Below are positions 1-64,000 of a stretch of 64,000 bases of DNA, piece by piece. A model generated the notes under the pieces. It was given only the letters and a program-made list of their open reading frames with translations, did not search any database and was not told where the DNA came from. The translations under genes were made by a program, and so were the position numbers. Position 1 is the first letter of the stretch. Every line of letters starts with the position of its first letter. Origin of the DNA: Salinirubrum litoreum (GTDB lineage Archaea; Halobacteriota; Halobacteria; Halobacteriales; Haloferacaceae); contig NZ_JAJCVJ010000002.1 of assembly GCF_020567425.1 (NCBI RefSeq), positions 372,001-436,000 on the forward strand, written 5' to 3'.

Positions 1-613
1 GCGCCGCACCGATCCACACCCGCACGTGGTCGTCGCCGAGTCCCGGCCCGGCGGCGAGGGTGTCGGTGTCGCCGAATCACTCGCCTACGAACGCCGCGAG
101 ACCGACAGACGTGACGGGAGCGATCCGAGTGTCGCACTCCTCCCGGACAGCGCGGCCACACAGGCGCTCGCCGACCCCGCGGCGATCGGCGCACCGGCGG
201 TCGACGCCGTCCTCGTCGGCAGCGACGCGGTCCTCCCGGACGCGAGCGTCGTCAACAAGGTCGGGACGCGGGGAATCGCGCTCGCGGCGGCGACCGCCGA
301 CGTACCGGTGTTCGTCGTCACCGCCCGCGACAAGATCAGCGGGACCGCCGAGTTCGTCCCGGAGTCGGCCGACGCGACCGACCTGTACGACGGCGACGCG
401 CCACTCGACGTGGTCGCCCCACTGTTCGACCGGACGCCCGCCGAACTCGTCTCGGCGGTCCTGACCGAAGACGGACCGCTGTCGCCAGACGCGGTTCGGT
501 CGGTCGCCGAGGATCACGCCGACCTCGCGGAGTGGCTGTCGGTCGTCGACCGGGCAGGAGGCGACGATCAGGTGGGAGACGAGCCAGCAGGCGACGAGCG
601 GAGACGGTCGTGA
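1..613 (+). CDS. eIF-2B / ribose-1,5-bisphosphate isomerase-like protein, C-terminal part
   Basis: The gene enters from the left edge; the open frame runs from base 2 to the TGA at 611-613, leaving about 203 visible residues. The segment with GSDAVLPDASVVNKVGT followed by the hydrophobic strand PVFVV is typical of the substrate-binding half of the eIF-2B alpha/beta/delta and ribose-1,5-bisphosphate isomerase superfamily (Rossmann-like C-terminal domain). Haloarchaea carry several members, some fused to an N-terminal NUDIX domain, which would lie outside this window. The last 20 residues are acidic and low complexity. It overlaps the next gene by 4 bp (GTGA), so the two are probably cotranscribed. 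The exact substrate cannot be told from this fragment; a sugar-phosphate isomerase role is inferred from the family. Confidence 0.75.
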   Translation, partial: RRTDPHPHVVVAESRPGGEGVGVAESLAYERRETDRRDGSDPSVALLPDSAATQALADPAAIGAPAVDAVLVGSDAVLPDASVVNKVGTRGIALAAATADVPVFVVTARDKISGTAEFVPESADATDLYDGDAPLDVVAPLFDRTPAELVSAVLTEDGPLSPDAVRSVAEDHADLAEWLSVVDRAGGDDQVGDEPAGDERRRS

Positions 614-1227
614 GCGTCCCGCTCCCACCACCGGAACGCCCGCTCTCGGACGTGTACGACGCGGCGTACACCGGCGTCCCGAACTGGGACATCGGGCGGC
701 CACAGCGTGCGTTCGTCCGCCTCGCGGCGTCCGGCCTGCTCCGGGGACCCGTCCTCGACATCGGCTGTGGCACCGGCGAGTTGTCGCTGTATCTCGCCCG
801 GCAGGGGTACGACGTGCTCGGGATCGATCTCTCGGAACTGGCGATCCGACAGGCCCGCGAGAAGGCACGCTGGCGGGGCATTCCGGCGGAGTTTCTCGTC
901 TGGGACGCGCTGTACGTCTCCCGACTGGCGGACGCCGGCCTCCGGTTTCGGACCGTGGTCGACTCGGCGATGTTCCACGTGCTGGGCGATGCCGAGCGCG
1001 ACCGACTCGTGGGCGAACTCCGGGCCCTGCTCCCACCGGGCGGACTCTACTGTGTCCTCGGCGACGCGCGCTGGGACGACAGATCGATATACGGTCTCAC
1101 GCCGGCGGAACTCCGCCGGCGGTTCGTCGAACGCGGCGGCTGGCGACTCGCGTTCGCCGAGGAGACCGTCTTCGAGCGTCGGTTCAGCAGCAGTCGGGCG
1201 TTCTTCGTCGGCCTGCGCCGGGTGTGA
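610..1227 (+). CDS. Class I SAM-dependent methyltransferase
   Basis: This 205-residue protein starts at the GTG that overlaps the previous stop. The open frame extends further upstream, but that would overlap the previous gene heavily. Motif I, VLDIGCGTGE, lies at residues 48-57, and the acidic motif II follows in GYDVLGIDLS, both typical of small Rossmann-fold methyltransferases. The N-terminal NWDIGRPQ segment is common to a haloarchaeal methyltransferase group related to thiopurine and tellurite-resistance-type enzymes. The substrate is unknown. The 4-bp overlap with the eIF2B-like gene suggests translational coupling but does not reveal the target. Confidence 0.85.
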   Translation: MSVPLPPPERPLSDVYDAAYTGVPNWDIGRPQRAFVRLAASGLLRGPVLDIGCGTGELSLYLARQGYDVLGIDLSELAIRQAREKARWRGIPAEFLVWDALYVSRLADAGLRFRTVVDSAMFHVLGDAERDRLVGELRALLPPGGLYCVLGDARWDDRSIYGLTPAELRRRFVERGGWRLAFAEETVFERRFSSSRAFFVGLRRV

Positions 1228-1283
1228 TCGACTGCACGCCACCGACCGACGACGGCCGGTGTCCGGCGCGTCGGCCGAGAGCG

Positions 1284-1988
1284 TCAGGAGCCGTCGGACT
1301 CGAAGATGCGCGACCGGTACTCCGACTCGGTGATGTCCCCGGCGGCGAAGGCGCGGGCGTCGTCGCTGTCGACGACGATCCGTGCCCGACCGTCGCCGAC
1401 GCGGGCGGTCACCTGCAGACGTTCGGCGTCGCCGCCGTCCTCGACGTAACCGGCGTACCAGACGGCGACCTGTGTCAGTTCGTCCGCGAGCGCGGCGTTC
1501 GACCCGGCCTCGGAGATGTACGACAGTTCCAGCGTCCGGCCGGACCAGCCGAGACTCGTCTCCTCGTACTCGCCCGCGACCTGGCCGTGGAACTCGGCGG
1601 CCGTGAGCGTCCCGTCGCTGTTCGGTGCGACCGCGTCGACCGCGCCGTACCGGTAGCCGAGGCCGAAGGGATCGGAGACGACGAACACGCCCGCCGAGGC
1701 GAGTCCAGCGATCACGACGACGAGGACGATGACGATCGACGCGCCGGCAGTCGCCCAGTTCTCCCGGAGGAGTTCGAGGTTGCTCGGTCCGCGAATCTCC
1801 TCGTCGAAGTCGTGTTCGCTGATCCGAACCTGCTCGAACTCCATGTTGCCACAGCGGGTGCAGGGCGGGTTGTGCTTCGGGACGCTCTTGCCGCAGTTGG
1901 TGCAGCGCCACTCGGTGTACGCGCGTTCGGTGGGTGACTCCGACCCCTCGGCGTGGCCGGTGCCGGCGTCGGTGTCGGTATCGCTCAT
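1284..1988 (-). CDS. Zinc-ribbon membrane protein of unknown function
   Basis: This is a 234-residue protein. A short acidic N-terminus is followed by a zinc ribbon with Cys at 29, 32, 43 and 46 (CTNCGK...CTRCG), an acidic linker and one transmembrane segment at about 80-104. The C-terminal domain of about 125 residues then probably lies outside the cell. It resembles haloarchaeal proteins annotated only as zinc-ribbon or hypothetical proteins; I do not recognise a characterised homologue. The membrane topology (ribbon inside, C-domain outside) is inferred from charge. It is transcribed alone, convergent with the methyltransferase gene. Confidence 0.7.
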   Translation of the reverse strand: MSDTDTDAGTGHAEGSESPTERAYTEWRCTNCGKSVPKHNPPCTRCGNMEFEQVRISEHDFDEEIRGPSNLELLRENWATAGASIVIVLVVVIAGLASAGVFVVSDPFGLGYRYGAVDAVAPNSDGTLTAAEFHGQVAGEYEETSLGWSGRTLELSYISEAGSNAALADELTQVAVWYAGYVEDGGDAERLQVTARVGDGRARIVVDSDDARAFAAGDITESEYRSRIFESDGS

Positions 1989-2102
1989 CCGGACTGCTCA
2001 CCTCGTGTCGGTGAGCGTGCCGGGAGGCGACGAGACGTGGACTCGATCCGGAAGACGGCGTGCATACGTCTCGGAAGGTGCGGCGCGTATTTCGGTCTTT
2101 GG

Positions 2103-2576
2103 CTACGCGATCAGCAACACCGCGACGAGCAGGACGGTGCCGACGGTCAGCAGGTCGGCGACACCCGACTCCCACCCCGCGGTCGGCACCGTGAAGTGCC
2201 CGGCAGTCCGCGCGGCGCGGGGGTTACCAGCGACCGCGAGGTCGCCGGCCGACAGCGATCCCCACAGTGCGAGCAACAGTGTCACGACGAGGCCGACGAC
2301 CGGCGGGAGCGCGACACGGAGAACCGGGCCGAGCAGGACCGCACACCCGACGAAGGTGAGCCACGGCGCGACCGCGATCACCCGGACGACCCACGCGGGC
2401 GTCGACTCGTCGATCACGGCGTCGAACTGCCCGAGTGGTGTCCCCTCGCCCGCCCACGTCGGCAGGAGTGTCACCTCCGGGTCCAGCCCGGCCAGTCGGG
2501 CCGAGAGCGCGTGCGCCAGTTCGTGAGGAAGGACGGCGACGGCGGCCAGCAGGAGCGTGAGCGGTGTTCTGCGCAT
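2103..2576 (-). CDS. Small membrane protein with HExxH motif (M50-like)
   Basis: The protein has 157 residues from the ATG at 2576. The open frame extends much further upstream, but that extension lies antisense to yqeC and is rejected. HELAH sits at residues 18-22 at the end of the first hydrophobic segment, the arrangement seen in membrane-embedded M50/site-2-type metalloproteases and the related DUF3267 family. Three or four further hydrophobic segments follow. A second metal ligand (NPDG-type motif) is not evident: the protein has GNPRAA near residue 130, so activity is uncertain. The gene is divergent from yqeC with about 70 bp between starts. Confidence 0.65.
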   Translation of the reverse strand: MRRTPLTLLLAAVAVLPHELAHALSARLAGLDPEVTLLPTWAGEGTPLGQFDAVIDESTPAWVVRVIAVAPWLTFVGCAVLLGPVLRVALPPVVGLVVTLLLALWGSLSAGDLAVAGNPRAARTAGHFTVPTAGWESGVADLLTVGTVLLVAVLLIA

Positions 2577-2648
2577 GACGACAGGCGGTGTCGTCTCTCG
2601 TGGCCCACCGGGCAAAAGCCTCTCGTCGGTCGGCGTTCCACACCAGTC

Positions 2649-3407
2649 ATGCACGTCGCCGACGCACTCGACGCCCGCGAAGGGACCACCTGCGTCGTCG
2701 GTGCCGGCGGGAAGAAGACGACCCTCAGAACGCTGGCTGACCGACTCGACCACGCCGTCGTCACCGCGACGGTCCGCATCCCCATCTTCGACGACTGGGT
2801 CGAGGACGTCGTCGTCACCGACGATCCACGCTCGGTGGTTGCGTCCTCGCTCGACACGACCGACAACACGGACAGCACCGAGGGCGACGGTCACCGAACC
2901 GTCGGTGTCGTCCCGGGACGCGACCGATCCGACCGCTACGCCGGCTACGACCCCGAGGTGATCGACACGCTCGCCGACTGCGGCCGACCGATGCTCGTGA
3001 AAGCCGACGGTGCCCGGACGCGCCTGCTGAAAGCGCCTGCGGCCCACGAGCCTCGGATTCCGACGACTGCGACGACGGTCGTTCCGATCGTCGGCGCGCG
3101 AGTCGTCGGGAAGCCACTGACCGACGAGTGGGTCCACCGCGTGGACCGCGTCGCCGACGTCACCGGGCTTCGACAGGGCGAGCAGATCGGCCCGGAGGAC
3201 GTGGCGCGGGTCGTCGCCAGCGACCGAGGCGGACTGAAAGACGTGCCGAGCGACGCGACGGTGATCCCGGTGGTGAACATGGTCGACGACGCGGAACTGG
3301 CAGAGACGGCGAGCAGGATCGCAGAGGAGATCCACGTCCGCGCCGACGTGTCGCGGGTCGTCCTCGCGGAGATGCGGGCCGCAGACCCGGTCGTCGCGGT
3401 CGTGTGA
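2649..3407 (+). CDS. yqeC: YqeC family protein (selenium cofactor biosynthesis type)
   Basis: The protein is 252 residues long. A P-loop-like GAGGKKTT sits near the N-terminus (about residues 18-25), followed by VTATVRIPIF, VKADGARTR and the C-terminal VIPVVNMVDD, which together match the YqeC family. In bacteria YqeC accompanies YqeB in selenium-dependent molybdenum hydroxylase maturation. Haloarchaeal members occur without obvious selenium systems, so the present role is not established and the family name is the safe call. ATG 2649 is preferred over the long upstream open frame because the family begins at this point and the upstream frame overlaps the divergent gene. Confidence 0.8.
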   Translation: MHVADALDAREGTTCVVGAGGKKTTLRTLADRLDHAVVTATVRIPIFDDWVEDVVVTDDPRSVVASSLDTTDNTDSTEGDGHRTVGVVPGRDRSDRYAGYDPEVIDTLADCGRPMLVKADGARTRLLKAPAAHEPRIPTTATTVVPIVGARVVGKPLTDEWVHRVDRVADVTGLRQGEQIGPEDVARVVASDRGGLKDVPSDATVIPVVNMVDDAELAETASRIAEEIHVRADVSRVVLAEMRAADPVVAVV

Positions 3408-3495
3408 GGCGCGTTCGACGACGGGGAGACGACTCGGGGTCGGTTCGTGTGGAAGCGTTTTTAGCCGGTGGCGGTACTACCGACAGTCGGTGGCG

Positions 3496-3570
3496 ATGAT
3501 GACAGTTACCCCCTCCGAGCCCCGTGTGACGACGGACTTTCCAGAGCCACCGTTCCTTCGACGCCGGTGA
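3496..3570 (+). CDS. Possible 24-residue leaderless small protein
   Basis: A short frame, ATG-ATG at 3496 to TGA at 3570, encodes MMTVTPSEPRVTTDFPEPPF plus LRRR. A plausible TATA-like run (gtttttagcc, about 3461-3470) lies about 30 bp upstream, the spacing expected for a leaderless haloarchaeal transcript. The interval 3408-3653 otherwise has no gene. There is no known family that I recognise, and the frame could be chance. Confidence 0.3.
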   Translation: MMTVTPSEPRVTTDFPEPPFLRRR

Positions 3571-3653
3571 GGGTCGGCGCGACCGAACCCGAGTGACCTG
3601 CCACAGTTCCGCCGAGAGCGACGGCCACGAGAGAGCAGGAGGCGACGACCCGC

Positions 3654-4529
3654 TCAGAACAGTTCCGCACCGGGACCGATCCGGGTCTGGTAGGCCCGCG
3701 CCTCGACACCCGCGTCGGCGAACCCCTCGACCATCTCGCGGGCCACCTTCCGGCGGTTCCCCTCCCGACAGAGTGCCAGCACCGCCGGGCCGGCCCCGGA
3801 GACGGTCACGCCTGTCGCGCCCGCCGCGAGCGCACCCTCGCGGACCGTCTCGTAGCCCGTGATCAACTCGGCGCGGGCGGGGGTGACCACCGGGTCGTCC
3901 ATCCCCTTCCCCGCGAGTTTAGGATCGTTTCTGCACATCCCCGCCGTCAACGTCGCGGCGTTGCCGACCGTCTCGACGACGTCCTCGATGCTGGCCTGCG
4001 TCGGGACGACACGCCGGGCGTCCCGCGTCGAGACCGCGATCTCGGGGAGACAGGCGACGACCGGCATCCGGGCGCGCACCGCCGTCAGATCGCCACCCGA
4101 AGCGATGGTGAACCCGCCGAGAATCGCCGGGGCGACGTTGTCCACGTGCGCCTCGCCGGAGACGACCGCCTCGCCTTCGCCCGCGACGGGAACGAGTTCT
4201 TCCCGCGAGAGACCCCGGTCGTACAGCGCGTTCAGCGCGACCGCCGCACCCGCCGCACTGGCCGCCGAGGACCCGAGTCCCGAGGCCGGGCGGACGCCCT
4301 TGTCGATGTCGATGTGGGCCGGGGCGTCGAGTGCCTCCGCGACCGCACCGACCGTGTTCTTGTCGGGGTCCTCCGGGATGTACTGACTGCCCGCGCCCGT
4401 GACCGAGATCGTCGTCCGGGGGGCCTTCTCGACGCGGATCACGTCCGCCGGCCGGTCGAGGGCGACGCCGAACACGTCGAAGCCACTGCCGAGGTTGGCG
4501 CTCGTCGCCGGTGCCCTCACCGTAATCAT
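3654..4529 (-). CDS. thrB: Homoserine kinase
   Basis: This 291-residue GHMP-family kinase phosphorylates homoserine with ATP in threonine synthesis. The N-terminal MITVRAPATSANLGSGFD and the ATP-binding loop PASGLGSSAAS (residues 81-91) are diagnostic. The C-terminal GVTVSGAGPAVLAL is the third GHMP motif. Length is normal for archaeal ThrB. The gene stands alone; a TATA-like run (read from the minus strand: ctttttagct, about 4551-4560) lies about 25 bp before the start, so the mRNA is probably nearly leaderless. The other archaeal GHMP enzyme, archaeal shikimate kinase, lacks this N-terminal pattern, so confidence is high. Confidence 0.93.
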   Translation of the reverse strand: MITVRAPATSANLGSGFDVFGVALDRPADVIRVEKAPRTTISVTGAGSQYIPEDPDKNTVGAVAEALDAPAHIDIDKGVRPASGLGSSAASAAGAAVALNALYDRGLSREELVPVAGEGEAVVSGEAHVDNVAPAILGGFTIASGGDLTAVRARMPVVACLPEIAVSTRDARRVVPTQASIEDVVETVGNAATLTAGMCRNDPKLAGKGMDDPVVTPARAELITGYETVREGALAAGATGVTVSGAGPAVLALCREGNRRKVAREMVEGFADAGVEARAYQTRIGPGAELF

Positions 4530-4726
4530 GGCCCGTCCTTACCGGAGTCGAGCTAAAAAGGTAGCGACCGCGACCAGTGTTCGGGTTCGTGTCGACGCGC
4601 GACAACAGTCGGTGACGAGGTCGGCGAGGGTCGGTCGCCGTGCACGGACACTGCCCGGTTCCGGTCGCCACCAGCTCGCGTCCAGAGCGGGGTTCCCGGT
4701 CGTCGGCGATGGAGTCGAGTGACGAG

Positions 4727-4771
4727 TGTTGCGTGTGCTTTCACAGAGATTGTTGCGTGTGCTTTCACAGA
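4727..4771 (+). repeat. Two direct repeats of a 21-bp unit
   Basis: Units at 4727-4747 and 4751-4771 are identical and share the core TTGCGTGTGCTTTCAC. A related core in reverse orientation follows the hairpin at 17.34 kb. They lie directly before the structured repeat block at 4778. No gene is visible in 4530-5026. Confidence 0.7.
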
Positions 4772-4777
4772 CGTTCC

Positions 4778-4960
4778 GGCGCGCGCGACTGACGCGCGCG
4801 AGGGAGGGGTCACGGGCGGTGCGGAGAGTGACCCCGAGGCTGGGGAGGACGAGGTGCGGATGCGGTCGCTGTGCTGTGCGGTCGCGGTTCCGCTGGTAGC
4901 CGCGCTACGACGAGTAGCGGTGCTGGTGCTGTCGCGGTTTGCGGGACAGTAGCAGTCGCG
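4778..4960 (+). repeat. Dispersed structured repeat, copy A
   Basis: This block recurs at 7941-8085 (+) and 12850-13032 (-). It begins with a GC-only hairpin (GCGCGCG...CGCGCGC), then a conserved gaggga stretch. Next comes a second hairpin with stem GGGTCAC (4807-4813) and GTGACCC (4828-4834) around a 14-nt loop, GGGCGGTGCGGAGA, followed by a conserved gaggctggggaggac stretch. The other copies have the same loop but a different, still fully paired stem. That covariation points to a structure under selection. It is intergenic, and whether it is transcribed is unknown. Confidence 0.75.
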
Positions 4961-5026
4961 GGTCTCTACGCTCGTCGCGCACTCGCCGAAGACACTACCG
5001 AACCGATTTCAGAACGCTCGACGCTC

Positions 5027-5785
5027 TCAGCCGATGTACCGCAGGTCGTCGTCCGAGGGCATCCCGCTCTGCTGGCCCTGCATCTCCTGAATCTTCGAGA
5101 CGACCTCCTCCATCTCCTCGGCGCGTTCCTCCATCGAGTCGAAGTTCACCTCGAAGCCGATGGCGGTCTGCATCACTTCCAGCACGGCACGCGCGCTCTT
5201 CGGGTCGACCAGATAGCCCGAGGTCTCGCCCATCAGACACGCCGCCGGGATCGCTCGGCGCTTGCCGAGACCGAGCAGGAGCCCCGAGACGCCGACGATG
5301 CCGCCGGCGGGTTCGTCCTCGCGGAACTCCACGCCCGCGTCTTCGAGGTCGGCGAGTTGGTCCGACTCGGTCACCGCGCCGATGACGGTGTACTCTTCGA
5401 TCAGTTCGCCGGTCGGCACGCCGCCGAGCGCGAAGACCCGCGAGACGCCGAACTCCTCGGCGACGTCGAGGAAGGCGTCCGCGAGGCGGTAGTGACCCGC
5501 GTTGCTCTGTGCCTGGTGATCGCCCGTGAGAACCAGCAGATCGGTGCCGTCGGCGTCCACCGCGTGAATCTCGGCGTGGGTCAACTCCGCGACACCCTCG
5601 TCGTCGATGGAGACCTGCGGCGGGAAGTCGTCGGTGTAGATGCGCCGCACCAACTCGCCGTCGAACTCGTCGAGCAGGTGTTCGGCCGCGAGTTTCCCGA
5701 CGTGGCCGACGCCGGGCAGTCCCTCGATGAACACCGGGTCCGAGAGCTCCGGGTTCGCCAGCGTCTCGACCTCGATTCCGTCCAT
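5027..5785 (-). CDS. PAC2 family proteasome-assembly-chaperone-like protein
   Basis: The protein is 252 residues. The opening PVFIEGLPGVGHVGKLAAEH is the PAC2 family signature. The family includes the eukaryotic 20S assembly chaperone PAC2 and archaeal PbaA/PbaB-type proteins. The C-terminal 30 residues are acidic and predicted helical. It is the last gene of the L44e-S27e-aIF2alpha-nop10 operon, 4 bp after nop10, an arrangement widely conserved in archaea. That context suggests it is made together with the translation machinery; a chaperone role is inferred from the family. Confidence 0.85.
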   Translation of the reverse strand: MDGIEVETLANPELSDPVFIEGLPGVGHVGKLAAEHLLDEFDGELVRRIYTDDFPPQVSIDDEGVAELTHAEIHAVDADGTDLLVLTGDHQAQSNAGHYRLADAFLDVAEEFGVSRVFALGGVPTGELIEEYTVIGAVTESDQLADLEDAGVEFREDEPAGGIVGVSGLLLGLGKRRAIPAACLMGETSGYLVDPKSARAVLEVMQTAIGFEVNFDSMEERAEEMEEVVSKIQEMQGQQSGMPSDDDLRYIG

Positions 5786-5789
5786 ACCC

Positions 5790-5972
5790 CTACTCGCGGT
5801 CGCGCCGTTTAAGAGCGCGTCGGTACTCGCCGTGGGGGTCTGCGGGGTCGAAGCGTGCGGGTGCGGAGTTGACGGCGTCGCTGCCGCACGCCGGACAGGT
5901 AGAAGTGAGCGTGTACACCGGGCGGTCGTGGGCCTCGCGCCACGCCGAACAGACCCGGATGTCCGAGTGCAT
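5790..5972 (-). CDS. nop10: H/ACA RNP protein Nop10
   Basis: This 60-residue protein is the small zinc-binding subunit of H/ACA guide RNPs that direct rRNA pseudouridylation together with Cbf5 (encoded at 10.2-11.1 kb), L7Ae and Gar1. SDIRVCSAW, YTLTSTCPACG and the C-terminal PHGEYRRALKRR are diagnostic. The zinc site is partly degenerate: the first pair is reduced to one Cys (C8), as is common in haloarchaea. The gene follows aIF2alpha without a gap (stop 5973-5975, start 5972). Confidence 0.93.
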   Translation of the reverse strand: MHSDIRVCSAWREAHDRPVYTLTSTCPACGSDAVNSAPARFDPADPHGEYRRALKRRDRE

Positions 5973-6770
5973 CTACTCGTCGTCTTCGTGTCGCTCGCGG
6001 TGGTACTCGGCGGTCCCGCCGCGCGACTCGATCTCCGCTTCGGCGCGGGCGACCGCGTCCTCCAGTGCCGCCTCGGCCGTCTTGTAGTTCGGCGCTTTGA
6101 CCTTGATCCGGTACTCCGGGGACCCGACGTACGCGACCGTCAGTTCGATCTCGTCGGAGTCGCCCTCGCCCTCGGCGGCTTTCAGCGCCTCTTTGATGTG
6201 GTCGACGCCGTCGCCGGTCGGACAGCGCAGGTCGACGTAGCCCGTGACGTTGACGTACGGGACCGAGACGTTCTCGCGGGCCGTCTCCACGATGGCGTCG
6301 ATCTCGTCGTCGTCGAGGTCCACATCGTCCAGCGCCTCGGTGCCGTGGATGGCCGCCTCCTCGAACCCTTCGTAGAGGCCACCGAACTCCGCGAGCAGGG
6401 CGTTGGCGACGGCGGTGTACTGCTCGTCGGCCATGTCCTCGCCGAACGCCAGCGCCATCCACTTGTCGGCCTTCTGCTCGTTCTTCCAGTCCTGGATCTT
6501 GTCCTTGCGCTGGTGCTCGTTGACGTCCTTGATCGACAGGTCGATCTGCTGGGAGGACTCGTCGACCTCCAGCACCTTCGCGACGACCGTCTGTCCGGTC
6601 GAGACGTGATCGCGGACGTTCTTGATCCAGCCGGAGGCGACCTCGCTCACGTGGACGAGTCCACGCTTGTCCTCGTACTCCGAGAGGTCGACGAAGACGC
6701 CGAAGTCCTCGATCTCGTCGACCTTCCCGACCACGAGGTCACCCTTCTCGGGCCAGCCGCTGTACTTCAT
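5973..6770 (-). CDS. Translation initiation factor aIF2 subunit alpha
   Basis: This 265-residue alpha subunit belongs to the heterotrimeric factor that brings Met-tRNAi to the archaeal ribosome. It has an N-terminal S1 domain (about 10-85, with [20 protein letters not shown]), a central helical domain and a C-terminal alpha/beta domain ending in an acidic tail. Length is as expected. It lies between rps27e and nop10 in the conserved archaeal translation operon. Confidence 0.95.
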
Positions 6771-6785
6771 GACGAGGTCACCCGC

Positions 6786-6977
6786 TCAGGCCTCGTTCCG
6801 CTCGGCGCGTTTCTCGACCGTCTCGACGACCTCGCCGGTGAACTCCGCCTCGCCGCCGGTCGGGGTCGCCAGCGTGGACCCACAGACGGCGCAGTTCACG
6901 ACCGACGCGGCCTTGCCGAAGACGATCTGCTCGTTGCCACAGTCCGGACAGGCGACCTTGTAGTAGCTCCCAGCCAT
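6786..6977 (-). CDS. rps27e: Small ribosomal subunit protein eS27 (S27e)
   Basis: This 63-residue zinc-ribbon ribosomal protein starts [20 protein letters not shown]. The four zinc Cys are in CPDC and CAVC. The longer open frame upstream is antisense-like extension into rpl44e and is rejected. ATG 6977 overlaps the rpl44e stop by one base (TAATG), so the two are translationally coupled, an archaeal and eukaryotic pairing. Confidence 0.95.
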   Translation of the reverse strand: MAGSYYKVACPDCGNEQIVFGKAASVVNCAVCGSTLATPTGGEAEFTGEVVETVEKRAERNEA

Positions 6978-7258
6978 TATTCTTGGAACTCCAGTCGACC
7001 GGCGCGCCATCCCTCGCGCATGTGGGCCTTGCCGCAGTCGGCACAGCGGTACTTCAGGTGGGTCTTCTTCGTCGGCTTGTCCCCACCGGGCACCTTCGAG
7101 AAGCGACCCGCGTTCCCGATGACCTTCTTCCCGCGTTTCTGGGCACGCGCGTCCCACTTCATCCCGGTCTGGCGTCCGCGTCGGACCTTCTCCACCTCGT
7201 GTTCGTGGTGGGCGTCACAGTGCGGACAGTACGTGTTGAATCGGCGTGGCATCTGCAT
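6977..7258 (-). CDS. rpl44e: Large ribosomal subunit protein eL42 (L44e)
   Basis: This 93-residue protein begins [20 protein letters not shown]; the second Met (7252) is an alternative start. The zinc Cys are in CPHC and CADC near the C-terminus, and the basic central region fits the family. It is the first gene of the operon rpl44e-rps27e-aIF2alpha-nop10-PAC2. A TATA-like element (gttttaacg read on the minus strand, about 7293-7301) lies about 35 bp upstream of the start. Confidence 0.95.
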
Positions 7259-7394
7259 AGATATCTACCTTAGGGCGTCGTTGGACACGGCGCGTTAAAA
7301 CGGGTTTGGTTTGCCGGGAGGACGGTCCTGTGCCGTGGTGACAGGAAACGAGGAGGAGTATGAGGTGGGTTCGGACGGGGACGCTGGAGCTGTG

Positions 7395-7538
7395 AACTCG
7401 GTCAGGTCGGTCGTGGACAACTCGGTCAGGTCGGTCGTGGACAACTCGGTCAGGTCGGTCGTGGACAACTCGGTCAGGTCGGTCGTGGACAACTCGGTCA
7501 GGTCGGTCGTGGACAACTCGGTCAGGTCGGTCGTGGAC
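7395..7538 (+). repeat. Six perfect tandem copies of a 24-bp unit
   Basis: Six identical 24-bp units start at 7395, 7419, 7443, 7467, 7491 and 7515; each begins AACTCGGTC. Arrays with the same first nine bases but different remaining sequence precede the two other long hairpins (17102-17182 and, inverted, 13462-13520). An open frame spanning the array is just a consequence of the 24-nt period and is not called as a gene. Confidence 0.9.
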
Positions 7539-7547
7539 GACGAGCGG

Positions 7548-7725
7548 TGAAAGCCCCCGGCGTCTCGATGGTCCACGACTTGGGGCGCGCTTCCTTCACG
7601 AGAGCGCGTCGCTTCGCTCCGCGCTCTCGCTCAGTCCCGTGTCGTCGGCGCGAAGCGCCGACTGCTGGCGGGACCTCTGGTCCCGCTCTGCTCACGAGAC
7701 CGCCGGCCCCGTTCAGTCCCACCCG
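7548..7725 (+). repeat. Long hairpin of composite repeat, copy B
   Basis: The left arm (7548-7570, GTGAAAGCCCCCGGCGTCTC) and right arm (7696-7725) are imperfect inverted repeats. Between them lie smaller hairpins, for example CGGCGC-gaa-GCGCCG. The same two arms occur at 17191-17335 and, inverted, at 13321-13461, each with a different middle. The B arm is the most diverged of the three. Confidence 0.75.
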
Positions 7726-7940
7726 AATTGGCGACCAATCGTGCAGTCACTGGTCGTCACCCGGTGTGTCGTCTGTCGGTTGGGAATCCGGTAGTCGCAG
7801 TGACCCCACGCCTCCCCGACTGCCGACGACACGAACTGCGAGCAGGGTCTCGCTGTCGCTCGACCACTGCCCGGTGTCGGTCGTCGCCAGCTCGCATCCT
7901 GTCGGATTCCGGTTGTCGTCGCGTGACCGAGTGACAGATT

Positions 7941-8085
7941 CGGCGCGCGCGAGGAACGCGTGCGAGGGAGCCGGATGCGGGCGGTGCCGAGAGCATCCGG
8001 CGAGGGTGGGGAGGACCGAGGTGCGATTGCTGTCGGGGTCGCGGTGCTGGTGCTGTCGCGGTCTGCTGGGCTGTCACGGTGCGGG
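7941..8085 (+). repeat. Dispersed structured repeat, copy B
   Basis: This is the second copy of the block described at 4778. Here the stem is CCGGATGC (7971-7978) and GCATCCGG (7993-8000) around the 14-nt loop GGGCGGTGCCGAGA. The stem differs from copy A at most positions yet remains fully paired. A spacer of about 215 bp (7726-7940), also shared with copy C, links it to the long hairpin. The gap 7259-8198 holds no convincing gene. Confidence 0.75.
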
Positions 8086-8198
8086 CTTCTCGTCGGTGCG
8101 CTCAATCGAGTAGCGGTGGTGTCGCTGTCCCGGTCGTGGTTCACTGAATCGTCGCAGTGTTATCAGGGCCAGCCACCACGTCGAGACGCGACCTCGTC

Positions 8199-8531
8199 TC
8201 AGAAGTGGCCGGGGTTCTCGGTCGAGTACTGAAGGTCGCCGCCACGGCCACCCTCCACCGTGTCACTGCCGGTGTCGCCCGTACTCGGCACTTTCACCTC
8301 GACGCGCTCGATCTCCGGGAAGTCTCGGATCAGGTCGGCTTTGATGTTCTGGGCCGTGATGTTGCTGATCCCACAGCCAGAACAGGTACCACCGAGTTCG
8401 ACGACGACCTGTCCGGACTCGGGGTCGGCCTCCCGGACCACGCTCGTCCCGCCGTGCATCTGGATGATCGGCATCTGTCCGACCATCCACTGCTCGACGC
8501 GTTCGCGGAGGTCGGCTTCTGTCTCGCTCAT
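8199..8531 (-). CDS. NifU C-terminal domain (Nfu-type) Fe-S cluster protein
   Basis: The protein has 110 residues. The Nfu domain spans about 10-85 with the cluster-binding CSGC at residues 50-53 inside [10 protein letters not shown]. Nfu proteins accept or carry Fe-S clusters for delivery to apo-enzymes in the cytoplasm. A Gly/Thr-rich tail of about 25 residues follows the domain. It is transcribed alone toward repeat copy B. Confidence 0.9.
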
Positions 8532-8613
8532 TGCCCGCCCCTTGACGCCGGAGGTACCCGTACCTTGCGGTTCGTGGAGTCGTCGACCCGCCCGAGCAAA
8601 TGTGTGTCACGAT

Positions 8614-10095
8614 CTACCGTGATCTGTGACGCCGGAGCCACCACGCCCCGAGACCGACGCCCAGTGCGCCGGCACCGACGCCGAACCCCGGTGCAGTCGT
8701 CTCGGTCGTGGTCCCGGTCCCGGCCGAATTCGACGTGTTCCCGTCGCCCGATTCACTCGCCACGTTCTCGGTCGGGCTGGCGGTGATCGGTGCCGGGCCA
8801 CTGTCGCCCAGGATGCCGGGCGGGTCGGCCTGCTGGCCGGCGTGATCCGGGAAGGTCCACAGCCCCGGCTCACCCGCCTCGCCGACACCCATGCTCGACG
8901 CGACGAACGCCTCGCCCTGCACGGTCGGGCGGGCGGTCCAGAACCGGGTGCGCTCCGGGTCGCGCCACCACGTCAGTTCGACCGGCGCGCCCGGATCGGA
9001 CACGTCGTGGCGCTTCACGCCGCCCTGGTACCACGCCGAGTAGAGTACGTCGCCCCGAAGCTCGAAGTTGTGTGCCGTGGTCCAGACGCCGCCGAAGGTC
9101 GCGTCCGGCGTCTGCGGGGGGTCGATCGTCGAGCGACGAACCGGGTCGCTCGGGTCGGAGAGGTCCCACAGGTCGATCCCACTCGGTCCGCCGTCGCTCT
9201 GGGCGTCGTACGCCCACGACTCCCGGCCGACACCGACGAGAGTGCCGTCCTCGTTCGGCGCGACGTAGTGGGCGTTGCCCGGCGGTTCGGTCGCCTGCCG
9301 TCGCACCGAGGCGTCCGGCACGTCCCGCAGGGCCGACTGGTCACGCTCGCCGAAGTGAGTCACGTAGGTCGGCGCGGTCGGGTCAGACACGTCGAGGACC
9401 CACGTCCCGGCGTCCCAGTGGGCGAGGTACGCCCGGTCGTCTCGCACGACCACGTCGTGGATCGGTCGGAGACCAGAGGGGACGAGGTCCCAGCCGACGT
9501 CGTAGCCCGCCAGCGACCAGCGCGCCACCTCGGTCGGCGGGTCGGCGGCGACGTCGACGACGACCAGCGGATTGCGCTCGCCGGTGTTGGCCGTCAGGTA
9601 GGCGTAGTCCCCGACGAGGTCGCAGTTGTGGACCGGGAAGTCGGTCTCGGAGAACCCCAGTTCCGTGGGGTTCGCGGGGTCGCTCACGTCGACCAGCAGG
9701 GCCCCGGAGACCGCTTCGGGGAGTGGGTTCGCCGGGCCGACCACCAGCAGGCGGTCGCCGTCCGGGTCGAGTTTCACGTCGTGGATCATCCGGAGCGGGC
9801 CGTCCTCGCGGTCGGCGAGCGGCGAACGCACGTCGGCCAGGAGTTCGAGTCGGTCGGGCGCACTCACGTCCACGGTCGCGTAGCCGGAGTTCGTCGCCAG
9901 ATAGGCGGTGTCGCCGTCGGGCGAGACGACTGCCTCGCGGGCACCCGGAATCGCCAGCGAGTCGTAGGGGCGGTAGGGACCGGGGTGTGCCTCGGCGGTG
10001 CCGGATCGGTCGGACGTGAGGTGGCCGACACCGGAGAGTCCGCCGAGGGTCGCCAGGCCGACTACGCCGGCACGGAGGGCGGCACGGCGTCGCAT
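8614..10095 (-). CDS. LVIVD-repeat beta-propeller surface protein with PGF-CTERM-like tail
   Basis: This 493-residue protein starts MRRRAALRAG, a Tat-like or Sec signal (about 1-35). Repeating units such as LLVDVSDPANPTELG and WVLDVSDPTAPTYV mark the LVIVD propeller family. A Ser/Thr-rich linker (about 440-465) precedes APGFGVGAGALGVGLGAWWL plus basic residues. That is a PGF-type C-terminal sorting signal of the kind processed by archaeosortase A in haloarchaea, which anchors proteins by lipid. The protein is therefore probably surface-exposed; its ligand is unknown. Confidence 0.82.
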   Translation of the reverse strand: MRRRAALRAGVVGLATLGGLSGVGHLTSDRSGTAEAHPGPYRPYDSLAIPGAREAVVSPDGDTAYLATNSGYATVDVSAPDRLELLADVRSPLADREDGPLRMIHDVKLDPDGDRLLVVGPANPLPEAVSGALLVDVSDPANPTELGFSETDFPVHNCDLVGDYAYLTANTGERNPLVVVDVAADPPTEVARWSLAGYDVGWDLVPSGLRPIHDVVVRDDRAYLAHWDAGTWVLDVSDPTAPTYVTHFGERDQSALRDVPDASVRRQATEPPGNAHYVAPNEDGTLVGVGRESWAYDAQSDGGPSGIDLWDLSDPSDPVRRSTIDPPQTPDATFGGVWTTAHNFELRGDVLYSAWYQGGVKRHDVSDPGAPVELTWWRDPERTRFWTARPTVQGEAFVASSMGVGEAGEPGLWTFPDHAGQQADPPGILGDSGPAPITASPTENVASESGDGNTSNSAGTGTTTETTAPGFGVGAGALGVGLGAWWLRRHRSR

Positions 10096-10210
10096 ACCAC
10101 TGCTCGGTGCCGGATCGGGAAAAGGCCGGTGGGTGTGGCTCGTGGCGGCAGGTTGGTGGGTGTGGCTCGTGGCGGCACCACGCTCGCTGTGTGATCGATC
10201 CGGCCGGGCC

Positions 10211-11083
10211 TCAGATCAGCACTCGTTCGAGCGACACGACCTCACCGGACTCGGCCGCCGGATCGCCGACCAGCGTCCCGAGACAGACCACCGCGTCGTC
10301 CGGGGTGAAGCAGGCGACGAGCGTCCCGCGATCCACACCAGCCACGCCCTCGCCGTCCACCACACCGGGCGCGTACACCGGCGCACCCTCGGCGATCTGG
10401 GCGGCCGCACTCGGCGCGACCGTCAATCGAGGCAGGTGCGTCAGCGCTCGTTCGGCCGGGGACACGACCTCCCGAATCGCGGTTTCGTCACCCTCCTCGG
10501 CGAACGCGAGCGCGTCCGCGAGGTCGTGGAGGTTCACGAGGTCGGTGTCGTCGAAGGGATCGGTGGCAGTCCGGCGCAGGTGACCCATGTGCGCGCCGGT
10601 GCCGAGCGCCAACCCGAGGTCGTGACACAACTTCCGGATGTACGTCCCGCTCTCACAGCGAATCCGGAGGAGCGCCCGCCGATCCTCGACTTCCAGCACG
10701 TCCAGTGTGTGGATGCGCCGGGACCGCAGGCGGCGCGAGACGGCGCTCTTGCGGGGCGGCTTCTGGTACACGTCGCTCTCGAACTCCGCGACGACGGCGT
10801 CGAGGTCGGAGGGTGCCGGGCCGTGCAGTTCCAAGACGGCGACGTACTCCTTCGTCCCCTCCAAGAAGACCTGCGCGAGTCGGGTCGCGTCGCCGAGCAG
10901 GACCGGCAGACAGCCCGTGACCTTCGGGTCCAGTGTGCCGGCGTGGGCCGCCCGGTCGACGCCCGCCATGTCCCGGACCCAGCCCGCGACCTGGTGGGCC
11001 GAGGGACCAGGCGGCTTGTCGAGGTTCACGACCCCGAAGTCGAGCAGGTCGGCGAGCGGTCGGTCGTCGGGTGGCCCACGCAT
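10211..11083 (-). CDS. RNA-guided pseudouridine synthase Cbf5 (TruB family)
   Basis: The protein is 290 residues. The N-terminal NLDKPPGPSAHQV and the catalytic motif HAGTLDPKVTG (catalytic Asp52) define the TruB/Cbf5 family. The C-terminal 80 residues form a PUA domain. It is the catalytic subunit of H/ACA RNPs, working with Nop10 (5.8 kb). It lies 2 bp downstream of the cytidylate kinase gene, a pairing common in haloarchaea. The ATG follows directly on the previous stop region, supporting this start. Confidence 0.93.
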   Translation of the reverse strand: MRGPPDDRPLADLLDFGVVNLDKPPGPSAHQVAGWVRDMAGVDRAAHAGTLDPKVTGCLPVLLGDATRLAQVFLEGTKEYVAVLELHGPAPSDLDAVVAEFESDVYQKPPRKSAVSRRLRSRRIHTLDVLEVEDRRALLRIRCESGTYIRKLCHDLGLALGTGAHMGHLRRTATDPFDDTDLVNLHDLADALAFAEEGDETAIREVVSPAERALTHLPRLTVAPSAAAQIAEGAPVYAPGVVDGEGVAGVDRGTLVACFTPDDAVVCLGTLVGDPAAESGEVVSLERVLI

Positions 11084-11085
11084 GG

Positions 11086-11664
11086 TCAGAAGTCGTACCG
11101 GACGCCCTCGACCGGGTAGCGCCCCTCGTCGGTGTCGGTGTCGTACTGCTCGACGAAGCCGGTCAGCCCCGCGAGGACGGCGTCGGCGTCCCAGCGGGCG
11201 GTGTTCAGCGCGATGTCGTAGATCGACAGGTCGCGGATGTCGATGTCGTAGTACTCCAGATACCGGCCGGCCTCGCTCTCCTCGCGTTCCGTGGTCTCCC
11301 GGCGGGCCTGTGCGACCGGCTTCTCTTCACGGTCGGCGATGCGCTCGGCGCGGACCGAGACCGGCGCGTCGAGCCAGAGTCGGAAGTCGGCGGCGTCGCC
11401 GGCCAGCCAGCCGGCGAGGCGGGACTCCAGCACGAGGTCGTCGCGGTCGCGGGCGGTGTCGTACAGTCGGCGGTCCAGGTCGCGGTCCACCTGGTCGTCT
11501 TCCTCGGCGAGCGCGTTGAACTCGGCGAGGCTCATGTCGCGTTCTGCGGCCAGCGAGCGGAAGATGTCGCCGCCGCTGACGTGGTCGAGTCCGAAGGCGT
11601 CGGCCAGCCCCTCGGCAGTGGTACTCTTTCCACTGCCGGGCGGGCCGGAGACGGTGATCAACAT
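11086..11664 (-). CDS. cmk: (d)CMP kinase, archaeal type
   Basis: This 192-residue kinase has a Walker [10 protein letters not shown] at residues 7-15 and the early SGGDIFR segment that binds the nucleotide monophosphate. It transfers phosphate from ATP to CMP/dCMP. The ATG at 11664 is the only candidate that keeps the P-loop strand. It is first in a two-gene unit with cbf5. Confidence 0.92.
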
Positions 11665-11770
11665 ATCGACTCTCGGTCGGTCGCAGTAAAAGAGGTTACC
11701 GTTGGCGCACGGTTCGTGAGTCGGTCACACGCCGGGGAACGCTCCCCGAGCGTCGGGGCCGCGCGGCCGA

Positions 11771-12691
11771 TCAGGACGCGCTGGGCGTCGTCGAGATGTT
11801 CAGCCCCTTCCGGATGATCTGGGTGAAGCCCATCGAGCAGAGGAAGTACCAGACGATCCACGCCTGGATCGGGCCGACCACGCCGTCGGTCCACGCCTTC
11901 GGGCCCACGATGGGCAGGACGAGCTGTTCGAGCTGGAAGACGGGGTCGGCGTTCGCGCCGATGCCGACGCCCCAGTACATCCAGAGGAACACCGGGATGG
12001 TGAGGAACATGATCCACACCATCGGCCGGAACTGCTCTTTGAACATCCCCATCTGGTCGCCCATCGCCTCCATCTGCTCCTCCTGGATGGCGTCGAGCGC
12101 CTCGTCGTCGCCCGCCTCTTTCGCCTCCTTGCGGCGCTCCTGGATGTCCTTCATGCGCTGCTGGTACTTGCCCATCTTGTCCATGTCCATCAGGTTCGCC
12201 TGCAGGAGCGTGGAGTACAGCCCCGTCACCAGCGCCAGCAGCATCACGACCGCGTAGAACGGGAGCATCGACTCGACGGGTGCGAGCACGATGTTCATCG
12301 TTCCACCGATCACGTCGCGGATAGGTTTCTGGGAGTAGCCCAGGAACAACCCGACCGTGAACAGCGCGGCGGCCTTGTCGTAGATGGACCAGCTACTGTC
12401 TTCGACGTCCTCGTCGTCGAAGTCGACGGACGACCCCGCGTCGGCGTCGCTCCCGTCGTCTTCGAGTGCCTCGCGGGTCGCGTCGGCGTCGGCCAACTCG
12501 AAGCCGTTCTCGCCGTCCACGAGGATCCCCTGTTCGATCAGGCGGCCCCACTGACCGCTGGTGAGGTCCTCGCGTACGTCGATCCACGCGATCTCGCCGT
12601 CCTCGGCCCGCTCCAGGACGGTCTCGATCACGTCGCGCATCTCGGCGTCCGCCGAGACGAGCGACCGGACCTTCTCTTCGATACGTGCCAT
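11771..12691 (-). CDS. DUF106 membrane protein (EMC3/TMCO1/YidC-like insertase)
   Basis: This 306-residue protein starts at ATG 12691 (MARIEEKVRSLV); a GTG seven codons upstream is possible. An acidic cytoplasmic N-domain (about 1-95) is followed by a transmembrane segment, a pair around 140-165, a charged coiled coil (GKYQQRMKDIQERRKEAKEA region) and two C-terminal segments. This is the DUF106 layout, homologous to eukaryotic EMC3 and TMCO1 and distantly to YidC. It is probably a membrane-protein insertase. A TATA-like ctcttaacgg lies about 25 bp upstream. Confidence 0.88.
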   Translation of the reverse strand: MARIEEKVRSLVSADAEMRDVIETVLERAEDGEIAWIDVREDLTSGQWGRLIEQGILVDGENGFELADADATREALEDDGSDADAGSSVDFDDEDVEDSSWSIYDKAAALFTVGLFLGYSQKPIRDVIGGTMNIVLAPVESMLPFYAVVMLLALVTGLYSTLLQANLMDMDKMGKYQQRMKDIQERRKEAKEAGDDEALDAIQEEQMEAMGDQMGMFKEQFRPMVWIMFLTIPVFLWMYWGVGIGANADPVFQLEQLVLPIVGPKAWTDGVVGPIQAWIVWYFLCSMGFTQIIRKGLNISTTPSAS

Positions 12692-12748
12692 TGCCCCGTA
12701 GTTGGCGTCCACCCGTTAAGAGCTTTTTACTCTGTGTTCCGCTCGCAC

Positions 12749-12803
12749 GGTCGGCCTGATGGTGTTGCGTGGGGGTCGGCCTGATGCTGTTGCGTGGGGG
12801 TCG
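12749..12803 (-). repeat. Two 25-bp direct repeats
   Basis: Units at 12749-12773 and 12774-12798 share GGTCGGCCTGATG and TGTTGCGTGGG, with one mismatch, and a partial third begins at 12799. They flank repeat copy C on its distal side. The whole interval 12692-13540 has no convincing gene. Confidence 0.7.
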
Positions 12804-12849
12804 GTCGGCGGTGTGGTCGCTGACCTCGACTGTGATGAGATAGCAGACC

Positions 12850-13032
12850 GCGACTACGACAGCACAGCAAACAGCACCAGCACCGCTACTCGATCCGGGA
12901 CAACCGGAATTTTTGACCGCGACAGCACCGCAGTCTGCGGCCGTGACAGCACCGCACCTCGTCCTCCCCAGCCTCGCGGGACTCTCCGCACCGCCCGTCC
13001 CGCTCCCTCGCGCGCGTCGAGGTCGCGCGCGC
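12850..13032 (-). repeat. Dispersed structured repeat, copy C (inverted)
   Basis: Read on the minus strand this matches copies A and B: a GCGCGCG-rich hairpin, gaggga, then stem GCGGGAC (minus-strand 13003-12997 arm is GCGGGAC; partner 12982-12976 is GTCCCGC) around the same 14-nt loop GGGCGGTGCGGAGA, then gaggctggggaggac. The loop is identical to copy A while the stem differs. Like copy B, it is linked by a shared spacer (13033-13320) to the long hairpin. Confidence 0.75.
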
Positions 13033-13320
13033 CGGGTTGTGGGTCGAATCACACGCAACTCGGATTTATAACGGGTTTTGAACATTTTTATACCCCTCGT
13101 AGACGGCACGCTCGCCACCCGCTCCGGCCGGTTCTGGAATCCGACAGGACGCGATCTGCTGGCGACCGGAATCGAGTCGTGTCTGAGCGACAGCGAAGAC
13201 CGACTCGCAAGTCGGTCGCCAACAGTCGGGGAGGCTCGGGGACGACTGCGACTGCCGGGTTCCAAACCCACAGACGACTCGCAGCGCGACCACCAGTAAC
13301 TGCGTGATGGGTCGCAAATT

Positions 13321-13461
13321 CGGGTGGGACTGAAAGGGGCCGGCGTCTCGACCCCTCCCGGCTGACGTAAGCACTGGACTGAGGGCTGGCGGGCTTGCCC
13401 GCCAGCCTGAGGGAAGCGCGCAACGAGGCCCGGAGGGTCGAGACGCCGGGGGCTTTCACCG
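13321..13461 (-). repeat. Long hairpin of composite repeat, copy C (inverted)
   Basis: The arms at 13321-13358 and 13425-13461 are inverted repeats of each other (GTGAAAGCCCCCGGCGTCTC arm and CTTTCAGTCCCACCC arm on the minus strand). The middle contains a perfect 24-nt hairpin, GGCTGGCGGGC-tt-GCCCGCCAGCC (13384-13407), not present in copies B or D. Confidence 0.75.
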
Positions 13462-13520
13462 CTCGTCGTCTGCGACGTATTCGACCGAGCTCTCTGCGAC
13501 GTATTCGACCGAGTTCACGT
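13462..13520 (-). repeat. Short tandem array of about 24 bp, copy C
   Basis: Two units with GACGTATTCGACCGAG occur near 13474-13489 and 13498-13514. On the minus strand each starts AACTCGGTC or AGCTCGGTC, matching the start of the units at 7395 and 17102. As in those copies, the array sits just outside the GTGAAAG arm of the hairpin. Confidence 0.65.
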
Positions 13521-13540
13521 CACAGACCGAGTCGACCTCC

Positions 13541-13756
13541 TCACACCGCGCCCGACACGACGACACCGATGCCCTCCGCGACGAACCGCGAGGCGAGATA
13601 CAGCGCGGGTGCGAACACCACCAACTGCAACACGAGACCGATCCCACCACCCGCGACGTTGCCGGTCGCGCTCCCGAGGAGCGAGCCGAAGTAGAGGACC
13701 AGTCCGCCGGTCGTGAAGTGGAGCGCTGCCTGTCCTATCGTCTCGTCGGAGACCAT
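13541..13756 (-). CDS. Small two-helix membrane protein, unknown
   Basis: A protein of about 71 residues from ATG 13756 (MVSDETIGQAALHF); an in-frame ATG six codons earlier (13774) is possible. Two hydrophobic segments (about 11-33 and 42-66) are separated by a Gly-rich turn. Composition is typical of small haloarchaeal membrane proteins. I do not recognise a family. It lies 55 bp downstream of truA on the same strand, so it may be the end of that operon. Confidence 0.55.
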   Translation of the reverse strand: MVSDETIGQAALHFTTGGLVLYFGSLLGSATGNVAGGGIGLVLQLVVFAPALYLASRFVAEGIGVVVSGAV

Positions 13757-13811
13757 ATCCCGCAGACACACCACCGGCCCGAAATCCTGTCGGTCGCCAG
13801 ACGCGAGTCGC

Positions 13812-14690
13812 TCACCGCGTCTCCTCTGCTCCCACGCCGTCCAGCACGTCGCCGGCGACTCGCGCCGAGGTCAACCCGGAGACGCGCCGGTCCGCGAACA
13901 CCTCGCGCAGACTCCGCACCGCGTCGGGGTCGCGCTCGAAGGAGACGCCCGGATACGTCACGTCGGTCAACACCAGCGGGGTGGCCGGTGCCGGGGCGAC
14001 GCCGGCGGGGCCGTCGAGTGGCTCCGGCGCGAACACGCGGTCGATCCGTGACTCCTCGCTCGCACCCGAGGCGACGTCCCGCACGAGACCGATCACCCGC
14101 CGGACGAGTTCGCGGGCGAACCCACCCGCCGAGAGCCTGAACACGAGGAAGTCGCCGTCACGCGCGACCGACCCCTCGACGTCGCGCTCGGTGCCGGTCT
14201 CGTCCGGCGTGAGGTTGTGGTAGTCGCGCGGGCCGGTCACGCGGTCGAGGACCGCCCGTGTCCGCGAGAGTGAGAGGTCGGGTGCGTAGAGGTGGTAGCG
14301 ATAGGTCCGAGCGGTCGGGTCGTGGGTCGCGTGGAAGTCGTCGGGAACCGGCACGCTGGCCCACGCCCGCACCGACGCCGGGAGTTCGCTGTTCAGCGCG
14401 CGCGGCGAACACCACTCCGGACAGGAGAAGGCGACCGTCTGTGCGACCGCCGAGACACCGGCGTCGGTTCGGCCGGCGGCGGCGTAGCCCGGTGGCGTCC
14501 GAGCCTCGGCGGCGGCATCTGCGTCGGTCACGCCGAGGTCGACGAGTGCGTCGAGAACCGCGTCCTCGACGGTCGGCACGTCCGGCTGTCGCTGGAAGCC
14601 GTGGAACGGGCGACCGTCGTAGGCGATCCGGAAGGCGCGCACGGGTGAGGGTGGACGCCGGGCGGGCAAGTCGGTTGTGTTCCCGACCAC
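13812..14690 (-). CDS. truA: tRNA pseudouridine(38-40) synthase TruA
   Basis: The product is 292 residues from GTG 14690, which overlaps the preceding stop by one base. The family normally begins near RAFRIAYDG, so GTG 14642 is a good alternative start. The catalytic Asp is in GRTDAGVS (Asp76 in the long form). The enzyme isomerises uridines in the tRNA anticodon stem-loop. The C-terminal part, GGFARELVRRVIG, is also conserved. It is downstream of the two universal stress protein genes. Confidence 0.9.
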   Translation of the reverse strand: MVGNTTDLPARRPPSPVRAFRIAYDGRPFHGFQRQPDVPTVEDAVLDALVDLGVTDADAAAEARTPPGYAAAGRTDAGVSAVAQTVAFSCPEWCSPRALNSELPASVRAWASVPVPDDFHATHDPTARTYRYHLYAPDLSLSRTRAVLDRVTGPRDYHNLTPDETGTERDVEGSVARDGDFLVFRLSAGGFARELVRRVIGLVRDVASGASEESRIDRVFAPEPLDGPAGVAPAPATPLVLTDVTYPGVSFERDPDAVRSLREVFADRRVSGLTSARVAGDVLDGVGAEETR

Positions 14691-15190
14691 TACGTCTCGG
14701 ACTGGCGGACCGTCACGACCGGGATCCGTGCGCGCCTGACGACTCGTTCCGTGACGCTCCCGAGCAGGACGCGGCCCACCCCCGTCCGGCCGTGGGTCCC
14801 CATCACGAGCAGGTCCGCGTCGTGTTCCTCCGCGTAGCGCAGGATCTCCTCGGCCGGGAAGCCGCGGACGACCGCCGTCTCGACTGCCGGGCTGTCCGGA
14901 TCGTCGCTCGTCAGGTCGGCGATCAACTCCCGTGTGGCGGCGACGTGCTCCCGACAGCGCCCCTCCAGAGCGGAGATCACCGTGCCGGCCCCGCCGGTCG
15001 TGAAGGTGCCGTACGACTTCGTGTCCGCGACCGCGAGCACGTGGATGGTCGCGCCGTAGGTCTGTGCGAGCGAGACCGCGTGTGCGACCGCGGCCTCGGC
15101 TCCCTCGCTCCCGTCGGTCGGGAGGAGGACAGTCCGCACCGTGTCGGCGGCACCGGCCTCACGCTCGGTGTCGGTCGTTGCGCCAGACAT
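14690..15190 (-). CDS. Universal stress protein (UspA family)
   Basis: This 166-residue protein has an acidic N-terminal extension of about 18 residues, the strand VLLPTDGSEGAEAAV and the ATP-binding C-terminal motif GTHGRTGVGRVLLGSVTERV. The retained G-2x-G-9x-G-S/T motif suggests an ATP-binding USP. It overlaps the upstream paralogue by one base (TGATG). The two probably arose by tandem duplication and may form a heterodimer; this is inference. Confidence 0.9.
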   Translation of the reverse strand: MSGATTDTEREAGAADTVRTVLLPTDGSEGAEAAVAHAVSLAQTYGATIHVLAVADTKSYGTFTTGGAGTVISALEGRCREHVAATRELIADLTSDDPDSPAVETAVVRGFPAEEILRYAEEHDADLLVMGTHGRTGVGRVLLGSVTERVVRRARIPVVTVRQSET

Positions 15191-15627
15191 CACGACTCCT
15201 CGTCCGTCACCCGAACCGTCATCACCGGCACCGGGGCGGTTCTGACGACCTTCTCCGTGACGCTCCCGAGGAGGAACCGGTCCACGCCGCTCCGGCCGTG
15301 GGTCCCCATCACGATCAGGTCCGCACCGATCTCCTCGGCGTAGTCCACGATCGTCCGGTGTGGCGTCCCGTGGACGACGGCCGTCTCGGCCGGGACGCCG
15401 GCCGCCTCGGCCTGTTCGGCGACGTAACCGACCGCGGTCTCGCCCTCGTCTTCCAGCGCGTCGATGACGACGCTGGTGCTCATGTCGAGGGTGCTGTAGG
15501 CCGTCGAGTCGAGGACGTAGAGGGCGTGGACGGTCGCGTCGTACCGCTCGGCGAGGTCGACCGCGCGCTCGACTGCTTCGACGACTGCGGCGCTCCCGTC
15601 TGTGGGCACGAGGATTGTATCGTACAT
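15190..15627 (-). CDS. Universal stress protein (UspA family)
   Basis: A 145-residue protein from ATG 15627 (MYDTILVPTDGS); an ATG three codons upstream (15636) is also in frame. The ATP-binding motif GTHGRSGVDRFLLGSVTEKV is intact. It is about half identical by eye to the next gene, particularly in the C-terminal ATP loop. It is the first gene of the usp-usp-truA unit. Confidence 0.9.
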   Translation of the reverse strand: MYDTILVPTDGSAAVVEAVERAVDLAERYDATVHALYVLDSTAYSTLDMSTSVVIDALEDEGETAVGYVAEQAEAAGVPAETAVVHGTPHRTIVDYAEEIGADLIVMGTHGRSGVDRFLLGSVTEKVVRTAPVPVMTVRVTDEES

Positions 15628-15741
15628 GGCGATCACCGCCTCGACTTACGGCCTCCCGGGAGTTATAGCTCCGCCGTGGTTCCCGGTCTCGGAGAATCGA
15701 CAGTCTTCGGGCAGGTCGCCGGTCGAGGTCGAAGGGGCCAG

Positions 15742-17043
15742 TTACTCGGCGAAGTCGTCGTAGGTCGGCGCGTCCCGGTCGCCGGGGAAGTCGTCGACCG
15801 GCGCGGTCGTCTGCTCGCCGGTCGCCATGTCCTTCACCGTCACCTCGTCGTTCGCCAGATCCTGCTCGCCGACGATGACGACCGTCTCGGCGTTGATCCC
15901 GTCGGCGTAGCCCATCTGCGCGCCGAAGCTCCGGTCGGCCACGTCGGTCTCGACGACGTTGCCGGTCGCTCGCAACTCGCGGGCGATTCTGGCGGCGACG
16001 TCGCGCGTGTCGCCGACCGTCAGCAGGTAGTAGTCGGTCGAGAGTGCCTCCTCGGGCCAGACGCCGGCGCGCTGACAGAGCAGTTGCAGGGGCGCGTGTC
16101 CGGGCGCGACGCCGACCGCAGGGGTCGGCTGGCCGCCGAAGCTCTCGATCAGGTCGTCGTACCGACCGCCGCCGAAGACTGCTCGGGACACCTCGCCGGT
16201 CGAGTCGAAACACTCGAACACGACGCCGGTGTAGTAGTCTAGCCCGCGTGCAGTCTCCAAGGAGAGCGTGCAGTATTCCCGAACGCCGAACTCCTCCGCC
16301 ACGGCGAGGACGTTCTGGAGGTTCGTGACGGCCGCCTCGACGCGCTCCGTGCCGGCGAAGTCGACGAGAGCGTCGAGATCCTCGGATTTGAGGAGGTCGT
16401 CGAACTGCTCGGCTTGACTCCACGTCAGGCCGGCGTCGGTCAGCAGCGCGAGATACTCCTCGCGGTCGATCTTCGCGGACTTGTCGACCGCCCGGATGGC
16501 GTCGCGGGTGTCCACGTCGGCGTCGAAGGCTTCGAGGAGGCCACCGAGGATGTCGCGGTGGGAGACGCGGAACTCGAAGTCGTCCGCAGTGAGACCGAGG
16601 TTCGTCATCGCGTCGGCCGCGAACGCGAGAATCTCGGCGTCGGCCTCGGGTTCTGCCGAGCCGAAGATGTCGACGTTGGTCTGGTAGAACTCGCGGAAGC
16701 GGCCCTGCTGGACCTGCTCGTAGCGCCAGAAGGGACGGGTGGACATCCACTTGATCGGCTTCGAGAGTTCTTGGGACTTGGCGACGACCATCCGGGCGAC
16801 GGTCGGCGTGAGTTCCGGCGTGAGTGTGACGTCTCGGCCGCCCTTGTCCTGGAAGGCGTACAGTTCCTCGACGATCTCCTCGCCGGACTTGTCGACGTAC
16901 ATCTGCGTGCGCTCTAAGGCGGGGGTGCCGATCTCCCGGAAGCCGTACCGCTCGGCGGTGGCCTCCACGGTGTCGATGGTCTCCCGCCGGGCGGACATCT
17001 CGCCCGGGTAGAAGTCGCGGAATCCCTTGAGGTGGTCGTACAT
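15742..17043 (-). CDS. hisS: Histidine-tRNA ligase
   Basis: This class II aminoacyl-tRNA synthetase has 433 residues. The N-terminal LKGFRDFYPGEM, motif 2 region (RPFWRYEQVQQGRFREFYQ), the histidine-A motif LETARGLDYYTGVVFE and a C-terminal anticodon-binding domain are all present. Length is normal for archaeal HisRS. It has about 58 bp to repeat copy D upstream; no strong TATA element is obvious there. Confidence 0.96.
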   Translation of the reverse strand: MYDHLKGFRDFYPGEMSARRETIDTVEATAERYGFREIGTPALERTQMYVDKSGEEIVEELYAFQDKGGRDVTLTPELTPTVARMVVAKSQELSKPIKWMSTRPFWRYEQVQQGRFREFYQTNVDIFGSAEPEADAEILAFAADAMTNLGLTADDFEFRVSHRDILGGLLEAFDADVDTRDAIRAVDKSAKIDREEYLALLTDAGLTWSQAEQFDDLLKSEDLDALVDFAGTERVEAAVTNLQNVLAVAEEFGVREYCTLSLETARGLDYYTGVVFECFDSTGEVSRAVFGGGRYDDLIESFGGQPTPAVGVAPGHAPLQLLCQRAGVWPEEALSTDYYLLTVGDTRDVAARIARELRATGNVVETDVADRSFGAQMGYADGINAETVVIVGEQDLANDEVTVKDMATGEQTTAPVDDFPGDRDAPTYDDFAE

Positions 17044-17101
17044 ACGCGGTGGTTCGGGGATGCGCGACTTGAACGCTGTCTTTCACGGATGCTACTGTGA
17101 T

Positions 17102-17182
17102 GTGAACTCGGTCGACTCGGTCTTGGATGTGAACTCGGTCGACTCGGTCTTGGATGTGAACTCGGTCGACTCCATCGGCGAC
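17102..17182 (+). repeat. Tandem array of a 27-bp unit, copy D
   Basis: Two perfect 27-bp units (17102-17128, 17129-17155) begin GTGAACTCGGTC, followed by a third that diverges after 15 bases. The unit length and second half differ from the 24-bp array at 7395, but the starting GAACTCGGTC is shared. Confidence 0.85.
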
Positions 17183-17190
17183 AACGAGGG

Positions 17191-17335
17191 GTGAAAGCCC
17201 CCGGCGTCTCGACCCTCCGGGACTCGCTGTGCTCCTCGGTCGGGAGCGCGCGTCGCTTCGCTCCGCGCGCTCCACTCCCTGCGGTGCTTGCGTCGTCCGG
17301 GAGGGACCGAGACGCCGGCCCCTTTCAGTCCCACC
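17191..17335 (+). repeat. Long hairpin of composite repeat, copy D
   Basis: The left arm 17191-17220 and right arm 17294-17335 carry the conserved GTGAAAGCCCCCGGCGTCTC and GAGACGCCGGCCCCTTTCAG sequences and are inverted repeats. An inner hairpin, GGAGCGCGCG...CGCGCGCTCC, fills the middle. The structured 14-nt-loop block that follows copies B and C is absent here, so this is a partial element. Confidence 0.8.
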
Positions 17336-17407
17336 CGAGTGGGCGAAAGCGCACGCAACACTCGGTGGACCAGTCGCCTTCAGCGCACTCTCCTACCTGA
17401 AACCGTC

Positions 17408-17428
17408 GGCGCGGCATGAAGCCGCGCC
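17408..17428. repeat. Perfect 8-bp stem, 5-nt loop hairpin
   Basis: GGCGCGGC-atgaa-GCCGCGCC lies 70 bp beyond repeat copy D and 88 bp before the end of the HFX_2341-type gene. Hairpins of this appearance occur near ends of IS200/IS605-type elements in archaea, but no transposase or TnpB remnant is visible. It could equally be a terminator-like structure. Confidence 0.55.
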
Positions 17429-17515
17429 CGCCCGGTCGACTGGTGAGTGTGACGTGAGTAGAACTCGTGTCGTGTTGTCGCGGGTCGGTGTGGAGTCACC
17501 TCGACGGCGACGGCG

Positions 17516-18451
17516 TCACTCGCGCAGTGCTTCCGGATCGTCGGCGTGCGCCCGGACCCACAGCTCCCCGATTCGCGAGAGGCGCGTCCGGTAGGACTTC
17601 CCGCGCTCCTCCTGCTCGATGTACCCCTTCCCGCCCGGTCCCAGCCGATCCACGTTGTAGATCACCTTCGACCGGAAACTGTCGGTGTACTCCTCGTTCA
17701 GTTCCCGCGCGAGTGCCTCCGCCAGTTCGGACACGGAGGCGAACTCGCCCTGCTCGCCCAACTCGAACAGGATCACCTCCTCGAACGGTTTGACGTTCGA
17801 GAACGAGGCGACCGGCAGTTCGATGATGTGGTTCCCGTCGACCTCCTTCGCGCCGATCGTCGTCCCGCGTTCGTCGAACTCCGAGAGCAGATCGGCCGCG
17901 TCCGCGAGTCGGTCGTCGATGCGCTCGGCGAGGTCAGAATGCTCGTCGCCGGACTCGCCGACCAGCACCTCGTCGCGCACCTCCCGGAGCAGGTCGAGTT
18001 CGGCCCGGAGCGCTTCGGCGAGTTCCGTCTCCAGATACTTCTCCGGGGCGGTGTAGTAGGTGTGGATCCGATCCCGATCCGCCTGTCGCTCGACCATGAT
18101 CGAGTGGGCCGCCGTGGCGAAGGCGAACGAAACCGGTCGAGGCATCGAGGAGACGTTGACCCACACCTCCGCGCCGGTGTCCAGTTCCGCGTTGATGAGG
18201 TCGTAGGCCTGCTCGAACGCCCGGTCGTAGTCGTACACGTCGGTCACGACGACGCGCTCCGTCGCCGCGCCGAGGAGGTTCCGGAAGTCCTTCTCCAGTT
18301 TCTCGGAGAGGTGTCGGGAGTACTCGACGTTGGCCTCGCTCCCGACCGCACCTTCGAGCAGGATCACCCGGTCCACGTCCAACTGCTCGCGGATCAGCGG
18401 GGCGATCAACCGGTCGTAGTCGAAGCCGACCGGCACGATGTGCGTCTGCAT
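17516..18451 (-). CDS. HFX_2341-type (DUF6293) regulator with CARF-like N-domain
   Basis: This 311-residue protein starts at ATG 18451 (MQTHIVPVGFDYDRL); a longer frame upstream would overrun the promoter. The N-terminal half has alternating strands with VILLEG and VNVSSMPRPVSFAFATA. That resembles the Rossmann-like CARF sensor domain of Csa3-type regulators (VNxTGG... region). The C-terminal part, from about 210, reads as a winged helix with SVSELAEALARELN. Haloarchaeal annotation calls this the HFX_2341 family of transcriptional regulators. The ligand is unknown and no CRISPR locus is in the window. Confidence 0.78.
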   Translation of the reverse strand: MQTHIVPVGFDYDRLIAPLIREQLDVDRVILLEGAVGSEANVEYSRHLSEKLEKDFRNLLGAATERVVVTDVYDYDRAFEQAYDLINAELDTGAEVWVNVSSMPRPVSFAFATAAHSIMVERQADRDRIHTYYTAPEKYLETELAEALRAELDLLREVRDEVLVGESGDEHSDLAERIDDRLADAADLLSEFDERGTTIGAKEVDGNHIIELPVASFSNVKPFEEVILFELGEQGEFASVSELAEALARELNEEYTDSFRSKVIYNVDRLGPGGKGYIEQEERGKSYRTRLSRIGELWVRAHADDPEALRE

Positions 18452-18473
18452 ACGCGAACAGTTGCCGGGCGCA

Positions 18474-18486
18474 GTTAAATATCCAA
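18474..18486 (-). promoter_or_regulatory. TATA/BRE promoter of the HFX_2341-type gene
   Basis: On the minus strand, tttgga-tatttaac lies 23-35 bp before ATG 18451. This is the ordinary haloarchaeal BRE-TATA layout and contrasts with the CTTA-N6-ATAATAA element used after 24 kb. Confidence 0.6.
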
Positions 18487-18605
18487 ACACTGCGAGCGAC
18501 ACCACGACCTCCCGGAGAAACCCGTCGAATCTGCCGCCTTTCGCCGCTCGCGTGGCACATCCTCAACTATTATATGTGGCGCTGGAGACCGAGCAAACAG
18601 AGCCA

Positions 18606-19739
18606 ATGTCTGACCAGGAAATACATGAAGGTCTCGAAGGCATCACCGTCGCCGAGACGCGCCTCAGCTTCATCGACGGTGAAGCCGGCGAACTCGTCAT
18701 CGGGGGGTATCCCCTCTCGGAACTCGGCGGCAACGCGACCTTCGAGGAGACGCTGTATCTGCTGTACAACGACAGACTCCCCACGCAGTCGGAACTCGAG
18801 GAGTTCTCGGACGAACTCGCGCAGTACCGGTCGCTCCCCGAGGGCTGTCTGGAGGTCGTCCGTTCGGCCGGCGAGGCCGGCGTCGTCCCGATGGACGCAC
18901 TCCGCATGGGTGCGGCCGCCGCCAGCCTCGATCAGGACGGCGAGGACCCCGAACGCGACAAACTCGTCATCGTCGCTCGCCTGCCGACCATCGTCGCCGC
19001 CTACTGGCGTGCCCGGAACGGCGAGGAACCGCTCGAACCCCGCGAGGACCTCTCGCACGCCGGCAACTACCTCTACATGCTCACCGGCGAGGAGCCCTCG
19101 GACGCGCAGGTCGGCGGCCTCGAAGCGTATCTCAACACGGTCGTCGATCACGGCCTGAACGCCTCGACGTTCACCGGCCGCGTCATCGTCTCCACCGAGT
19201 CCGACCTCTACTCCGCGATCACGGGCGCGATCGGCGCGCTGAAGGGCCCGCTCCACGGCGGGGCACCCGGTCCGGTGCTCCGGATGTTGCTCGACATGTA
19301 CGAGTCGGGCGACGTAGAGGGGATGCTCCGCGAGAAACTGGAAGCCGGCGAGCGCCTGATGGGCTTCGGCCACCGCGTCTACAAGGTGCGTGACCCCCGC
19401 GCCGAGGTGCTGTCGTCTGCGGCCGAGAGCTTCTACCAGGAAGACGGCGACTCCGACTTCTTCGAGTTGGCGAAGGAAGTCGAGACCGAGGCGGTCGACC
19501 TGCTGGAGGAGTACAAACCCGGGCGACGCCTCGACACGAACGTCGAGTTCTACACCGCCGTCCTCCTGCACGGCATCGGCATCCCGGACGAACTGTTCAC
19601 CACGACGTTCGGCATCGCCCGCGCCGGTGGCTGGACGGCCCACTGTCTGGAGCAGTTGGAGAACAACCGACTCGTGCGACCGCGTGGCAAGTACGTCGGC
19701 GAGAAGGATCGCACCTGGACGCCGGTCGACGAGCGGTAA
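18606..19739 (+). CDS. citZ: Citrate synthase
   Basis: This 377-residue type I citrate synthase condenses oxaloacetate and acetyl-CoA in the TCA cycle. Catalytic motifs are visible: GPLHGGAPG (His binding oxaloacetate), MGFGHRVYK (catalytic His) and the late Asp region after RLDTNVEFYTA. The ATG at 18606 gives the usual N-terminus with GITVAETRLSFIDG. A TATA-like tattatatg (about 18568-18576) is about 30 bp upstream. Confidence 0.96.
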   Translation: MSDQEIHEGLEGITVAETRLSFIDGEAGELVIGGYPLSELGGNATFEETLYLLYNDRLPTQSELEEFSDELAQYRSLPEGCLEVVRSAGEAGVVPMDALRMGAAAASLDQDGEDPERDKLVIVARLPTIVAAYWRARNGEEPLEPREDLSHAGNYLYMLTGEEPSDAQVGGLEAYLNTVVDHGLNASTFTGRVIVSTESDLYSAITGAIGALKGPLHGGAPGPVLRMLLDMYESGDVEGMLREKLEAGERLMGFGHRVYKVRDPRAEVLSSAAESFYQEDGDSDFFELAKEVETEAVDLLEEYKPGRRLDTNVEFYTAVLLHGIGIPDELFTTTFGIARAGGWTAHCLEQLENNRLVRPRGKYVGEKDRTWTPVDER

Positions 19740-19886
19740 CACCCGACTCTCTTCCCCTTCGATTCTCTTTCCGACGCGGCACGCGAGGTCGGTCCCGACG
19801 AGTGGCGACCTCGAGCCTGCGACTGGCGTGGCCGAGTCGCAGACGGGAGTGCTATCGCGTGCCAGCGTGATCGCCGAGTCGAAGGC

Positions 19887-19896
19887 CTTAATAAAC
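19887..19896 (+). promoter_or_regulatory. TATA box of tRNA-Pro
   Basis: CTTAATAAAC is centred about 27 bp before the tRNA 5' end, the standard archaeal TATA position. The rest of 19740-19886 has no gene. Confidence 0.7.
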
Positions 19897-19918
19897 AGAC
19901 CGGCGTCGTTCGAGACGC

Positions 19919-19989
19919 GGGACCGTGGGGTAGCGGTATCCTCGGCGCATGGGGTGCGTCGGACCTGAGTTCGAATCTCGGCGGTCCCA
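19919..19989 (+). tRNA. tRNA-Pro (GGG anticodon)
   Basis: The 71-nt cloverleaf has acceptor GGGACCG/CGGTCCC, a T arm CTGAG-TTCGAAT-CTCGG (with one T-G pair) and an anticodon arm GGCGC-ATGGGGT-GCGTC. T33 and G34G35G36 give anticodon GGG, with G37 following. The discriminator is A73 and CCA is not encoded. No intron is apparent. It is downstream of citrate synthase on the same strand with its own TATA box. Confidence 0.92.
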
Positions 19990-20144
19990 CTTCCTTCGAC
20001 GACGCCGACACGCGGAGCGGCACGCACGACTCGTGGACGAGACCGCGAGCGGCCGTCGCCCTCCGGCGACGAGACCTCGATCCGGGCCGAGACGACCCGT
20101 TAGGGGACGGATAAGCAAAGGTCGCGAGGCCGTCGTCGCCGGTG

Positions 20145-20957
20145 ATGCATCGACGTTCACTGCTCGCGAGGGTCGGCACACTCGCCGCTGGTGCGGTCTG
20201 CGCGAGCGGTACCACCACCGCCGACACCGGCGACGACACGCCACAGACGCCGACGCGCGACGGCACGATCCTGCCCGGCACACGCCACGAGACACCCGTG
20301 TACTTGGTCGAGAGCGACGGCTCGGGACCGACCGTCTTCGTCATCGGGGGCATCCACGGCGACGAGCGGAGCGGCGCCCGCGCCGCCAGTCGCATCGCCC
20401 GGTGGGAGATCGACGCCGGGCGGCTGGTCGTCGTCCCGCGAGCGAACCGGGTCGCGCTGGCGCGGAACACGAGAGCGGGCGTCGGCGGCGACCTGAACCG
20501 CGCCTTCCCACCCGAGGGTCGACCGGAGACCGAACTGGCCCGGGCGCTGTGGGACGAGGTCGTCGCCCGCGACCCCGACGTGCTCGTCGACTGCCACAGT
20601 TCGCGGGGCATCTACGGGCTCCATCGGGAGTACGTCGGGCAAGCGGTGTTCCCAGCGGCGGACGGGCGATCGCCACAGCGGGCCGACCGCGCCGTCGCGG
20701 CGACGAACGAGGCGGTGGTGCCGTGGTCGATGCCGTTCCACGAGTTCGAGCGAGGCAACCTACTGTCCGGCGACGACCCACTGCTGGCCCACCGGGCCGT
20801 CGTCCATGGGGTGGCGAGCTATCTCGTCGAGACAACGCGGTTCGTCACCGACCTGCGGACCCGGACCGACTGGACCGTCACCCTCGTCGAGCACCTGCTG
20901 GCCCAACACGGTATCGACCGGGCTGGCGACGACGCGACCGGGGGTGACGGGGCGTGA
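20145..20957 (+). CDS. Tat-exported aspartoacylase/succinylglutamate-desuccinylase-like (M14) protein
   Basis: This 270-residue protein starts at ATG 20145 (GTG 20142 is adjacent). MHRRSLLARVGTLAAGAVCA is a Tat-type signal, and the Cys at its end suggests a possible lipobox (AVCA), though this is weaker than the usual GC. The zinc-binding pattern GGIHGDERSG (His and Glu) and a later DCHSS (His) fit the M14/AstE-AspA fold. The predicted activity is zinc-dependent deacylation or amide cleavage outside the membrane. It overlaps the next gene by 4 bp (GTGA). Confidence 0.78.
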   Translation: MHRRSLLARVGTLAAGAVCASGTTTADTGDDTPQTPTRDGTILPGTRHETPVYLVESDGSGPTVFVIGGIHGDERSGARAASRIARWEIDAGRLVVVPRANRVALARNTRAGVGGDLNRAFPPEGRPETELARALWDEVVARDPDVLVDCHSSRGIYGLHREYVGQAVFPAADGRSPQRADRAVAATNEAVVPWSMPFHEFERGNLLSGDDPLLAHRAVVHGVASYLVETTRFVTDLRTRTDWTVTLVEHLLAQHGIDRAGDDATGGDGA

Positions 20958-21247
20958 CCGACGACGAGCGACTCCGGCGAACACTGGTCGGCCGCGACGT
21001 CGGGGTCGTCGGGGCACTGCTGGTCCTCCCGTTCGCCGCGACATGGGTCTCGCCGCGGTTCGCATCCCCGCTGGCACTGCCTGGCTACCTCGTCTACACG
21101 GTCGGGAGTGCCGTCGGCAACGCGCTCCTGCCGAACTACGCGCTGTGGGTCTACTGGGCTCCCTTCCTGCTGGCGTCGTACGCCGTCTCGGTCCTCGTGG
21201 CCGGGGCCGGTCGGGTCACCGTGGCCCGACTGCGCGACGACGGGTGA
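20954..21247 (+). CDS. Small membrane protein, unknown
   Basis: This 97-residue protein has a GTG start overlapping the previous stop by 4 bp. Three hydrophobic segments are visible (about 17-36, 41-60 and 65-87). No family is recognised. Its last 32 bp overlap the 3' end of the convergent membrane glycosyltransferase-like gene, so one of the two annotated ends could be slightly long. The tight coupling with the M14-like protein suggests a functional pair. Confidence 0.65.
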   Translation: MTDDERLRRTLVGRDVGVVGALLVLPFAATWVSPRFASPLALPGYLVYTVGSAVGNALLPNYALWVYWAPFLLASYAVSVLVAGAGRVTVARLRDDG

Positions 21248-22922
21248 GTACCGTGGTGGCCGTCGACCGCGAGGTTCGCGGCGTGACTCGGAAGACGACG
21301 ACGCCCTCGTTGCGGTAGACGCGCTCGTACCGACTGCTGGCGACCATCGTGTGGCGGAGCGCCGCGGTCCCCTCGTGTTCCAGTCCGCGGACGGTGTAGT
21401 GGCCGCGGGGGACGTACACGTAGTCGGGCGGGTTGTCGTCGGCCGCGAGAACGCCGTCGAGACAGGCGGCGTCGGCACACTCGCTCGCCCGCTCGAACCG
21501 TTCTATCTGCGTGTAGTACTGGTCCGGCGACTCCCACTCGACCCCCCACGGGCCGACGAGGAGGGGGCGCTCGGCGTAGTAGGGGAACCACTCGGCGGCG
21601 TCCCCGAGGACGACGAAGGACTCGTCGGCCGCCGTGTGAGTGGCCACCCAGTCCATCGCCTCGCGGTCGTCGTCGTCGACGAACGCCGGGAGGCTGGCAC
21701 TGCCGTGGTGGGCCGCCGGCAGCGCGCTGGCCGCGTAGAGTGTGCCGACACCGCCGGCGACGAGCAGCACGACCGCGAGCGTCGCCACCGCCACCTGCTG
21801 TCGGTCGAGTCTCGGCCGCCGGTCGAGTGCCGGCCACCACCGGGCGGCCCGCGGGACGGCGACCCCACACAGGACGCTGCCGAGCAGGAGTGCGCCGGGG
21901 ACGAACTGGAACCGCTCCTTGCCGACGACGTACGCACCGACCACGAGCCACGCGGGGAGGAGGTACCGACCGCGTGCGACGGCGACGAGCGTCGCCGCGA
22001 ACACGCCGAGGAAGAACAGCGAGACGACGGTCGGGTCCAGCGGGTAGACGAACTGGTCGAGGAGCCGTCCGACGCCCCCGGCGAGGCCGCTGTGACTCCC
22101 GGCCGCCCCGGTGAACACGCCGACGCCGTGACGGCTCGCGACCGTGAGCCACCACGGCGCGGCCAGGAGGACGCCCCCCGCTGCGACGACAGCACCCTCG
22201 ACCAGCCCCCGAAGTGACCGGTCGAGCCCGGCGTACAGCACCAGCCAGCTAAGGCCGAAGTAGACCGTGTACACCGGGTGCGACAGCAGGGTCAGGGTGA
22301 ACAGGACGGTCCCGGCGACAGCCCACCGTCGGGTTCCCCGCCCGAACAGCCGACAGCCGGCGTAGATGCCACACAGGGTGAGCAGGAACGCCGACCCGCG
22401 GACGATGCCGCCGGCAGAGAGGTGCCACTGCAAGGTCGGCGGCGCGACCGCCAGTATCGTCGCCGCGACCCCCGCCTGTCGGCGTGTGGCGAGCAGTTCC
22501 AGCCCGACGCCGTAGAAGGGGACGAGCACGAGGACGGTGACGACCGCGGGCACGACACGACTGACGGCAAGCCCCGAGACCCCGAGTTCCAGGAGGACGG
22601 CGACGACGTAGAACTGGAGCGGCGGGTACGCCAGCGGGAGTCCCTCGGCGTAGTGCGGGACGCGCGCCGGGAGCCGGAACCCGTTGCTGCGAATCTGCTC
22701 TGCGATGTCGAGATACAGTCCTGCCCCGTACGCCGGGTAGGGGTGTGTGAACAGGTACGTCGCGGACACCACCACCCCCGCGACGAGCGCGACCGCGAAC
22801 CAGCCGTGTCCGGCCGGCCCCAGCGAGCGTGTCAGGGCGGCCGGCAGGCCGTCGCCCGACCGCTCGGATCGGGCGGTCGCCGAGGCGTGGCGGTCGGCCG
22901 CCTCCGTGTCCGCGCCGGTCAC
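21216..22922 (-). CDS. Multi-pass membrane protein, GT-C glycosyltransferase-like
   Basis: This 568-residue protein starts at GTG 22922, overlapping the upstream stop by 4 bp. About 12 transmembrane segments are followed by a soluble C-terminal domain from about 410, with SFVVLGDAAEWFPYYAERP. The first periplasmic-type loop contains LYLDIAEQIRSNG and an early acidic pair, as in GT-C and 6-pyruvoyl-tetrahydropterin-synthase-related membrane proteins of haloarchaeal glycan loci. It would use a lipid-linked sugar donor outside the membrane; specificity is unknown. It is coupled to the arylsulfotransferase-like gene. Confidence 0.72.
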   Translation of the reverse strand: MTGADTEAADRHASATARSERSGDGLPAALTRSLGPAGHGWFAVALVAGVVVSATYLFTHPYPAYGAGLYLDIAEQIRSNGFRLPARVPHYAEGLPLAYPPLQFYVVAVLLELGVSGLAVSRVVPAVVTVLVLVPFYGVGLELLATRRQAGVAATILAVAPPTLQWHLSAGGIVRGSAFLLTLCGIYAGCRLFGRGTRRWAVAGTVLFTLTLLSHPVYTVYFGLSWLVLYAGLDRSLRGLVEGAVVAAGGVLLAAPWWLTVASRHGVGVFTGAAGSHSGLAGGVGRLLDQFVYPLDPTVVSLFFLGVFAATLVAVARGRYLLPAWLVVGAYVVGKERFQFVPGALLLGSVLCGVAVPRAARWWPALDRRPRLDRQQVAVATLAVVLLVAGGVGTLYAASALPAAHHGSASLPAFVDDDDREAMDWVATHTAADESFVVLGDAAEWFPYYAERPLLVGPWGVEWESPDQYYTQIERFERASECADAACLDGVLAADDNPPDYVYVPRGHYTVRGLEHEGTAALRHTMVASSRYERVYRNEGVVVFRVTPRTSRSTATTVLTRRRAVGPR

Positions 22923-24283
22923 CGGTCGTCCCTCCCGAACGAGACCGGCGACCGGAGCAGGAGGCGGTACCGACTCCAGCGCCACTCGGCGAGGAGCCAG
23001 CCGAGCGCGACAGGGACGCCGACGACCGTCGCTACCGCCGCCGGGAGCCCCATCCACGCCGGGAGGACGTAGAAGACGCTGTTGGCGAGCGGCCCGGCGA
23101 GGCTGTCGTCGGGAGTGCTCTCGCGTCCCGAGTCCGCCTCGGTGTCGGTGCCTCCCTCACCGGCCCGACCCGCGAGGCCGACCTCGCCGGCGGGTGGGCC
23201 GCCGGTGCTCTCGTCGCCGGTGCCGAGCCGTTCGGCCTCGTAGGGGAACGCGACCGGGAGGCTCCAGACGACCGCGCCGTCCTCGTCGACTTCGACGACG
23301 CGGTCGCCGTTCGAGTCGGTGACGAGCGTGTGGCCGTTCGGCAGGCGATCGGCGTCGCGAGGCCACTGCAGGCGGTCGTCCGCCCACGTCCACGAGCGCC
23401 GCCAGCCGTCGTCGGTCCGCCGGTACTCGACGACGCGGTTGTTCTCCGAGTCGGCGACGAGCGTCGAGGGCGGGCCGGTCCCGTTCGCCAGGTAGTCGGG
23501 GTTGTGCTGTTCGTAGAGGACGTCGTGGGAGCCGTTTCCGAGCGTCTGGGCGTCGAGCAGGCCCGTCTCGCGGTCGAGGTAGACGACCCGGTCGTGGTTC
23601 CGTAGGCTGACCTGGATGCGGCCGTCGGGGAGCACCTCCACGTCGTTCAGGTGGGTCCAGTCCTCGGGGTAGGGGCCGCCGGAGGTCCGGGGGTCGAAGG
23701 CAGCCTGCGCGTCCCACGCCCACTCGACGACGCCGGTGGTCGTGTTCACGACGACGACGCGGTCCTGCGCGATGTCGGCGACGACGTAGCGCGTCGGCGA
23801 GAGGCGGTCGGCGTCGTGCCACCGCGTGGAGTGCTTGCCGGGGGTGACGCGGCTGTATATCGGCGTCACCTCGCCGGACGTGAGGTTGACGCGCTCGATC
23901 CCGTTTCGCGTGCAGACCGACTCGCCGCCACACTCGCTGGCGTTCAGGTGGTCGGCGTAGACGTACTCGACCGTCCGGGTGGTGTTGGGGACCGGGTCGA
24001 CGTCCCAGTACCGGGTGTGTACGTCGTCGTAGTACGCGACGCTCCCGTTCGGTGCGACGGCGAGCAACTCGGCGTTCGCCCGAGGACCGTCACCCGCCTG
24101 CCCGAGCCACGTGTTCGAGTCGGTCGCGACGACGGTCATCCCCTCCCGGGGTTCGACAGCCGTCGTCTCGGGACCTTCGGCGCTCACTGTCGGCGAGCGG
24201 GTCGTGTAGGCGTGGCCGACGACGAGGAGACTGCCGACGAGGAGCAACGCGAGACAGACGCGGGCCACCGTTCGTGAACGCAT
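22919..24283 (-). CDS. Arylsulfotransferase (ASST)-like membrane propeller protein
   Basis: The protein is 454 residues from ATG 24283. An N-terminal membrane anchor (about 8-26) is followed by a beta-propeller with SRNHD-like RNHDRVVYLDRETG, DWTHLNDVEVLPDGRI and EQHNPDYL segments. These are typical of the ASST/arylsulfotransferase fold, with His residues in HLNDV, HDVLYEQHN and GHT. A Gly/Asp-rich linker and two C-terminal hydrophobic segments end it. Enzyme ASSTs transfer sulfate via a His. Many archaeal relatives are uncharacterised, so sulfotransfer to surface glycans is an inference. The promoter carries the CTTA-N6-ATAATAA element. Confidence 0.75.
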   Translation of the reverse strand: MRSRTVARVCLALLLVGSLLVVGHAYTTRSPTVSAEGPETTAVEPREGMTVVATDSNTWLGQAGDGPRANAELLAVAPNGSVAYYDDVHTRYWDVDPVPNTTRTVEYVYADHLNASECGGESVCTRNGIERVNLTSGEVTPIYSRVTPGKHSTRWHDADRLSPTRYVVADIAQDRVVVVNTTTGVVEWAWDAQAAFDPRTSGGPYPEDWTHLNDVEVLPDGRIQVSLRNHDRVVYLDRETGLLDAQTLGNGSHDVLYEQHNPDYLANGTGPPSTLVADSENNRVVEYRRTDDGWRRSWTWADDRLQWPRDADRLPNGHTLVTDSNGDRVVEVDEDGAVVWSLPVAFPYEAERLGTGDESTGGPPAGEVGLAGRAGEGGTDTEADSGRESTPDDSLAGPLANSVFYVLPAWMGLPAAVATVVGVPVALGWLLAEWRWSRYRLLLRSPVSFGRDDR

Positions 24284-24309
24284 CGCCGGTCCGTCGGCGA
24301 CCAGCGCCC

Positions 24310-24328
24310 TTACTATGCCCCGACTAAG
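24310..24328 (-). promoter_or_regulatory. CTTA-N6-ATAATAA promoter element (for 22919-24283)
   Basis: On the minus strand it reads CTTAG-TCGGGG-CATAGTAA. It ends 26 bp before ATG 24283 and is one half of a divergent pair. Confidence 0.75.
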
Positions 24329-24356
24329 CCGACCGGGGTGCCGCCGAGAGAGCCGG

Positions 24357-24375
24357 CTTAGCCCCTGCATAGTTA
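24357..24375 (+). promoter_or_regulatory. CTTA-N6-ATAATAA promoter element (for 24403-25860)
   Basis: CTTAG-CCCCTG-CATAGTTA, ending 27 bp before ATG 24403. This is the most diverged copy in the box. Confidence 0.7.
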
Positions 24376-24402
24376 GGCACGCGGTGGCGGTCTACGGGGA
24401 CG

Positions 24403-25860
24403 ATGCGGACGCGACAGCGCCGTCTCGTGGTCGCCGTCGTGCTCGCCGCGACCGTCTCGCTCGTCACCGCCGCCGTCGTCCCACCGGAGGGCGACGCGCG
24501 GTCCAGTCCGCGGGACGCCGACTCCGTCCGACTGGTTCCGGTCGGCGCGGACGAGGAGTCGCGGCTCTGGCCGTTCACCGGCCGCGAGCGGGCGTTCGAC
24601 TCGCTGACGCTCCCCGTCAACGTCGTCGTCGAGGGCGACCCGGGAAGGGTCAGGGCGTTGCTCGTCACCGGCCGGGACGCCCGCTGGGGCCCGGAGCAGG
24701 CCGAGTGGCAGGGTGTCGCCCCCGAGCGGGCCGCCGCCGTGCCGGCCGACGACGATCTGCCGTGGCGGAGCGCGACCGGCGCGGTCCGCTACGTCTACGT
24801 CGACACGCCCGGTCCCGGCGGGCGCTGGCTCGACGAGACGCTCCAACTCCACGACGGCACCTACTTCGGCAGTCGACACCACCTCCGGTTGTACGGCGCG
24901 CCGCCGGGGGCCGGTCGGTGGACCGCGATACAGGCCCACCGCGACTACTGGGACTGGTTCCGCCTCCGCCACACCGTCACGAGTCTCGCCGGGCCGCAAC
25001 ACACCGTCGAGCGGCAACTCCGCGGGCGGCAGGCAGTCGTCGGCGTCACCCGCGAGCGGTTCGCCAACGGCGGCATCCGCGACGCGGACGGCTGGGTGAC
25101 GGTCGTCGCGCTCCGCGAGCAGCGACAGGTGCGGCGGCACGGCCCGCTCGCCGGACAGGGCGGTCCCGGTGTGGGCACACCGGACGCTCTGCGGGCGACC
25201 GACGGGACCGAGGGCGACCCAGGGACGAGTCCACGGCTCCTGGCGGCCGCCCTCGCCGTCGTCTCGCTGGTGGGGGCGGCAGTCGTCGCCCGTCGACTCG
25301 GGAGCGCCGGGTCGACGTCGCCGGCCGGACGATACTCGACGCTGGGAGGTGCACTCAGTGCACGACTCCGAGCGCGTGGGGGTGCGACCCTCGAACGGCT
25401 CCGGTGGTCGCGGGTGGCCGACCGGCGGGTCCACCTGCTCGCCGCCTTCGCGGTCGCGCTCCTGTGTCTGCCGTCGCTCATCAGGGCGACGAGTCTCGCG
25501 CTGGAGGCCGTGCTGCCGCGTCAGCCGAAGGTGGTCGCCGCCCTGTTGTACCCGGTCTTCGCGTTCGGCCCGCCGACGCTGGCGCTGACGGTCCCGCGGC
25601 GGATGACGCCGGAGCCGTGGGCCGTGGCGGCGGTCGGCGCGTACGGCGTCGGCCTCGTCGTCGACCTGCTCGGCATCGGCGTGACGACGCTCCCCGTGAC
25701 GCTCGTCGTCCACCGTGCGCTCGTGGTAGTCACGCTCGGAGCACTCGCGGCGGCGGGGTGGGGCCGTCGTCACCCCGACGGGCCGGGACGGGCGGGCCGG
25801 ACGCTGGCCGTCGGTGCGTGGCTCGCACTGCTCGCGTGGCCGCTCGTCGGCTCTCTGTGA
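24403..25860 (+). CDS. Exported/membrane protein of unknown function
   Basis: This 485-residue protein has an N-terminal hydrophobic segment (about 8-27) and an extracytoplasmic domain of about 245 residues (30-275), rich in beta strands and Tyr/Trp (TYFGSRHHLRLYGAP, HRDYWDWFRLRH). It then has one transmembrane segment at about 278-300 and four more after residue 340. The extracytoplasmic part resembles LssY-C-like or hypothetical haloarchaeal domains, but I cannot assign it. It sits between ASST-like and ABC-binding genes and is preceded by the region's promoter element, so it probably belongs to the same surface programme. Confidence 0.65.
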   Translation: MRTRQRRLVVAVVLAATVSLVTAAVVPPEGDARSSPRDADSVRLVPVGADEESRLWPFTGRERAFDSLTLPVNVVVEGDPGRVRALLVTGRDARWGPEQAEWQGVAPERAAAVPADDDLPWRSATGAVRYVYVDTPGPGGRWLDETLQLHDGTYFGSRHHLRLYGAPPGAGRWTAIQAHRDYWDWFRLRHTVTSLAGPQHTVERQLRGRQAVVGVTRERFANGGIRDADGWVTVVALREQRQVRRHGPLAGQGGPGVGTPDALRATDGTEGDPGTSPRLLAAALAVVSLVGAAVVARRLGSAGSTSPAGRYSTLGGALSARLRARGGATLERLRWSRVADRRVHLLAAFAVALLCLPSLIRATSLALEAVLPRQPKVVAALLYPVFAFGPPTLALTVPRRMTPEPWAVAAVGAYGVGLVVDLLGIGVTTLPVTLVVHRALVVVTLGALAAAGWGRRHPDGPGRAGRTLAVGAWLALLAWPLVGSL

Positions 25861-25872
25861 CCGATGGAACCG

Positions 25873-25891
25873 CTTAGTGTGGGGATAATAA
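25873..25891 (+). promoter_or_regulatory. CTTA-N6-ATAATAA promoter element (for 25932-28597)
   Basis: CTTAG-TGTGGG-GATAATAA lies 40 bp before ATG 25932. It starts 13 bp after the stop of the previous gene. Confidence 0.78.
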
Positions 25892-25931
25892 CGGTCCCGG
25901 AGCGGGAGGCGGAGACGACTGCAGACTCACG

Positions 25932-27794
25932 ATGACAGCGACTTCCCCTTCGATCGGTCGACGTTCTCTGCTCGCGCTGGCCGCGAGCAGCTTCACCGGC
26001 GGCTGTCTCCGGCAGTACGGGTCGGTCGTCACGCGCGACGACCACACCCAACTGTCGGTCACGGTGAAGACGCTCCCCGCGGACGCCGACGAGCGGGCCA
26101 CTCGCGTCGCGCGCAGACTCGCCGCCGCCCTTCAGCGCGTCGGCGTCGACGCCAGTGTCGTCCCGATGAGCCGGGAACACCTGCGCCGGAGCGTCCTGCT
26201 CAACCACGACTTCGACCTCTACGTCGGTCGACTACCGCTGCCGGCGGACCCCGACTGGCTCCGCCCGCTGCTCCACTCGCGGTTCGCGACGGCGCAGGGC
26301 TGGGCCAACCCCTTCGGCTACGGCGCGCTGGAACTCGACGAGCGACTGACCGCACAGGCCCGCCAGTCCGGCCAGCACCGCCGCGAGACGGTCGCGGCAG
26401 TCCAGCGCCGGGTCGTCAGAGACCAGCCGTTCACCGTCCTCGCCGTCCCCGACGCGGTGCGGGCGACGCGCCGCGACCGGGTCCGGTGGCGGGGCGACCG
26501 CCTCCACAGCGTCGCGGGCTACCTCGCCGCGGAGCCCGCCGGCCCGGCGGCGTCGGAGACGCCCGAGAGCACGAACGCGTCGGCGGCCTCGACGCGCGGG
26601 GACCGGACGACGACGGCGGACGAGACGCCGACGTCCACGCCGGCGACGGACCCGACGACCCTCCGTGTCGCCACCACCGACAGCCGCGTGACGAAGAATC
26701 TGAACCCGCTGTCGGTCCCGTTCCGCCGCGGACGGGTCCTCCTCCACCTCGTCTACGACTCGCTGGGACGCCGCCTCGACGGTACCGTCCGGCCGTGGCT
26801 CGCCGAGTCGTGGTCGGTCGAGCGTGACGACGGCACCACCGTCAAGGTGCGACTCCGCGAGGACCTGACGTGGCACGACGGCGCGTCGCTCACCGCCGGC
26901 GACGTCGCGTTCACCTACCGGTTCCTGCGTGACACCGCGCTCGGGCGGACGGAGGAACCCGTCACGTCGCCCGCCTACCGGGCTCGAATCTCGCTCGTCG
27001 ACGGCGTCGAGGCAGTCGACGACCGGACCGTCCGTCTCGATCTCGGCGACGCCGGAGCGCCGGCAGCGACGACTGCGCTGACCGTCCCGGTCCTCCCCGA
27101 GCACGTCTGGCGGGCGGCCGCACGGCCCGCCGAGGTCGCCGGCATCGAGCGCGGGCCGACGACGGACGCGCTGGTCCGGAACAACCTCGAACCGGTCGGA
27201 AGCGGGCCGCTCCGCGTGACCGACACGGCGTTGAAGGCGTCGGTCGACCTCGCGGCGAACCCCGACCACTTCCTCACCCGGACCCCCGTCGACGACCACC
27301 TGAGGCCGTTCGTCGGGGGGGTCTCGTTCGACCGCCTCCGGGTCGTCGTCGTCCCCTCCGACGGCGCTGCGGTCGACCTCGCGGCGGACGGTCGACTCGA
27401 CGCCACCGCCACCCCGCTCGGGGCCGACGCCGTCCGGGACGTCGCCGCGACGGACGCGCTCGACGTCCGACTGACCGGCGGGTCGTGGGTCTACCACGTC
27501 GGCTACAACCTCCGGCGACCACCCTTCACCAACCCGCACTTCCGGCGGACCGTCGCGCGACTGCTCGACCGCGAGCACCTCGTCGAGTCGGTGTTCGGCG
27601 GGTACGCGACGCCGGCGGTGACGCCGCTCGCGACGACCGACTTCGAACCGGCCGACCTCGCGTGGACGGAGGGCGGGGCGCGACTCCCGTTCGTCGGTGA
27701 CGACGGCTCGCTCGACGTCGAGCGGGCCCGCGACCTGTTCCGCGAGGCGGGGTACAGCTACGCCGAAGACGGTCGCCTCGTCGTCCAGCGATGA
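25932..27794 (+). CDS. Tat lipoprotein, family 5 extracellular solute-binding protein
   Basis: This 620-residue protein has a Tat motif in GRRSLLALAASS and a lipobox FTGGC (Cys about residue 29). A first domain of about 170 residues is followed by a Thr/Ser-rich linker (about 200-238). The SBP_bac_5 core then runs LRVATTDSRVTKNLNPLS, LAESWSVERDD, VKVRLREDLTWHDG. This is the layout of oligopeptide/nickel-type binding proteins. No permease or ATPase genes are adjacent, so it is an orphan binding protein. The next gene overlaps by 4 bp (ATGA) and encodes a PAP2 enzyme, an unusual partner. Confidence 0.85.
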   Translation: MTATSPSIGRRSLLALAASSFTGGCLRQYGSVVTRDDHTQLSVTVKTLPADADERATRVARRLAAALQRVGVDASVVPMSREHLRRSVLLNHDFDLYVGRLPLPADPDWLRPLLHSRFATAQGWANPFGYGALELDERLTAQARQSGQHRRETVAAVQRRVVRDQPFTVLAVPDAVRATRRDRVRWRGDRLHSVAGYLAAEPAGPAASETPESTNASAASTRGDRTTTADETPTSTPATDPTTLRVATTDSRVTKNLNPLSVPFRRGRVLLHLVYDSLGRRLDGTVRPWLAESWSVERDDGTTVKVRLREDLTWHDGASLTAGDVAFTYRFLRDTALGRTEEPVTSPAYRARISLVDGVEAVDDRTVRLDLGDAGAPAATTALTVPVLPEHVWRAAARPAEVAGIERGPTTDALVRNNLEPVGSGPLRVTDTALKASVDLAANPDHFLTRTPVDDHLRPFVGGVSFDRLRVVVVPSDGAAVDLAADGRLDATATPLGADAVRDVAATDALDVRLTGGSWVYHVGYNLRRPPFTNPHFRRTVARLLDREHLVESVFGGYATPAVTPLATTDFEPADLAWTEGGARLPFVGDDGSLDVERARDLFREAGYSYAEDGRLVVQR

Positions 27795-28597
27795 CGGCGA
27801 CGCTCTCGCCGCTCGCGGAGTTGCTCCTGTCCGTCCTCGGCGGCGCGGCCCTCCTGCTCGTGGTCGGCGCGGCCACCCTCGTCGGCCCCGCTCGACTCCG
27901 GGCCTGCCGTGGGTCTCTCCGGGGGCGACTCCGCGAGACGTGGCCCTACCTCGTGCTGCTGGGCGGCGTCCTGCTCGTGAACACGGTCGCCCGTGACTAC
28001 GGTCCGGAGATCTCGTGGGCCATCGGCTGGAACGTGACGGGGCTCATCTACGCGGTCGAGCGGGAGTTCGTCGCGCTCGTCCAGTCGGTCGCCACGCCGG
28101 CGCTGACGGCGCTGTTCTCGACCGTCTACCTCGTCGGCTACGTCTTCCTGCTCGTCTTCCCGTTCGTCGCCTACCTCGCGCTGGACGACCAGCGACTGCT
28201 GAAGGCGACGAGCCTCGCGTACGCGGTCAACTACGCTGTCGGCGTCTGCTGTTACGTCCTGTTCGTCTCGTACGGGCCGCGGAACCTGCTGCCGGGCCAG
28301 GTGGAGTCGTTGCTGTACGTCACCTACCCCCGGACCCAGATTCTCACGGGCGCGGTCAACGTCAACACCAACGTCTTTCCGTCGCTACACACCTCGCTGT
28401 CGGTCACGGTCGCCGCCCTCGCGTGGCGCTCTCGCGACCACTACCCCGGCTGGTGTGTCGTCGCCCTGCCGCTGGCGGCCGCCGTCGCAGTCGCCACGAT
28501 GTACCTCGGGATCCACTGGGCGCTCGACGTCCTCGCCGGTCTCCTGCTCGGCCTCGGGAGTGCGGCACTCGGCCTCGCTGTCGCCGACCGTGAGTAG
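27791..28597 (+). CDS. PAP2-family membrane phosphatase / phosphotransferase
   Basis: This 268-residue integral membrane protein has about six hydrophobic segments. The C-terminal phosphatase motifs are visible as FPSLHTSLS (motif 2, His) and MYLGIHWALDVLAG (motif 3, nucleophilic His). Motif 1 appears replaced by YGPRNLLPG, as in inositol-phosphorylceramide-synthase-like PAP2 proteins. It may recycle polyprenyl diphosphate or transfer head groups; this is inference from the location in a glycan locus. Confidence 0.83.
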   Translation: MTATLSPLAELLLSVLGGAALLLVVGAATLVGPARLRACRGSLRGRLRETWPYLVLLGGVLLVNTVARDYGPEISWAIGWNVTGLIYAVEREFVALVQSVATPALTALFSTVYLVGYVFLLVFPFVAYLALDDQRLLKATSLAYAVNYAVGVCCYVLFVSYGPRNLLPGQVESLLYVTYPRTQILTGAVNVNTNVFPSLHTSLSVTVAALAWRSRDHYPGWCVVALPLAAAVAVATMYLGIHWALDVLAGLLLGLGSAALGLAVADRE

Positions 28598-28599
28598 TG

Positions 28600-28618
28600 C
28601 TTACGAGCCGTATAATAA
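28600..28618 (+). promoter_or_regulatory. CTTA-N6-ATAATAA promoter element
   Basis: CTTAC-GAGCCG-TATAATAA begins 3 bp after the previous stop. The next credible start is at 28889, so the leader would be about 245-270 nt. I see no convincing gene in 28619-28888. Confidence 0.72.
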
Positions 28619-28888
28619 CGGGTGCGTCCGGTGACCCTGTCTGCGTGAGCAGACGGACGACACGCCACGTCCCCGCCGAGCGACTCGGAGCGGAGCGACC
28701 GCGTCCAGGCGACGCTCCCGACCCCGCGTCGGTCGGCGACAGGCGCGGAGCGTGCCGGCTACCGATACGCTGTCGAGTCGATGGGCTGTGCACCCGCGCG
28801 CTCGGCGGTGCCGGCCGCGCGGTACCCGACGCGCGCAGCGAGGGCGACACCGGACGGGCGAGGCCGTCACCGACGACGGGAGGCGAGG

Positions 28889-29359
28889 ATGGACGAGCGA
28901 CAGGACGACGACACCCCCACGACGGACCGAGAACAGGCGACGAGCGAGACCACGGAGATCGACGGTGGCGGCCGACTGGCGCGGCTACTCGCGTCGGTCC
29001 GCGACCTGCTGACCGGCATCGCAGGACGTGACGGTCGTCGAGACGAGCAGACCGGCGAGCAGGAGCCACTCGGCCGGGTCGGTGACGGACCCCCGGCCGA
29101 GCAGACGGACCACTCGCTTCTCGCCGTCGACCCGGAACTCCTCGATCCGGAGCAACGGATCGTGCAGCTCCTGCTCTCGGAGGGAGGCCGCATCCCCCAG
29201 TCGGAGATCGTCGAGCGGACGCGGTGGACCAGTTCGACCGTCAGCCGACGACTCGGCAATATGGAGTCCCGTGGGCTCGTCGAGCGCCGACGCTTCACGG
29301 ACGGGAAGACGGTGTTTCTGGTAGACGAGAGCGTCGACCCCTCGCTCGAACGGGACTGA
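28889..29359 (+). CDS. Winged-helix (MarR/DUF7343-type) regulator
   Basis: This 156-residue protein begins at ATG 28889 after a GGAGG-like site. The first 85 residues are low complexity and acidic, with a short hydrophobic stretch, RLARLLASVRDLLTGI. The C-terminal winged helix (about 88-145) includes LLLSEGGRIPQSEIVERTRW and STVSRRLGNMESRGLVER. The same HTH occurs at the C-terminus of the membrane regulator at 33544. It has no membrane anchor here. It is probably a cytoplasmic transcription factor for this region; the target is not known. Confidence 0.75.
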   Translation: MDERQDDDTPTTDREQATSETTEIDGGGRLARLLASVRDLLTGIAGRDGRRDEQTGEQEPLGRVGDGPPAEQTDHSLLAVDPELLDPEQRIVQLLLSEGGRIPQSEIVERTRWTSSTVSRRLGNMESRGLVERRRFTDGKTVFLVDESVDPSLERD

Positions 29360-29403
29360 AAACTGGACGTGCGTCGACTGTGATCCGCTCTCACCGGACT
29401 CGA

Positions 29404-29934
29404 CTACCGACGACGCAGGACACGGACGGCCGTCGCCGCCAGCAAGCCGGCGACCGGGACGAGCGCGTGAACCGGACGGAGGGGCCCGACGCCGGTCGCC
29501 GCCACGCCGACCCCGAGAGCGGTCGCGGCGACGAGCGCGAGCCACCTGACGCTCGTCGGGAACCGGGCCCCGACCCCGTCGTCGGCGGCACCGACGACCC
29601 GCCGGTCGTCGCCGGGGACGGTGACCCGCCCCGTCTCCGGGTCGAACACCAGTTTCCCCTGTCGCTCGAGCGCCGGGAGGTCGACCTCGTAGAGCGTCTC
29701 GTGGACCTCCGTCTCGGTCGGTGTCATCCCGTCGTTAGACTCGTCGAGCCAGGCGACCATCGCGGCGGCCAGGTCCCCGACCGTGTGTTCACGACCGGTT
29801 CGTTCGGTCACGAGCGAGACGATCCGTGCCCGTCGGTCGGCCTCGCTGACGCCGCCGAAGCCCGGTCGGTCGTCGAGTGTGCGGCCGGACAGCGTCGTCC
29901 TCTCGCCCTCGTCCGGCCCTGGAACGGGCAGCAT
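29404..29934 (-). CDS. DUF7344-type wHTH protein with two C-terminal membrane helices
   Basis: This 176-residue protein has a helical domain at about 30-110 with RIVSLVTERTGREHTVGDLA and ETLYEVDLPALERQGKLVFD. That matches the DUF7344 winged-helix pattern common in haloarchaeal surface loci. Two short hydrophobic segments (about 128-148 and 152-172) probably anchor it. It may be a membrane-tethered DNA-binding protein. Unlike its neighbours it has no CTTA-N6-ATAATAA element in front of it. Confidence 0.7.
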   Translation of the reverse strand: MLPVPGPDEGERTTLSGRTLDDRPGFGGVSEADRRARIVSLVTERTGREHTVGDLAAAMVAWLDESNDGMTPTETEVHETLYEVDLPALERQGKLVFDPETGRVTVPGDDRRVVGAADDGVGARFPTSVRWLALVAATALGVGVAATGVGPLRPVHALVPVAGLLAATAVRVLRRR

Positions 29935-29980
29935 GGTCGATGCCTATCGATGCGCCCTCAATAAGTGTCGGGGATCGTCG

Positions 29981-29999
29981 TTTACCCGACTCATAATAA
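29981..29999 (+). promoter_or_regulatory. CTTA-N6-ATAATAA promoter element (for 30120-32239)
   Basis: TTTAC-CCGACT-CATAATAA lies 120 bp before ATG 30120, giving a leader of about 90-95 nt. It contains a short frame (ATG 29999 to 30055) that begins inside the element and is unlikely to be translated. Confidence 0.72.
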
Positions 30000-30119
30000 T
30001 GCACCGAGGAGGCGAGTCTGTCGATAGCGGCAGCGAGACCCGCAGATACGCATGATACGGAACCACCGCAGCGACGACAGTACGTGTCCGCACCGACCGA
30101 CCAGCCCGGGGGGTGAGCG

Positions 30120-31259
30120 ATGAGCGACGGTATCGGCATCGCCGACCCAGTCCTCGGTGACCCGGAGAAGGAGCGCGTCGCCGACGTCATCGACTCCGGG
30201 ATGGTCGCCGACGGTCCCGAGGTTCGGACGTTCGAGGCCGAGTTCGCCGACTACTGTGACGCCGCCCACGGCGTCGCCACCTCGAACGGCACGACCGCGC
30301 TGCAGACGGCACTGGAGGCCGTCGGCGTCCGCCCCGGCGACCGGGTACTGACGACGCCCTTCTCCTTCGTGGCGACCGGGAACGCCGTCCGCTTCGCCGG
30401 CGCGGAGCCGGTGTTCGCGGACGTCGACCCGGCGACGTTCAACCTCGACCCCGACGCAGTCGCCGAGCAACTCGAGTCGCTCGACGACGTGAGCGCAATC
30501 GTCGCCGTCCACCTCTACGGCTTGCCGGCACCGATGGACGAACTCCGAGCACTGGCCGACGAACACGACGTGGCACTCGTCGAGGACGCCGCGCAGGCCC
30601 ACGGTGCGACCTACCGCGGGACGCCCGTCGGGTCGCTGGGCGACGCCGCCTGCTTCTCCTTCTATCCGACGAAGAACATGACCACCGGCGAGGGCGGGAT
30701 GGTCGTCACCGACGACGACGCGGTGGCCGCACACGCCCGGAGCTTCGTCAACCACGGCCGGGCAGAGGACGGCTACCGACACGTGAGACTCGGCCACAAC
30801 TTCCGGATGACGAGTATCGCGGCCGCGATGGGCCGCGCACAGCTCGACCGGCTCCCCGACTTCCTCGACGCGCGGCGGCGACACGCGGCGCTCCTCGACG
30901 ATGTGCTGGCGGACACGGCGGCCGTCACGCCGCTCGAACCCGCGCCGGCACGCCACGCCTATCACCAGTACACGGTGCGGGTGGGCAACCGCGACGCAGT
31001 CGCGGACGAACTCGAAGCGGCCGGCGTCGGGACGGGCGTCTACTACCCGCGGACCATCCCCGACCAGCCGGCGTACGGCGACGTCTCGGCCGACGTGCCG
31101 GTCGCGCGGCGGTTGACAGAGCAGGTGCTCTCGCTGCCGGTCCACCCCGCGCTGTCCGACTCCGACGTGAGACGAGTCGGCCGCGTCCTCGCCGAGAGCG
31201 GGGTCGCGGCACCGCCGGCACCGACCGGCGTCGAGCAGGGAGGTGTCGCGTCCCGATGA
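30120..31259 (+). CDS. DegT/DnrJ/EryC1/StrS sugar aminotransferase (WbpE-like)
   Basis: This 379-residue PLP enzyme has VEDAAQAHG (cofactor Asp) at 154-162 and the lysine in FYPTKNMTTGEGG (Lys185), which forms the Schiff base. Such enzymes aminate keto-nucleotide sugars using glutamate. It overlaps by 4 bp (ATGA) the Gfo/Idh/MocA dehydrogenase, the same pairing as WbpE-WbpB in diacetamido-uronic acid synthesis. The C-terminus has a 25-residue low-complexity tail. A glycosylation role is supported by neighbours; the exact sugar is inference. Confidence 0.88.
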   Translation: MSDGIGIADPVLGDPEKERVADVIDSGMVADGPEVRTFEAEFADYCDAAHGVATSNGTTALQTALEAVGVRPGDRVLTTPFSFVATGNAVRFAGAEPVFADVDPATFNLDPDAVAEQLESLDDVSAIVAVHLYGLPAPMDELRALADEHDVALVEDAAQAHGATYRGTPVGSLGDAACFSFYPTKNMTTGEGGMVVTDDDAVAAHARSFVNHGRAEDGYRHVRLGHNFRMTSIAAAMGRAQLDRLPDFLDARRRHAALLDDVLADTAAVTPLEPAPARHAYHQYTVRVGNRDAVADELEAAGVGTGVYYPRTIPDQPAYGDVSADVPVARRLTEQVLSLPVHPALSDSDVRRVGRVLAESGVAAPPAPTGVEQGGVASR

Positions 31260-32239
31260 CCGACGACACGGTCGCGGCCGGCGTCGTCGGCGTCGGCAGC
31301 ATGGGCCGGAACCACGCCCGCGTCTACGCCGACCTCGACGGGGTCGACCTGGTCGGCGTGACCGACGTCGACGAGCAGGCGGCCGAGCGGGTCGCCGAGC
31401 AACACGACACCGCCGCCCGGTCGCGCGATGACCTGCTGGCCGCGGCCGACGTCGTCTCGGTGGCGGTTCCGACGCAGTTCCACTACGAGACGGCCCGGGC
31501 GGCACTGACGGCCGACACGGACGTCCTCGTCGAGAAGCCGTTCGTCGCGGACCCGGCGAAGGGACGCGAACTGATCGACCTCGCCGACCGGCGCGACCGC
31601 GTGTTGCAGGTCGGCCACGTAGAGCGATTCAATCCGGCGGTCCGGACGCTCCGCGACATCGTGACGGAACTCGACATCCACGCGGTGAGCACCGAGCGCC
31701 TCGGGCCGCCGCTGGATCGCGAGATAGACGACTCGGTCGTGCTTGACATCATGATCCACGACCTCGACGTCGTACTGGACGTCGTCGACGGGTCGGTCGA
31801 GCAGTACGGCGCGGTCGGGACCGAGGACTGCCGGTACGCGAACGCCAACCTCCGGTTCGACTCCGGCGTCACGGCGAACCTCACGGCGAGTCGGGTGACA
31901 CAGGAGAAGGTGCGCAGCCTCACCATCTCCGCGGCCGACTGCCGGGTGAAGGTCGACTACCTCGACCAGAGCATCGAGATCCACCGGTCGTCGGTGCCGT
32001 CGTACATTCACGACGAGGGCACCATCCGCCACCGCCACGAGAACGTCGTGGAGCAACTGACGGTCGAGCGCACCGAACCGCTACAGAACGAACTCGCGTC
32101 GTTCGTCGAGGCGGCCCGAACGCGGAGCGGTCCCGTCGTCACCGGCGAACAGGCGCTGTCGGTGCTGGAGTTGACACTCGCCCTCGACGAGGCCGCCCAG
32201 CAGACGGCCGCAGGTGGTCACCCGGTCTCCACGGACTGA
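31256..32239 (+). CDS. Gfo/Idh/MocA-family sugar dehydrogenase (WbpB-like)
   Basis: This 327-residue enzyme has the NAD-binding motif GVVGVGSMGRNHARVYADL and the characteristic VEKPF (catalytic Lys) of the family. The C-terminal domain follows with HDLDVVLDVV. It is probably the 3-dehydrogenase that produces the keto sugar for the DegT aminotransferase encoded just upstream. The 4-bp overlap implies tight coupling. Other family roles are possible. Confidence 0.87.
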   Translation: MTDDTVAAGVVGVGSMGRNHARVYADLDGVDLVGVTDVDEQAAERVAEQHDTAARSRDDLLAAADVVSVAVPTQFHYETARAALTADTDVLVEKPFVADPAKGRELIDLADRRDRVLQVGHVERFNPAVRTLRDIVTELDIHAVSTERLGPPLDREIDDSVVLDIMIHDLDVVLDVVDGSVEQYGAVGTEDCRYANANLRFDSGVTANLTASRVTQEKVRSLTISAADCRVKVDYLDQSIEIHRSSVPSYIHDEGTIRHRHENVVEQLTVERTEPLQNELASFVEAARTRSGPVVTGEQALSVLELTLALDEAAQQTAAGGHPVSTD

Positions 32240-32550
32240 CGCCGACAGCCGGTGCGACCGCGCGAGCGCCGACGTGGCGACCACTGCTGCGAACGCGGCG
32301 ATCGGTGTAGGGACGAGCGACTCGACGTGCGGGCGACCGTCGAGAGGCCCTGTGGGACACTAATCCAGGCCGTCGCACTGGGGTGAAAACGTCGCGCCGC
32401 ACACCCCAGCGTCGAGGGTGTGTCACGGTCACGTACACCGCAGGGACGAGCGCGTGTCGCTATATAGGCGCGTCTGACGCTCGACTGACGGTGCGGCCAG
32501 CCGTCGGCAGGCCGCCGCCTGCTGGCGATTAACACCGGGATAACACGGTC

Positions 32551-32606
32551 TGCAACAGTCGGGAGCCGAGTTGCAATCGTTTCAGTCGGCGGGAGCCGGC
32601 TGCAAC
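32551..32606. promoter_or_regulatory. Palindromic candidate operator (TGCAAC-N13-GTTGCA) with half-site
   Basis: TGCAAC 32551-32556 and GTTGCA 32570-32575 form an inverted repeat with a 13-nt spacer. A third TGCAAC at 32601, with a repeated GGGAGCCG beside it, completes a cluster. It lies about 65-120 bp before ATG 32672, upstream of a likely TATA run (cgttta near 32635). The remainder of 32240-32671 has no gene. Confidence 0.5.
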
Positions 32607-32671
32607 AGTCAGAACCGTCCGGGACAGACTCAGACGTTTACTACCCTCCGAGCTATTCGATTGACCTGCAC

Positions 32672-33259
32672 ATGACCATCCAGGCAGACGAGCCGAGTGC
32701 GGTTCTGAACGAGGAGGAGACGGCGGCGACGCCGTCCACGCTCGACAAAGACAAGGTCCACCATCTGCTGAAAAACGAGCGACGACGACAGGCACTGCGG
32801 TATCTGCGGGACTGCGAGGGGCCGGTGCAGATGCGGGACGTCGCCGAACAGGTCGCCGCCTGGGAGCACGACACGACGGTACAGGCGCTCATGTCCGACC
32901 AGCGGCAGCGTGTCTACATCGCGCTCTATCAGGCGCACCTGCCCGCACTCGACGAGGCGGGCGTCATCGACTACAACCAGAGCCGGGGCATCGTGGAGAA
33001 GACGCCGCTCGCGAGTCGCCTGATGCACTACCTCGAGGACCCGACCGACGACGAGTCGAACGACGACGACCGCGAGTGGGAGCAGTACTACCTCGGCGCT
33101 GCGGGCGTCAGCACGGTCGCACTGGCCCTCACGACGTTCGAGGTCGCCGCCTTCACGGCCGCCGCAGCGTTGCCGGTCGCACTCGGCGTCGTGTTGCTGT
33201 ACGGTGGGATCTCGGTCGCACACGTTCTCTCCGACGACGGCGTCGCCGACGGCGACTGA
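32672..33259 (+). CDS. DUF7344-type wHTH protein with membrane helices
   Basis: This 195-residue protein has the DUF7344 winged-helix region (about 25-115) with LLKNERRRQALRYLRDCEGP, MRDVAEQVAAWE and IALYQAHLPALDEAGVIDYN. An acidic linker with repeated Asp is followed by two hydrophobic segments (about 145-185). It is paralogous to the protein at 29404-29934, though that one is shorter at the N-terminus. It may repress or activate the surface cluster; the palindrome upstream would suit autoregulation (inference). Confidence 0.75.
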   Translation: MTIQADEPSAVLNEEETAATPSTLDKDKVHHLLKNERRRQALRYLRDCEGPVQMRDVAEQVAAWEHDTTVQALMSDQRQRVYIALYQAHLPALDEAGVIDYNQSRGIVEKTPLASRLMHYLEDPTDDESNDDDREWEQYYLGAAGVSTVALALTTFEVAAFTAAAALPVALGVVLLYGGISVAHVLSDDGVADGD

Positions 33260-33445
33260 GACAGTATTTAACGGGAGCGCCGACGGGTCCCGAACGTGAC
33301 TGTATTCGTTTCACGAACGTCCAGAACGAGTACTGTCTGCTCGGCGATAACGGGCGCGTAGTGGTCTCACGTACGTGTCTGGCCACCGTTGCTGACGTAC
33401 CAGTGAAGCGAGATGATCTTCAGACAACAGTTTCGAACGGAAAGA

Positions 33446-33459
33446 CCTATAAAATAAGT
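33446..33459 (+). promoter_or_regulatory. Canonical BRE/TATA promoter
   Basis: CGGAAAGACCTATAAAATAAG-type BRE plus TATA ends about 67-85 bp before the possible starts at 33526 and 33544. It contrasts with the CTTA-N6-ATAATAA element of the region. Confidence 0.7.
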
Positions 33460-33543
33460 TGCTCTGCATCAAGCCAGGACAACCGCCGACCTGACTCGCC
33501 GGCGGAGCGTGTCGATCCCCCCAGAATGCCTCACAGGCCCACC

Positions 33544-34737
33544 ATGAGCACCCGAGTACCGTCGCTAATCGTGGTTGCGTTCGTCGTTTCTCTCGCAGCC
33601 GCGGGTGGCGCGACCGCCGCGGCGGACGGGACGCTCGTGCGTGCGGAGTTCGCGGACACCGTCGGGGTGGTCGAGGGACCCGACCACCCCCACGTCTGGG
33701 AGTCCGAGTCGAACACGCTGAAGACGACCTTCGAGACCACCGAGGAGAGCGACTACTACGAGGTGTGCGTCCACCCGGAGGGGAGCGACGCCGACCCCAC
33801 GTGTACCAGCGAGCGCGTCGGACCGGTCAAGACCGTGTCCGTGAACGTCTCCTTCGAGAATCTCAGCGCCGTGAAAGAGCGGAACCTGACCGTCGAACTC
33901 CACCAGCGCGTCGAGGGGAAACTGGTGCTCGCCGACAGTACGCGGGTCGACCCCGTCGTCATCGCCAAGGACGGCGACCTCGACAACGACCAACTGACGA
34001 ACCGCGCCGAACTGGACAACGGGACCTCGATGTACCGCTCCGACACCGACCGCGACAGTCTCAGCGACGGGAGTGAGGTGAAGAACTACGAGACCTCGCC
34101 GCTCCGCTCGGACACCGACGACGACGGCCTCACCGACGCACAGGAACTGGAGATGGACACCGACCCGCTCAGCAGCGACACCGACGACGACGGCCTCGAC
34201 GATTCGCTGGAGACTCGGATCGGGACGGACCCGACGCGGGCGAACAACCGACAGATGCTCGTGGCCTCCGTGCTGGTCGTCGTCGGCGTCATCGCCGGGT
34301 CGGGGTTCGTCGTCCTCTCGAACATCCGGGGAGTGATCGGTCGCGCGCTCGCCGGTGTGGTGGCCGCGAGCGCTCGGTTACGATCGACGTCGAGCGCCGG
34401 AGACGACACCGAGGGGCCGACCGAAACAACGACGGCCGACGGACAGCCGCCCGACTCGGAGACGGCCTCTCCCGACCGGGAGACGGTCCCCGCCGACCGA
34501 CCGAAGCCGGTCATCAGCGACGAGGAGGTCATCATTCGCCTACTGCGGGACAACGACGGCTGGCTCTATCAGAGCGAGATCGTCGAGGCACGCGACTGGT
34601 CGAAGTCGAAGGTGAGCCGTATGCTGTCGTCCATGGAGGAGTCGGACCGGATCCAGAAGATAACCGTCGGCCGGCAGAACGTGATCGCCGAGTCGGGGTC
34701 GGTGCCCGAGGGGCTGGAGTCGCCGTTCGGAGACTGA
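33544..34737 (+). CDS. Membrane-spanning regulator with calcium-binding repeats outside and HTH inside
   Basis: This 397-residue protein (ATG 33544; ATG 33526 possible) has a signal peptide at about 1-25. An ectodomain follows with two N-glycosylation sequons (NVS, NLT). Four thrombospondin-type-3 calcium-like repeats lie at about 143-225 (DGDLDNDQ, DTDRDSLSDG, DTDDDGLTDA, DTDDDGLDDS). One transmembrane segment lies at 238-260 and an acidic linker precedes a C-terminal winged helix at 325-385. The HTH is homologous to that at 28889. It could sense a surface or divalent-cation signal and act directly on DNA; this is inference. Confidence 0.8.
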   Translation: MSTRVPSLIVVAFVVSLAAAGGATAAADGTLVRAEFADTVGVVEGPDHPHVWESESNTLKTTFETTEESDYYEVCVHPEGSDADPTCTSERVGPVKTVSVNVSFENLSAVKERNLTVELHQRVEGKLVLADSTRVDPVVIAKDGDLDNDQLTNRAELDNGTSMYRSDTDRDSLSDGSEVKNYETSPLRSDTDDDGLTDAQELEMDTDPLSSDTDDDGLDDSLETRIGTDPTRANNRQMLVASVLVVVGVIAGSGFVVLSNIRGVIGRALAGVVAASARLRSTSSAGDDTEGPTETTTADGQPPDSETASPDRETVPADRPKPVISDEEVIIRLLRDNDGWLYQSEIVEARDWSKSKVSRMLSSMEESDRIQKITVGRQNVIAESGSVPEGLESPFGD

Positions 34738-34741
34738 GTCG

Positions 34742-35644
34742 TCAGGCCTTCAGTCCACTGTAGACGGTGTACGCGAGGCCGGGAAGCTGTCGCGGTTCCG
34801 GAACCGTCCCCGCCTTGAGGTGGTCGATTCCCTCGCTGAACTTCCCCTCTGCGAAGAACAGTCTGGCCAGCGTGTACTGGTTCGCCCCCGTCACGTCGTG
34901 GCCGCGGGTCTCGTACTCGACGACGTCTTCGGCGAACGTCTTGAGCAGGTGGCAGTTCGCATCGCGGACGGCCGCCGCCGCCGGACCGCCGGAGGGGTAG
35001 CGCCGCAGGAGTGGCTCGTCGACGTAGGCCAGTTTCCCCTCCTTCAGCACGCGAATGAGGAACTCCGTGTCCTGATAGCGGTCGAACGACTCGTCGAAGC
35101 CGCCGATGCGGTCGACCACGTCCGCATCGACCAGCAGGGTCGACCCGGCGCTGGTGTGGAGCCGCTGACAGAGCACCTCGCGGACGAGTTTCTCGCCGCC
35201 CTCGACGCGGTCGGCGTTCCCCTGTCGGCCCAGCAAGTCGGTGAGGCGCTGGACGACCGGGTGTGCCGACTCGTCGGTGACGACGGTGGTTCCGCAGTAG
35301 GCGGCGACCCACTCGTCCGAGCGTGTCGCCACCGTCTCGACCTGCCGTTCGAGTTTCTCGGGGGCCCACTCGTCGTCGGAGTCGAGGAGGGCGACGTAGT
35401 CGCCCTCGGCAACCGCGATGCCGGTGTTTCGGGCCGCGCTCGCGCCGCTGTTCGTCTCGTGTTCGAGGACCGTCAACCGGGGGTCGTCGTACTCTTCGAG
35501 AACCGCGAGCGTCTCGTCGGTGGACGCGTCGTCCACGACGATGACCTCGATGTCGGTGAGCGTCTGGTCGAGTGCGGTCTCGACCGCTCGCGGGAGCACG
35601 TCTGCCCGGTTGTACGTCGGGATGACGACGCTGACGAGTACCAT
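34742..35644 (-). CDS. Glycosyltransferase family 2
   Basis: This 300-residue GT-A enzyme has SVVIPTYNRADVLPRAV and VIVVDDASTDETL, the metal-binding LLDSDDEW and a downstream FDRYQDTEFL. No membrane segment is evident, so it is likely a peripheral cytoplasmic transferase using a nucleotide sugar. It is monocistronic and convergent with the membrane regulator. Its promoter carries the CTTA-N6-ATAATAA element, divergent from the MoxR gene. Confidence 0.9.
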   Translation of the reverse strand: MVLVSVVIPTYNRADVLPRAVETALDQTLTDIEVIVVDDASTDETLAVLEEYDDPRLTVLEHETNSGASAARNTGIAVAEGDYVALLDSDDEWAPEKLERQVETVATRSDEWVAAYCGTTVVTDESAHPVVQRLTDLLGRQGNADRVEGGEKLVREVLCQRLHTSAGSTLLVDADVVDRIGGFDESFDRYQDTEFLIRVLKEGKLAYVDEPLLRRYPSGGPAAAAVRDANCHLLKTFAEDVVEYETRGHDVTGANQYTLARLFFAEGKFSEGIDHLKAGTVPEPRQLPGLAYTVYSGLKA

Positions 35645-35675
35645 CTGTCGGCCGGTAGTCGCCGCCCGACGGGCT

Positions 35676-35694
35676 TTATTACCGGCCGGCTAAG
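35676..35694 (-). promoter_or_regulatory. CTTA-N6-ATAATAA promoter element (for 34742-35644)
   Basis: On the minus strand, CTTAG-CCGGCC-GGTAATAA, ending 31 bp before ATG 35644. The second base of the box is G instead of A. Confidence 0.75.
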
Positions 35695-35751
35695 CCAGTG
35701 TGCCGCACTGCCCGCCACGTCGGAGTGACCCGGCCCGCCGTCGGGACACCG

Positions 35752-35770
35752 CTTACCGGTCGGATAATAA
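35752..35770 (+). promoter_or_regulatory. CTTA-N6-ATAATAA promoter element (for 35796-36764)
   Basis: CTTAC-CGGTCG-GATAATAA, ending 25 bp before ATG 35796, so the transcript is probably leaderless. Confidence 0.8.
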
Positions 35771-35795
35771 TGGCCGGTCGCCGGCACGGCCGGGT

Positions 35796-36764
35796 ATGGA
35801 CATCGCGGAACTACACGACAGAAGCGAGCGCGTCCTCGACGAGGTGGCGAAGGTCGTCGTGGTCGACAGAACGACACTGCAGACTGTGCTCACGGGCGCA
35901 CTCTCGCGGGGACACGTCCTGCTCGAGGACGTCCCCGGGACCGGCAAGACGCTGACCGCGAGAAGCTTCGCGACCGCACTCGGGCTGTCGTTCTCGCGCA
36001 TCCAGTTCACCCCCGACCTGCTGCCGGCGGACGTGACGGGGACCTACGTGTTCGACGAGGCGGACCGGTCGTTCGAGTTCTCCGAGGGCCCCATCTTCGC
36101 AAACGTCGTACTGGCCGACGAGATCAACCGCGCCTCGCCGAAGACGCAGGCGGCACTCCTGGAGGCGATGGGCGAAGGACAGGTCACCGTCGACGGCGTC
36201 ACCCACTCGCTGCCGGAGCCGTTCGTCGTCATCGCGACGCAGAACCCGGTCGAGCAGGGCGAGGGGACGTTCCCGTTGCCGGAGGCACAGAAGGACCGCT
36301 TCCTGGTGAAGGGGAGTCTCGGCTACCCCGAGGCGGAGGGTGAACTCGAACTACTCGACCGCCGGGACGCCCGCGACGTGCCGACGCCGTCCGCACAGCA
36401 GGTGCTGACGCCAGAGCAGGTCAGGGAGATGCAGCGGGTGCCGGAGACGGTCCGGGTCGACGACGAACTGAAGCAGTACATGGTCGACGTGGTGCGGGCG
36501 ACCCGGGGCCACGAACGTATCGCGGTCGGCGTCTCGCCGCGGGGGCTCCAGCGACTGTTCGAGTGTGTGCGTGCCACTGCGGCGGTCCACGGGCGGAGCT
36601 TCGCGCTGCCGGACGACGTGAAGACGGTCGCTCACGAGGTGCTGGCCCACCGGGTCGTCCCGACGGCGGAGGCGACGGTCGACGACGTGAGTCGGACGGA
36701 ACTCGTCGACGAGGTGGTGGCGTCCGTGACGGTCCCGACCGTCACTCGTGCAGCGCCACCGTGA
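35796..36764 (+). CDS. MoxR-family AAA+ ATPase
   Basis: This 322-residue protein has Walker A EDVPGTGKT (residues 44-52), Walker B VLADEINRASP and a sensor-like IATQNPVEQGEGTFPLPEAQ segment characteristic of MoxR. MoxR ATPases work as chaperones with DUF58/von Willebrand A proteins, here encoded on the opposite strand just downstream. The promoter element lies 25 bp upstream. Its stop overlaps the convergent DUF7519-like gene by 23 bp. Confidence 0.93.
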   Translation: MDIAELHDRSERVLDEVAKVVVVDRTTLQTVLTGALSRGHVLLEDVPGTGKTLTARSFATALGLSFSRIQFTPDLLPADVTGTYVFDEADRSFEFSEGPIFANVVLADEINRASPKTQAALLEAMGEGQVTVDGVTHSLPEPFVVIATQNPVEQGEGTFPLPEAQKDRFLVKGSLGYPEAEGELELLDRRDARDVPTPSAQQVLTPEQVREMQRVPETVRVDDELKQYMVDVVRATRGHERIAVGVSPRGLQRLFECVRATAAVHGRSFALPDDVKTVAHEVLAHRVVPTAEATVDDVSRTELVDEVVASVTVPTVTRAAPP

Positions 36765-37434
36765 GCAGCGTCGCCGCGACGAGGAGCAGGGCGACCGAGT
36801 GAAGATCGAGACCCGACGTGCCGACGTCGGCCGCGACCAGGCCGGCACCGACGGCGACCGCCCCCGCGAGCGCGGTACCCCCGAGGTGGGTCGCCTCCAC
36901 GCGCCACGTGCCGGTCGACCGGCCGAGCTGTTCACCGAGACCGATCGCGTTCTCCGCGGCGTCCCACGTCACGACGACGCCGACGGCCGCGACGAGCAGC
37001 GCACCCAGTCCTGCCGCCTGAAACAGCCCGGTAGCGACGACTGCGAGCAGCAGCAGCGCGGTGCCGACCTTCACCAGCAGATGTGAGCCCGTCCCGTACA
37101 CCGGCAGGACGCCGAGTCCGACGACGGTGACGCCGGCCGTGCCGAGGCCGACGGTCGCCACCGAAGGGACGCCGGCGACTGCGGTGACGGCGACGGCACT
37201 GCCGGCCAGCGCCCCCAGGACGCCGAGGACGACCCCGAGCGATCCGAGGAGCGGGTCGTCCGCCGCTCGGACGCGGTGCACGCCGCCGGCCAGCGAGGCG
37301 AGACCGACCGCCTGCAGCAGTGCGCCGGGGAGTGCCGACGGGACGAGCAGCGCGACGACGCCCGCGGCGACGGCGACGGTGACCAGCGAGCCGACCCAGG
37401 CGGGCCGCTCCGGCACCACGACGGCGTGACTCAC
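36742..37434 (-). CDS. Multi-pass membrane protein (DUF7519-like)
   Basis: This 230-residue hydrophobic protein has eight or so Ala/Val/Gly-rich segments and a GTG start overlapping the DUF58 stop by 4 bp. It ends the DUF4129-DUF7269-DUF58 unit. In haloarchaea a DUF7519 membrane protein usually accompanies MoxR-DUF58 clusters. I make that call from position and composition, not from a clear motif. Confidence 0.6.
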   Translation of the reverse strand: MSHAVVVPERPAWVGSLVTVAVAAGVVALLVPSALPGALLQAVGLASLAGGVHRVRAADDPLLGSLGVVLGVLGALAGSAVAVTAVAGVPSVATVGLGTAGVTVVGLGVLPVYGTGSHLLVKVGTALLLLAVVATGLFQAAGLGALLVAAVGVVVTWDAAENAIGLGEQLGRSTGTWRVEATHLGGTALAGAVAVGAGLVAADVGTSGLDLHSVALLLVAATLLTVALHE

Positions 37435-38690
37435 ACGCCCACCTCCCGTGTGTCTGCGACCGCGAGCGCCAGCGGATCGTCCAGCGACCACGCCACGACG
37501 GGGATACCGAGTTTCCGGAGGCGGTAGAGCCGGCTCCGACGCTCGGCGGCCGCCAGCCGCTCGCCTGCCGTCCCGTCTGCGGTCACGTCGGGCGATATCA
37601 CGGTGGCGAGGTGTCCGTGGGCCTCCAGTCGTCGGACGCCAGCCACGACCGCGTCGTCGGTCGCCGGGGAGACGACGACCACCTGTGTCTCGTCGCCGAG
37701 CCGTTCCAGCAGATGGTCGAACTGGTCGTCCACCGGTGGGTCCTCGCCCGTCGGCGTGGCGACGAAGCTGGGGTGGGTCGCGAGCGTGTCCAGCAGGTGG
37801 AGCCGGTGGTCCCGCCCCACGCCGGGGGCGACGTAGCACGGGTCCGGTCCGAGTGAGGCGACGCCGACGTGGTTGCGGTCGCGCTGGAGGCGGTCGACGA
37901 GTTGCTCCGTCGCGGAGACGGCGGCGTCGACGGCGTGGGTCCCGTCCGGCGGGCTCCGGCAGGCGCAAGCGCGGGCGTCGACGAGGACGAGGACCGCGGC
38001 CGACCGCTGTTCGCGGAACTCGACGGTCGTGAGGTCGCCGGTCGCGGCGTACCGGTTCCAGTCGATGCGGCCGGGCGCGTCTCCACGGCGGTACTCGCGG
38101 ACCTGTGCGAACTCCAGTCCCTCCCCGCTCGCCGACGCGGTCAACTCGCCGACGGCGTCGAGCGTCTGGGGCCTGAGCGGCGAGTCCGACATCGGGGTCG
38201 TGCAGTCGAGTTCGATCGAGTCGCCGGCCGCCACTTCGTCGGTCAACGTCCAGTTACCGGCGACGTCGCGGGCCACGACGGTCGTGGGCTCGAAGGTGTG
38301 GGTGCCGTGCCGGGCGACGACGGTGTAGCCGAACGTCGTCGACGCGCCGGGACGCAACACCGTCGCGTGCCGGGCGGTGTCCTCGACGACGGCCAGTGCC
38401 GGCGGGACGCCGTCGACCACCCGGCAGTCGAAGAGGGTGTCGCTCCCCTCGTTACGCAGCGTCACCGTCACCTCGACCCGGTCGCCGTCGCTGGGCGACG
38501 AGTCCGAGACCGCCCGGTCGACGGCGAGCGACGCCGACGGGGGCGGCGTGAGCCGGTGGTACGCGGCGAAGACGATACCGACGGTGGCCAGCGAGAGGAG
38601 CGCCTGTCGCTTCGCCAGCAGTCCGGCCGCTGCGAGGACGAGCGCGACGGCGACGACCCCCCGCCAGCGACGGGTTCGGGTCGGCGTCAT
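37431..38690 (-). CDS. DUF58 domain protein
   Basis: This 419-residue protein has two N-terminal membrane segments (about 10-45). A DUF11-like beta region (about 55-160) is followed by the DUF58 signature (VREYRRGDAPGRIDWNRYA) and a vWA-like fold with LVLVDARACACR. The start is ATG 38690, overlapping the previous stop by 4 bp. DUF58 proteins are clients or partners of MoxR ATPases. The assembly they help build here is unknown. Confidence 0.9.
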   Translation of the reverse strand: MTPTRTRRWRGVVAVALVLAAAGLLAKRQALLSLATVGIVFAAYHRLTPPPSASLAVDRAVSDSSPSDGDRVEVTVTLRNEGSDTLFDCRVVDGVPPALAVVEDTARHATVLRPGASTTFGYTVVARHGTHTFEPTTVVARDVAGNWTLTDEVAAGDSIELDCTTPMSDSPLRPQTLDAVGELTASASGEGLEFAQVREYRRGDAPGRIDWNRYAATGDLTTVEFREQRSAAVLVLVDARACACRSPPDGTHAVDAAVSATEQLVDRLQRDRNHVGVASLGPDPCYVAPGVGRDHRLHLLDTLATHPSFVATPTGEDPPVDDQFDHLLERLGDETQVVVVSPATDDAVVAGVRRLEAHGHLATVISPDVTADGTAGERLAAAERRSRLYRLRKLGIPVVAWSLDDPLALAVADTREVGV

Positions 38691-39274
38691 CGGCCCCCCT
38701 GTTCGTCGAGGCGAGCGACGGCACGGGCCGCCGCCCGGGCGCGGTACTCCACGGGCGTCTGCAGGCGGGCCGCGGCGTCGACGGCCGTCACCACGGTCGA
38801 CGCACGGGAGGCGTCCGCGGCGAGGAACGTGGCCGCCTCGCGGTCGTCGGTCCACTGCCCCTCGGCGACGAGTCGGGTCGCCTGCGCCCGGTCACAGTCG
38901 CGGGTCCGGACGAGCGTGCCGACGGCGGCCTCGCGAAGCCGTTCCCGGACCGAGTCGCGGGCCGCGTCGCCGACGACCGGGAGCCGGAACCGCCACGCCG
39001 AGACCGCCTCGTCGAATCCGTCGCCGGCCGCCGGTCGGTCGACCGTCGTCTCCGGGGCTGGCGTCTCTGCCTGTCGGAGCGTGGCGCTGCGGGCGGAGAC
39101 GACGACGGGTGCCGCGGCGAGCAGTGCCGCGCCTCCGAGCGCGACGAGCACGAAGTAGTCGCCGCCCAGTGTCGTCGCGAGCGCGTCGACGGTCCCCTCG
39201 ACGCCGCCGACAACGAGCCCGACTGCGAGCACGACGAGGCCCGTACCGGCCGAGAGTAGCTGTCGGCGTTTCAC
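38687..39274 (-). CDS. Membrane-anchored protein (DUF7269-like)
   Basis: This 195-residue protein has two membrane segments (about 5-30 and 38-60) and then a cytoplasmic helical domain, rich in Arg and Ala (ARDSVRERLREAAVGTLVRT). It lies between DUF4129 and DUF58 with 4-bp overlaps on both sides, the typical place of DUF7269 in haloarchaeal MoxR clusters. The name is based mainly on that position. Confidence 0.6.
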   Translation of the reverse strand: MKRRQLLSAGTGLVVLAVGLVVGGVEGTVDALATTLGGDYFVLVALGGAALLAAAPVVVSARSATLRQAETPAPETTVDRPAAGDGFDEAVSAWRFRLPVVGDAARDSVRERLREAAVGTLVRTRDCDRAQATRLVAEGQWTDDREAATFLAADASRASTVVTAVDAAARLQTPVEYRARAAARAVARLDEQGGR

Positions 39275-40125
39275 GAGTCGTCACCCCCCTCGCGGAGTCG
39301 CGACAGGTGGTGTGTCGCTCGTTCCCGGCGTTGCTCCGTCACCGGCGCACCGCCGTAGGTGACCTCCTCGAACAGCGCCGTCAGTGACCAGATCGCCTCG
39401 GGGTCTGCACCCCGGTCGGTCGCCAGCGCCGCCCGCTCCCGCGGCGTCAGTGCGCGCTCAGCGTCGACACCGACTCGCTCCATCGTCTCGACCCAGGCCC
39501 GCGACACCGGGTTCTGTGGGTCCGGGACACCCCGCGGAGCGTCGTGGTGCTCCCGTGGGTCGTTCTCTGAGCCACCGACGCCGAGTCTGTCGAGCAGTGC
39601 CCGCAGCCGTGCTCGAAGTCGGTCACGGTGGCGGACGGCGAGCGCGGCCCCGACGAGCAGGAGCAGGCCGGCGAGGACCGTCACCAGCGCGGAGAGGAGC
39701 GCACCCAGTGCAGACAGGAGGCTGTCGAGCGGGTCGTCGGAGCCGGTCCCCGGCCCGCGACCGTCGTCGTTCTGTCCCTCGCCCCCGCCGGGTGGCGGGT
39801 CGTCTCCGATGAACGACGCGTCCTCGGGTTCGTCACCGTTCTCGCCGCCGGGCGGTGGGTCACCCTGTCCGCCGTCCGGCGGGTCGTCTGCCGACCCCGA
39901 ACCACCCCCGGTCTGTTCGGTGGCGTCGTTCTTCGCGTCGTTGTACTGCTGTTTCAACTGACCGGCGTCGTCGGACTCGATGGGGAGCGAGGCGTAGTCG
40001 ACGTCGATGGCCTCGCCCGGCGAGGCGTCGACCGCCGAGTCGAGAGAGGCCGCTCCCGACCCGACGGCGAACAGGCAGACGAGTGCGACGGCGACGGTGA
40101 GCAGTCGGTCGGCAGTCACGGTCAT
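39271..40125 (-). CDS. DUF4129 domain protein
   Basis: This 284-residue protein starts at ATG 40125 with GGAGG six bases upstream. An earlier in-frame ATG (40194) would lie almost on the promoter element and is rejected. It has a signal sequence (about 7-24), a Gly/Pro/Asp-rich extracellular linker (80-140) and a membrane segment (about 145-172). The DUF4129 core follows with NPVSRAWVETMERVGV and AIWSLTALFEEVTYGG. DUF4129 typically lies at the C-terminus of transglutaminase-like proteins and is part of MoxR-DUF58 systems. Confidence 0.85.
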   Translation of the reverse strand: MTVTADRLLTVAVALVCLFAVGSGAASLDSAVDASPGEAIDVDYASLPIESDDAGQLKQQYNDAKNDATEQTGGGSGSADDPPDGGQGDPPPGGENGDEPEDASFIGDDPPPGGGEGQNDDGRGPGTGSDDPLDSLLSALGALLSALVTVLAGLLLLVGAALAVRHRDRLRARLRALLDRLGVGGSENDPREHHDAPRGVPDPQNPVSRAWVETMERVGVDAERALTPRERAALATDRGADPEAIWSLTALFEEVTYGGAPVTEQRRERATHHLSRLREGGDDS

Positions 40126-40200
40126 CTCCTCCGGTAGCGCAGGCGTGTCGTCGGGCTGCTGTATCTCATTGTCATTCCGTCCGAGGGCGCGCACGCCGCC

Positions 40201-40219
40201 TTATTATCGGGAGGATAAG
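40201..40219 (-). promoter_or_regulatory. CTTA-N6-ATAATAA promoter element (for DUF4129 operon)
   Basis: Minus strand CTTAT-CCTCCC-GATAATAA, 75 bp before ATG 40125. It supports the downstream start for that gene. Confidence 0.77.
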
Positions 40220-40224
40220 CCGCT

Positions 40225-40243
40225 GCTACGCGGCCGATAATAA
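40225..40243 (+). promoter_or_regulatory. CTTA-N6-ATAATAA promoter element (for 40278-41222)
   Basis: GCTAC-GCGGCC-GATAATAA, ending 34 bp before ATG 40278. It lies only 5 bp from the divergent copy, so the two factors or polymerases would compete or cooperate. Confidence 0.78.
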
Positions 40244-40277
40244 TGCGGGGGACGCCGGAACCGGATACCAGACCTAG

Positions 40278-41222
40278 ATGAACGAGTCAGCTACGCTCCG
40301 GAGATTCAGCATCGTACTCCTCGTCGGGCTGCTCGTCGTGACGGCAGGCTGTTCGTCGCTCGCCGGGAGCGACGGGCAACCGACCGACGCGACGACGGCC
40401 GCGCAGACAGAGACACCCTCGCCGACGGAGCATCCGTCGTCGACCGCGGCCGATAGCGGACACGGGAACCACGACCACAGCCACGACAACGAGTCCGCGA
40501 GCAACGCGACGGCAGAGAACGCCGGCAGGATCGCCGTCGTCGTCGCCGGGGAACGGGTCGACCTCTCCGGCGAGTTCGCCGACCGCGAGGCCATCCGGAT
40601 GGACGACGACCGGCGCGACACCTACCACGTCGACGGCGACGTGACCCTGCAGGCCGCGCTGTCGGCCGCCGACATCGAGGCGAACGCCTCGGCGCTCAGC
40701 TACGACGGGGAGACCTATCGCGACGCGACGAGCGGGACCGAGGTCGTCTATCGCGTCAACGGCGAACCGGTCGCCCCCGGCGAGGCGCAACTCGACCCCG
40801 GTGACGAGGTGTGGGTCGTCGTCGTCGAGAACGGTGGCACCGTCGACACGCCCGGCGACTACATCCCGCCCGAGCGACTCCACGTCCACGGCGACATCGA
40901 GTTCACCGTCGACGGCGAGCGGGTCGACTTCAGCCGCGAAAAGTACCAGCAGGCCGGCCACAACGACCACTTCCACTTCGAGGGCGGCCACGCGAACCCC
41001 TGGCACGCCCACTCGGCGCACGTGACGCTGGCCTACGGACTCTCGACGCTGGAGGGTATCGACGTCACCGCTGACACCGTCACCTACGACAACGAGACCT
41101 ACCGGTACGGCACCGACGACGCCGCCGCCGAGATACTCGTCAACGGGGAGCCGGTCGACGCGACGGACCACTACCTGAAAGACGGCGACTCGGTGACGGT
41201 CGTCGTCGACACCGACGACTGA
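40278..41222 (+). CDS. Secreted lipoprotein with His-rich linker and repeated domain
   Basis: This 314-residue protein has signal and lipobox LLVVTAGC (Cys25), then a Ser/Thr-rich linker with the His-rich stretch SGHGNHDHSHDN. A domain of about 115 residues is followed by a similar one, seen as VDLSGEFADREA and VDFSREKYQQAG, with GEPVAPGEAQLDPGD and GEPVDATDHYLKDGD. The late HNDHFHFEGGHANPWHAHSA suggests metal binding. No family is recognised. Cell-surface metal-binding is inferred from the His density. Confidence 0.7.
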   Translation: MNESATLRRFSIVLLVGLLVVTAGCSSLAGSDGQPTDATTAAQTETPSPTEHPSSTAADSGHGNHDHSHDNESASNATAENAGRIAVVVAGERVDLSGEFADREAIRMDDDRRDTYHVDGDVTLQAALSAADIEANASALSYDGETYRDATSGTEVVYRVNGEPVAPGEAQLDPGDEVWVVVVENGGTVDTPGDYIPPERLHVHGDIEFTVDGERVDFSREKYQQAGHNDHFHFEGGHANPWHAHSAHVTLAYGLSTLEGIDVTADTVTYDNETYRYGTDDAAAEILVNGEPVDATDHYLKDGDSVTVVVDTDD

Positions 41223-41333
41223 CGAGGCCCACTGGGAACGCATGAACCGTCACCGTCGGGCCGGCGCAGCGATCGAGAGGGTATCGGGAGCCGCGGCATC
41301 CGGCGAACGGACGCCGCCAGGAAGGGGGCAGCC

Positions 41334-43796
41334 GTGAACCGGAACATGGTGACGGCGTTCCTCTCGACGGCCAGCAGTCGGCTGGTCGTGCTGGGGGCGT
41401 CGCTCGTGTTGACGCCGGTGTTCATCAACGTCCTCGGCTTCGAACTGTACGGCCGGTACGGGACGCTGATGGCGATGTTCAGCCTCGCGACCATCTTCAT
41501 GAGTTCGGGCATCAACAGCGGGACCCGGAAGTTCCTCGGCGAGGAGCGCGACTACGACGAGTGGAAGGACCACGTCTTCGGCTACTACTTCCGACTCGGG
41601 ACGGTCCTGGCACTCCTCACCGCGGCGGCGTTCGTCGTCGCGGCGGAGACGGGGCTCGTCGCGCAGACACTCGGCGAGGGGTACGTCGCCGGCGTCTACG
41701 GCCTCGCGGGGGTGACCATCGCGGTGCAGTTCCGGGAGTTCTCCCGACGCTCGCTGATGGGGCTGAAGCTGGAACACCGGTCGGAGCCGCTCCGGGCGCT
41801 CGTCCGAGTGGGTGCCCGCGTCGTCCTCATCGGTATCGTCGCGCTCGGCTTCGGCATCGCCGGGATGATGGCCGGACTGGCCGCGGTGAACCTCGTCGTC
41901 GCGCTGCTGGCGCTGTGGTTCCTCCGCAACCACCTGTCGCTGTCGGCGGTGCTCAGTCGGACCCCCGACGGCTTCCCCACCCGGGAGCTGTTCAGCTTCA
42001 ACCACCTCTCTATCGTCTACTTCTTCCTGCTCACGACGATGTACCACGTCGACGTGCTGTTGCTCGCGGCCACGAACGCCGTCGGCGAGGTCGGCGTGGG
42101 CCACTACAAGTCGGCTCTCGTCGTCAGCCAGTTCCTCTGGTTCGTCCCGCGGTCGGTGCAGTCGATCATGATGCAGTCGACCTCGAGTCTCTGGGCCGAC
42201 GAGCGGTACGAACAGATCACCCAGATCGCCTCGCGGGTGACGCGGTACGCAATGCTGGTGGTGGTGTTGCTCGCCATCGGTGTCGGGGCGCTCGCGACCG
42301 ACTTCGTGCCGCTGTACCTCGGCGCGGACGCCACGCCGGTCGTCGCGCCCCTGCTGGTGTTGCTCCCGGGGACGGTCGCCTTCGCGGCCGCACGCCCCAT
42401 CGTCGCCATCAGCCACGCGAAGGGCGACACGAAGCCGCTCATCGCCGCGACCGGCGTCTCGGCGCTGGCGAACTTCGGACTCAACCTGCTGCTCATCCCG
42501 CGGTTCGGCCTCGTCGGGGCGGCCGCGGCGACGACCGTCGGCTACGCCTCGCTCCCGGTGACACACACTGTCACCGCGCGGTATCTCGGCTATCGACCGT
42601 TCGCGGACGCGCGCCCGCTCCGGGTGCTGGTGACGGCTCTGATCGCGGCGGTGCCCATCGTGCTGTTGGCCTCGACCATCGAGTCGAGTCTGCTGGCGCT
42701 GGCTGTCGTCCCGCCGGTCGGCTTCCTCGTCTACGTCACGATGGCGTTCGTCACCGGCGCGATGGACGTAGACGAGACACTCGACGTACTCACCTCGCTC
42801 CCGGACCCGATCGGGTCGCGGGCGACCAGCCTCCGCGAGGGACAGGGGACGGTAACGACGACGGGAGGCCCGGTCCAGAGCGCCGCGACCGGCACGTCCG
42901 GCGGTGGAGTCGTCCACTGGGCGGGGCGGAACCGCGACACGCTCCAGCGTCTCCTCCTCGTGTTCGGCGTCCTGCTCTCGATCTCCGGCGTCGCGCTGGC
43001 GATCGGGATTCCGGGCGTCCCGACAATCGACGTCGACCCGCAGGTCCCGACCCCGAACGGGACGGCGACCCCGGCCCCGACGACGCCGGGCGGACCGACC
43101 GCCACGCCGAACGGGACGGGGACGACTTCGACGGCCTCGCCGACCGAGACGGAGACGACGCCGACCGCCACGCCGAACGTGACCACGACGACCGACACGC
43201 CGCCGCCCTCGGAGACGAGTACGGCGACGGAGACGGACACCGGGACCCGGACGCCCACGGAAACCGAGCGTCGGACGCCCACGGAGACGGCGACTCCGAC
43301 TGCGACTCCGGCACCGACTCCGACCGAGACCACCACGCCGACAACGACTCCGACCGAAACCGCCACGCCGACAGCAACTCCGACCGAAACCGCCACACCG
43401 ACAGCGACACCGACCGAAACCGCCACGCCGACCACAACGCCGAATAGGACGGTGACACCGACCGAGACGGCGACTCCGACCGAGACCGCCACCCCGACCA
43501 CAACGCCGACCGAGACGGCGACACCGACCGAGACCGCCACACCGACAGCGACGACGAGCACCGGCACTGCTACCCCGACGGGCACCAGCACGACTACGAC
43601 GACCCCGACCGCGACGAACACCACAGAACTGAACACCTCGACCGGAGACCAGACGACGTCGACCACGGCAGTGGGCGGAACCGAGTACGTCCTCGGGAGC
43701 CTGACCGGACTCGTTCTGCCGACGCGGAACCCGCTGGGTATCCACATCTTCTTCCTCGGAGCGGTCGGTCTCCTCGTGGCACGCGCTCGGGGGTGA
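41334..43796 (+). CDS. Wzx-like polysaccharide flippase with Thr/Pro-rich stalk
   Basis: This 820-residue protein starts at GTG 41334 after a Shine-Dalgarno-like gaaggggg; ATG 41346 is an alternative. Residues 1-480 form a MATE/Wzx-type transporter with about 12-14 membrane segments (LVVLGASLVLTPVFINVLGF, IPRFGLVGAAAATTVGYASLP). A further hydrophobic segment at about 540-562 leads to an unusual 200-residue Thr/Pro/Glu/Ala stalk (about 570-775), then a short region and a C-terminal membrane helix with a basic end. A flippase normally ends near residue 480-510. The tail could be heavily O-glycosylated and project from the cell; this is inference. Confidence 0.82.
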   Translation: MNRNMVTAFLSTASSRLVVLGASLVLTPVFINVLGFELYGRYGTLMAMFSLATIFMSSGINSGTRKFLGEERDYDEWKDHVFGYYFRLGTVLALLTAAAFVVAAETGLVAQTLGEGYVAGVYGLAGVTIAVQFREFSRRSLMGLKLEHRSEPLRALVRVGARVVLIGIVALGFGIAGMMAGLAAVNLVVALLALWFLRNHLSLSAVLSRTPDGFPTRELFSFNHLSIVYFFLLTTMYHVDVLLLAATNAVGEVGVGHYKSALVVSQFLWFVPRSVQSIMMQSTSSLWADERYEQITQIASRVTRYAMLVVVLLAIGVGALATDFVPLYLGADATPVVAPLLVLLPGTVAFAAARPIVAISHAKGDTKPLIAATGVSALANFGLNLLLIPRFGLVGAAAATTVGYASLPVTHTVTARYLGYRPFADARPLRVLVTALIAAVPIVLLASTIESSLLALAVVPPVGFLVYVTMAFVTGAMDVDETLDVLTSLPDPIGSRATSLREGQGTVTTTGGPVQSAATGTSGGGVVHWAGRNRDTLQRLLLVFGVLLSISGVALAIGIPGVPTIDVDPQVPTPNGTATPAPTTPGGPTATPNGTGTTSTASPTETETTPTATPNVTTTTDTPPPSETSTATETDTGTRTPTETERRTPTETATPTATPAPTPTETTTPTTTPTETATPTATPTETATPTATPTETATPTTTPNRTVTPTETATPTETATPTTTPTETATPTETATPTATTSTGTATPTGTSTTTTTPTATNTTELNTSTGDQTTSTTAVGGTEYVLGSLTGLVLPTRNPLGIHIFFLGAVGLLVARARG
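43060..43620 (+). repeat. Low-complexity Thr/Pro tandem repeats inside flippase
   Basis: The coding DNA is built of irregular 12-30 bp repeats on the theme acnccgaccgagacc, translating as TPTETATPTATPTET-type runs. The reading frame stays open across it. Such a tract is prone to copy-number change between strains. Confidence 0.85.
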
Positions 43797-44007
43797 CGGG
43801 CCGACCCGTCACAGTCAGTCCGTCTCGGCTAGCTCGGAGAGGTGAGCCCCACCGATTCGACGCCTCCACCGGTGAGCGACGGGTCGAGTGACGGGCGAGT
43901 AGGAGGGCTAGCCGGCGGCAGACCGGACGGGGGCAGTCGAATCGAGACGAGGAAAACGAGAATGTCGTCGGCTCGGAGCGAATCGGGAGAGGAGAGGGTC
44001 GCGTCGA

Positions 44008-45225
44008 TCAGGGGGCCGACGTCACTTGGCGCTCGGTCTCGTCGAGCACGTCGCGGTAGAGGTCGGCGATGTCCTCACAGACCGTTTCCCACGTGAATCG
44101 ATCCGCGTAGGCGGCGATTGCCGCGCGGTCCCAGTCGGCCGCGAGCGCGGTCGCGAGCGTGTCCGCGAAGCGGTCGTGGTCGCTCGGATCGTCGACGAGG
44201 ACGCCGTACTCCTCGTCGGCGACGACCTCCTCGCTCCCACCGTTCCGCGCGGCGACGACCGGCGTCCGGCAGGCCATCGCCTCCAGTTGCACCACACCGA
44301 AGCTCTCGCTCCGACTCGGGTGGGCGAACACGTCGGCCGCGTTCATCCAGTCGTTCAGTGCCTCCTCTTCGACGTAGCCGAGGAAGGTGACGTGGTCCGC
44401 GACGCCGAGGTCGGCGGCGAGCGACTCCAGGTCCTCGCGCATCCCGCCGTGACCGCCGACGACGACCTGTACGTCCGGGACCGCCTCGACCAGTTTCGGG
44501 AGTGCCCGGACGAGGTGGTCGTACCCCTTCCGCGGGATGAGCGTCCCGAGGCCGAACACCAGCGACGTCTCGGGGTCGACGCCGAGTCGCTCCCGGGCCG
44601 CGTCGCGCGGCACGCGGCGGAAGGCGGCCGAGTCGTAGCCGTTCGGGACGTAGACCACGTCGTCGTTGTACGGGTCCAGCCGGGTGCGGTCCTCGCGGTT
44701 CACCCGGATGAGCCGGTCGGCCGCCTCCCAGGCCGTCTCGATGCGGTCGTGGTCTGCCGTCAAGAGGTCCTCGTACCACTCGGGGTTGGCGTGGACCGTG
44801 AGCAGGTACGGCACGCCGAGGTCCCGCTTGAGTCGTGCGCCGACGTACCCCGCCGTCCACGTCATGTGGGCGTGGACGAGGTCGAACTCCACGTCGAGGT
44901 CTGCGACGATACCCGACACCTTGCGAGCGTGCTGGCGGCCGAGCAGTCGCTCGCGGTGGACGTCGAGCGGGAGGTAACACAACGGCGTCTCGTGGACGGT
45001 GACGTTCGCGGGGACGTCCGAACGGTCGACCTTCACCGCGCCGCTGTACGGTTCGGCCGCCTCGACGGAGAGGCTGGCCGCGATGTCGGCGAAGCGGTTG
45101 TACCGGACGAACACGTGGACGGAGCCGACGTGGTCGGCCAGCACGTCGACCTGTGCCTTGACGAATCGGTTGTACTCGTGGGCGACGACGAGCAGGTCCG
45201 CCGTCGCGAGTCGGTCGGGAGGCAT
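44008..45225 (-). CDS. Glycosyltransferase family 4
   Basis: This 405-residue GT-B enzyme has an N-domain with DLLVVAHEYNRFVKAQVD and FDLVHAHMTWTAG. The C-domain has VFGLGTLIPRKGYDHLVRAL, EALNDWMNAADVFAHPS and the nucleotide-sugar-binding SRSESFGVVQLEAMACRTP. These are diagnostic of GT4. It has its own CTTA-N6-ATAATAA promoter 27 bp upstream. The region 43797-44007 after the flippase holds nothing recognisable; a short open frame there is poorly supported. Confidence 0.92.
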   Translation of the reverse strand: MPPDRLATADLLVVAHEYNRFVKAQVDVLADHVGSVHVFVRYNRFADIAASLSVEAAEPYSGAVKVDRSDVPANVTVHETPLCYLPLDVHRERLLGRQHARKVSGIVADLDVEFDLVHAHMTWTAGYVGARLKRDLGVPYLLTVHANPEWYEDLLTADHDRIETAWEAADRLIRVNREDRTRLDPYNDDVVYVPNGYDSAAFRRVPRDAARERLGVDPETSLVFGLGTLIPRKGYDHLVRALPKLVEAVPDVQVVVGGHGGMREDLESLAADLGVADHVTFLGYVEEEALNDWMNAADVFAHPSRSESFGVVQLEAMACRTPVVAARNGGSEEVVADEEYGVLVDDPSDHDRFADTLATALAADWDRAAIAAYADRFTWETVCEDIADLYRDVLDETERQVTSAP

Positions 45226-45252
45226 TGCCTCGTCGTCGGCGACGGACGACCC

Positions 45253-45271
45253 TTATTATCGGTCGCGTAAG
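45253..45271 (-). promoter_or_regulatory. CTTA-N6-ATAATAA promoter element (for 44008-45225)
   Basis: Minus strand CTTAC-GCGACC-GATAATAA, ending 27 bp before ATG 45225. Confidence 0.8.
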
Positions 45272-45296
45272 CCGGGAGCGGGGTCCGGCCGACGGC

Positions 45297-46958
45297 TCAC
45301 GCCGGTGGGAACGAGGTCTCGTGGACGAACAGCCCGTTGACGCCCTTGTCGTTGTAGCCACCGTAGAGGACGCTGTCGTCGATGACGACCTCCGTCCCCT
45401 CGGCGTACAGCTTCATCGCCTCGAAGCCGTCGTACGACCGGGCGGTGATGCCGTCGTAGAACGTCCGGCTCCCGACGTTGATGATCGGGTGGTGCGTGGA
45501 CGTGTAGGTCCCGCCGTTCACCAGGCAGTCGTCGCCGATGACCTCCAGACAGCGGCGATACTCGTCGCCGGGTTGGTCGACCGTGAGGTTCTCCAACCGG
45601 CAGTTGGCCCGCTCGACGCGGATCGCCTCGCGGGCCCCCACACCGGGCGCGTCGCCGGTGATGTGGAGGTCCTGTAGCAGGACCGTCGCGTCGTCGACGG
45701 TGTTCCGCCCCTCGACGTAGACGGCGTTGCTCCCGCCGTGTGTCTCGACGTCGGTCCCGACGACCTCGACGCGACCGGCGTCCCGCGAGACGCGGAGTCC
45801 CCGCTCCGGGGTCGCCGGGCCGAGGTAGAGACTGCTGTTCTCGATACGCGCCGTCTCCACGTCGTCGAGGACCCGGATGGCCGCGCCGTTCGGGTCGGTG
45901 AGTTCGACGGTCGTGTCGGCGACGAGGAGGTCGGACCCCTCGTCGATGCGGATGCCGCGCTGGTTCGCTCCGTCGATGGCCTCGTCGACAACGACGGTCG
46001 CGCCCCGGATCGAACTCCCGTGGCCCATCAACCGGATCGAGGCGACGTTGCTGTTCTTGTAGGTCCCGCCCTCGACGTGGACGGTCCCGTTGGCACCGGA
46101 GATGTAGAGGCCGTTGTCGGGGAACGGGCCGAGTTCACAGTCGACGACGCGGAGCGTCCCTGCGTGGCGCGGGTCGACGAGCATCCCGGTCGGTCCGGTC
46201 CAGATGTCGCCGATCGTGTCGTCGGAGAAGGCACCGCCGTCGGGGGCGCGGAACCGCTCGACGACTCCGGTCCCGGCCGCGCGGGTCACGGAGAACAGCG
46301 CGGGGCCGAGCGTGCCGGTGTCGTGTTGGCCCGCGATGGTGACGTCGCGGACCTCCAGCCCGTCCGTGACGTAGGTCTCGATAGCTCTGAGTCCCGTGTC
46401 CGGGGCGGTGAAGTCGAACGTGAACCCCTCGAACAGCAGGTCGGTCCCCGGGTTGTAGATGACGCCGAGTCGGAAGAACCGGGCGCTCTCGGTGAACTCG
46501 CCCTCGGTGACGGTGCTCTCGGAGACGGCGTCGATGCGCCCGTGGAAGAGAGTGGCGTTCGGGCCGTAGAAGCCGAGGTTGGTGAACCCGGTGTGGCGGA
46601 ACTGGTGGTCCATCCGGTACCGACCCTCGGGGAAGACGACGAGCGTGTCGTCGTCGACGACGTCGTAGAGCACCTCGTGGACGCTCTCGCCGCCGGTCGG
46701 GTCGGCACCGGCGTCGACGATGTCGACGACAGTGCCGAATCGGTCCAGGTACGCCTCCGGGAGGTCGACGTCGGTCACGTCAGCGGTCGCCGACCCGGTC
46801 GTCCCGAGCACGCCCGCGAGGCCGACGGCGGCGAGACCGCCGAGATACGCCCGGCGGGTCGTCCCGACTCGGTCGCGGTCGTCTGTGGTCGGCGGCGGCG
46901 ACGACTGACTCGTCTGTGAACTGCGCTGTGAATCCATATCGGAGGAGAGACACGGCAC
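45297..46958 (-). CDS. Tat-exported right-handed beta-helix protein, paralogue 1
   Basis: This 553-residue protein starts at GTG 46958, which has GGAGG nine bases upstream; ATG 46937 is an alternative. The Tat signal TTRRAYLGGLAAVGLAGVLG is followed by about 480 residues of parallel beta-helix rungs (HVEGGTYKNSNVASIRL, RIENSSLYLGP). The paralogue at 48961 shares rungs such as FTAPDTGLRA, DNGLY, NSNVASIRL and LYGGY. Pectate-lyase-like folds often bind or cleave polysaccharide, and a catalytic Asp cluster is not evident to me. Its upstream region has an ordinary TATA (tatatat, about 46991-46997). Confidence 0.82.
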   Translation of the reverse strand: MPCLSSDMDSQRSSQTSQSSPPPTTDDRDRVGTTRRAYLGGLAAVGLAGVLGTTGSATADVTDVDLPEAYLDRFGTVVDIVDAGADPTGGESVHEVLYDVVDDDTLVVFPEGRYRMDHQFRHTGFTNLGFYGPNATLFHGRIDAVSESTVTEGEFTESARFFRLGVIYNPGTDLLFEGFTFDFTAPDTGLRAIETYVTDGLEVRDVTIAGQHDTGTLGPALFSVTRAAGTGVVERFRAPDGGAFSDDTIGDIWTGPTGMLVDPRHAGTLRVVDCELGPFPDNGLYISGANGTVHVEGGTYKNSNVASIRLMGHGSSIRGATVVVDEAIDGANQRGIRIDEGSDLLVADTTVELTDPNGAAIRVLDDVETARIENSSLYLGPATPERGLRVSRDAGRVEVVGTDVETHGGSNAVYVEGRNTVDDATVLLQDLHITGDAPGVGAREAIRVERANCRLENLTVDQPGDEYRRCLEVIGDDCLVNGGTYTSTHHPIINVGSRTFYDGITARSYDGFEAMKLYAEGTEVVIDDSVLYGGYNDKGVNGLFVHETSFPPA

Positions 46959-47041
46959 CGCCGATAGCCTCCTGCTTCATATGTACAGTGTATATATCCG
47001 AATCCTATCTGGTACGTAAAAGAGACGTATCCGACGAACGA

Positions 47042-48055
47042 TCAGCGACCGTCCTCGTAGGTGTCACCCGTGATCTGCAGTTCCAGTGCCTCGTTGTCCT
47101 CGAGGTCGAGGACCGTCCCGGCGAGGAAGAACGCGAGTCCGACGACGAAGCCGAGTACCCACCGGCCCGTCCCACCTGACTCCGACCGCGAGAGGCCCGC
47201 GACGGCGGTCCCGACGGCCGCAACACCGGACAGCAGCGTCCCCACGAGGTAGAAGGCCGCGAGCGGGTGGAAGTCGCGCAGGAGGTACTTCTGTTTCAGT
47301 CGCCACAGGAAGTTCCGGAGCAGCATCAGCGAGACGCGCGGGACGTACTCGTCGTAGCTGATGTGGCTCTTCCAGTCCTCGTCGTCGTAGACGTACTCCG
47401 CCGAGTGGGAGACGTCCGCCACGCGAAGGTTCTCGACGTTCAGCTTGACGAGCAAGTCGTTGCAGTAGCCGTAGTACTCGTACATGTTCTCGATGTCCGC
47501 TGTCTCCAGCGCCTCACGTGAGATGGCGGTGTAGCCGTTCTGCGGGTCCATCGTCTTCCAGTACCCGCTCGCGACCTTCGTGAGATACGAGAGGACCGCG
47601 TTCCCGACGAGCCGGAACCGTGGCATGGCGTCGAGTTGATCCGTCCGCATGAACCGGTTTCCCTTCGTGTAGTCGGCGTCGCCCTCGGCGATTGGGTCGA
47701 TGTACTTCGTCAGGATGTCCGGATCCATCTGCCCGTCGCCGCCGAGAACGGCCGTGATGTCGACGCCGTCTTCGAGTGCCTGCAGGTAGCCGGTCTTCAG
47801 CGCCCCTCCGACGCCGCGGTTCTCCTCGTGCTGGACCGGGACGACGAGGCGGTCGAAGCCGGTCGCCTCGGAGTCGTGGCCTTCGTTTACCGCCGCGGCG
47901 TGGTCACAGATCTCTTCCCACGTCCCGTCCGTCGAGCCGTCGTCGACGACGTACGCCACGTCGACGAACCCCGGGATCGTGTCGATCACCTCGCCGACGA
48001 AGCCCTCCTCGTTGTACGCCGGGACGACGACGCCGATCGTGTTGTTCTTGTACAT
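47042..48055 (-). CDS. Polyprenyl-phosphate glycosyltransferase (GT2, DPM1-like)
   Basis: This 337-residue protein has a GT2 domain with VVVPAYNEEGFVGEVIDTI, VDDGSTDGTW and ENRGVGGALKTGYLQAL, the acceptor-binding VLGGDGQMDPDIL and MDPQNGYTAIS. These match dolichol-phosphate mannose/glucose synthases. Two C-terminal membrane segments (about 265-315) anchor it. It would load a sugar on polyprenyl phosphate for the GT-C-type membrane enzymes. The CTTA-N6-ATAATAA element lies 33 bp upstream. Confidence 0.9.
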   Translation of the reverse strand: MYKNNTIGVVVPAYNEEGFVGEVIDTIPGFVDVAYVVDDGSTDGTWEEICDHAAAVNEGHDSEATGFDRLVVPVQHEENRGVGGALKTGYLQALEDGVDITAVLGGDGQMDPDILTKYIDPIAEGDADYTKGNRFMRTDQLDAMPRFRLVGNAVLSYLTKVASGYWKTMDPQNGYTAISREALETADIENMYEYYGYCNDLLVKLNVENLRVADVSHSAEYVYDDEDWKSHISYDEYVPRVSLMLLRNFLWRLKQKYLLRDFHPLAAFYLVGTLLSGVAAVGTAVAGLSRSESGGTGRWVLGFVVGLAFFLAGTVLDLEDNEALELQITGDTYEDGR

Positions 48056-48088
48056 CGTTCAGTGTCTGGCAGTCCACGAGCAGCGTCG

Positions 48089-48107
48089 TTATTATGCGGC
48101 ACGTAGC
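48089..48107 (-). promoter_or_regulatory. CTTA-N6-ATAATAA promoter element (for 47042-48055)
   Basis: Minus strand GCTAC-GTGCCG-CATAATAA, ending 33 bp before ATG 48055. Confidence 0.76.
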
Positions 48108-48153
48108 AGTGCGGGGGGATTCACTCTCGGACGCGGTCGGGCGGCGTCGGCTC

Positions 48154-48172
48154 CTTACCTCCGTCATAATAA
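48154..48172 (+). promoter_or_regulatory. CTTA-N6-ATAATAA promoter element (for 48204-48872)
   Basis: CTTAC-CTCCGT-CATAATAA, ending 31 bp before GTG 48204 and divergent from the copy at 48089. Confidence 0.78.
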
Positions 48173-48203
48173 CGCCGGCGCGGGCGGGACGTCGGGGACA
48201 CGA

Positions 48204-48872
48204 GTGAGTCCAGCCACCGAGGACGCCGTCCGACCCATCTACGTCGAACTGGAAGTGTCCCACCCCGACCTGCCGCTCGCCGACCTGATGGAGACGCTGC
48301 CGGCGACCACGCTCGAGTTCGAGTTCCAGCCCGCGACGGCGGCGCTGACCGGCGGCTTCCTCACCGTCGTGGGAACCGACTCGAAAACCGTGAGAGCGGC
48401 GCTGGACGACGATCCCACGGTTGGCGAGGTGTTGCTGCTCGGTCTCATCGACTCCCAACTCGTCTACCGCATCACCGTCGGCGACTGCGTTCCCCTCCTG
48501 CCGCCGGACGCGACCGACCGCGGGATCCGGGTGCTCCACGCCGGCACCGAGAACGGCGCGTGGCGACTCCGGTTGCACTGTCCCGACCGGAGCGTACTCG
48601 AGGCGCTCCGGCGACACTACCACGACAACGGGGTGTCGTTCCGCATCAAGCGTCTCCACGACGCCCGCACGACACGCGGCGCGCCGAGTGTCACGCTGTC
48701 CCCGGTCCACCGGGAGACGCTGACGATCGCCTACGAGGCGGGCTACTTCGACGTGCCCCGCAACGCCACGCAGAGTGAACTCGCCGAGCGACTCGGCCTC
48801 TCCCGGTCCGGGGTCTCACAGCGGCTCCGTCGAGCGACGGCGGCGCTGGTGGAACAGCTTTTGCTTCAGTGA
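48204..48872 (+). CDS. Bat-type HTH_10 transcriptional regulator
   Basis: This 222-residue protein starts at GTG 48204, about 31 bp after the promoter box, which fits a leaderless transcript. The N-terminal 150 residues form a GAF/BAT-like alpha/beta domain. The C-terminal HTH_10 domain reads TLSPVHRETLTIAYEAGYFD, RNATQSELAERLGLSRSGVS, which is diagnostic of the bacterio-opsin-activator family. Since it is itself under the motif, it is a candidate to bind it. Such an autoregulated activator is a hypothesis. Confidence 0.87.
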   Translation: MSPATEDAVRPIYVELEVSHPDLPLADLMETLPATTLEFEFQPATAALTGGFLTVVGTDSKTVRAALDDDPTVGEVLLLGLIDSQLVYRITVGDCVPLLPPDATDRGIRVLHAGTENGAWRLRLHCPDRSVLEALRRHYHDNGVSFRIKRLHDARTTRGAPSVTLSPVHRETLTIAYEAGYFDVPRNATQSELAERLGLSRSGVSQRLRRATAALVEQLLLQ

Positions 48873-48873
48873 T

Positions 48874-48954
48874 CGACCACGGTGGCACTCGTCGGGCTCT
48901 CCTGCGTCAGTAAACGACCACGGCGACACTCGTCGGGCTCTCCTGCGTCAGTGA
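48874..48954. repeat. 41-bp tandem duplication
   Basis: Unit 1 (48874-48914) and unit 2 (48915-48954) share CGACCACGG and ACTCGTCGGGCTCTCCTGCG with few mismatches. They lie between two convergent genes, a place where a terminator would be expected. Confidence 0.75.
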
Positions 48955-48960
48955 CCGGCG

Positions 48961-50463
48961 TCAGGCCTCGGGGTAGCGGTTCCCCGAGAAGACCGAACCG
49001 TCGATACCGCGGCCGGTGTACCCGCCGTAGAGCGTCGATTCGAGGACCTCCGTGTCGGCGGTGCCGGCGGCGAGTTTCAGTCCGGGCGCACCCGTGGTCG
49101 AGCGGCTGGTGATGCCCTCGAACCGGGTGCCGTCGGCGTCGTTCACCACCGGGACGTGCTCGGTCTCGTACTCGCCCCACTTGACGTAACACTCCTCGCC
49201 CAGAATCTTCAGCGCTCGGCGGGACGCGCCGCCGCTCTGCTGGACGTCGAGGCGGTCGACCGTGGTGTTGCCGCGCTCGACGCGGACGGCGTGGCGGCCG
49301 ACGGAGCCGTCGCCCGTGCCGGTCACCGTGGTCCTGAGCAGCCACACTTGGTCGGCGTCCGGGCCGCTAGGCCCGGCGACGTAGATGGCCTGCCCGGGAG
49401 CGTCGAACTGAATCTCGGTGTCGAGCACGTCGACCCGACCGGCGTCCCGGTCGATGGAGACACCGCGAGCGGCCTCGTCGCCGCGGACGACGATCCGGCA
49501 GTCCTCGATACGGGCGTGGTCGACGGCCGACTGCACGGAGAGACCCCAGTCGTTCGGTTCGTCGAGGTAGACCGTCGTGTTCGCGACGCGGTTGTACCCG
49601 TCGCCGTCGAGGCGGATGGCGCGCTGAGCCTCGTCGAGCGGGCGGGCCTCGTCGACGACGACAGTCGCGTCGAGGACCGCCGAGCCGTCGCCCGAGAGGC
49701 GGATGCTGGCGACGTTACTGTTCTCGTAGTAGCCGCCTCGCACCACCACCCGTCCGGTGTCGCTCGAGACGTAGAGCCCGTTGTCGGGGAACGCCCCCAG
49801 CGTGCAGTCGCGGACGACGAGGTCGCCGACGTGGTACGGCGAGACGATGAGGCCGGTCGGCCCGACCCAGATGTCACCCGGCGTGTCGACCGAGAAGGCC
49901 CCGCCGTCGGGCGCGTTCACGTTCCGAATCTCCCCGTCGCCGTCGGGGTCGGTCACGTCGAAGAGGAACGGGCCGAGACGGCCGCTGTCGTGGGGGCCGA
50001 GGACGTCGACGTCCCAGACCCGGAGTCGGTCGTCGACGTGCGCCTGGAGCGCGCGCAGTCCCGTGTCTGGTGCGGTGTAGTCGAAGTCGAACCCCTCGAC
50101 GAACAGGCGGCCGCCGGGGTCGTCGGGGACCCCGAGTTTGAACAGGCAGTTGCGGGGGTAGTCCGCCGTCGGGACGACGGTGGCGTCGTCGCCACGGAGT
50201 TCGAAGTCGTCGAACCCGGTGTGTCGGTACCAGTCGTCGAAGAGATACCGGCCCGGCGGGAATGCGAGCGAGTCGCCGTCGTCGACCGGAATCTCGTCGA
50301 GTGCGTCCGAGACCGGCTCTGTCCCCGTGTTGTCGACGCCGTAGTCGGTCACCCGAAGCCAGTCCCCGGACCCGCGTGCCGTCCCGGCGACCCCGAGCGT
50401 GGTCACGATCGCGCCGAGCGCGGCGCGTCTCGATACCGTCCGCCGTCGTGGTGTCTCGTCCAT
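48961..50463 (-). CDS. Tat-exported right-handed beta-helix protein, paralogue 2
   Basis: This 500-residue protein has Tat signal SRRAALGAIVTTLGVAGTAR and then beta-helix rungs throughout. It is clearly a paralogue of 45297-46958, in the same orientation, with conserved RHTGF, FTAPDTGLRA, DNGLY, NSNVASIRL and a C-terminal LYGGY segment. It is shorter at the N-terminus and differs in surface loops. The pair flanks a GT2 and a regulator gene. Polysaccharide binding or modification is inferred from fold and context. Confidence 0.82.
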   Translation of the reverse strand: MDETPRRRTVSRRAALGAIVTTLGVAGTARGSGDWLRVTDYGVDNTGTEPVSDALDEIPVDDGDSLAFPPGRYLFDDWYRHTGFDDFELRGDDATVVPTADYPRNCLFKLGVPDDPGGRLFVEGFDFDYTAPDTGLRALQAHVDDRLRVWDVDVLGPHDSGRLGPFLFDVTDPDGDGEIRNVNAPDGGAFSVDTPGDIWVGPTGLIVSPYHVGDLVVRDCTLGAFPDNGLYVSSDTGRVVVRGGYYENSNVASIRLSGDGSAVLDATVVVDEARPLDEAQRAIRLDGDGYNRVANTTVYLDEPNDWGLSVQSAVDHARIEDCRIVVRGDEAARGVSIDRDAGRVDVLDTEIQFDAPGQAIYVAGPSGPDADQVWLLRTTVTGTGDGSVGRHAVRVERGNTTVDRLDVQQSGGASRRALKILGEECYVKWGEYETEHVPVVNDADGTRFEGITSRSTTGAPGLKLAAGTADTEVLESTLYGGYTGRGIDGSVFSGNRYPEA

Positions 50464-50540
50464 CGGTTCGTCTCTTCCCCGGGCCCATTTACAAGCATTT
50501 TCGCGGTGTAGAATGATGTTCCGCTGTCAGACCCTGCGAC

Positions 50541-51110
50541 TCAACGCCGGCCGTCGACGTCGCCGCGGAGCCAGTGGACGCCGGGCGCGCCGTCGGCCGC
50601 CCACAGCAGGACGACGGCGACGAGGACGCCGGCGTACCCGAGCGCGAGCGCGAGGTGGTCCGGCTGTGTCGCGGTCGCGAGGAACTCCCCGAAGTACGAC
50701 CCGGCGCGACCCAGCAGCGACCGGTCGACCGTGTAGGGCTCCTGGGCGGCGGCGGGCCACAGGAGTTTCGAGAGCACGGGACCGTCGGCCCGGAAGGCGA
50801 GCACGTCGCCGAGCAGGTGTGAGGCGTAGCCGACGGCGAACGCCGCGCCGGGCGGCCCGTGTCCGCGCCGCCACGCGAGGGCGGCCAGCGCCGCCACCAG
50901 CGGGGCACCGACGAACAGGGAGTGGGCCGGGCCGTAGCCGGTAGCCGTGACCCCGAGGGACCACGACAGTGGTTTGTCGACGAGGTCGGGGAGGACCGTA
51001 CCGACCCCGAGTGCGACCGCTTCGGCGTCACCGACCCGGTGGTCGCCGGCCAGCCGAGTCAGGACCGAGTACCAGAGGTAGCCGAAGGCGAGGTGTTCCC
51101 AGGGCCACAT
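50541..51110 (-). CDS. Membrane-bound metal-dependent hydrolase (YdjM/DUF457-like)
   Basis: This 189-residue membrane protein has conserved histidines in MWPWEHLAFGYLW, the acidic VLPDLVDKPLS, GPAHSLFVG and YASHLLGDVL. This His/Asp pattern belongs to the LexA-regulated YdjM-like/DUF457 family of predicted membrane metal-dependent hydrolases. It overlaps the upstream DUF1616 gene by one base (TGATG). Its substrate is unknown. Confidence 0.82.
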   Translation of the reverse strand: MWPWEHLAFGYLWYSVLTRLAGDHRVGDAEAVALGVGTVLPDLVDKPLSWSLGVTATGYGPAHSLFVGAPLVAALAALAWRRGHGPPGAAFAVGYASHLLGDVLAFRADGPVLSKLLWPAAAQEPYTVDRSLLGRAGSYFGEFLATATQPDHLALALGYAGVLVAVVLLWAADGAPGVHWLRGDVDGRR

Positions 51111-52168
51111 CAGTCTGTCACCACCGGGGCGTCGAGCGACTCGCTCCCGCTGCCGGTGCCGAGGGTCAGGTGGACGACGCGGTAGGCGTTGTCGCGGGTC
51201 GGGTCGGCGGGCGCGTCACCGCGGTAGACCAGAAACGAGAGGCGACGCTGTGACCCGGAGACCGCAGGGCGGACCTGAGGCTCGACGTGCCCGGTCTCCC
51301 CCGCGGCGACGGTCGTCGTCGTCCGGGAGAGGACGGCCCGGTCCGTCACCTCGGTCCCGTTCGGCGTCCGGTCGAGACGCGCGAGCGTGGCGACGACGGT
51401 GTACCGGTGGTCCTGCCCCTCGTGGTTCTCCAGCGCGACCGTGACGGGGGTGGAGGTCCCGCCGTCGAGCGTCCGCGGGTAGTCGTCGGCGACGTACTCG
51501 CCGTCAGCGGTCTCGGTGACGACGGCGACTTCGGTGAACGAGGGGCCGCCGGCCTGGGTCGTCACGGCCGCGAGGCCGAGGCTGCTGGCGAAGACGACGA
51601 GGCCGACGACGACGAGCGCGTTGGCTGCAAACGGGATCGTGTCGTCGGCGCCGCTGTCGCCGAGCATCGTCCCGCCGGTCCGGGGGTCGGACGGCCACGC
51701 GACGGACAGCGACGGGAGACCGGCCCGTTCGCCGGGGTCGGACAGTGCACGGCGGGTGAACGCGACGGCCGTCCCGAGGAGCGTCAGGGCGAAGACGCCG
51801 AGCGCCACGAACGGGCCGTCGAGCGGGAGGCCCACGACGGTGACGACGAACGCGACCCCGGCGACGAGCGTGACGCTCGCTGCGACCGACAGCGCGATCC
51901 GGACGGAGAACAGCAACCCGGTCGCGTTCGCAGATCGGTCGGTGACCGTCGTCGAGCGCGCCATGTCGTCCGAGTCGGGCGGCGACCGGCGCTCGGGGAA
52001 CAACGCGGCGACGAGTGCGTAGCCTGGGAGGAGGACGACGAGTGGGACGACGAGGGCCGCCCGGAGCGGCGCGAACGGGAGTGGGGCGAGCGTCCCCGCG
52101 AGTGCTGCGACCGCGGCCGCGACGACGAGGAAGAGGTCCGTCTTCCAGCGACGTGGAGAGGTGGTCAT
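51110..52168 (-). CDS. DUF1616 domain membrane protein
   Basis: This 352-residue protein has about five membrane segments: VVAAAVAALAGTLAPLPFAP, LVVPLVVLLPGYALVAALF (the DUF1616 core), a pair near 85-135 and one near 185-205. An extracytoplasmic beta-rich domain (about 210-350) contains YTVVATLARLDRTPNGTEV. DUF1616 proteins are frequent in haloarchaeal glycosylation clusters. The role is unknown. A degenerate CTTA-like element at 52240-52258 is near its start but is not counted among the 16. Confidence 0.85.
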   Translation of the reverse strand: MTTSPRRWKTDLFLVVAAAVAALAGTLAPLPFAPLRAALVVPLVVLLPGYALVAALFPERRSPPDSDDMARSTTVTDRSANATGLLFSVRIALSVAASVTLVAGVAFVVTVVGLPLDGPFVALGVFALTLLGTAVAFTRRALSDPGERAGLPSLSVAWPSDPRTGGTMLGDSGADDTIPFAANALVVVGLVVFASSLGLAAVTTQAGGPSFTEVAVVTETADGEYVADDYPRTLDGGTSTPVTVALENHEGQDHRYTVVATLARLDRTPNGTEVTDRAVLSRTTTTVAAGETGHVEPQVRPAVSGSQRRLSFLVYRGDAPADPTRDNAYRVVHLTLGTGSGSESLDAPVVTD

Positions 52169-52308
52169 CGACGCTCCGTTGCCGAGGCCGACACTAAAAA
52201 CGTGGAGACGGTTGTCGCCGAAGAACGACGGTGAACGGTCTTAGCACCCGTCTAAACGCCGATCACACTCGAACGACGAGCGCGGGCGTGACCGGGCGAG
52301 GCCCCACC

Positions 52309-52372
52309 GACGGGGTGAGTCGTCGACCGCGTCACCCCCAGACGGGGTGAGTCGTCGGCCGTGTCACCCACA
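52309..52372. promoter_or_regulatory. Two 32-bp repeats, each a GGGTGA-N13-TCACCC palindrome
   Basis: Units 52309-52340 and 52341-52372 differ at four positions. Each contains GGGTGA and TCACCC separated by 13 nt. They end 16 bp before the promoter element at 52389. The 32-bp period is about three helical turns, so two dimers could bind the same face. This is a likely operator or enhancer array for the operon starting at 52465. Confidence 0.65.
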
Positions 52373-52388
52373 GCGACGGCGGTCGTCG

Positions 52389-52407
52389 GTTACCGGGCCG
52401 ATAATAA
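52389..52407 (+). promoter_or_regulatory. CTTA-N6-ATAATAA promoter element (for 52465-56880)
   Basis: GTTAC-CGGGCC-GATAATAA, ending 57 bp before ATG 52465. It would drive the five-gene dehydrogenase operon. Confidence 0.78.
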
Positions 52408-52464
52408 TGGCCGGGCGGTGGCTCTCTCCGGCCGATCCGGAGTTCTCGCTCCGAGGAGGCTACG

Positions 52465-52587
52465 ATGCGAACCAGAACATCACTCACGATACTGCTCGCC
52501 GCGACGCTCGTACTGATCGCCGTCGTCCGGTCTTCGACGGACGAACCGGACGCACCGACCGAGAGAGCCGACGGACGGACACGATGA
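52465..52587 (+). CDS. 40-residue membrane/secreted small protein
   Basis: ATG 52465 follows a good GAGGAGG ribosome site and ends TGA 52587, overlapping the next ATG by 4 bp (ATGA). The product is MRTRTSLTILLAATLVLIAV followed by VRSSTDEPDAPTERADGRTR, a single hydrophobic segment with an acidic-polar tail. It is too short for most gene finders, but the ribosome site and overlap support it. Function is unknown; it could be a small membrane peptide or simply a coupling leader for the acyltransferase gene. Confidence 0.6.
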   Translation: MRTRTSLTILLAATLVLIAVVRSSTDEPDAPTERADGRTR

Positions 52588-53159
52588 TACGCTACGTCAC
52601 CGGCCACGACTGCGACATCGACGACGACGTGACGCTCGGCTACGGCGACGACGCCGGACAGACCGTCGTGGGCGACCGTGCCCGTATCCGCTCCGGTACC
52701 GTCGTCTACGGCGACGTCGACATCGGCGACGACCTCACCACCGGCCACGACGTGGTGGTCCGAGAGGACACCAGCGTCGGCGACGAGGTGGTGCTCGGGA
52801 CGAAGACGGTCGTGGACGGCACCACCGACATCGGCTCGAACGTGAGCCTCCAGAGCCGGGTGTACGTGCCGACGAACACGACCGTCGGGGACCGGGTGTT
52901 CGTCGGGCCCGGTGCCGTCCTGACGAACGACCCGCACCCGGTCCGACGGGACGCCGACCTCGCCGGGCCGACGCTCGAACGGGACGCCTCCGTCGGCGGC
53001 AACGCGACCGTCCTCCCCGACGTGACGGTCGGCGAGGGGGCGTTCGTCGCCGCCGGTGCCACCGTCACCGAGGACGTGCCGCCAGAGACGCTCGCGGTGG
53101 GGACGCCGGCCGAGCACAGGCCACTGCCGGCGACGCTCGAAGGGGGGAACCTGCTGTGA
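52584..53159 (+). CDS. Hexapeptide-repeat (LbH) sugar acyltransferase, WbpD-like
   Basis: This 191-residue left-handed beta-helix protein starts at ATG 52584, with repeated I/V-G-D units (VVGDRARIRSGTVVYGDVDI, TTIGSNVSLQSRVYV) and the loop PHPVRRDADLAGP. The C-terminal VTEDVPPETLAVGTPAEH is typical of N-acetyltransferases of the WbpD/PglD type. It is followed with 4-bp overlap by a nucleotide-sugar dehydrogenase. It would acetylate the amino group installed by the DegT enzyme at 30120. Confidence 0.88.
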   Translation: MIRYVTGHDCDIDDDVTLGYGDDAGQTVVGDRARIRSGTVVYGDVDIGDDLTTGHDVVVREDTSVGDEVVLGTKTVVDGTTDIGSNVSLQSRVYVPTNTTVGDRVFVGPGAVLTNDPHPVRRDADLAGPTLERDASVGGNATVLPDVTVGEGAFVAAGATVTEDVPPETLAVGTPAEHRPLPATLEGGNLL

Positions 53160-54532
53160 GCACCCAGACGACCGTCGAGGCACTCTACGGGAGCGTCGCA
53201 CCGGTCGCGGACCAGCGCGAGGCGTTCACCTCGGGCCGGATTCCCGTCGGCGTCTACGGTCTCGGCAAGATGGGCCTCCCGCTGGCGGCGGTCTACGCCG
53301 AGACGACGGGCAACGTCACCGGTGCCGACGTGGACCCGGCCGTCGTCGAGTGTGTCAACGACGGCCACTCACACGTCGTCGGCGAACCTGGGCTCGACGC
53401 GCTCGTCGGCGAGACGGTCGAGGCGGGGGCACTCTCCGCGGAGACCGACCCGGCCGCAGTGGCCGAGGACGCGCGCGTTCACGTCGTCATCGTCCCGACG
53501 CTCGTCGACGACAAGACGCCCGACCTCTCCATCGTCCGCTCGGTCGCCGAGGACGTCGGCGCGGGGCTGGACGCGGGCGACCTCGTCGTCTTCGAGTCGA
53601 CGCTCCCGCCCCGCTCCTGTCGGGACGAACTCCTGCCCGTCCTCGAAGCCGAGAGCGGACTCGAACTCGGCGAGTTCGGTCTCGCCTTCTGCCCGGAGCG
53701 CACCCACTCCGGGCGCGCGCTCGAGGACATCAGGGGTGCACACCCGAAGGTCGTCGGCGGGGCGGACGCCGAGAGCACGCGGGCCGCGAAACTCGTGTAC
53801 GACGAACTCGCCGACACCGACCTCGTGACCGTCTCGGACACGACGACGGCGGAGGCGGTGAAGGTGTTCGAGGGGCTCTACCGCGACGTCAACATCGCGC
53901 TGGCGAACGAACTCGCCACCCACGCCGACGCACTGGAGATCGACGTGACGGAGGCCATCGCCGCGGCCAACACCCAGCCGTTCTGTGACATCCACACCCC
54001 CGGTGCCGGCGTCGGCGGCCACTGCATCCCGTACTACCCGTACTTCCTCACCGACCCGTTCGACGTGCCGACGCCCCTGCTGGAGACGGCCCGGGCGGTC
54101 AACGACGGGATGCCGACGTACACCGCGGAACTGGCGCTGACCGGCCTGCGCGACGAGGGGGTCGACCCCGCGGACGCGACCGTCCTCGTCGCCGGGTTGA
54201 CCTACCGTGCCGGCGTCGCAGAGACGCGCAAGACGCCGGCACTCCCGATCGTCGAGCGACTCGCGGAGGCGGGCGCGACCGTCCTAGCGACCGACCCGAT
54301 CCTCGACGACACGAGCGAGTTCTCGGTGGCGGGCGCGACGGTCGTCGACGCACCGACCGACGCCGACCCGGACGCGGTCGTGCTGGTCACGGCACACGAG
54401 GAGTTCCGCGACCTCGACGTGCCGACGCTGGCCGGCGACGGCCGCCTCGTCCTCGTCGACGGGCGGCAGGCGCTGACCGAGTACCGTGGCCACGAGTCGG
54501 TGCGGTACGAGGGGGTGGGTCTCCATGACTGA
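53156..54532 (+). CDS. Nucleotide-sugar 6-dehydrogenase 1 (UDP-ManNAcA/GlcNAcA DH type)
   Basis: This 458-residue protein starts at GTG 53156. The N-terminal 30 residues precede the NAD motif VYGLGKMGLPLAAVYAE. The central dimerisation region and catalytic Cys in GAGVGGHCIPYYPYF are intact, as is the C-terminal UDP-binding region. It oxidises C6 of a UDP-N-acetylhexosamine to the uronate. The next gene is a paralogue, and the two overlap by 8 bp. Confidence 0.92.
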   Translation: MSTQTTVEALYGSVAPVADQREAFTSGRIPVGVYGLGKMGLPLAAVYAETTGNVTGADVDPAVVECVNDGHSHVVGEPGLDALVGETVEAGALSAETDPAAVAEDARVHVVIVPTLVDDKTPDLSIVRSVAEDVGAGLDAGDLVVFESTLPPRSCRDELLPVLEAESGLELGEFGLAFCPERTHSGRALEDIRGAHPKVVGGADAESTRAAKLVYDELADTDLVTVSDTTTAEAVKVFEGLYRDVNIALANELATHADALEIDVTEAIAAANTQPFCDIHTPGAGVGGHCIPYYPYFLTDPFDVPTPLLETARAVNDGMPTYTAELALTGLRDEGVDPADATVLVAGLTYRAGVAETRKTPALPIVERLAEAGATVLATDPILDDTSEFSVAGATVVDAPTDADPDAVVLVTAHEEFRDLDVPTLAGDGRLVLVDGRQALTEYRGHESVRYEGVGLHD

Positions 54533-55811
54533 CACGGTCTGTGTCGTCGGCCTCGGCTACGTCGGCCTGCCACTCGCGGTGCAGTTCGACCGCGCGGGGA
54601 AGGCCGTCGTCGGCTTCGACGTCGACGAGGCGAAGGTCGACGGCTTCACCGACGGCGTCGACCCGACCGACGAGGTCGGCGACGAGGCCGTCGCGACGTC
54701 CAGCGTGCAGTTCACGACCGACCCGACGCTCGTCGGCGACGCCGACTACGTCGTCGTCACCGTCCCGACGCCGGTCGACAGCAGTCAGACGCCCGACCTC
54801 GGGTTCGTCGAGTCGGCCGCCGAGACGGTCGGGAGACACATGCGACCCGGCACGACCGTCGTGCTGGAGTCGACCGTCTACCCCGGCGCGACCGAGCAGG
54901 TGCTCGTGCCGGCGCTCGAACGCGAGTCCGGCCTGACGCGGGGCGAGGACTTCTCCGTCGGCTACTCGCCCGAGCGTGCCTCGCCGGGCGACACCGGGCG
55001 AGGCGTGCGGGACGTGGTGAAGGTGGTCGGTGCGGACACCGAGTCGGTCCGGGAGGACCTCGCGGACCTCTACGGGAGCATCGTCGACGCCGGCATCCAC
55101 CGCGCGCCGGACACGGCGACGGCGGAGGCCTCGAAGGTGGTCGAGAACGTCCAGCGGGACATCAACATCGCGCTGGTGAACGAACTCGCCATCGCCTGTG
55201 ACCACATGGACCTCGACACCGACGCGGTGCTCGAGGCCGCCGGGACGAAGTGGAACTTCCACGACGGCTACTCCCCCGGTCTGGTCGGCGGACACTGCAT
55301 CCCGGTCGACCCGTTCTACCTCACCTACCAGTCGAAGCAGGACGGCTTCTCGCCGAAACTCGTCTTGCAGGCGCGCGAGGTGAACGAGTACGTGCCGGTC
55401 CACGCCGCCCGACAGGCGGTGAAGGCGCTGAACGACTCCGGGCGCGTCCTCCGGGACAGTCACCTGCTCGTCCTCGGCCTCTCGTACAAGCCGGGCGTCG
55501 GGGACATCCGGAGTTCGGAGGTCGACGCGCTCGTCGAGGAACTCCGCGAGTACGGCATCGACTGCACCGGCCACGACCCGCACGCCCCCGACGAGGCGTG
55601 CGCCGAGGTGTTCGACGTGCCGGTGACCGACGACCCCGACTTCGCCGACTACGACGGTGTCGTCGTCGCCACCGCCCACGAGGAGTACCGCGACATCGAC
55701 CTCGCAGCCGTGGCCGACGACCTCGGCCCCGACCCGGTCGTCCTCGACGTGGGCGACGTGTTCGACACCGACCGGGCCGAGTCACTCGGCTACCACTACC
55801 GGGAGCTGTGA
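54525..55811 (+). CDS. Nucleotide-sugar 6-dehydrogenase 2
   Basis: This 428-residue paralogue starts at ATG 54525 (VCVVGLGYVGLPLAVQF). The catalytic Cys lies in GLVGGHCIPVDPFYL, and SYKPGVGDIRSS is the standard C-terminal motif. It is closer to the common bacterial UDP-GlcNAc/ManNAc dehydrogenases than its neighbour. Having two side by side suggests either different substrates (for example UDP-GlcNAc and UDP-ManNAc) or a heteromer; this is inference. Confidence 0.93.
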   Translation: MTDTVCVVGLGYVGLPLAVQFDRAGKAVVGFDVDEAKVDGFTDGVDPTDEVGDEAVATSSVQFTTDPTLVGDADYVVVTVPTPVDSSQTPDLGFVESAAETVGRHMRPGTTVVLESTVYPGATEQVLVPALERESGLTRGEDFSVGYSPERASPGDTGRGVRDVVKVVGADTESVREDLADLYGSIVDAGIHRAPDTATAEASKVVENVQRDINIALVNELAIACDHMDLDTDAVLEAAGTKWNFHDGYSPGLVGGHCIPVDPFYLTYQSKQDGFSPKLVLQAREVNEYVPVHAARQAVKALNDSGRVLRDSHLLVLGLSYKPGVGDIRSSEVDALVEELREYGIDCTGHDPHAPDEACAEVFDVPVTDDPDFADYDGVVVATAHEEYRDIDLAAVADDLGPDPVVLDVGDVFDTDRAESLGYHYREL

Positions 55812-55812
55812 G

Positions 55813-56880
55813 ATGCAGGCACTCGTCACCGTCCAGCACCCGGCACACGTCCACTTCTTCCGGCACGCCATCGGAGAACTCGAAGACCGTGGCCACGAGG
55901 TCCACGTCGCCGCGCTCGACAAGGACGTGGCGCTCTCGCTGCTCGACGCCTACGACATCGACCACACCGTTCTGGGCACCCGGAGTGGCTCGCTGGTGCA
56001 GGTGGCGCTGTCGCAGGCGACGATCGAGGCGCGACTGGTACAGCTCGCCCGGCGACTCGACCCCGACGTGATCACCGCCATCGGCGGTCTCACGGCCGCG
56101 CACGTCGGAGCCGCGCTCGGCATCCGCTCGGTCGTCTTCACCGACACCGAACACGCCCGGCTCTCGAACCGGCTCACGTTCCCGTTCGCCGACGAGGTCT
56201 GGACCCCCGACTGTTACTGGCACGACGAGGGCGCGGACCACCACCGCTACCCCGGGTTCCACGAACTCGCCTACCTCCACCCCGACCGGTTCACGCCGGA
56301 CCCGGCGGTGCTGGAACGGCGCGGGGTCGACCCCGACGAGCGGTTCGTCGTCCTCCGACTGACCGGGTGGGACGCCGTCCACGACATCGGCGACAGCGGG
56401 TTAGACGGGCTCCCGGGGCTGGTTCGACAGCTCGAATCGCGGGGCGCGTCGGTGTACGTCACCGCCGAGGGCGAACTGCCGGACGCACTCGCCGACCGGG
56501 AACTGACGGTCGAGCCCTCGGAGATCCACCACCTGCTCGCCTACGCCGACCTCTTCGTCGGCGAGAGTCCGACGATGGCGACCGAGAGTGCCGTTCTCGG
56601 GACTCCGGCGGTCTACGTCCACAGCCAGCCACTCGGCTACACCGACGAACTGGCAGACTACGGCCTCCTGTGGGGGTTCCACGGCGACGACCGCAACGCC
56701 CGGGGGGCCGAACGTGCCCTCGAACTCCTCGACGCGGCCGACACGACCGACTGGGACGCCCACCGGGAGCAACTGCTCGCGGCGAAGGTGGACACGACCG
56801 ACGTCGTCGTCGAGCGACTCCTCGGCGACGTGGGGGCGACCGGGACGGCACGGACTGCGACCGCACGGGCCGACGACTGA
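55813..56880 (+). CDS. DUF354 protein (GT-B / UDP-GlcNAc-2-epimerase-like fold)
   Basis: This 355-residue protein starts at ATG 55813, two bases after the previous stop. The family pattern is clear: LVTVQHPAHVHFFRHAIGEL, HVAALDKDV, AIGGLTAAHVGAALGI, EHARLSNRLTFPFADEVWTP and AYADLFVGESPTMATESAVLG. DUF354 is related to the GT-B fold of the 2-epimerases and glycosyltransferases. In this operon it is a candidate for the otherwise missing epimerase or a transferase step, but no experimental function is known to me. Confidence 0.85.
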   Translation: MQALVTVQHPAHVHFFRHAIGELEDRGHEVHVAALDKDVALSLLDAYDIDHTVLGTRSGSLVQVALSQATIEARLVQLARRLDPDVITAIGGLTAAHVGAALGIRSVVFTDTEHARLSNRLTFPFADEVWTPDCYWHDEGADHHRYPGFHELAYLHPDRFTPDPAVLERRGVDPDERFVVLRLTGWDAVHDIGDSGLDGLPGLVRQLESRGASVYVTAEGELPDALADRELTVEPSEIHHLLAYADLFVGESPTMATESAVLGTPAVYVHSQPLGYTDELADYGLLWGFHGDDRNARGAERALELLDAADTTDWDAHREQLLAAKVDTTDVVVERLLGDVGATGTARTATARADD

Positions 56881-56937
56881 CCGGCCGGCGGTCGCCGATC
56901 CGTTCGTCGTGTGGCCGTCTCGGGAGCCGAACTGTCC

Positions 56938-56956
56938 CTTAGCGCCCGTATAATAA
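56938..56956 (+). promoter_or_regulatory. CTTA-N6-ATAATAA promoter element (for 56984-60047)
   Basis: CTTAG-CGCCCG-TATAATAA, ending 27 bp before ATG 56984. Confidence 0.8.
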
Positions 56957-56983
56957 GGGAGGCAGCCGCCCGCAGCGTCACCA

Positions 56984-58057
56984 ATGATAGACGCGACCGA
57001 CTCCGACACGACGGTCCTCGTGGCCGCTGCCGACGAGCCGTACGCCCCGACCGTCTGCCAGGCGCTCCGGGCGAGCGAGCACACCGACGTCCGACTCGTC
57101 GGAACCGCCGAGTCGTCGGGCGGCGTCTACGCCGACCTCGACACGTTCACCCCGACGGTACCGGCGGACCACGAGGACCTCGTCTCCGAACTGGTCGAGG
57201 TCGCCCACGAGGAATCGGTCGACGCTGTCTTCCCCCTCGGTCGTCCCGCTCGCCGGGCCGTCGCGCGAGCGAGACCGATCTTCGAGGACCTCCGGATAAC
57301 GCCGGTTGTCGCCCCGCTCGACGGGGTGCTGACGGCGGCCGACGCCCAGCAGTGTCTCGACGCGCTCACGACCCGACAGCTAGCTCCAGTCCCCGACTTC
57401 GCACAGGTAACCGACGCGGACGAACTGCTCGGCGGAGCGCGCGCACTCGGCTACCCCGAGCGGAGCGTCGTCGTCCGCCTCTCCGGCGGCCGACGGATCG
57501 CTCTCGACCCCGACGGCCTCGACAGGACGGCCGTCGACGACCTGCCGGACGTCACCATCGACGACCTGCCGGACGAGCCGCTGCGACTCCAGACCGTCGC
57601 GGCCGTTCTCAGGGCCACCACCGACACGCGGAGGATGCAGGTGACCGAGGCACTCCCCGGGCCACGCCACGCCGTCGACGCGGTCGTCCGCGACGGTGAT
57701 CTCCTCGCAGCCGTTCCCCAGACCGTCTCCCAGACGTCCGAGGGGAACGTCGTCCGTCACACCGAACCCGACGAGGCGTTGCTCGAGACGACCGCGGCTA
57801 TCGCCGACGAACTAGACCTCGAGTACAACGTCGTCGCTCGCTTCGGGACGGGTCCGGACGGCACCCGGCGACTGGTCGGGGTCGTCCCGGGACTGGACGC
57901 CAGTGTCAGACTCTCGCTGGAGGCCGGGGTGAACACGCCCGGCGTCGCGCTCGCGGCAGCCTCGGGGCGCGGGCCGACCGCCCCCGACCCGATGACGTCC
58001 GTCACGTTGCGAGTCGACGAGACCAACCACTCGCCGTCGGTGGCGACACAGCGCTGA
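56984..58057 (+). CDS. ATP-grasp-like (CarB-type) protein, probably degenerate
   Basis: This 357-residue protein has a pre-ATP-grasp fold (VLVAAADEPYAPTVCQALRA, VDAVFPLGRPARRAV) and an ATP-grasp region with VVVRLSGGRRIALDPDGLDR and VTEALPGPRHAVDAVVRDGD. At the end, where active enzymes have Glu and Asn for Mg-ATP (E-x-N-P-R), this protein reads RRLVGVVPGLDASVRL, so the metal ligands appear lost. It lies 16 bp before the membrane protein at 58074. It may be a non-catalytic sugar-binding or regulatory form; this is inference. Confidence 0.72.
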   Translation: MIDATDSDTTVLVAAADEPYAPTVCQALRASEHTDVRLVGTAESSGGVYADLDTFTPTVPADHEDLVSELVEVAHEESVDAVFPLGRPARRAVARARPIFEDLRITPVVAPLDGVLTAADAQQCLDALTTRQLAPVPDFAQVTDADELLGGARALGYPERSVVVRLSGGRRIALDPDGLDRTAVDDLPDVTIDDLPDEPLRLQTVAAVLRATTDTRRMQVTEALPGPRHAVDAVVRDGDLLAAVPQTVSQTSEGNVVRHTEPDEALLETTAAIADELDLEYNVVARFGTGPDGTRRLVGVVPGLDASVRLSLEAGVNTPGVALAAASGRGPTAPDPMTSVTLRVDETNHSPSVATQR

Positions 58058-58073
58058 GACGGAGCCAGTATCG

Positions 58074-60047
58074 ATGTCACGCACCACGTCGCTGTCCGGC
58101 CGGCTGTCGCGTCTCGACCTCGACGTTCTCGCGGCGGCGGCCGGGCTCCTGCTCGGAGTCGCGCTGCTCCCGCTCCAGTTGCTGTCGTCACAGATATTCA
58201 TCGTCACACTCCCCATCGTCCTGGTGGCCGGCTCGGTGCTGTACCTGCTCGCCGCCCGACACACGGGGACGAACGACGGACTGCCGCAGCTCTCGCCGGC
58301 CGCACAGCGCGGGCTGGTCGGCCTCGTCTTCCTCGGACTCGGCGGGATGGTCGCGGCGGCCGCACTCGGCGGCGAGCGCACCATCGTCTTCATGGACCTC
58401 GCCGGGGTGGTGGGGGTCGCGCTGCTCGCACAGACGCTGTTCGCCGACGAACGGCACCTCAGTCCGGCGGTCGTGCTCGTGGAACTGCTCGCGTTCACGG
58501 CCGTCCTGCGGTTCGCGGCGACGTACACCGCCCCGGGGTACATCGGGGTCGACGTCTGGTCGCACACGACATTCGTCGAGCAGATTCTCGCGGCCGACGC
58601 GCTCGGTGCCATCCAGGAGAGCAAGTACTACGCCTCGCCGCTGTACCACCTGCTCACCGTCGCGACGGCGACGATGGGTGGACTGTCGGTGCGGAACGCG
58701 CTGTACCTCTCGCTGGGGGTCGCGATGGTGGTCGCGCCGCTGTTCGTCTACGGCACCGCCCGCCTGTTCGTCCCGGCGCGGTGGGCACTCGCCGCGGGCG
58801 TCCTGTACGCCGTCGCCGATCAGGCCATCCGCTGGGGTATCCACCTCATCCCGACGAGTCTCGGCCTGCTGTTCTTTCTCGCGTGTCTCTACTGTCTCGT
58901 CCGCGTGACCCACGCGAGCGACCACTGGCGGGGGTTCGGCCTCCTCGCCTTCTTCAGCACCGCCATCGTCCTCACCCACCAGCTCTCGTCGTTCATCATG
59001 CTGGTGTTGCTGGGTGGCGGGCTGGTCGCGCAGGTTCTGCTCCGGTTCGACCTCTTCGAAGACGACTCCGAACCGCTGGCCTTCGTCGGGGGCGCTGCCG
59101 GCCCGGTGAACATCGCGGGGCTGGTCGCGTTCGACTTCGGACTCATCCTGTTCACCTGGTCGCTGACGCCGTACAAGGGGGACACGTTCCTGGAGACCGT
59201 GCTCAACTACCTCTACATCAACCTGCTGCAGGCGGGCTTCCTCGACGGGGTGAGTAGCGGTGCCGGCGGGGCGAGTCAGGCCGGCGCACAGGAGAGCCAG
59301 CAGCTACTGGCGACGGTGTCGGCGTACGTCACCGAACTCGGCTTCCTGTTGCTCATCTTCGCCGGCTTCGTCGGCTGTCTCGCCCTGTTGAACCGGGCGC
59401 GAGCGAGTCAGTCCACCTACGCGCTGGTCGTCGCCATCTCGGCGATGCTGTTCGTCGTCCTCGGGTTGCCGCTGTTCGGTATCGAGAACTTCGTCCCGGG
59501 CCGCTGGATCGCGTTCCTCTACGCTCCGCTCGCGGTGGTCGGGGTCCTCGGCCTGCGCCACCTCGCGGCCCGGACGCCGACGACGGTGGCCGTCGCCGTC
59601 CTGCTGCTGTTGATCGCCGTCTACCCGAACGTGATGGTGCTCTCGAACGACGGCGCGATGGACAACCCGGTGTTCCCGGGCCAGCACGAGCGCCTCTCGT
59701 ACACCGAACAGGAACTCGCCGCACTGGAGACGGTCGGCGACCTGAAGCCGCCCGACAGGTCGGAGAGCGAACTGTACACCGACGACCCGTACGGCACCGT
59801 GTGGGAGCGGACCGACACCCACCCGGCGGAGCCGTTACCGGCCCGCGACGGCCGGGTGATACCACAGGAGTTCACCGTCTACCGCAGCTACCAGTCCGAA
59901 CACGCCTCGTACTTCGAGGCGAACGCGACGGGTGAGACGGCCGGCAGACCTGTGAACCTCGACCCACCGAAAGAGGAAGTCTGCCCGCCCGCCGCGAACT
60001 ACGTCTACGCGAACGGACAGGTCACCGCCTGCACGCTCCCGAACTGA
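58074..60047 (+). CDS. Multi-pass membrane protein, GT-C/PMT-like
   Basis: This 657-residue protein has about 13 membrane segments up to residue 515, then a soluble C-terminal domain (about 520-657) with EEVCPPAANYVYANGQVTAC (two Cys). A first-loop motif, PGYIGVDVWSHTTFVEQIL, with Asp, resembles the catalytic first loop of GT-C enzymes. It is transcribed with the ATP-grasp-like gene (16 bp gap). Predicted to add or polymerise lipid-linked sugars outside the membrane; specificity unknown. Confidence 0.75.
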   Translation: MSRTTSLSGRLSRLDLDVLAAAAGLLLGVALLPLQLLSSQIFIVTLPIVLVAGSVLYLLAARHTGTNDGLPQLSPAAQRGLVGLVFLGLGGMVAAAALGGERTIVFMDLAGVVGVALLAQTLFADERHLSPAVVLVELLAFTAVLRFAATYTAPGYIGVDVWSHTTFVEQILAADALGAIQESKYYASPLYHLLTVATATMGGLSVRNALYLSLGVAMVVAPLFVYGTARLFVPARWALAAGVLYAVADQAIRWGIHLIPTSLGLLFFLACLYCLVRVTHASDHWRGFGLLAFFSTAIVLTHQLSSFIMLVLLGGGLVAQVLLRFDLFEDDSEPLAFVGGAAGPVNIAGLVAFDFGLILFTWSLTPYKGDTFLETVLNYLYINLLQAGFLDGVSSGAGGASQAGAQESQQLLATVSAYVTELGFLLLIFAGFVGCLALLNRARASQSTYALVVAISAMLFVVLGLPLFGIENFVPGRWIAFLYAPLAVVGVLGLRHLAARTPTTVAVAVLLLLIAVYPNVMVLSNDGAMDNPVFPGQHERLSYTEQELAALETVGDLKPPDRSESELYTDDPYGTVWERTDTHPAEPLPARDGRVIPQEFTVYRSYQSEHASYFEANATGETAGRPVNLDPPKEEVCPPAANYVYANGQVTACTLPN

Positions 60048-60213
60048 GACTGCGGGAGTACTCGGTCGAGAGGTACACGACTCGGGGCGGCCGGAGTCGC
60101 CCCACCGACCGCTCCGTCGCGTGCGACGCTCGCTCCGACGGTGGACGATCTCACACACAGAAGAGGGCGGACTCGTGAGCCGGCACGTCTGATCCCTGCG
60201 GAGTGTCAATCGG

Positions 60214-60291
60214 GTCGGGACGGTCCGTCTGTTCTCCCAGTCGGGACGATCCGTCTGTTCTCCCAGTCGGGACGGTCCGTCTGTTCTCCCG
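60214..60291. repeat. Three 26-bp tandem repeats
   Basis: Units at 60214, 60240 and 60266 with core GTCGGGACGGTCCGTCTGTT; one or two mismatches. They end two bases before the stop codon of the DsbA-like gene, on the side of the convergent gene end. The interval 60048-60293 has no gene. Confidence 0.85.
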
Positions 60292-60293
60292 AG

Positions 60294-61121
60294 TCAGTCG
60301 CTGTCTGCTGCGCGCTCGAACTGTCGTCGGGTCGCCTCCGGGTTCAGCGTCGGTGCCGTGACCGTGTCGTCGTAGACGACGCGCGGGAACGTCGTGACGC
60401 CGACGCGCGGGGCCCGGTCGGCGGTCGCCTGCAGGGGCAGCGTGTAGCTCTTGGACTGTATCGCCTTCCGGACCTGCGCCACGCCGTCCACGTCGGCGGC
60501 GCGGGCGAACCGGACGAGCGTGTCGGTCGTCGCCCACACGTCCGCATCCTGCGGCTGGTTCTCGAACACGTGCGCGAAGTACGACCAGTAGGCGTCGGGG
60601 TCGACGTCCCAGACGGCGAGGCCGGCGCGCGTCGCCCGCGGCGCGTCCGGCCCGAGGCTCGGCTCGCCGTTCTCGTAGGCGACGGCGCGGTACTCCAGGG
60701 TGACCTCGCCCGGCGCGACGAAGTCGTCGACGAGCGTGCCCATCTGCCCGGCGACGAACTCGCGGGTGTAGGGACACTTCCAGTTCCCGTAGAGCGTGAC
60801 CGTCTCGGCGGTGGTGCCCATCGTCGCGTACCGTGTCTCGGCTCCCCTGTTCGGGACGGTGGCCTCCGAGACACCGAAGTTCGGTTCCGTGACGGTGGGT
60901 GGCTCGGCAGTCTCCCGTGCCGCGTCTGTCGCCCGGTCGGTCGTCGTCCCGCCGGTCGGTGTCGCGTCGGTCGTCGTCCCGCCGGCCGTCGGCCCACCTG
61001 TCGTCGGCGGTCCGTCGGACTCGGCTCGGCTGACGAGACTGGCACAGCCCCCGAGGCTCGTCGTCGTCGCGACGCCGGCCAGCGAGAGCAACTGTCGTCG
61101 TGAGAGGTCGTCTGCATCCAT
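60294..61121 (-). CDS. Tat lipoprotein with DsbA/thioredoxin-like fold
   Basis: This 275-residue protein has a Tat motif SRRQLLSLAG and lipobox LGGC (Cys26), then a Gly/Thr-rich linker to about residue 75. The thioredoxin-like core has TLYGNWKCPYTREFV, the DsbA helical insert and a cis-Pro loop, VGVTTFPRVVYDD. The active site has only one Cys (CPYT instead of CxxC), so it is probably not a normal disulfide oxidase. It might act as a reductase/isomerase-type or metal-binding protein. Promoter: CTTA-N6-ATAATAA, 28 bp upstream. Confidence 0.85.
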   Translation of the reverse strand: MDADDLSRRQLLSLAGVATTTSLGGCASLVSRAESDGPPTTGGPTAGGTTTDATPTGGTTTDRATDAARETAEPPTVTEPNFGVSEATVPNRGAETRYATMGTTAETVTLYGNWKCPYTREFVAGQMGTLVDDFVAPGEVTLEYRAVAYENGEPSLGPDAPRATRAGLAVWDVDPDAYWSYFAHVFENQPQDADVWATTDTLVRFARAADVDGVAQVRKAIQSKSYTLPLQATADRAPRVGVTTFPRVVYDDTVTAPTLNPEATRRQFERAADSD

Positions 61122-61149
61122 GTGTCCTCGAAGACCGGCCTCACGCCCG

Positions 61150-61168
61150 TTATTATCGACCCTGTAAG
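61150..61168 (-). promoter_or_regulatory. CTTA-N6-ATAATAA promoter element (for 60294-61121)
   Basis: Minus strand CTTAC-AGGGTC-GATAATAA, ending 28 bp before ATG 61121. Confidence 0.8.
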
Positions 61169-61214
61169 CCGGTTACGACCGTTGTCTCCCGCGGACGGGT
61201 GGCGGGAAAGCGAC

Positions 61215-61233
61215 CTTAGCCCGCTTATAGTAA
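61215..61233 (+). promoter_or_regulatory. CTTA-N6-ATAATAA promoter element (for glmS)
   Basis: CTTAG-CCCGCT-TATAGTAA, divergent from the copy at 61150. It lies 67 bp before the upstream short frame and 180 bp before glmS. Confidence 0.75.
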
Positions 61234-61300
61234 TGCGCCAACACCGACTTGGCCGGGCCACGGGAGGGTCGCGCGGTTCGACGACCCCCACCTCTGAGCC

Positions 61301-61414
61301 ATGACACGAACGCTACGACAGACCACGACCGACACGCCCTCCGCATCGCTCTCGACAGCCGCCGTCACCTCGTCCGACCCCGACGCCGCCAGTCGAGCGG
61401 AGGGCGCCCGCTGA
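61301..61414 (+). CDS. 37-residue upstream frame coupled to glmS
   Basis: ATG 61301 to TGA 61412-61414, which overlaps the glmS ATG by one base (TGATG). The product begins MTRTLRQTTTDTPSASLSTA and ends AASRAEGAR. It is Ser/Thr-rich and not hydrophobic. No ribosome site is clear in front of either frame. It may be a leader peptide controlling glmS translation or just a small protein; no family is known to me. Confidence 0.45.
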   Translation: MTRTLRQTTTDTPSASLSTAAVTSSDPDAASRAEGAR

Positions 61415-63225
61415 TGTGTGGAATCATCGCCCACGTCGGCGATCGGCGGGCACTCGACCCGGTCGTCTCCGGCCTCGAGAAGCTCGAGTACCGCGGCTAC
61501 GACTCGGCGGGTCTCGCCGTACAGAACGGTCACGGACTCGACGTCTGGAAGTGCTCCGGCGAGGTGTCGGAGCTGAAGGAGACGGTCGACGACGTCGAGA
61601 CGAGCGCGAACGTCGGCATCGGCCACACCCGCTGGAGTACACACGGGCCGCCGACCGACAGGAACGCCCACCCCCACACCGACTCGGAGGGCCGCGTCGC
61701 CGTCGTCCACAACGGCATCGTCGAGAACTACGACGAACTCCGGGAGTCGCTCCGCGACCGTGGCCACGTCTTCACCAGCGACACCGACACGGAGGTCATC
61801 CCCCACCTCGTCGCCGCCTACCTGGACGAAGGGTACGACCCCCGTGCGGCGGTCGAGGCGAGTGTCGACGAACTCGAAGGGAGCTACGCCATCGCGGCCG
61901 TCGTCGAGGACGAGGAGGCAGTCTACGCGGCCCGTCAGGGGTCGCCCCTCGTGATGGGCATCGACGACGATCGCTACTTCCTCGCCAGCGACGTCCCGGC
62001 CTTCCTCGACCACACCGCCGAGGTGTGTTACCTCGAGGACGGCGACTTCGCGGCCGTCCGACCCGACGACGTGACGATCGAGAACGGCGACGGTGAGCGC
62101 GTCGAGCGCGACGTCGAACGGGTCGACTGGCAACCCGAGGAGACCGGGAAGGGCCAGTACGAACACTTCATGCTGAAGGAGATCTTCAGCCAGCCGACCT
62201 CGCTGAAGAAGACCATCGAGGGGCGCATCGACAGCGGGGCGGAGCCGGCACTCGAGGACATCGACGCGTCGACGCTCGCCGACGTAGAGCGCGTCCGACT
62301 CGTCGGCAGTGGCACGTCGTACCACGCCGCGCTGTTCGGTGCCGCGCTGTTGAACCAGTCGGGCGTCAGCGCCCGCGCGATCCGGGCCAGCGAGTACGAC
62401 GTCAACACCGGTGACCCGGAGCCGAACACCCTGTTCGTCGCCGTCACCCAGAGCGGGGAGACGGCGGACACGCTCGGCGCACTCAGACGGGCCAAGCGGA
62501 ACGGTATCGACACCATCGCGGTGACGAACGTCGTCCAGTCCACGGCCGCCCGCATCGCCGAGACGCCGCTGTACATCCGGGCCGGCCCCGAAATCGGCGT
62601 CGCAGCGACGAAGACGTTCTCCTCACAGGCCGTGATGCTGACCCTGCTGAGTCAGGTCGTCGCGGACGCCGCCGACGGAGCCTCGACCGTCGACGACGTC
62701 GAGCGACTCATGACGGACCTCGAACGGCTCCCGGAGTCGGTCGAGGAGGTGCTGGCGTCGAGCGACGCCGAGGCGGTCGCGACGCACTACCTCGGCAAGG
62801 ACGCGTTCTTCTTCATCGGCCGCGGCATCGGCTGTTCGGTCGCCAAGGAGGGCGCGTTGAAGTTCAAGGAGATCACCTACGAGCACGCCGAGGGGTTCGC
62901 GTCGGGCGAACTGAAACACGGACCACTCGCGCTCGTCACCGAGGACACGCCAATCGTCGCGGTCTGTACCCGATCCGGCGAGCGGACGGTGAAGAACGCG
63001 ATGGAGGCACAGACGCGGGGCGCCCCCATCGTCGCCGTCGCCCCCGCCGGCCACGAGGCCGTCTCGGAGGCCGACGCCCACCTGTCGGTCCCGGACGTCC
63101 ACCCCGTCTGTCGGAGCCTGCTCGCGAACGTACAGCTCCAGTTGCTGTCGTATCACTGTGCGGCGACGCTGGGTCGCGCAATCGACAAACCCCGTAACCT
63201 CGCCAAGAGTGTTACTGTCGAATGA
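61414..63225 (+). CDS. glmS: Glutamine-fructose-6-phosphate aminotransferase (isomerizing)
   Basis: This 603-residue protein begins MCGIIAHVGDR with the catalytic N-terminal Cys2, so the extended upstream frame must be wrong. The glutaminase domain (1-225) contains GHTRWSTHG and SDTDTEVIPH. Two SIS sugar-isomerase domains follow (about 285-420 and 450-590, with GSGTSYHAALF, TQSGETADT, HGPLALV) and the C-terminal KPRNLAKSVTVE is the standard tail. It makes glucosamine-6-phosphate for UDP-GlcNAc. Its presence in the glycan region and under the same promoter element links precursor supply to surface synthesis. Confidence 0.96.
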   Translation: MCGIIAHVGDRRALDPVVSGLEKLEYRGYDSAGLAVQNGHGLDVWKCSGEVSELKETVDDVETSANVGIGHTRWSTHGPPTDRNAHPHTDSEGRVAVVHNGIVENYDELRESLRDRGHVFTSDTDTEVIPHLVAAYLDEGYDPRAAVEASVDELEGSYAIAAVVEDEEAVYAARQGSPLVMGIDDDRYFLASDVPAFLDHTAEVCYLEDGDFAAVRPDDVTIENGDGERVERDVERVDWQPEETGKGQYEHFMLKEIFSQPTSLKKTIEGRIDSGAEPALEDIDASTLADVERVRLVGSGTSYHAALFGAALLNQSGVSARAIRASEYDVNTGDPEPNTLFVAVTQSGETADTLGALRRAKRNGIDTIAVTNVVQSTAARIAETPLYIRAGPEIGVAATKTFSSQAVMLTLLSQVVADAADGASTVDDVERLMTDLERLPESVEEVLASSDAEAVATHYLGKDAFFFIGRGIGCSVAKEGALKFKEITYEHAEGFASGELKHGPLALVTEDTPIVAVCTRSGERTVKNAMEAQTRGAPIVAVAPAGHEAVSEADAHLSVPDVHPVCRSLLANVQLQLLSYHCAATLGRAIDKPRNLAKSVTVE

Positions 63226-63253
63226 CCGTCCTCCCGGGACATCCACCACCACG

Positions 63254-64000
63254 ATGAACAAGGAACTGTTCGGCGTCTTCGGCGACAGAGCGGTGTTCGA
63301 CGAGCACACCGCGACCGGGAGCTACGACTGGGTCCACGAGGGTGAACGGGCGACGGTCGCCGTCAGAGACCCCGCACTCGGGCTCCCGGGACGAACGGCC
63401 GCCTACGCGGACGAGCGCGGTGCCTGTCTGCTCTGGGGCGAGGTGTTGCCGCCGGACGGCGCGACGTCGCCGGTCGCCGAGCGGACACTCGACCGCTACG
63501 CGGCGGTCGGGACGGACGCCTTCGACGAACTGAACGGGTCGTACCTCGCGTTCGTCGAGTACGACGGCGAGGCCCTCGTCGCCACGGACCCCGTCCGGAC
63601 GTGGCAGTGCTTCTACGCCGACACCTCGTACGGTCGCGTCTTCGGCACCGACCCGAAGCACGTCCTCGACACCGTCGAGGAGCCGTCGATCGACCCCCGT
63701 GGTGTCCTGGAGTTCGTCCACCTGAGCGTCGTGCTCGACGAACGGACGGCCTTCGAGGAACTCTCGCGGGCCCCCTTCGACGGCTACCTCACCGGCACCG
63801 GCACGGGGACACTGGACCGGTTCGTCTACGACCACACGGGAAGCGAGGAGGTAGACTGGGTCGGCGAACTGGCCGATCGACTGCGGCGGGCTATCCGCCG
63901 GCGGACCGTCTACCCCGGCAAGAAGGGACTCATGTTGAGCGCGGGGTACGACTCCCGGGTCGTCGCCGTCGAACATCCGCAACTCGACGTCTGCTACACG
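63254..64000 (+). CDS. Asparagine-synthase-like protein lacking the glutaminase Cys (partial)
   Basis: The frame is open from ATG 63254 to the right edge (249 residues visible). It resembles asparagine synthase B-like proteins: an N-terminal Ntn-type domain (about 1-190, with AFDELNGSYLAFVEYDGEAL) and a start of the ATP-pyrophosphatase domain with GLMLSAGYDSRVVAV (PP-loop SxGxDS). The N-terminus is MNKELFG, without the Cys2 nucleophile, so glutamine hydrolysis is not expected. In glycan loci such proteins often amidate uronic acids; that is inferred from context. Confidence 0.8.
   Translation, partial: MNKELFGVFGDRAVFDEHTATGSYDWVHEGERATVAVRDPALGLPGRTAAYADERGACLLWGEVLPPDGATSPVAERTLDRYAAVGTDAFDELNGSYLAFVEYDGEALVATDPVRTWQCFYADTSYGRVFGTDPKHVLDTVEEPSIDPRGVLEFVHLSVVLDERTAFEELSRAPFDGYLTGTGTGTLDRFVYDHTGSEEVDWVGELADRLRRAIRRRTVYPGKKGLMLSAGYDSRVVAVEHPQLDVCYT

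Follow-up and report, generated by a model that had tools for sequence, protein, structure and literature searches.

In the 64,000-nucleotide stretch of Salinirubrum litoreum DNA analysed here (the window), a gene for a predicted transmembrane regulator, hereafter the sensor, lies among polysaccharide genes directly behind a second winged-helix gene. The sensor, its promoter and the neighbouring regulators are arranged as follows.

33544..34737, + strand, transmembrane regulator gene (397 aa; ATG start; second in-frame ATG at 33526)
33544-33621, + strand, signal peptide of the transmembrane regulator
33622-33963, + strand, Ig-like ectodomain
33964-34242, + strand, TSP3-type repeats
34255-34329, + strand, TM helix, followed by a disordered linker
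34513-34692, + strand, C-terminal DUF7343 winged helix
33448..33457, + strand, TATA box TATAAAATAA of the sensor gene, read directly
33424..33444, + strand, imperfect AACNGT-like repeat ACAACAGTTTCGAACGGAAAG just 5' of this TATA box; fails the strict tandem pattern, candidate only
32672..33259, + strand, DUF7344b, the partner winged-helix protein with a C-terminal membrane hairpin, conserved immediately 5' of the sensor
32602..32620, + strand, GCAACAGTCAGAACCGTCC, an imperfect copy of the GNAACNGT tandem box 5' of DUF7344b
32552-32560, further single copy of the GNAACNGT box 5' of DUF7344b
28889..29359, + strand, soluble DUF7343 protein, present in several other clusters too
29404..29934, - strand, DUF7344a, a divergent DUF7344 protein of a separate clade
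48204..48872, + strand, Bat/HTH_10-type regulator with its own CTTA-N8-ATAATAA promoter

A sensor-like protein on a single chain

Pfam searches, AlphaFold modelling on a 20-sequence alignment and hydrophobicity confirmed the original prediction that a signal peptide, repeats, one TM helix and a C-terminal HTH are combined in one protein, and this membrane-regulator architecture is conserved across the 20 aligned sequences. Hydrophobic stretches occur at the N terminus and at about residues 236-265. In the model, strands at 29-140 form an Ig-like sandwich, four short helices lie within the repeats (pLDDT 94-98), a long helix at 235-278 passes through the membrane, residues 269-321 are disordered and a winged helix follows with high confidence at 326-383. 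The winged helix matches DUF7343 (PF24034, residues 324-382, E=4e-23) with 81.4 bits against a curated cut-off of 27.6, which makes the sensor a member of that family. Its predicted homology to the soluble regulator at 28889 was borne out (44% over 43 aa), both being DUF7343 proteins.

Four DxDxDG-type repeats had been predicted. They begin at residues 145, 167, 190 and 212 and exceed chance (five DxDxD observed, with shuffled sequences giving 0.6 on expectation, P=0.001), but only two are canonical and the other two are degenerate. TSP3_bac (PF18884) matches two stretches of the sensor at 23.1 bits, just below its cut-off of 25, and scores 42.2 bits, clearly above it, in the orthologue L064. 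The predicted glycosylation sequons are present in the ectodomain, although their number (four against 1.9 expected, P=0.10) is not significantly above chance.

Among the 20 aligned sensor sequences, which come from several families, Cys87 of the Ig-like domain is invariant and Cys75 nearly so, the recognition-helix residues W352, S353, V357, S358 and R359 are invariant, and there are invariant Asp positions inside the repeats. Repeat number differs widely among the homologues; set against the conserved Ig-like cysteine pair, this fits a stalk, and the repeats look more like a stalk than a calcium sensor. In a fold search the ectodomain resembled many Ig-like sandwiches about equally (Z about 9-10.6), including NPC2, RhoGDI, complement and GH2 domains and the Wzt carbohydrate-binding domain, so that its function is not read from its fold. 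A profile search against solved structures matched only a biofilm-associated surface protein and an OmpA-family protein, on the repeat part. A scan of genome contigs returned mostly bacterial TSP3 proteins, plus the loci of Haloferax elongans and Haladaptatus litoreus. The protein is best explained, as far as its sequence and predicted fold tell, as a type-I transmembrane one-component transcription regulator. A longer TSP3-DUF7343 paralogue of 624 aa (G000:C3:37230-39851) is encoded on a different contig of this genome; its gene is followed by a DUF7344 gene and has no copy of the CTTA motif described below.

A promoter motif confined to the polysaccharide locus

The motif had been proposed with a spacer of six nucleotides; that form gave no match within two mismatches, and the right spacing is eight. 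Across the 4.06 Mb genome there are ten exact CTTA-N8-ATAATAA sites, all of them inside C2:397873-442193, 44 kb of polysaccharide genes, and the reversed control pattern does not occur at all genome-wide. All twelve TTA forms fall inside the same 44-kb region. The sites in the window are:

25873..25891, + strand, CTTA-N8-ATAATAA, SBP_bac_5 gene
28600..28618, + strand, CTTA-N8-ATAATAA, 270 nt before the soluble DUF7343 gene
29982..29999, + strand, TTA-N8-ATAATAA, DegT aminotransferase gene
35752..35770, + strand, CTTA-N8-ATAATAA, MoxR ATPase gene
40201..40219, - strand, CTTA-N8-ATAATAA
40226..40243, + strand, CTA-N8-ATAATAA, divergent partner of the preceding site
45253..45271, - strand, CTTA-N8-ATAATAA, glycosyltransferase
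48089..48106, - strand, CTA-N8-ATAATAA, glycosyltransferase family 2
48154..48172, + strand, CTTA-N8-ATAATAA, HTH_10 gene
52390..52407, + strand, TTA-N8-ATAATAA, gene at 52584
56938..56956, + strand, CTTA-N8-ATAATAA
61150..61168, - strand, CTTA-N8-ATAATAA

Similar motif clusters were recognised in 18 of the 99 genomes searched (the present one included), and a syntenic one lies on a Haloferax mediterranei plasmid. The clusters hold polysaccharide genes, namely those for glycosyltransferases, DegT, nucleotide-sugar dehydrogenases and a flippase. Outside named records, genes were called with our own script. Of the 111 YTA forms gathered over the clusters, 101 have a gene called no more than 300 nt away; 38 of these 101 lie 22-34 nt before a start codon (P 5e-26 against a uniform distribution), the place of the TATA box in leaderless transcripts. 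No dedicated TFB was found near the motif clusters in the seven genomes searched.

Among motif sites with an assigned downstream gene in the 18 clusters, none points to the sensor or to DUF7344b. Some do lead to the HTH_10 gene and, over a distance of 270 nt, to the gene of the soluble DUF7343 protein. The sensor promoter has the TATA box TATAAAATAA and, by motif scan, no CTTA-N8-ATAATAA element, as expected from the earlier proposals of an ordinary TATA promoter and of a position upstream of the regulon rather than in it. The 28600 motif has no HTH_10 gene behind it; the corresponding Haloferax gibbonsii site precedes one, and this part of the window may have lost a regulator gene.

All 18 motif clusters contain DUF7344b and 15 contain DUF7343, with 21 of 90 DUF7343 matches inside motif clusters against 1.05 expected (P 2e-20). 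In the DUF7344b structure a two-stranded winged helix is followed, at the C terminus, by a pair of long helices that match its hydrophobic region. The cluster DUF7344b proteins form one clade (support 100/99), which also holds nine copies from other loci; the DUF7344a clade is long-branched and, in this sample, confined to such clusters. The sensor gene comes straight after DUF7344b, on the same strand, in nine pairs from the genomes sampled. This order recurs in Haloferax elongans (six motif sites) and Haladaptatus litoreus (four), and on plasmids of Haloferax mediterranei (eight), gibbonsii (eight) and larsenii (seven), Haladaptatus salinisoli (five) and Halomicrococcus (five). In Haloferax mediterranei the sensor gene is E6P09_RS17105 and the DUF7344b gene E6P09_RS17100.

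Seven sensor loci without DUF7344b (G063, G090, G064, G047, G026, G006:C11 and G057:3950k) have the same recognition helix and no motif within 20 kb. Whole-genome motif counts in those sensor genomes without DUF7344b that were searched were none or scattered, and loci of the Haloarculaceae type, where the gene order is reversed, have 0-1 motif sites. Conversely, G018, G041 and G006:C14 carry DUF7344b and the motif with no DUF7343 in the locus. Among sensor loci the association of motif with DUF7344b gave P 9e-6 with Haladaptatus caseinilyticus counted as an exception, a value that, like the other P-values here, is only a guide, because loci and genomes are phylogenetically related and the counts are not independent events. 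In this comparison of loci, the motif is seen to follow DUF7344b rather than the sensor. The status of Haladaptatus caseinilyticus as an exception did not hold, since a DUF7344b gene lies about 23 kb off on the same plasmid.

At three loci (G072:C1:331214, G086:C7:146490 and G096:C21:60244) the place of the full sensor behind DUF7344b is taken by a short protein with DUF7343, called at 97-162 aa. Outside the main cluster, a lone motif site at G079:C1:2387727 has a DUF7344 paralogue of the same clade some 0.8 kb away, at 2388499.

The tandem box and the lipoprotein partners

A second element, consisting of GNAACNGT repeats about 10 bp apart, precedes the TATA box 5' of DUF7344b genes. The same tandem precedes a small lipoprotein that adjoins sensor homologues outside polysaccharide loci. 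The strict tandem pattern, defined after looking at the DUF7344b (25) and lipoprotein (8) sets, matched 11 of the 25 and 4 of the 8 upstream regions, respectively, and 5 of 10 further DUF7344b regions that are independent of the definition; it matched 0 of 20 sensor and 3 of 911 other upstream regions. Also independent of the definition, the box precedes the partner lipoproteins of seven loci found later (G102, G139, G176, G242, G138, G124 and G109). A strict match is present in under half of the DUF7344b and lipoprotein partner promoters, and the window has an imperfect copy only.

On the simplest reading, the sensor subfamily would read the GNAACNGT box and control its neighbour gene. We also considered autoregulation by DUF7344 as the source of the box. 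Other DUF7344 paralogue loci (1 of 18, eight of the same clade) have it at background rate, as do other DUF7343 sensor loci (3 of 20), though four short soluble DUF7344 genes elsewhere do carry it, so that autoregulation may still be the reason. Over whole genomes the pattern matches at about four more places in each, more often than the control (18 genomes); 20 were examined, and besides the four short DUF7344 genes, two precede a PadR gene. Because the box occurs at such genes, a third factor may bind it. Further examples of the tandem box lie at G063:C33:71322-71348 and G035:C1:2814388-2814414.

The lipoproteins (78-146 aa as called; for example L064:10832-11272, L105:12765-13169 and L108:11366-11701) are mostly acidic and of low complexity, with no Pfam match. 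In eight of them, 66 of the 67 Asn residues of the mature part lie in N-X-S/T sequons, each count being above all 2000 shuffles; a ninth adjoins the sensor in G096. Those of G109, G124 and G138 have only three sequons, so dense glycosylation is not universal. These partners hint at a surface glycan or glycoprotein, rather than cations, as the signal, and such a molecule is most likely what the sensor would read. The original suggestion of S-layer or glycan status thus gains indirect support on its glycan side, from partners of homologues outside polysaccharide loci.

A proposed cascade, its rivals and known systems

We propose that the Ig-like domain, held on the repeat stalk, would read the state of the cell surface, and that the TM helix and disordered linker would join this ectodomain to the winged helix inside. 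The sensor would head a short local cascade, acting on the adjacent partner promoter through the tandem GNAACNGT boxes; at polysaccharide loci the partner DUF7344b, a second membrane-tied winged helix, would then act on the CTTA-N8-ATAATAA core promoters. The proposal builds on the conserved architecture, the gene pairing, the locus-confined motif and the box on partner promoters; from these we infer DNA binding by both proteins, the site that each would bind, the sign of regulation and the signal. We give the whole chain, from sensor to partner promoter to DUF7344b to polysaccharide promoters, a little less than an even chance. A more specific version is speculative and rather improbable: a surface-glycan checkpoint in which the ectodomain would read the glycosylation of a sentinel lipoprotein, or exported polysaccharide, and signal via the GNAACNGT boxes, DUF7344b relaying the message to the locus-private core-promoter type CTTA-N8-ATAATAA.

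Paired membrane-bound regulators act together in some bacteria, and the sensor and DUF7344b could likewise meet in the membrane and act jointly at CTTA-N8-ATAATAA, with something else binding GNAACNGT. The conservation of two membrane-tied winged-helix genes as neighbours, the TM segments predicted in both and the presence of the box before unrelated regulators agree with this, but the motif persists in clusters that have only DUF7344b and so does not need the sensor, and the box goes with the genes partnered with the sensor, one kind of which encodes a lipoprotein and not a regulator. We regard joint action as possible, if on the unlikely side. Direct binding of CTTA-N8-ATAATAA by the sensor, as the original prediction implied, is improbable. 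The sensor does sit in the locus that confines the motif, where DUF7343 proteins are strongly enriched; against this, the seven loci with same-helix homologues and no DUF7344b have no motif cluster, and the motif is present in three clusters that lack DUF7343.

Two further readings depart more strongly from the proposed cascade. The TSP3-type repeats might themselves sense calcium or magnesium, to which their invariant Asp positions would be suited; yet such repeats are usually structural, their number varies widely among homologues, and haloarchaea live in high concentrations of divalent cations. The earlier idea of divalent-cation reporting is therefore unsupported and, in our estimate, very improbable. 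Least probable of all is a role at the surface as an anchor or structural protein, with a winged helix that has lost DNA binding: DNA binding by the sensor is a prediction and TM anchoring may limit access to DNA, but the recognition-helix residues are invariant in 20 sequences from several families and the winged helix is modelled with high confidence.

Little is known about how archaea tell their genome of the state of the cell surface. With a sensor, a partner regulator, two defined cis-elements and a polysaccharide output, the locus forms a complete, testable circuit that makes the control of archaeal slime production directly testable, and a sequon-packed lipoprotein would, if this is true, be a new type of signal carrier. 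A pyrF-based deletion system exists for Haloferax mediterranei, in which an EPS cluster, which may or may not be the present one, was deleted to raise bioplastic yield (PMC8387396).

The topology of the sensor is shared, its genomic context unusual. At all 20 other DUF7343 loci sampled in the same genomes, the protein has one hydrophobic segment at its N terminus, another ahead of the domain, and DUF7343 at its C terminus; membrane winged-helix proteins of type I are thus a general haloarchaeal family. None of the 20 matches the sensor ectodomain profile or has more than one DxDxDG, and the five proteins scanned all carry DUF7345, which has no match in the window sensor at E<=0.1, its ectodomain being a different Ig-like domain with TSP3 repeats. 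Haloarchaeal DUF7345-DUF7343 proteins (PF24036 and PF24034) thus have the sensor's topology in all members sampled, with one TM, but differ in their DUF7345 ectodomain, in lacking TSP3 repeats, in a VSM or VSQ helix (M or Q after VS in the ten printed, R in 20 of 20 of the sensor subfamily) and, unlike the sensor subfamily, in having no partner box above background. Judged by these comparisons, the sensor is set apart from the general family by a private ectodomain. Among the papers searched, none names DUF7343, DUF7344 or DUF7345.

ToxR-like and CadC-like bacterial regulators are also single-pass proteins with an ectodomain, but their winged helix is N-terminal, OmpR-type and of another family, whereas that of the sensor is C-terminal and DUF7343, with homology compared by Pfam alone. 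ArnR and ArnR1 of Sulfolobus acidocaldarius are membrane-bound HTH regulators of cell-surface structures, ArnR having an N-terminal HTH, a putative HAMP and two C-terminal TM segments (PMC6396743). The sensor differs from them in its C-terminal HTH, its single TM near the middle and the lack of a HAMP match, and the ArnR topology is nearer to DUF7344b than to the sensor. Transmembrane transcription regulators (TTRs), which unite a DNA-binding domain and a TM segment in one protein, are reported for archaea too, at about four per genome, in a text that mentions neither Halobacteria nor Euryarchaeota (Demey et al. 2023, PMC10269533). The sensor likewise has a predicted DNA-binding domain and a TM segment on one chain, and differs in that the domain is C-terminal, that it is borne with a TSP3 stalk and that it is paired with a second membrane winged helix. 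The nearest described systems are ArnR/ArnR1 and the proteins of the TTR survey.
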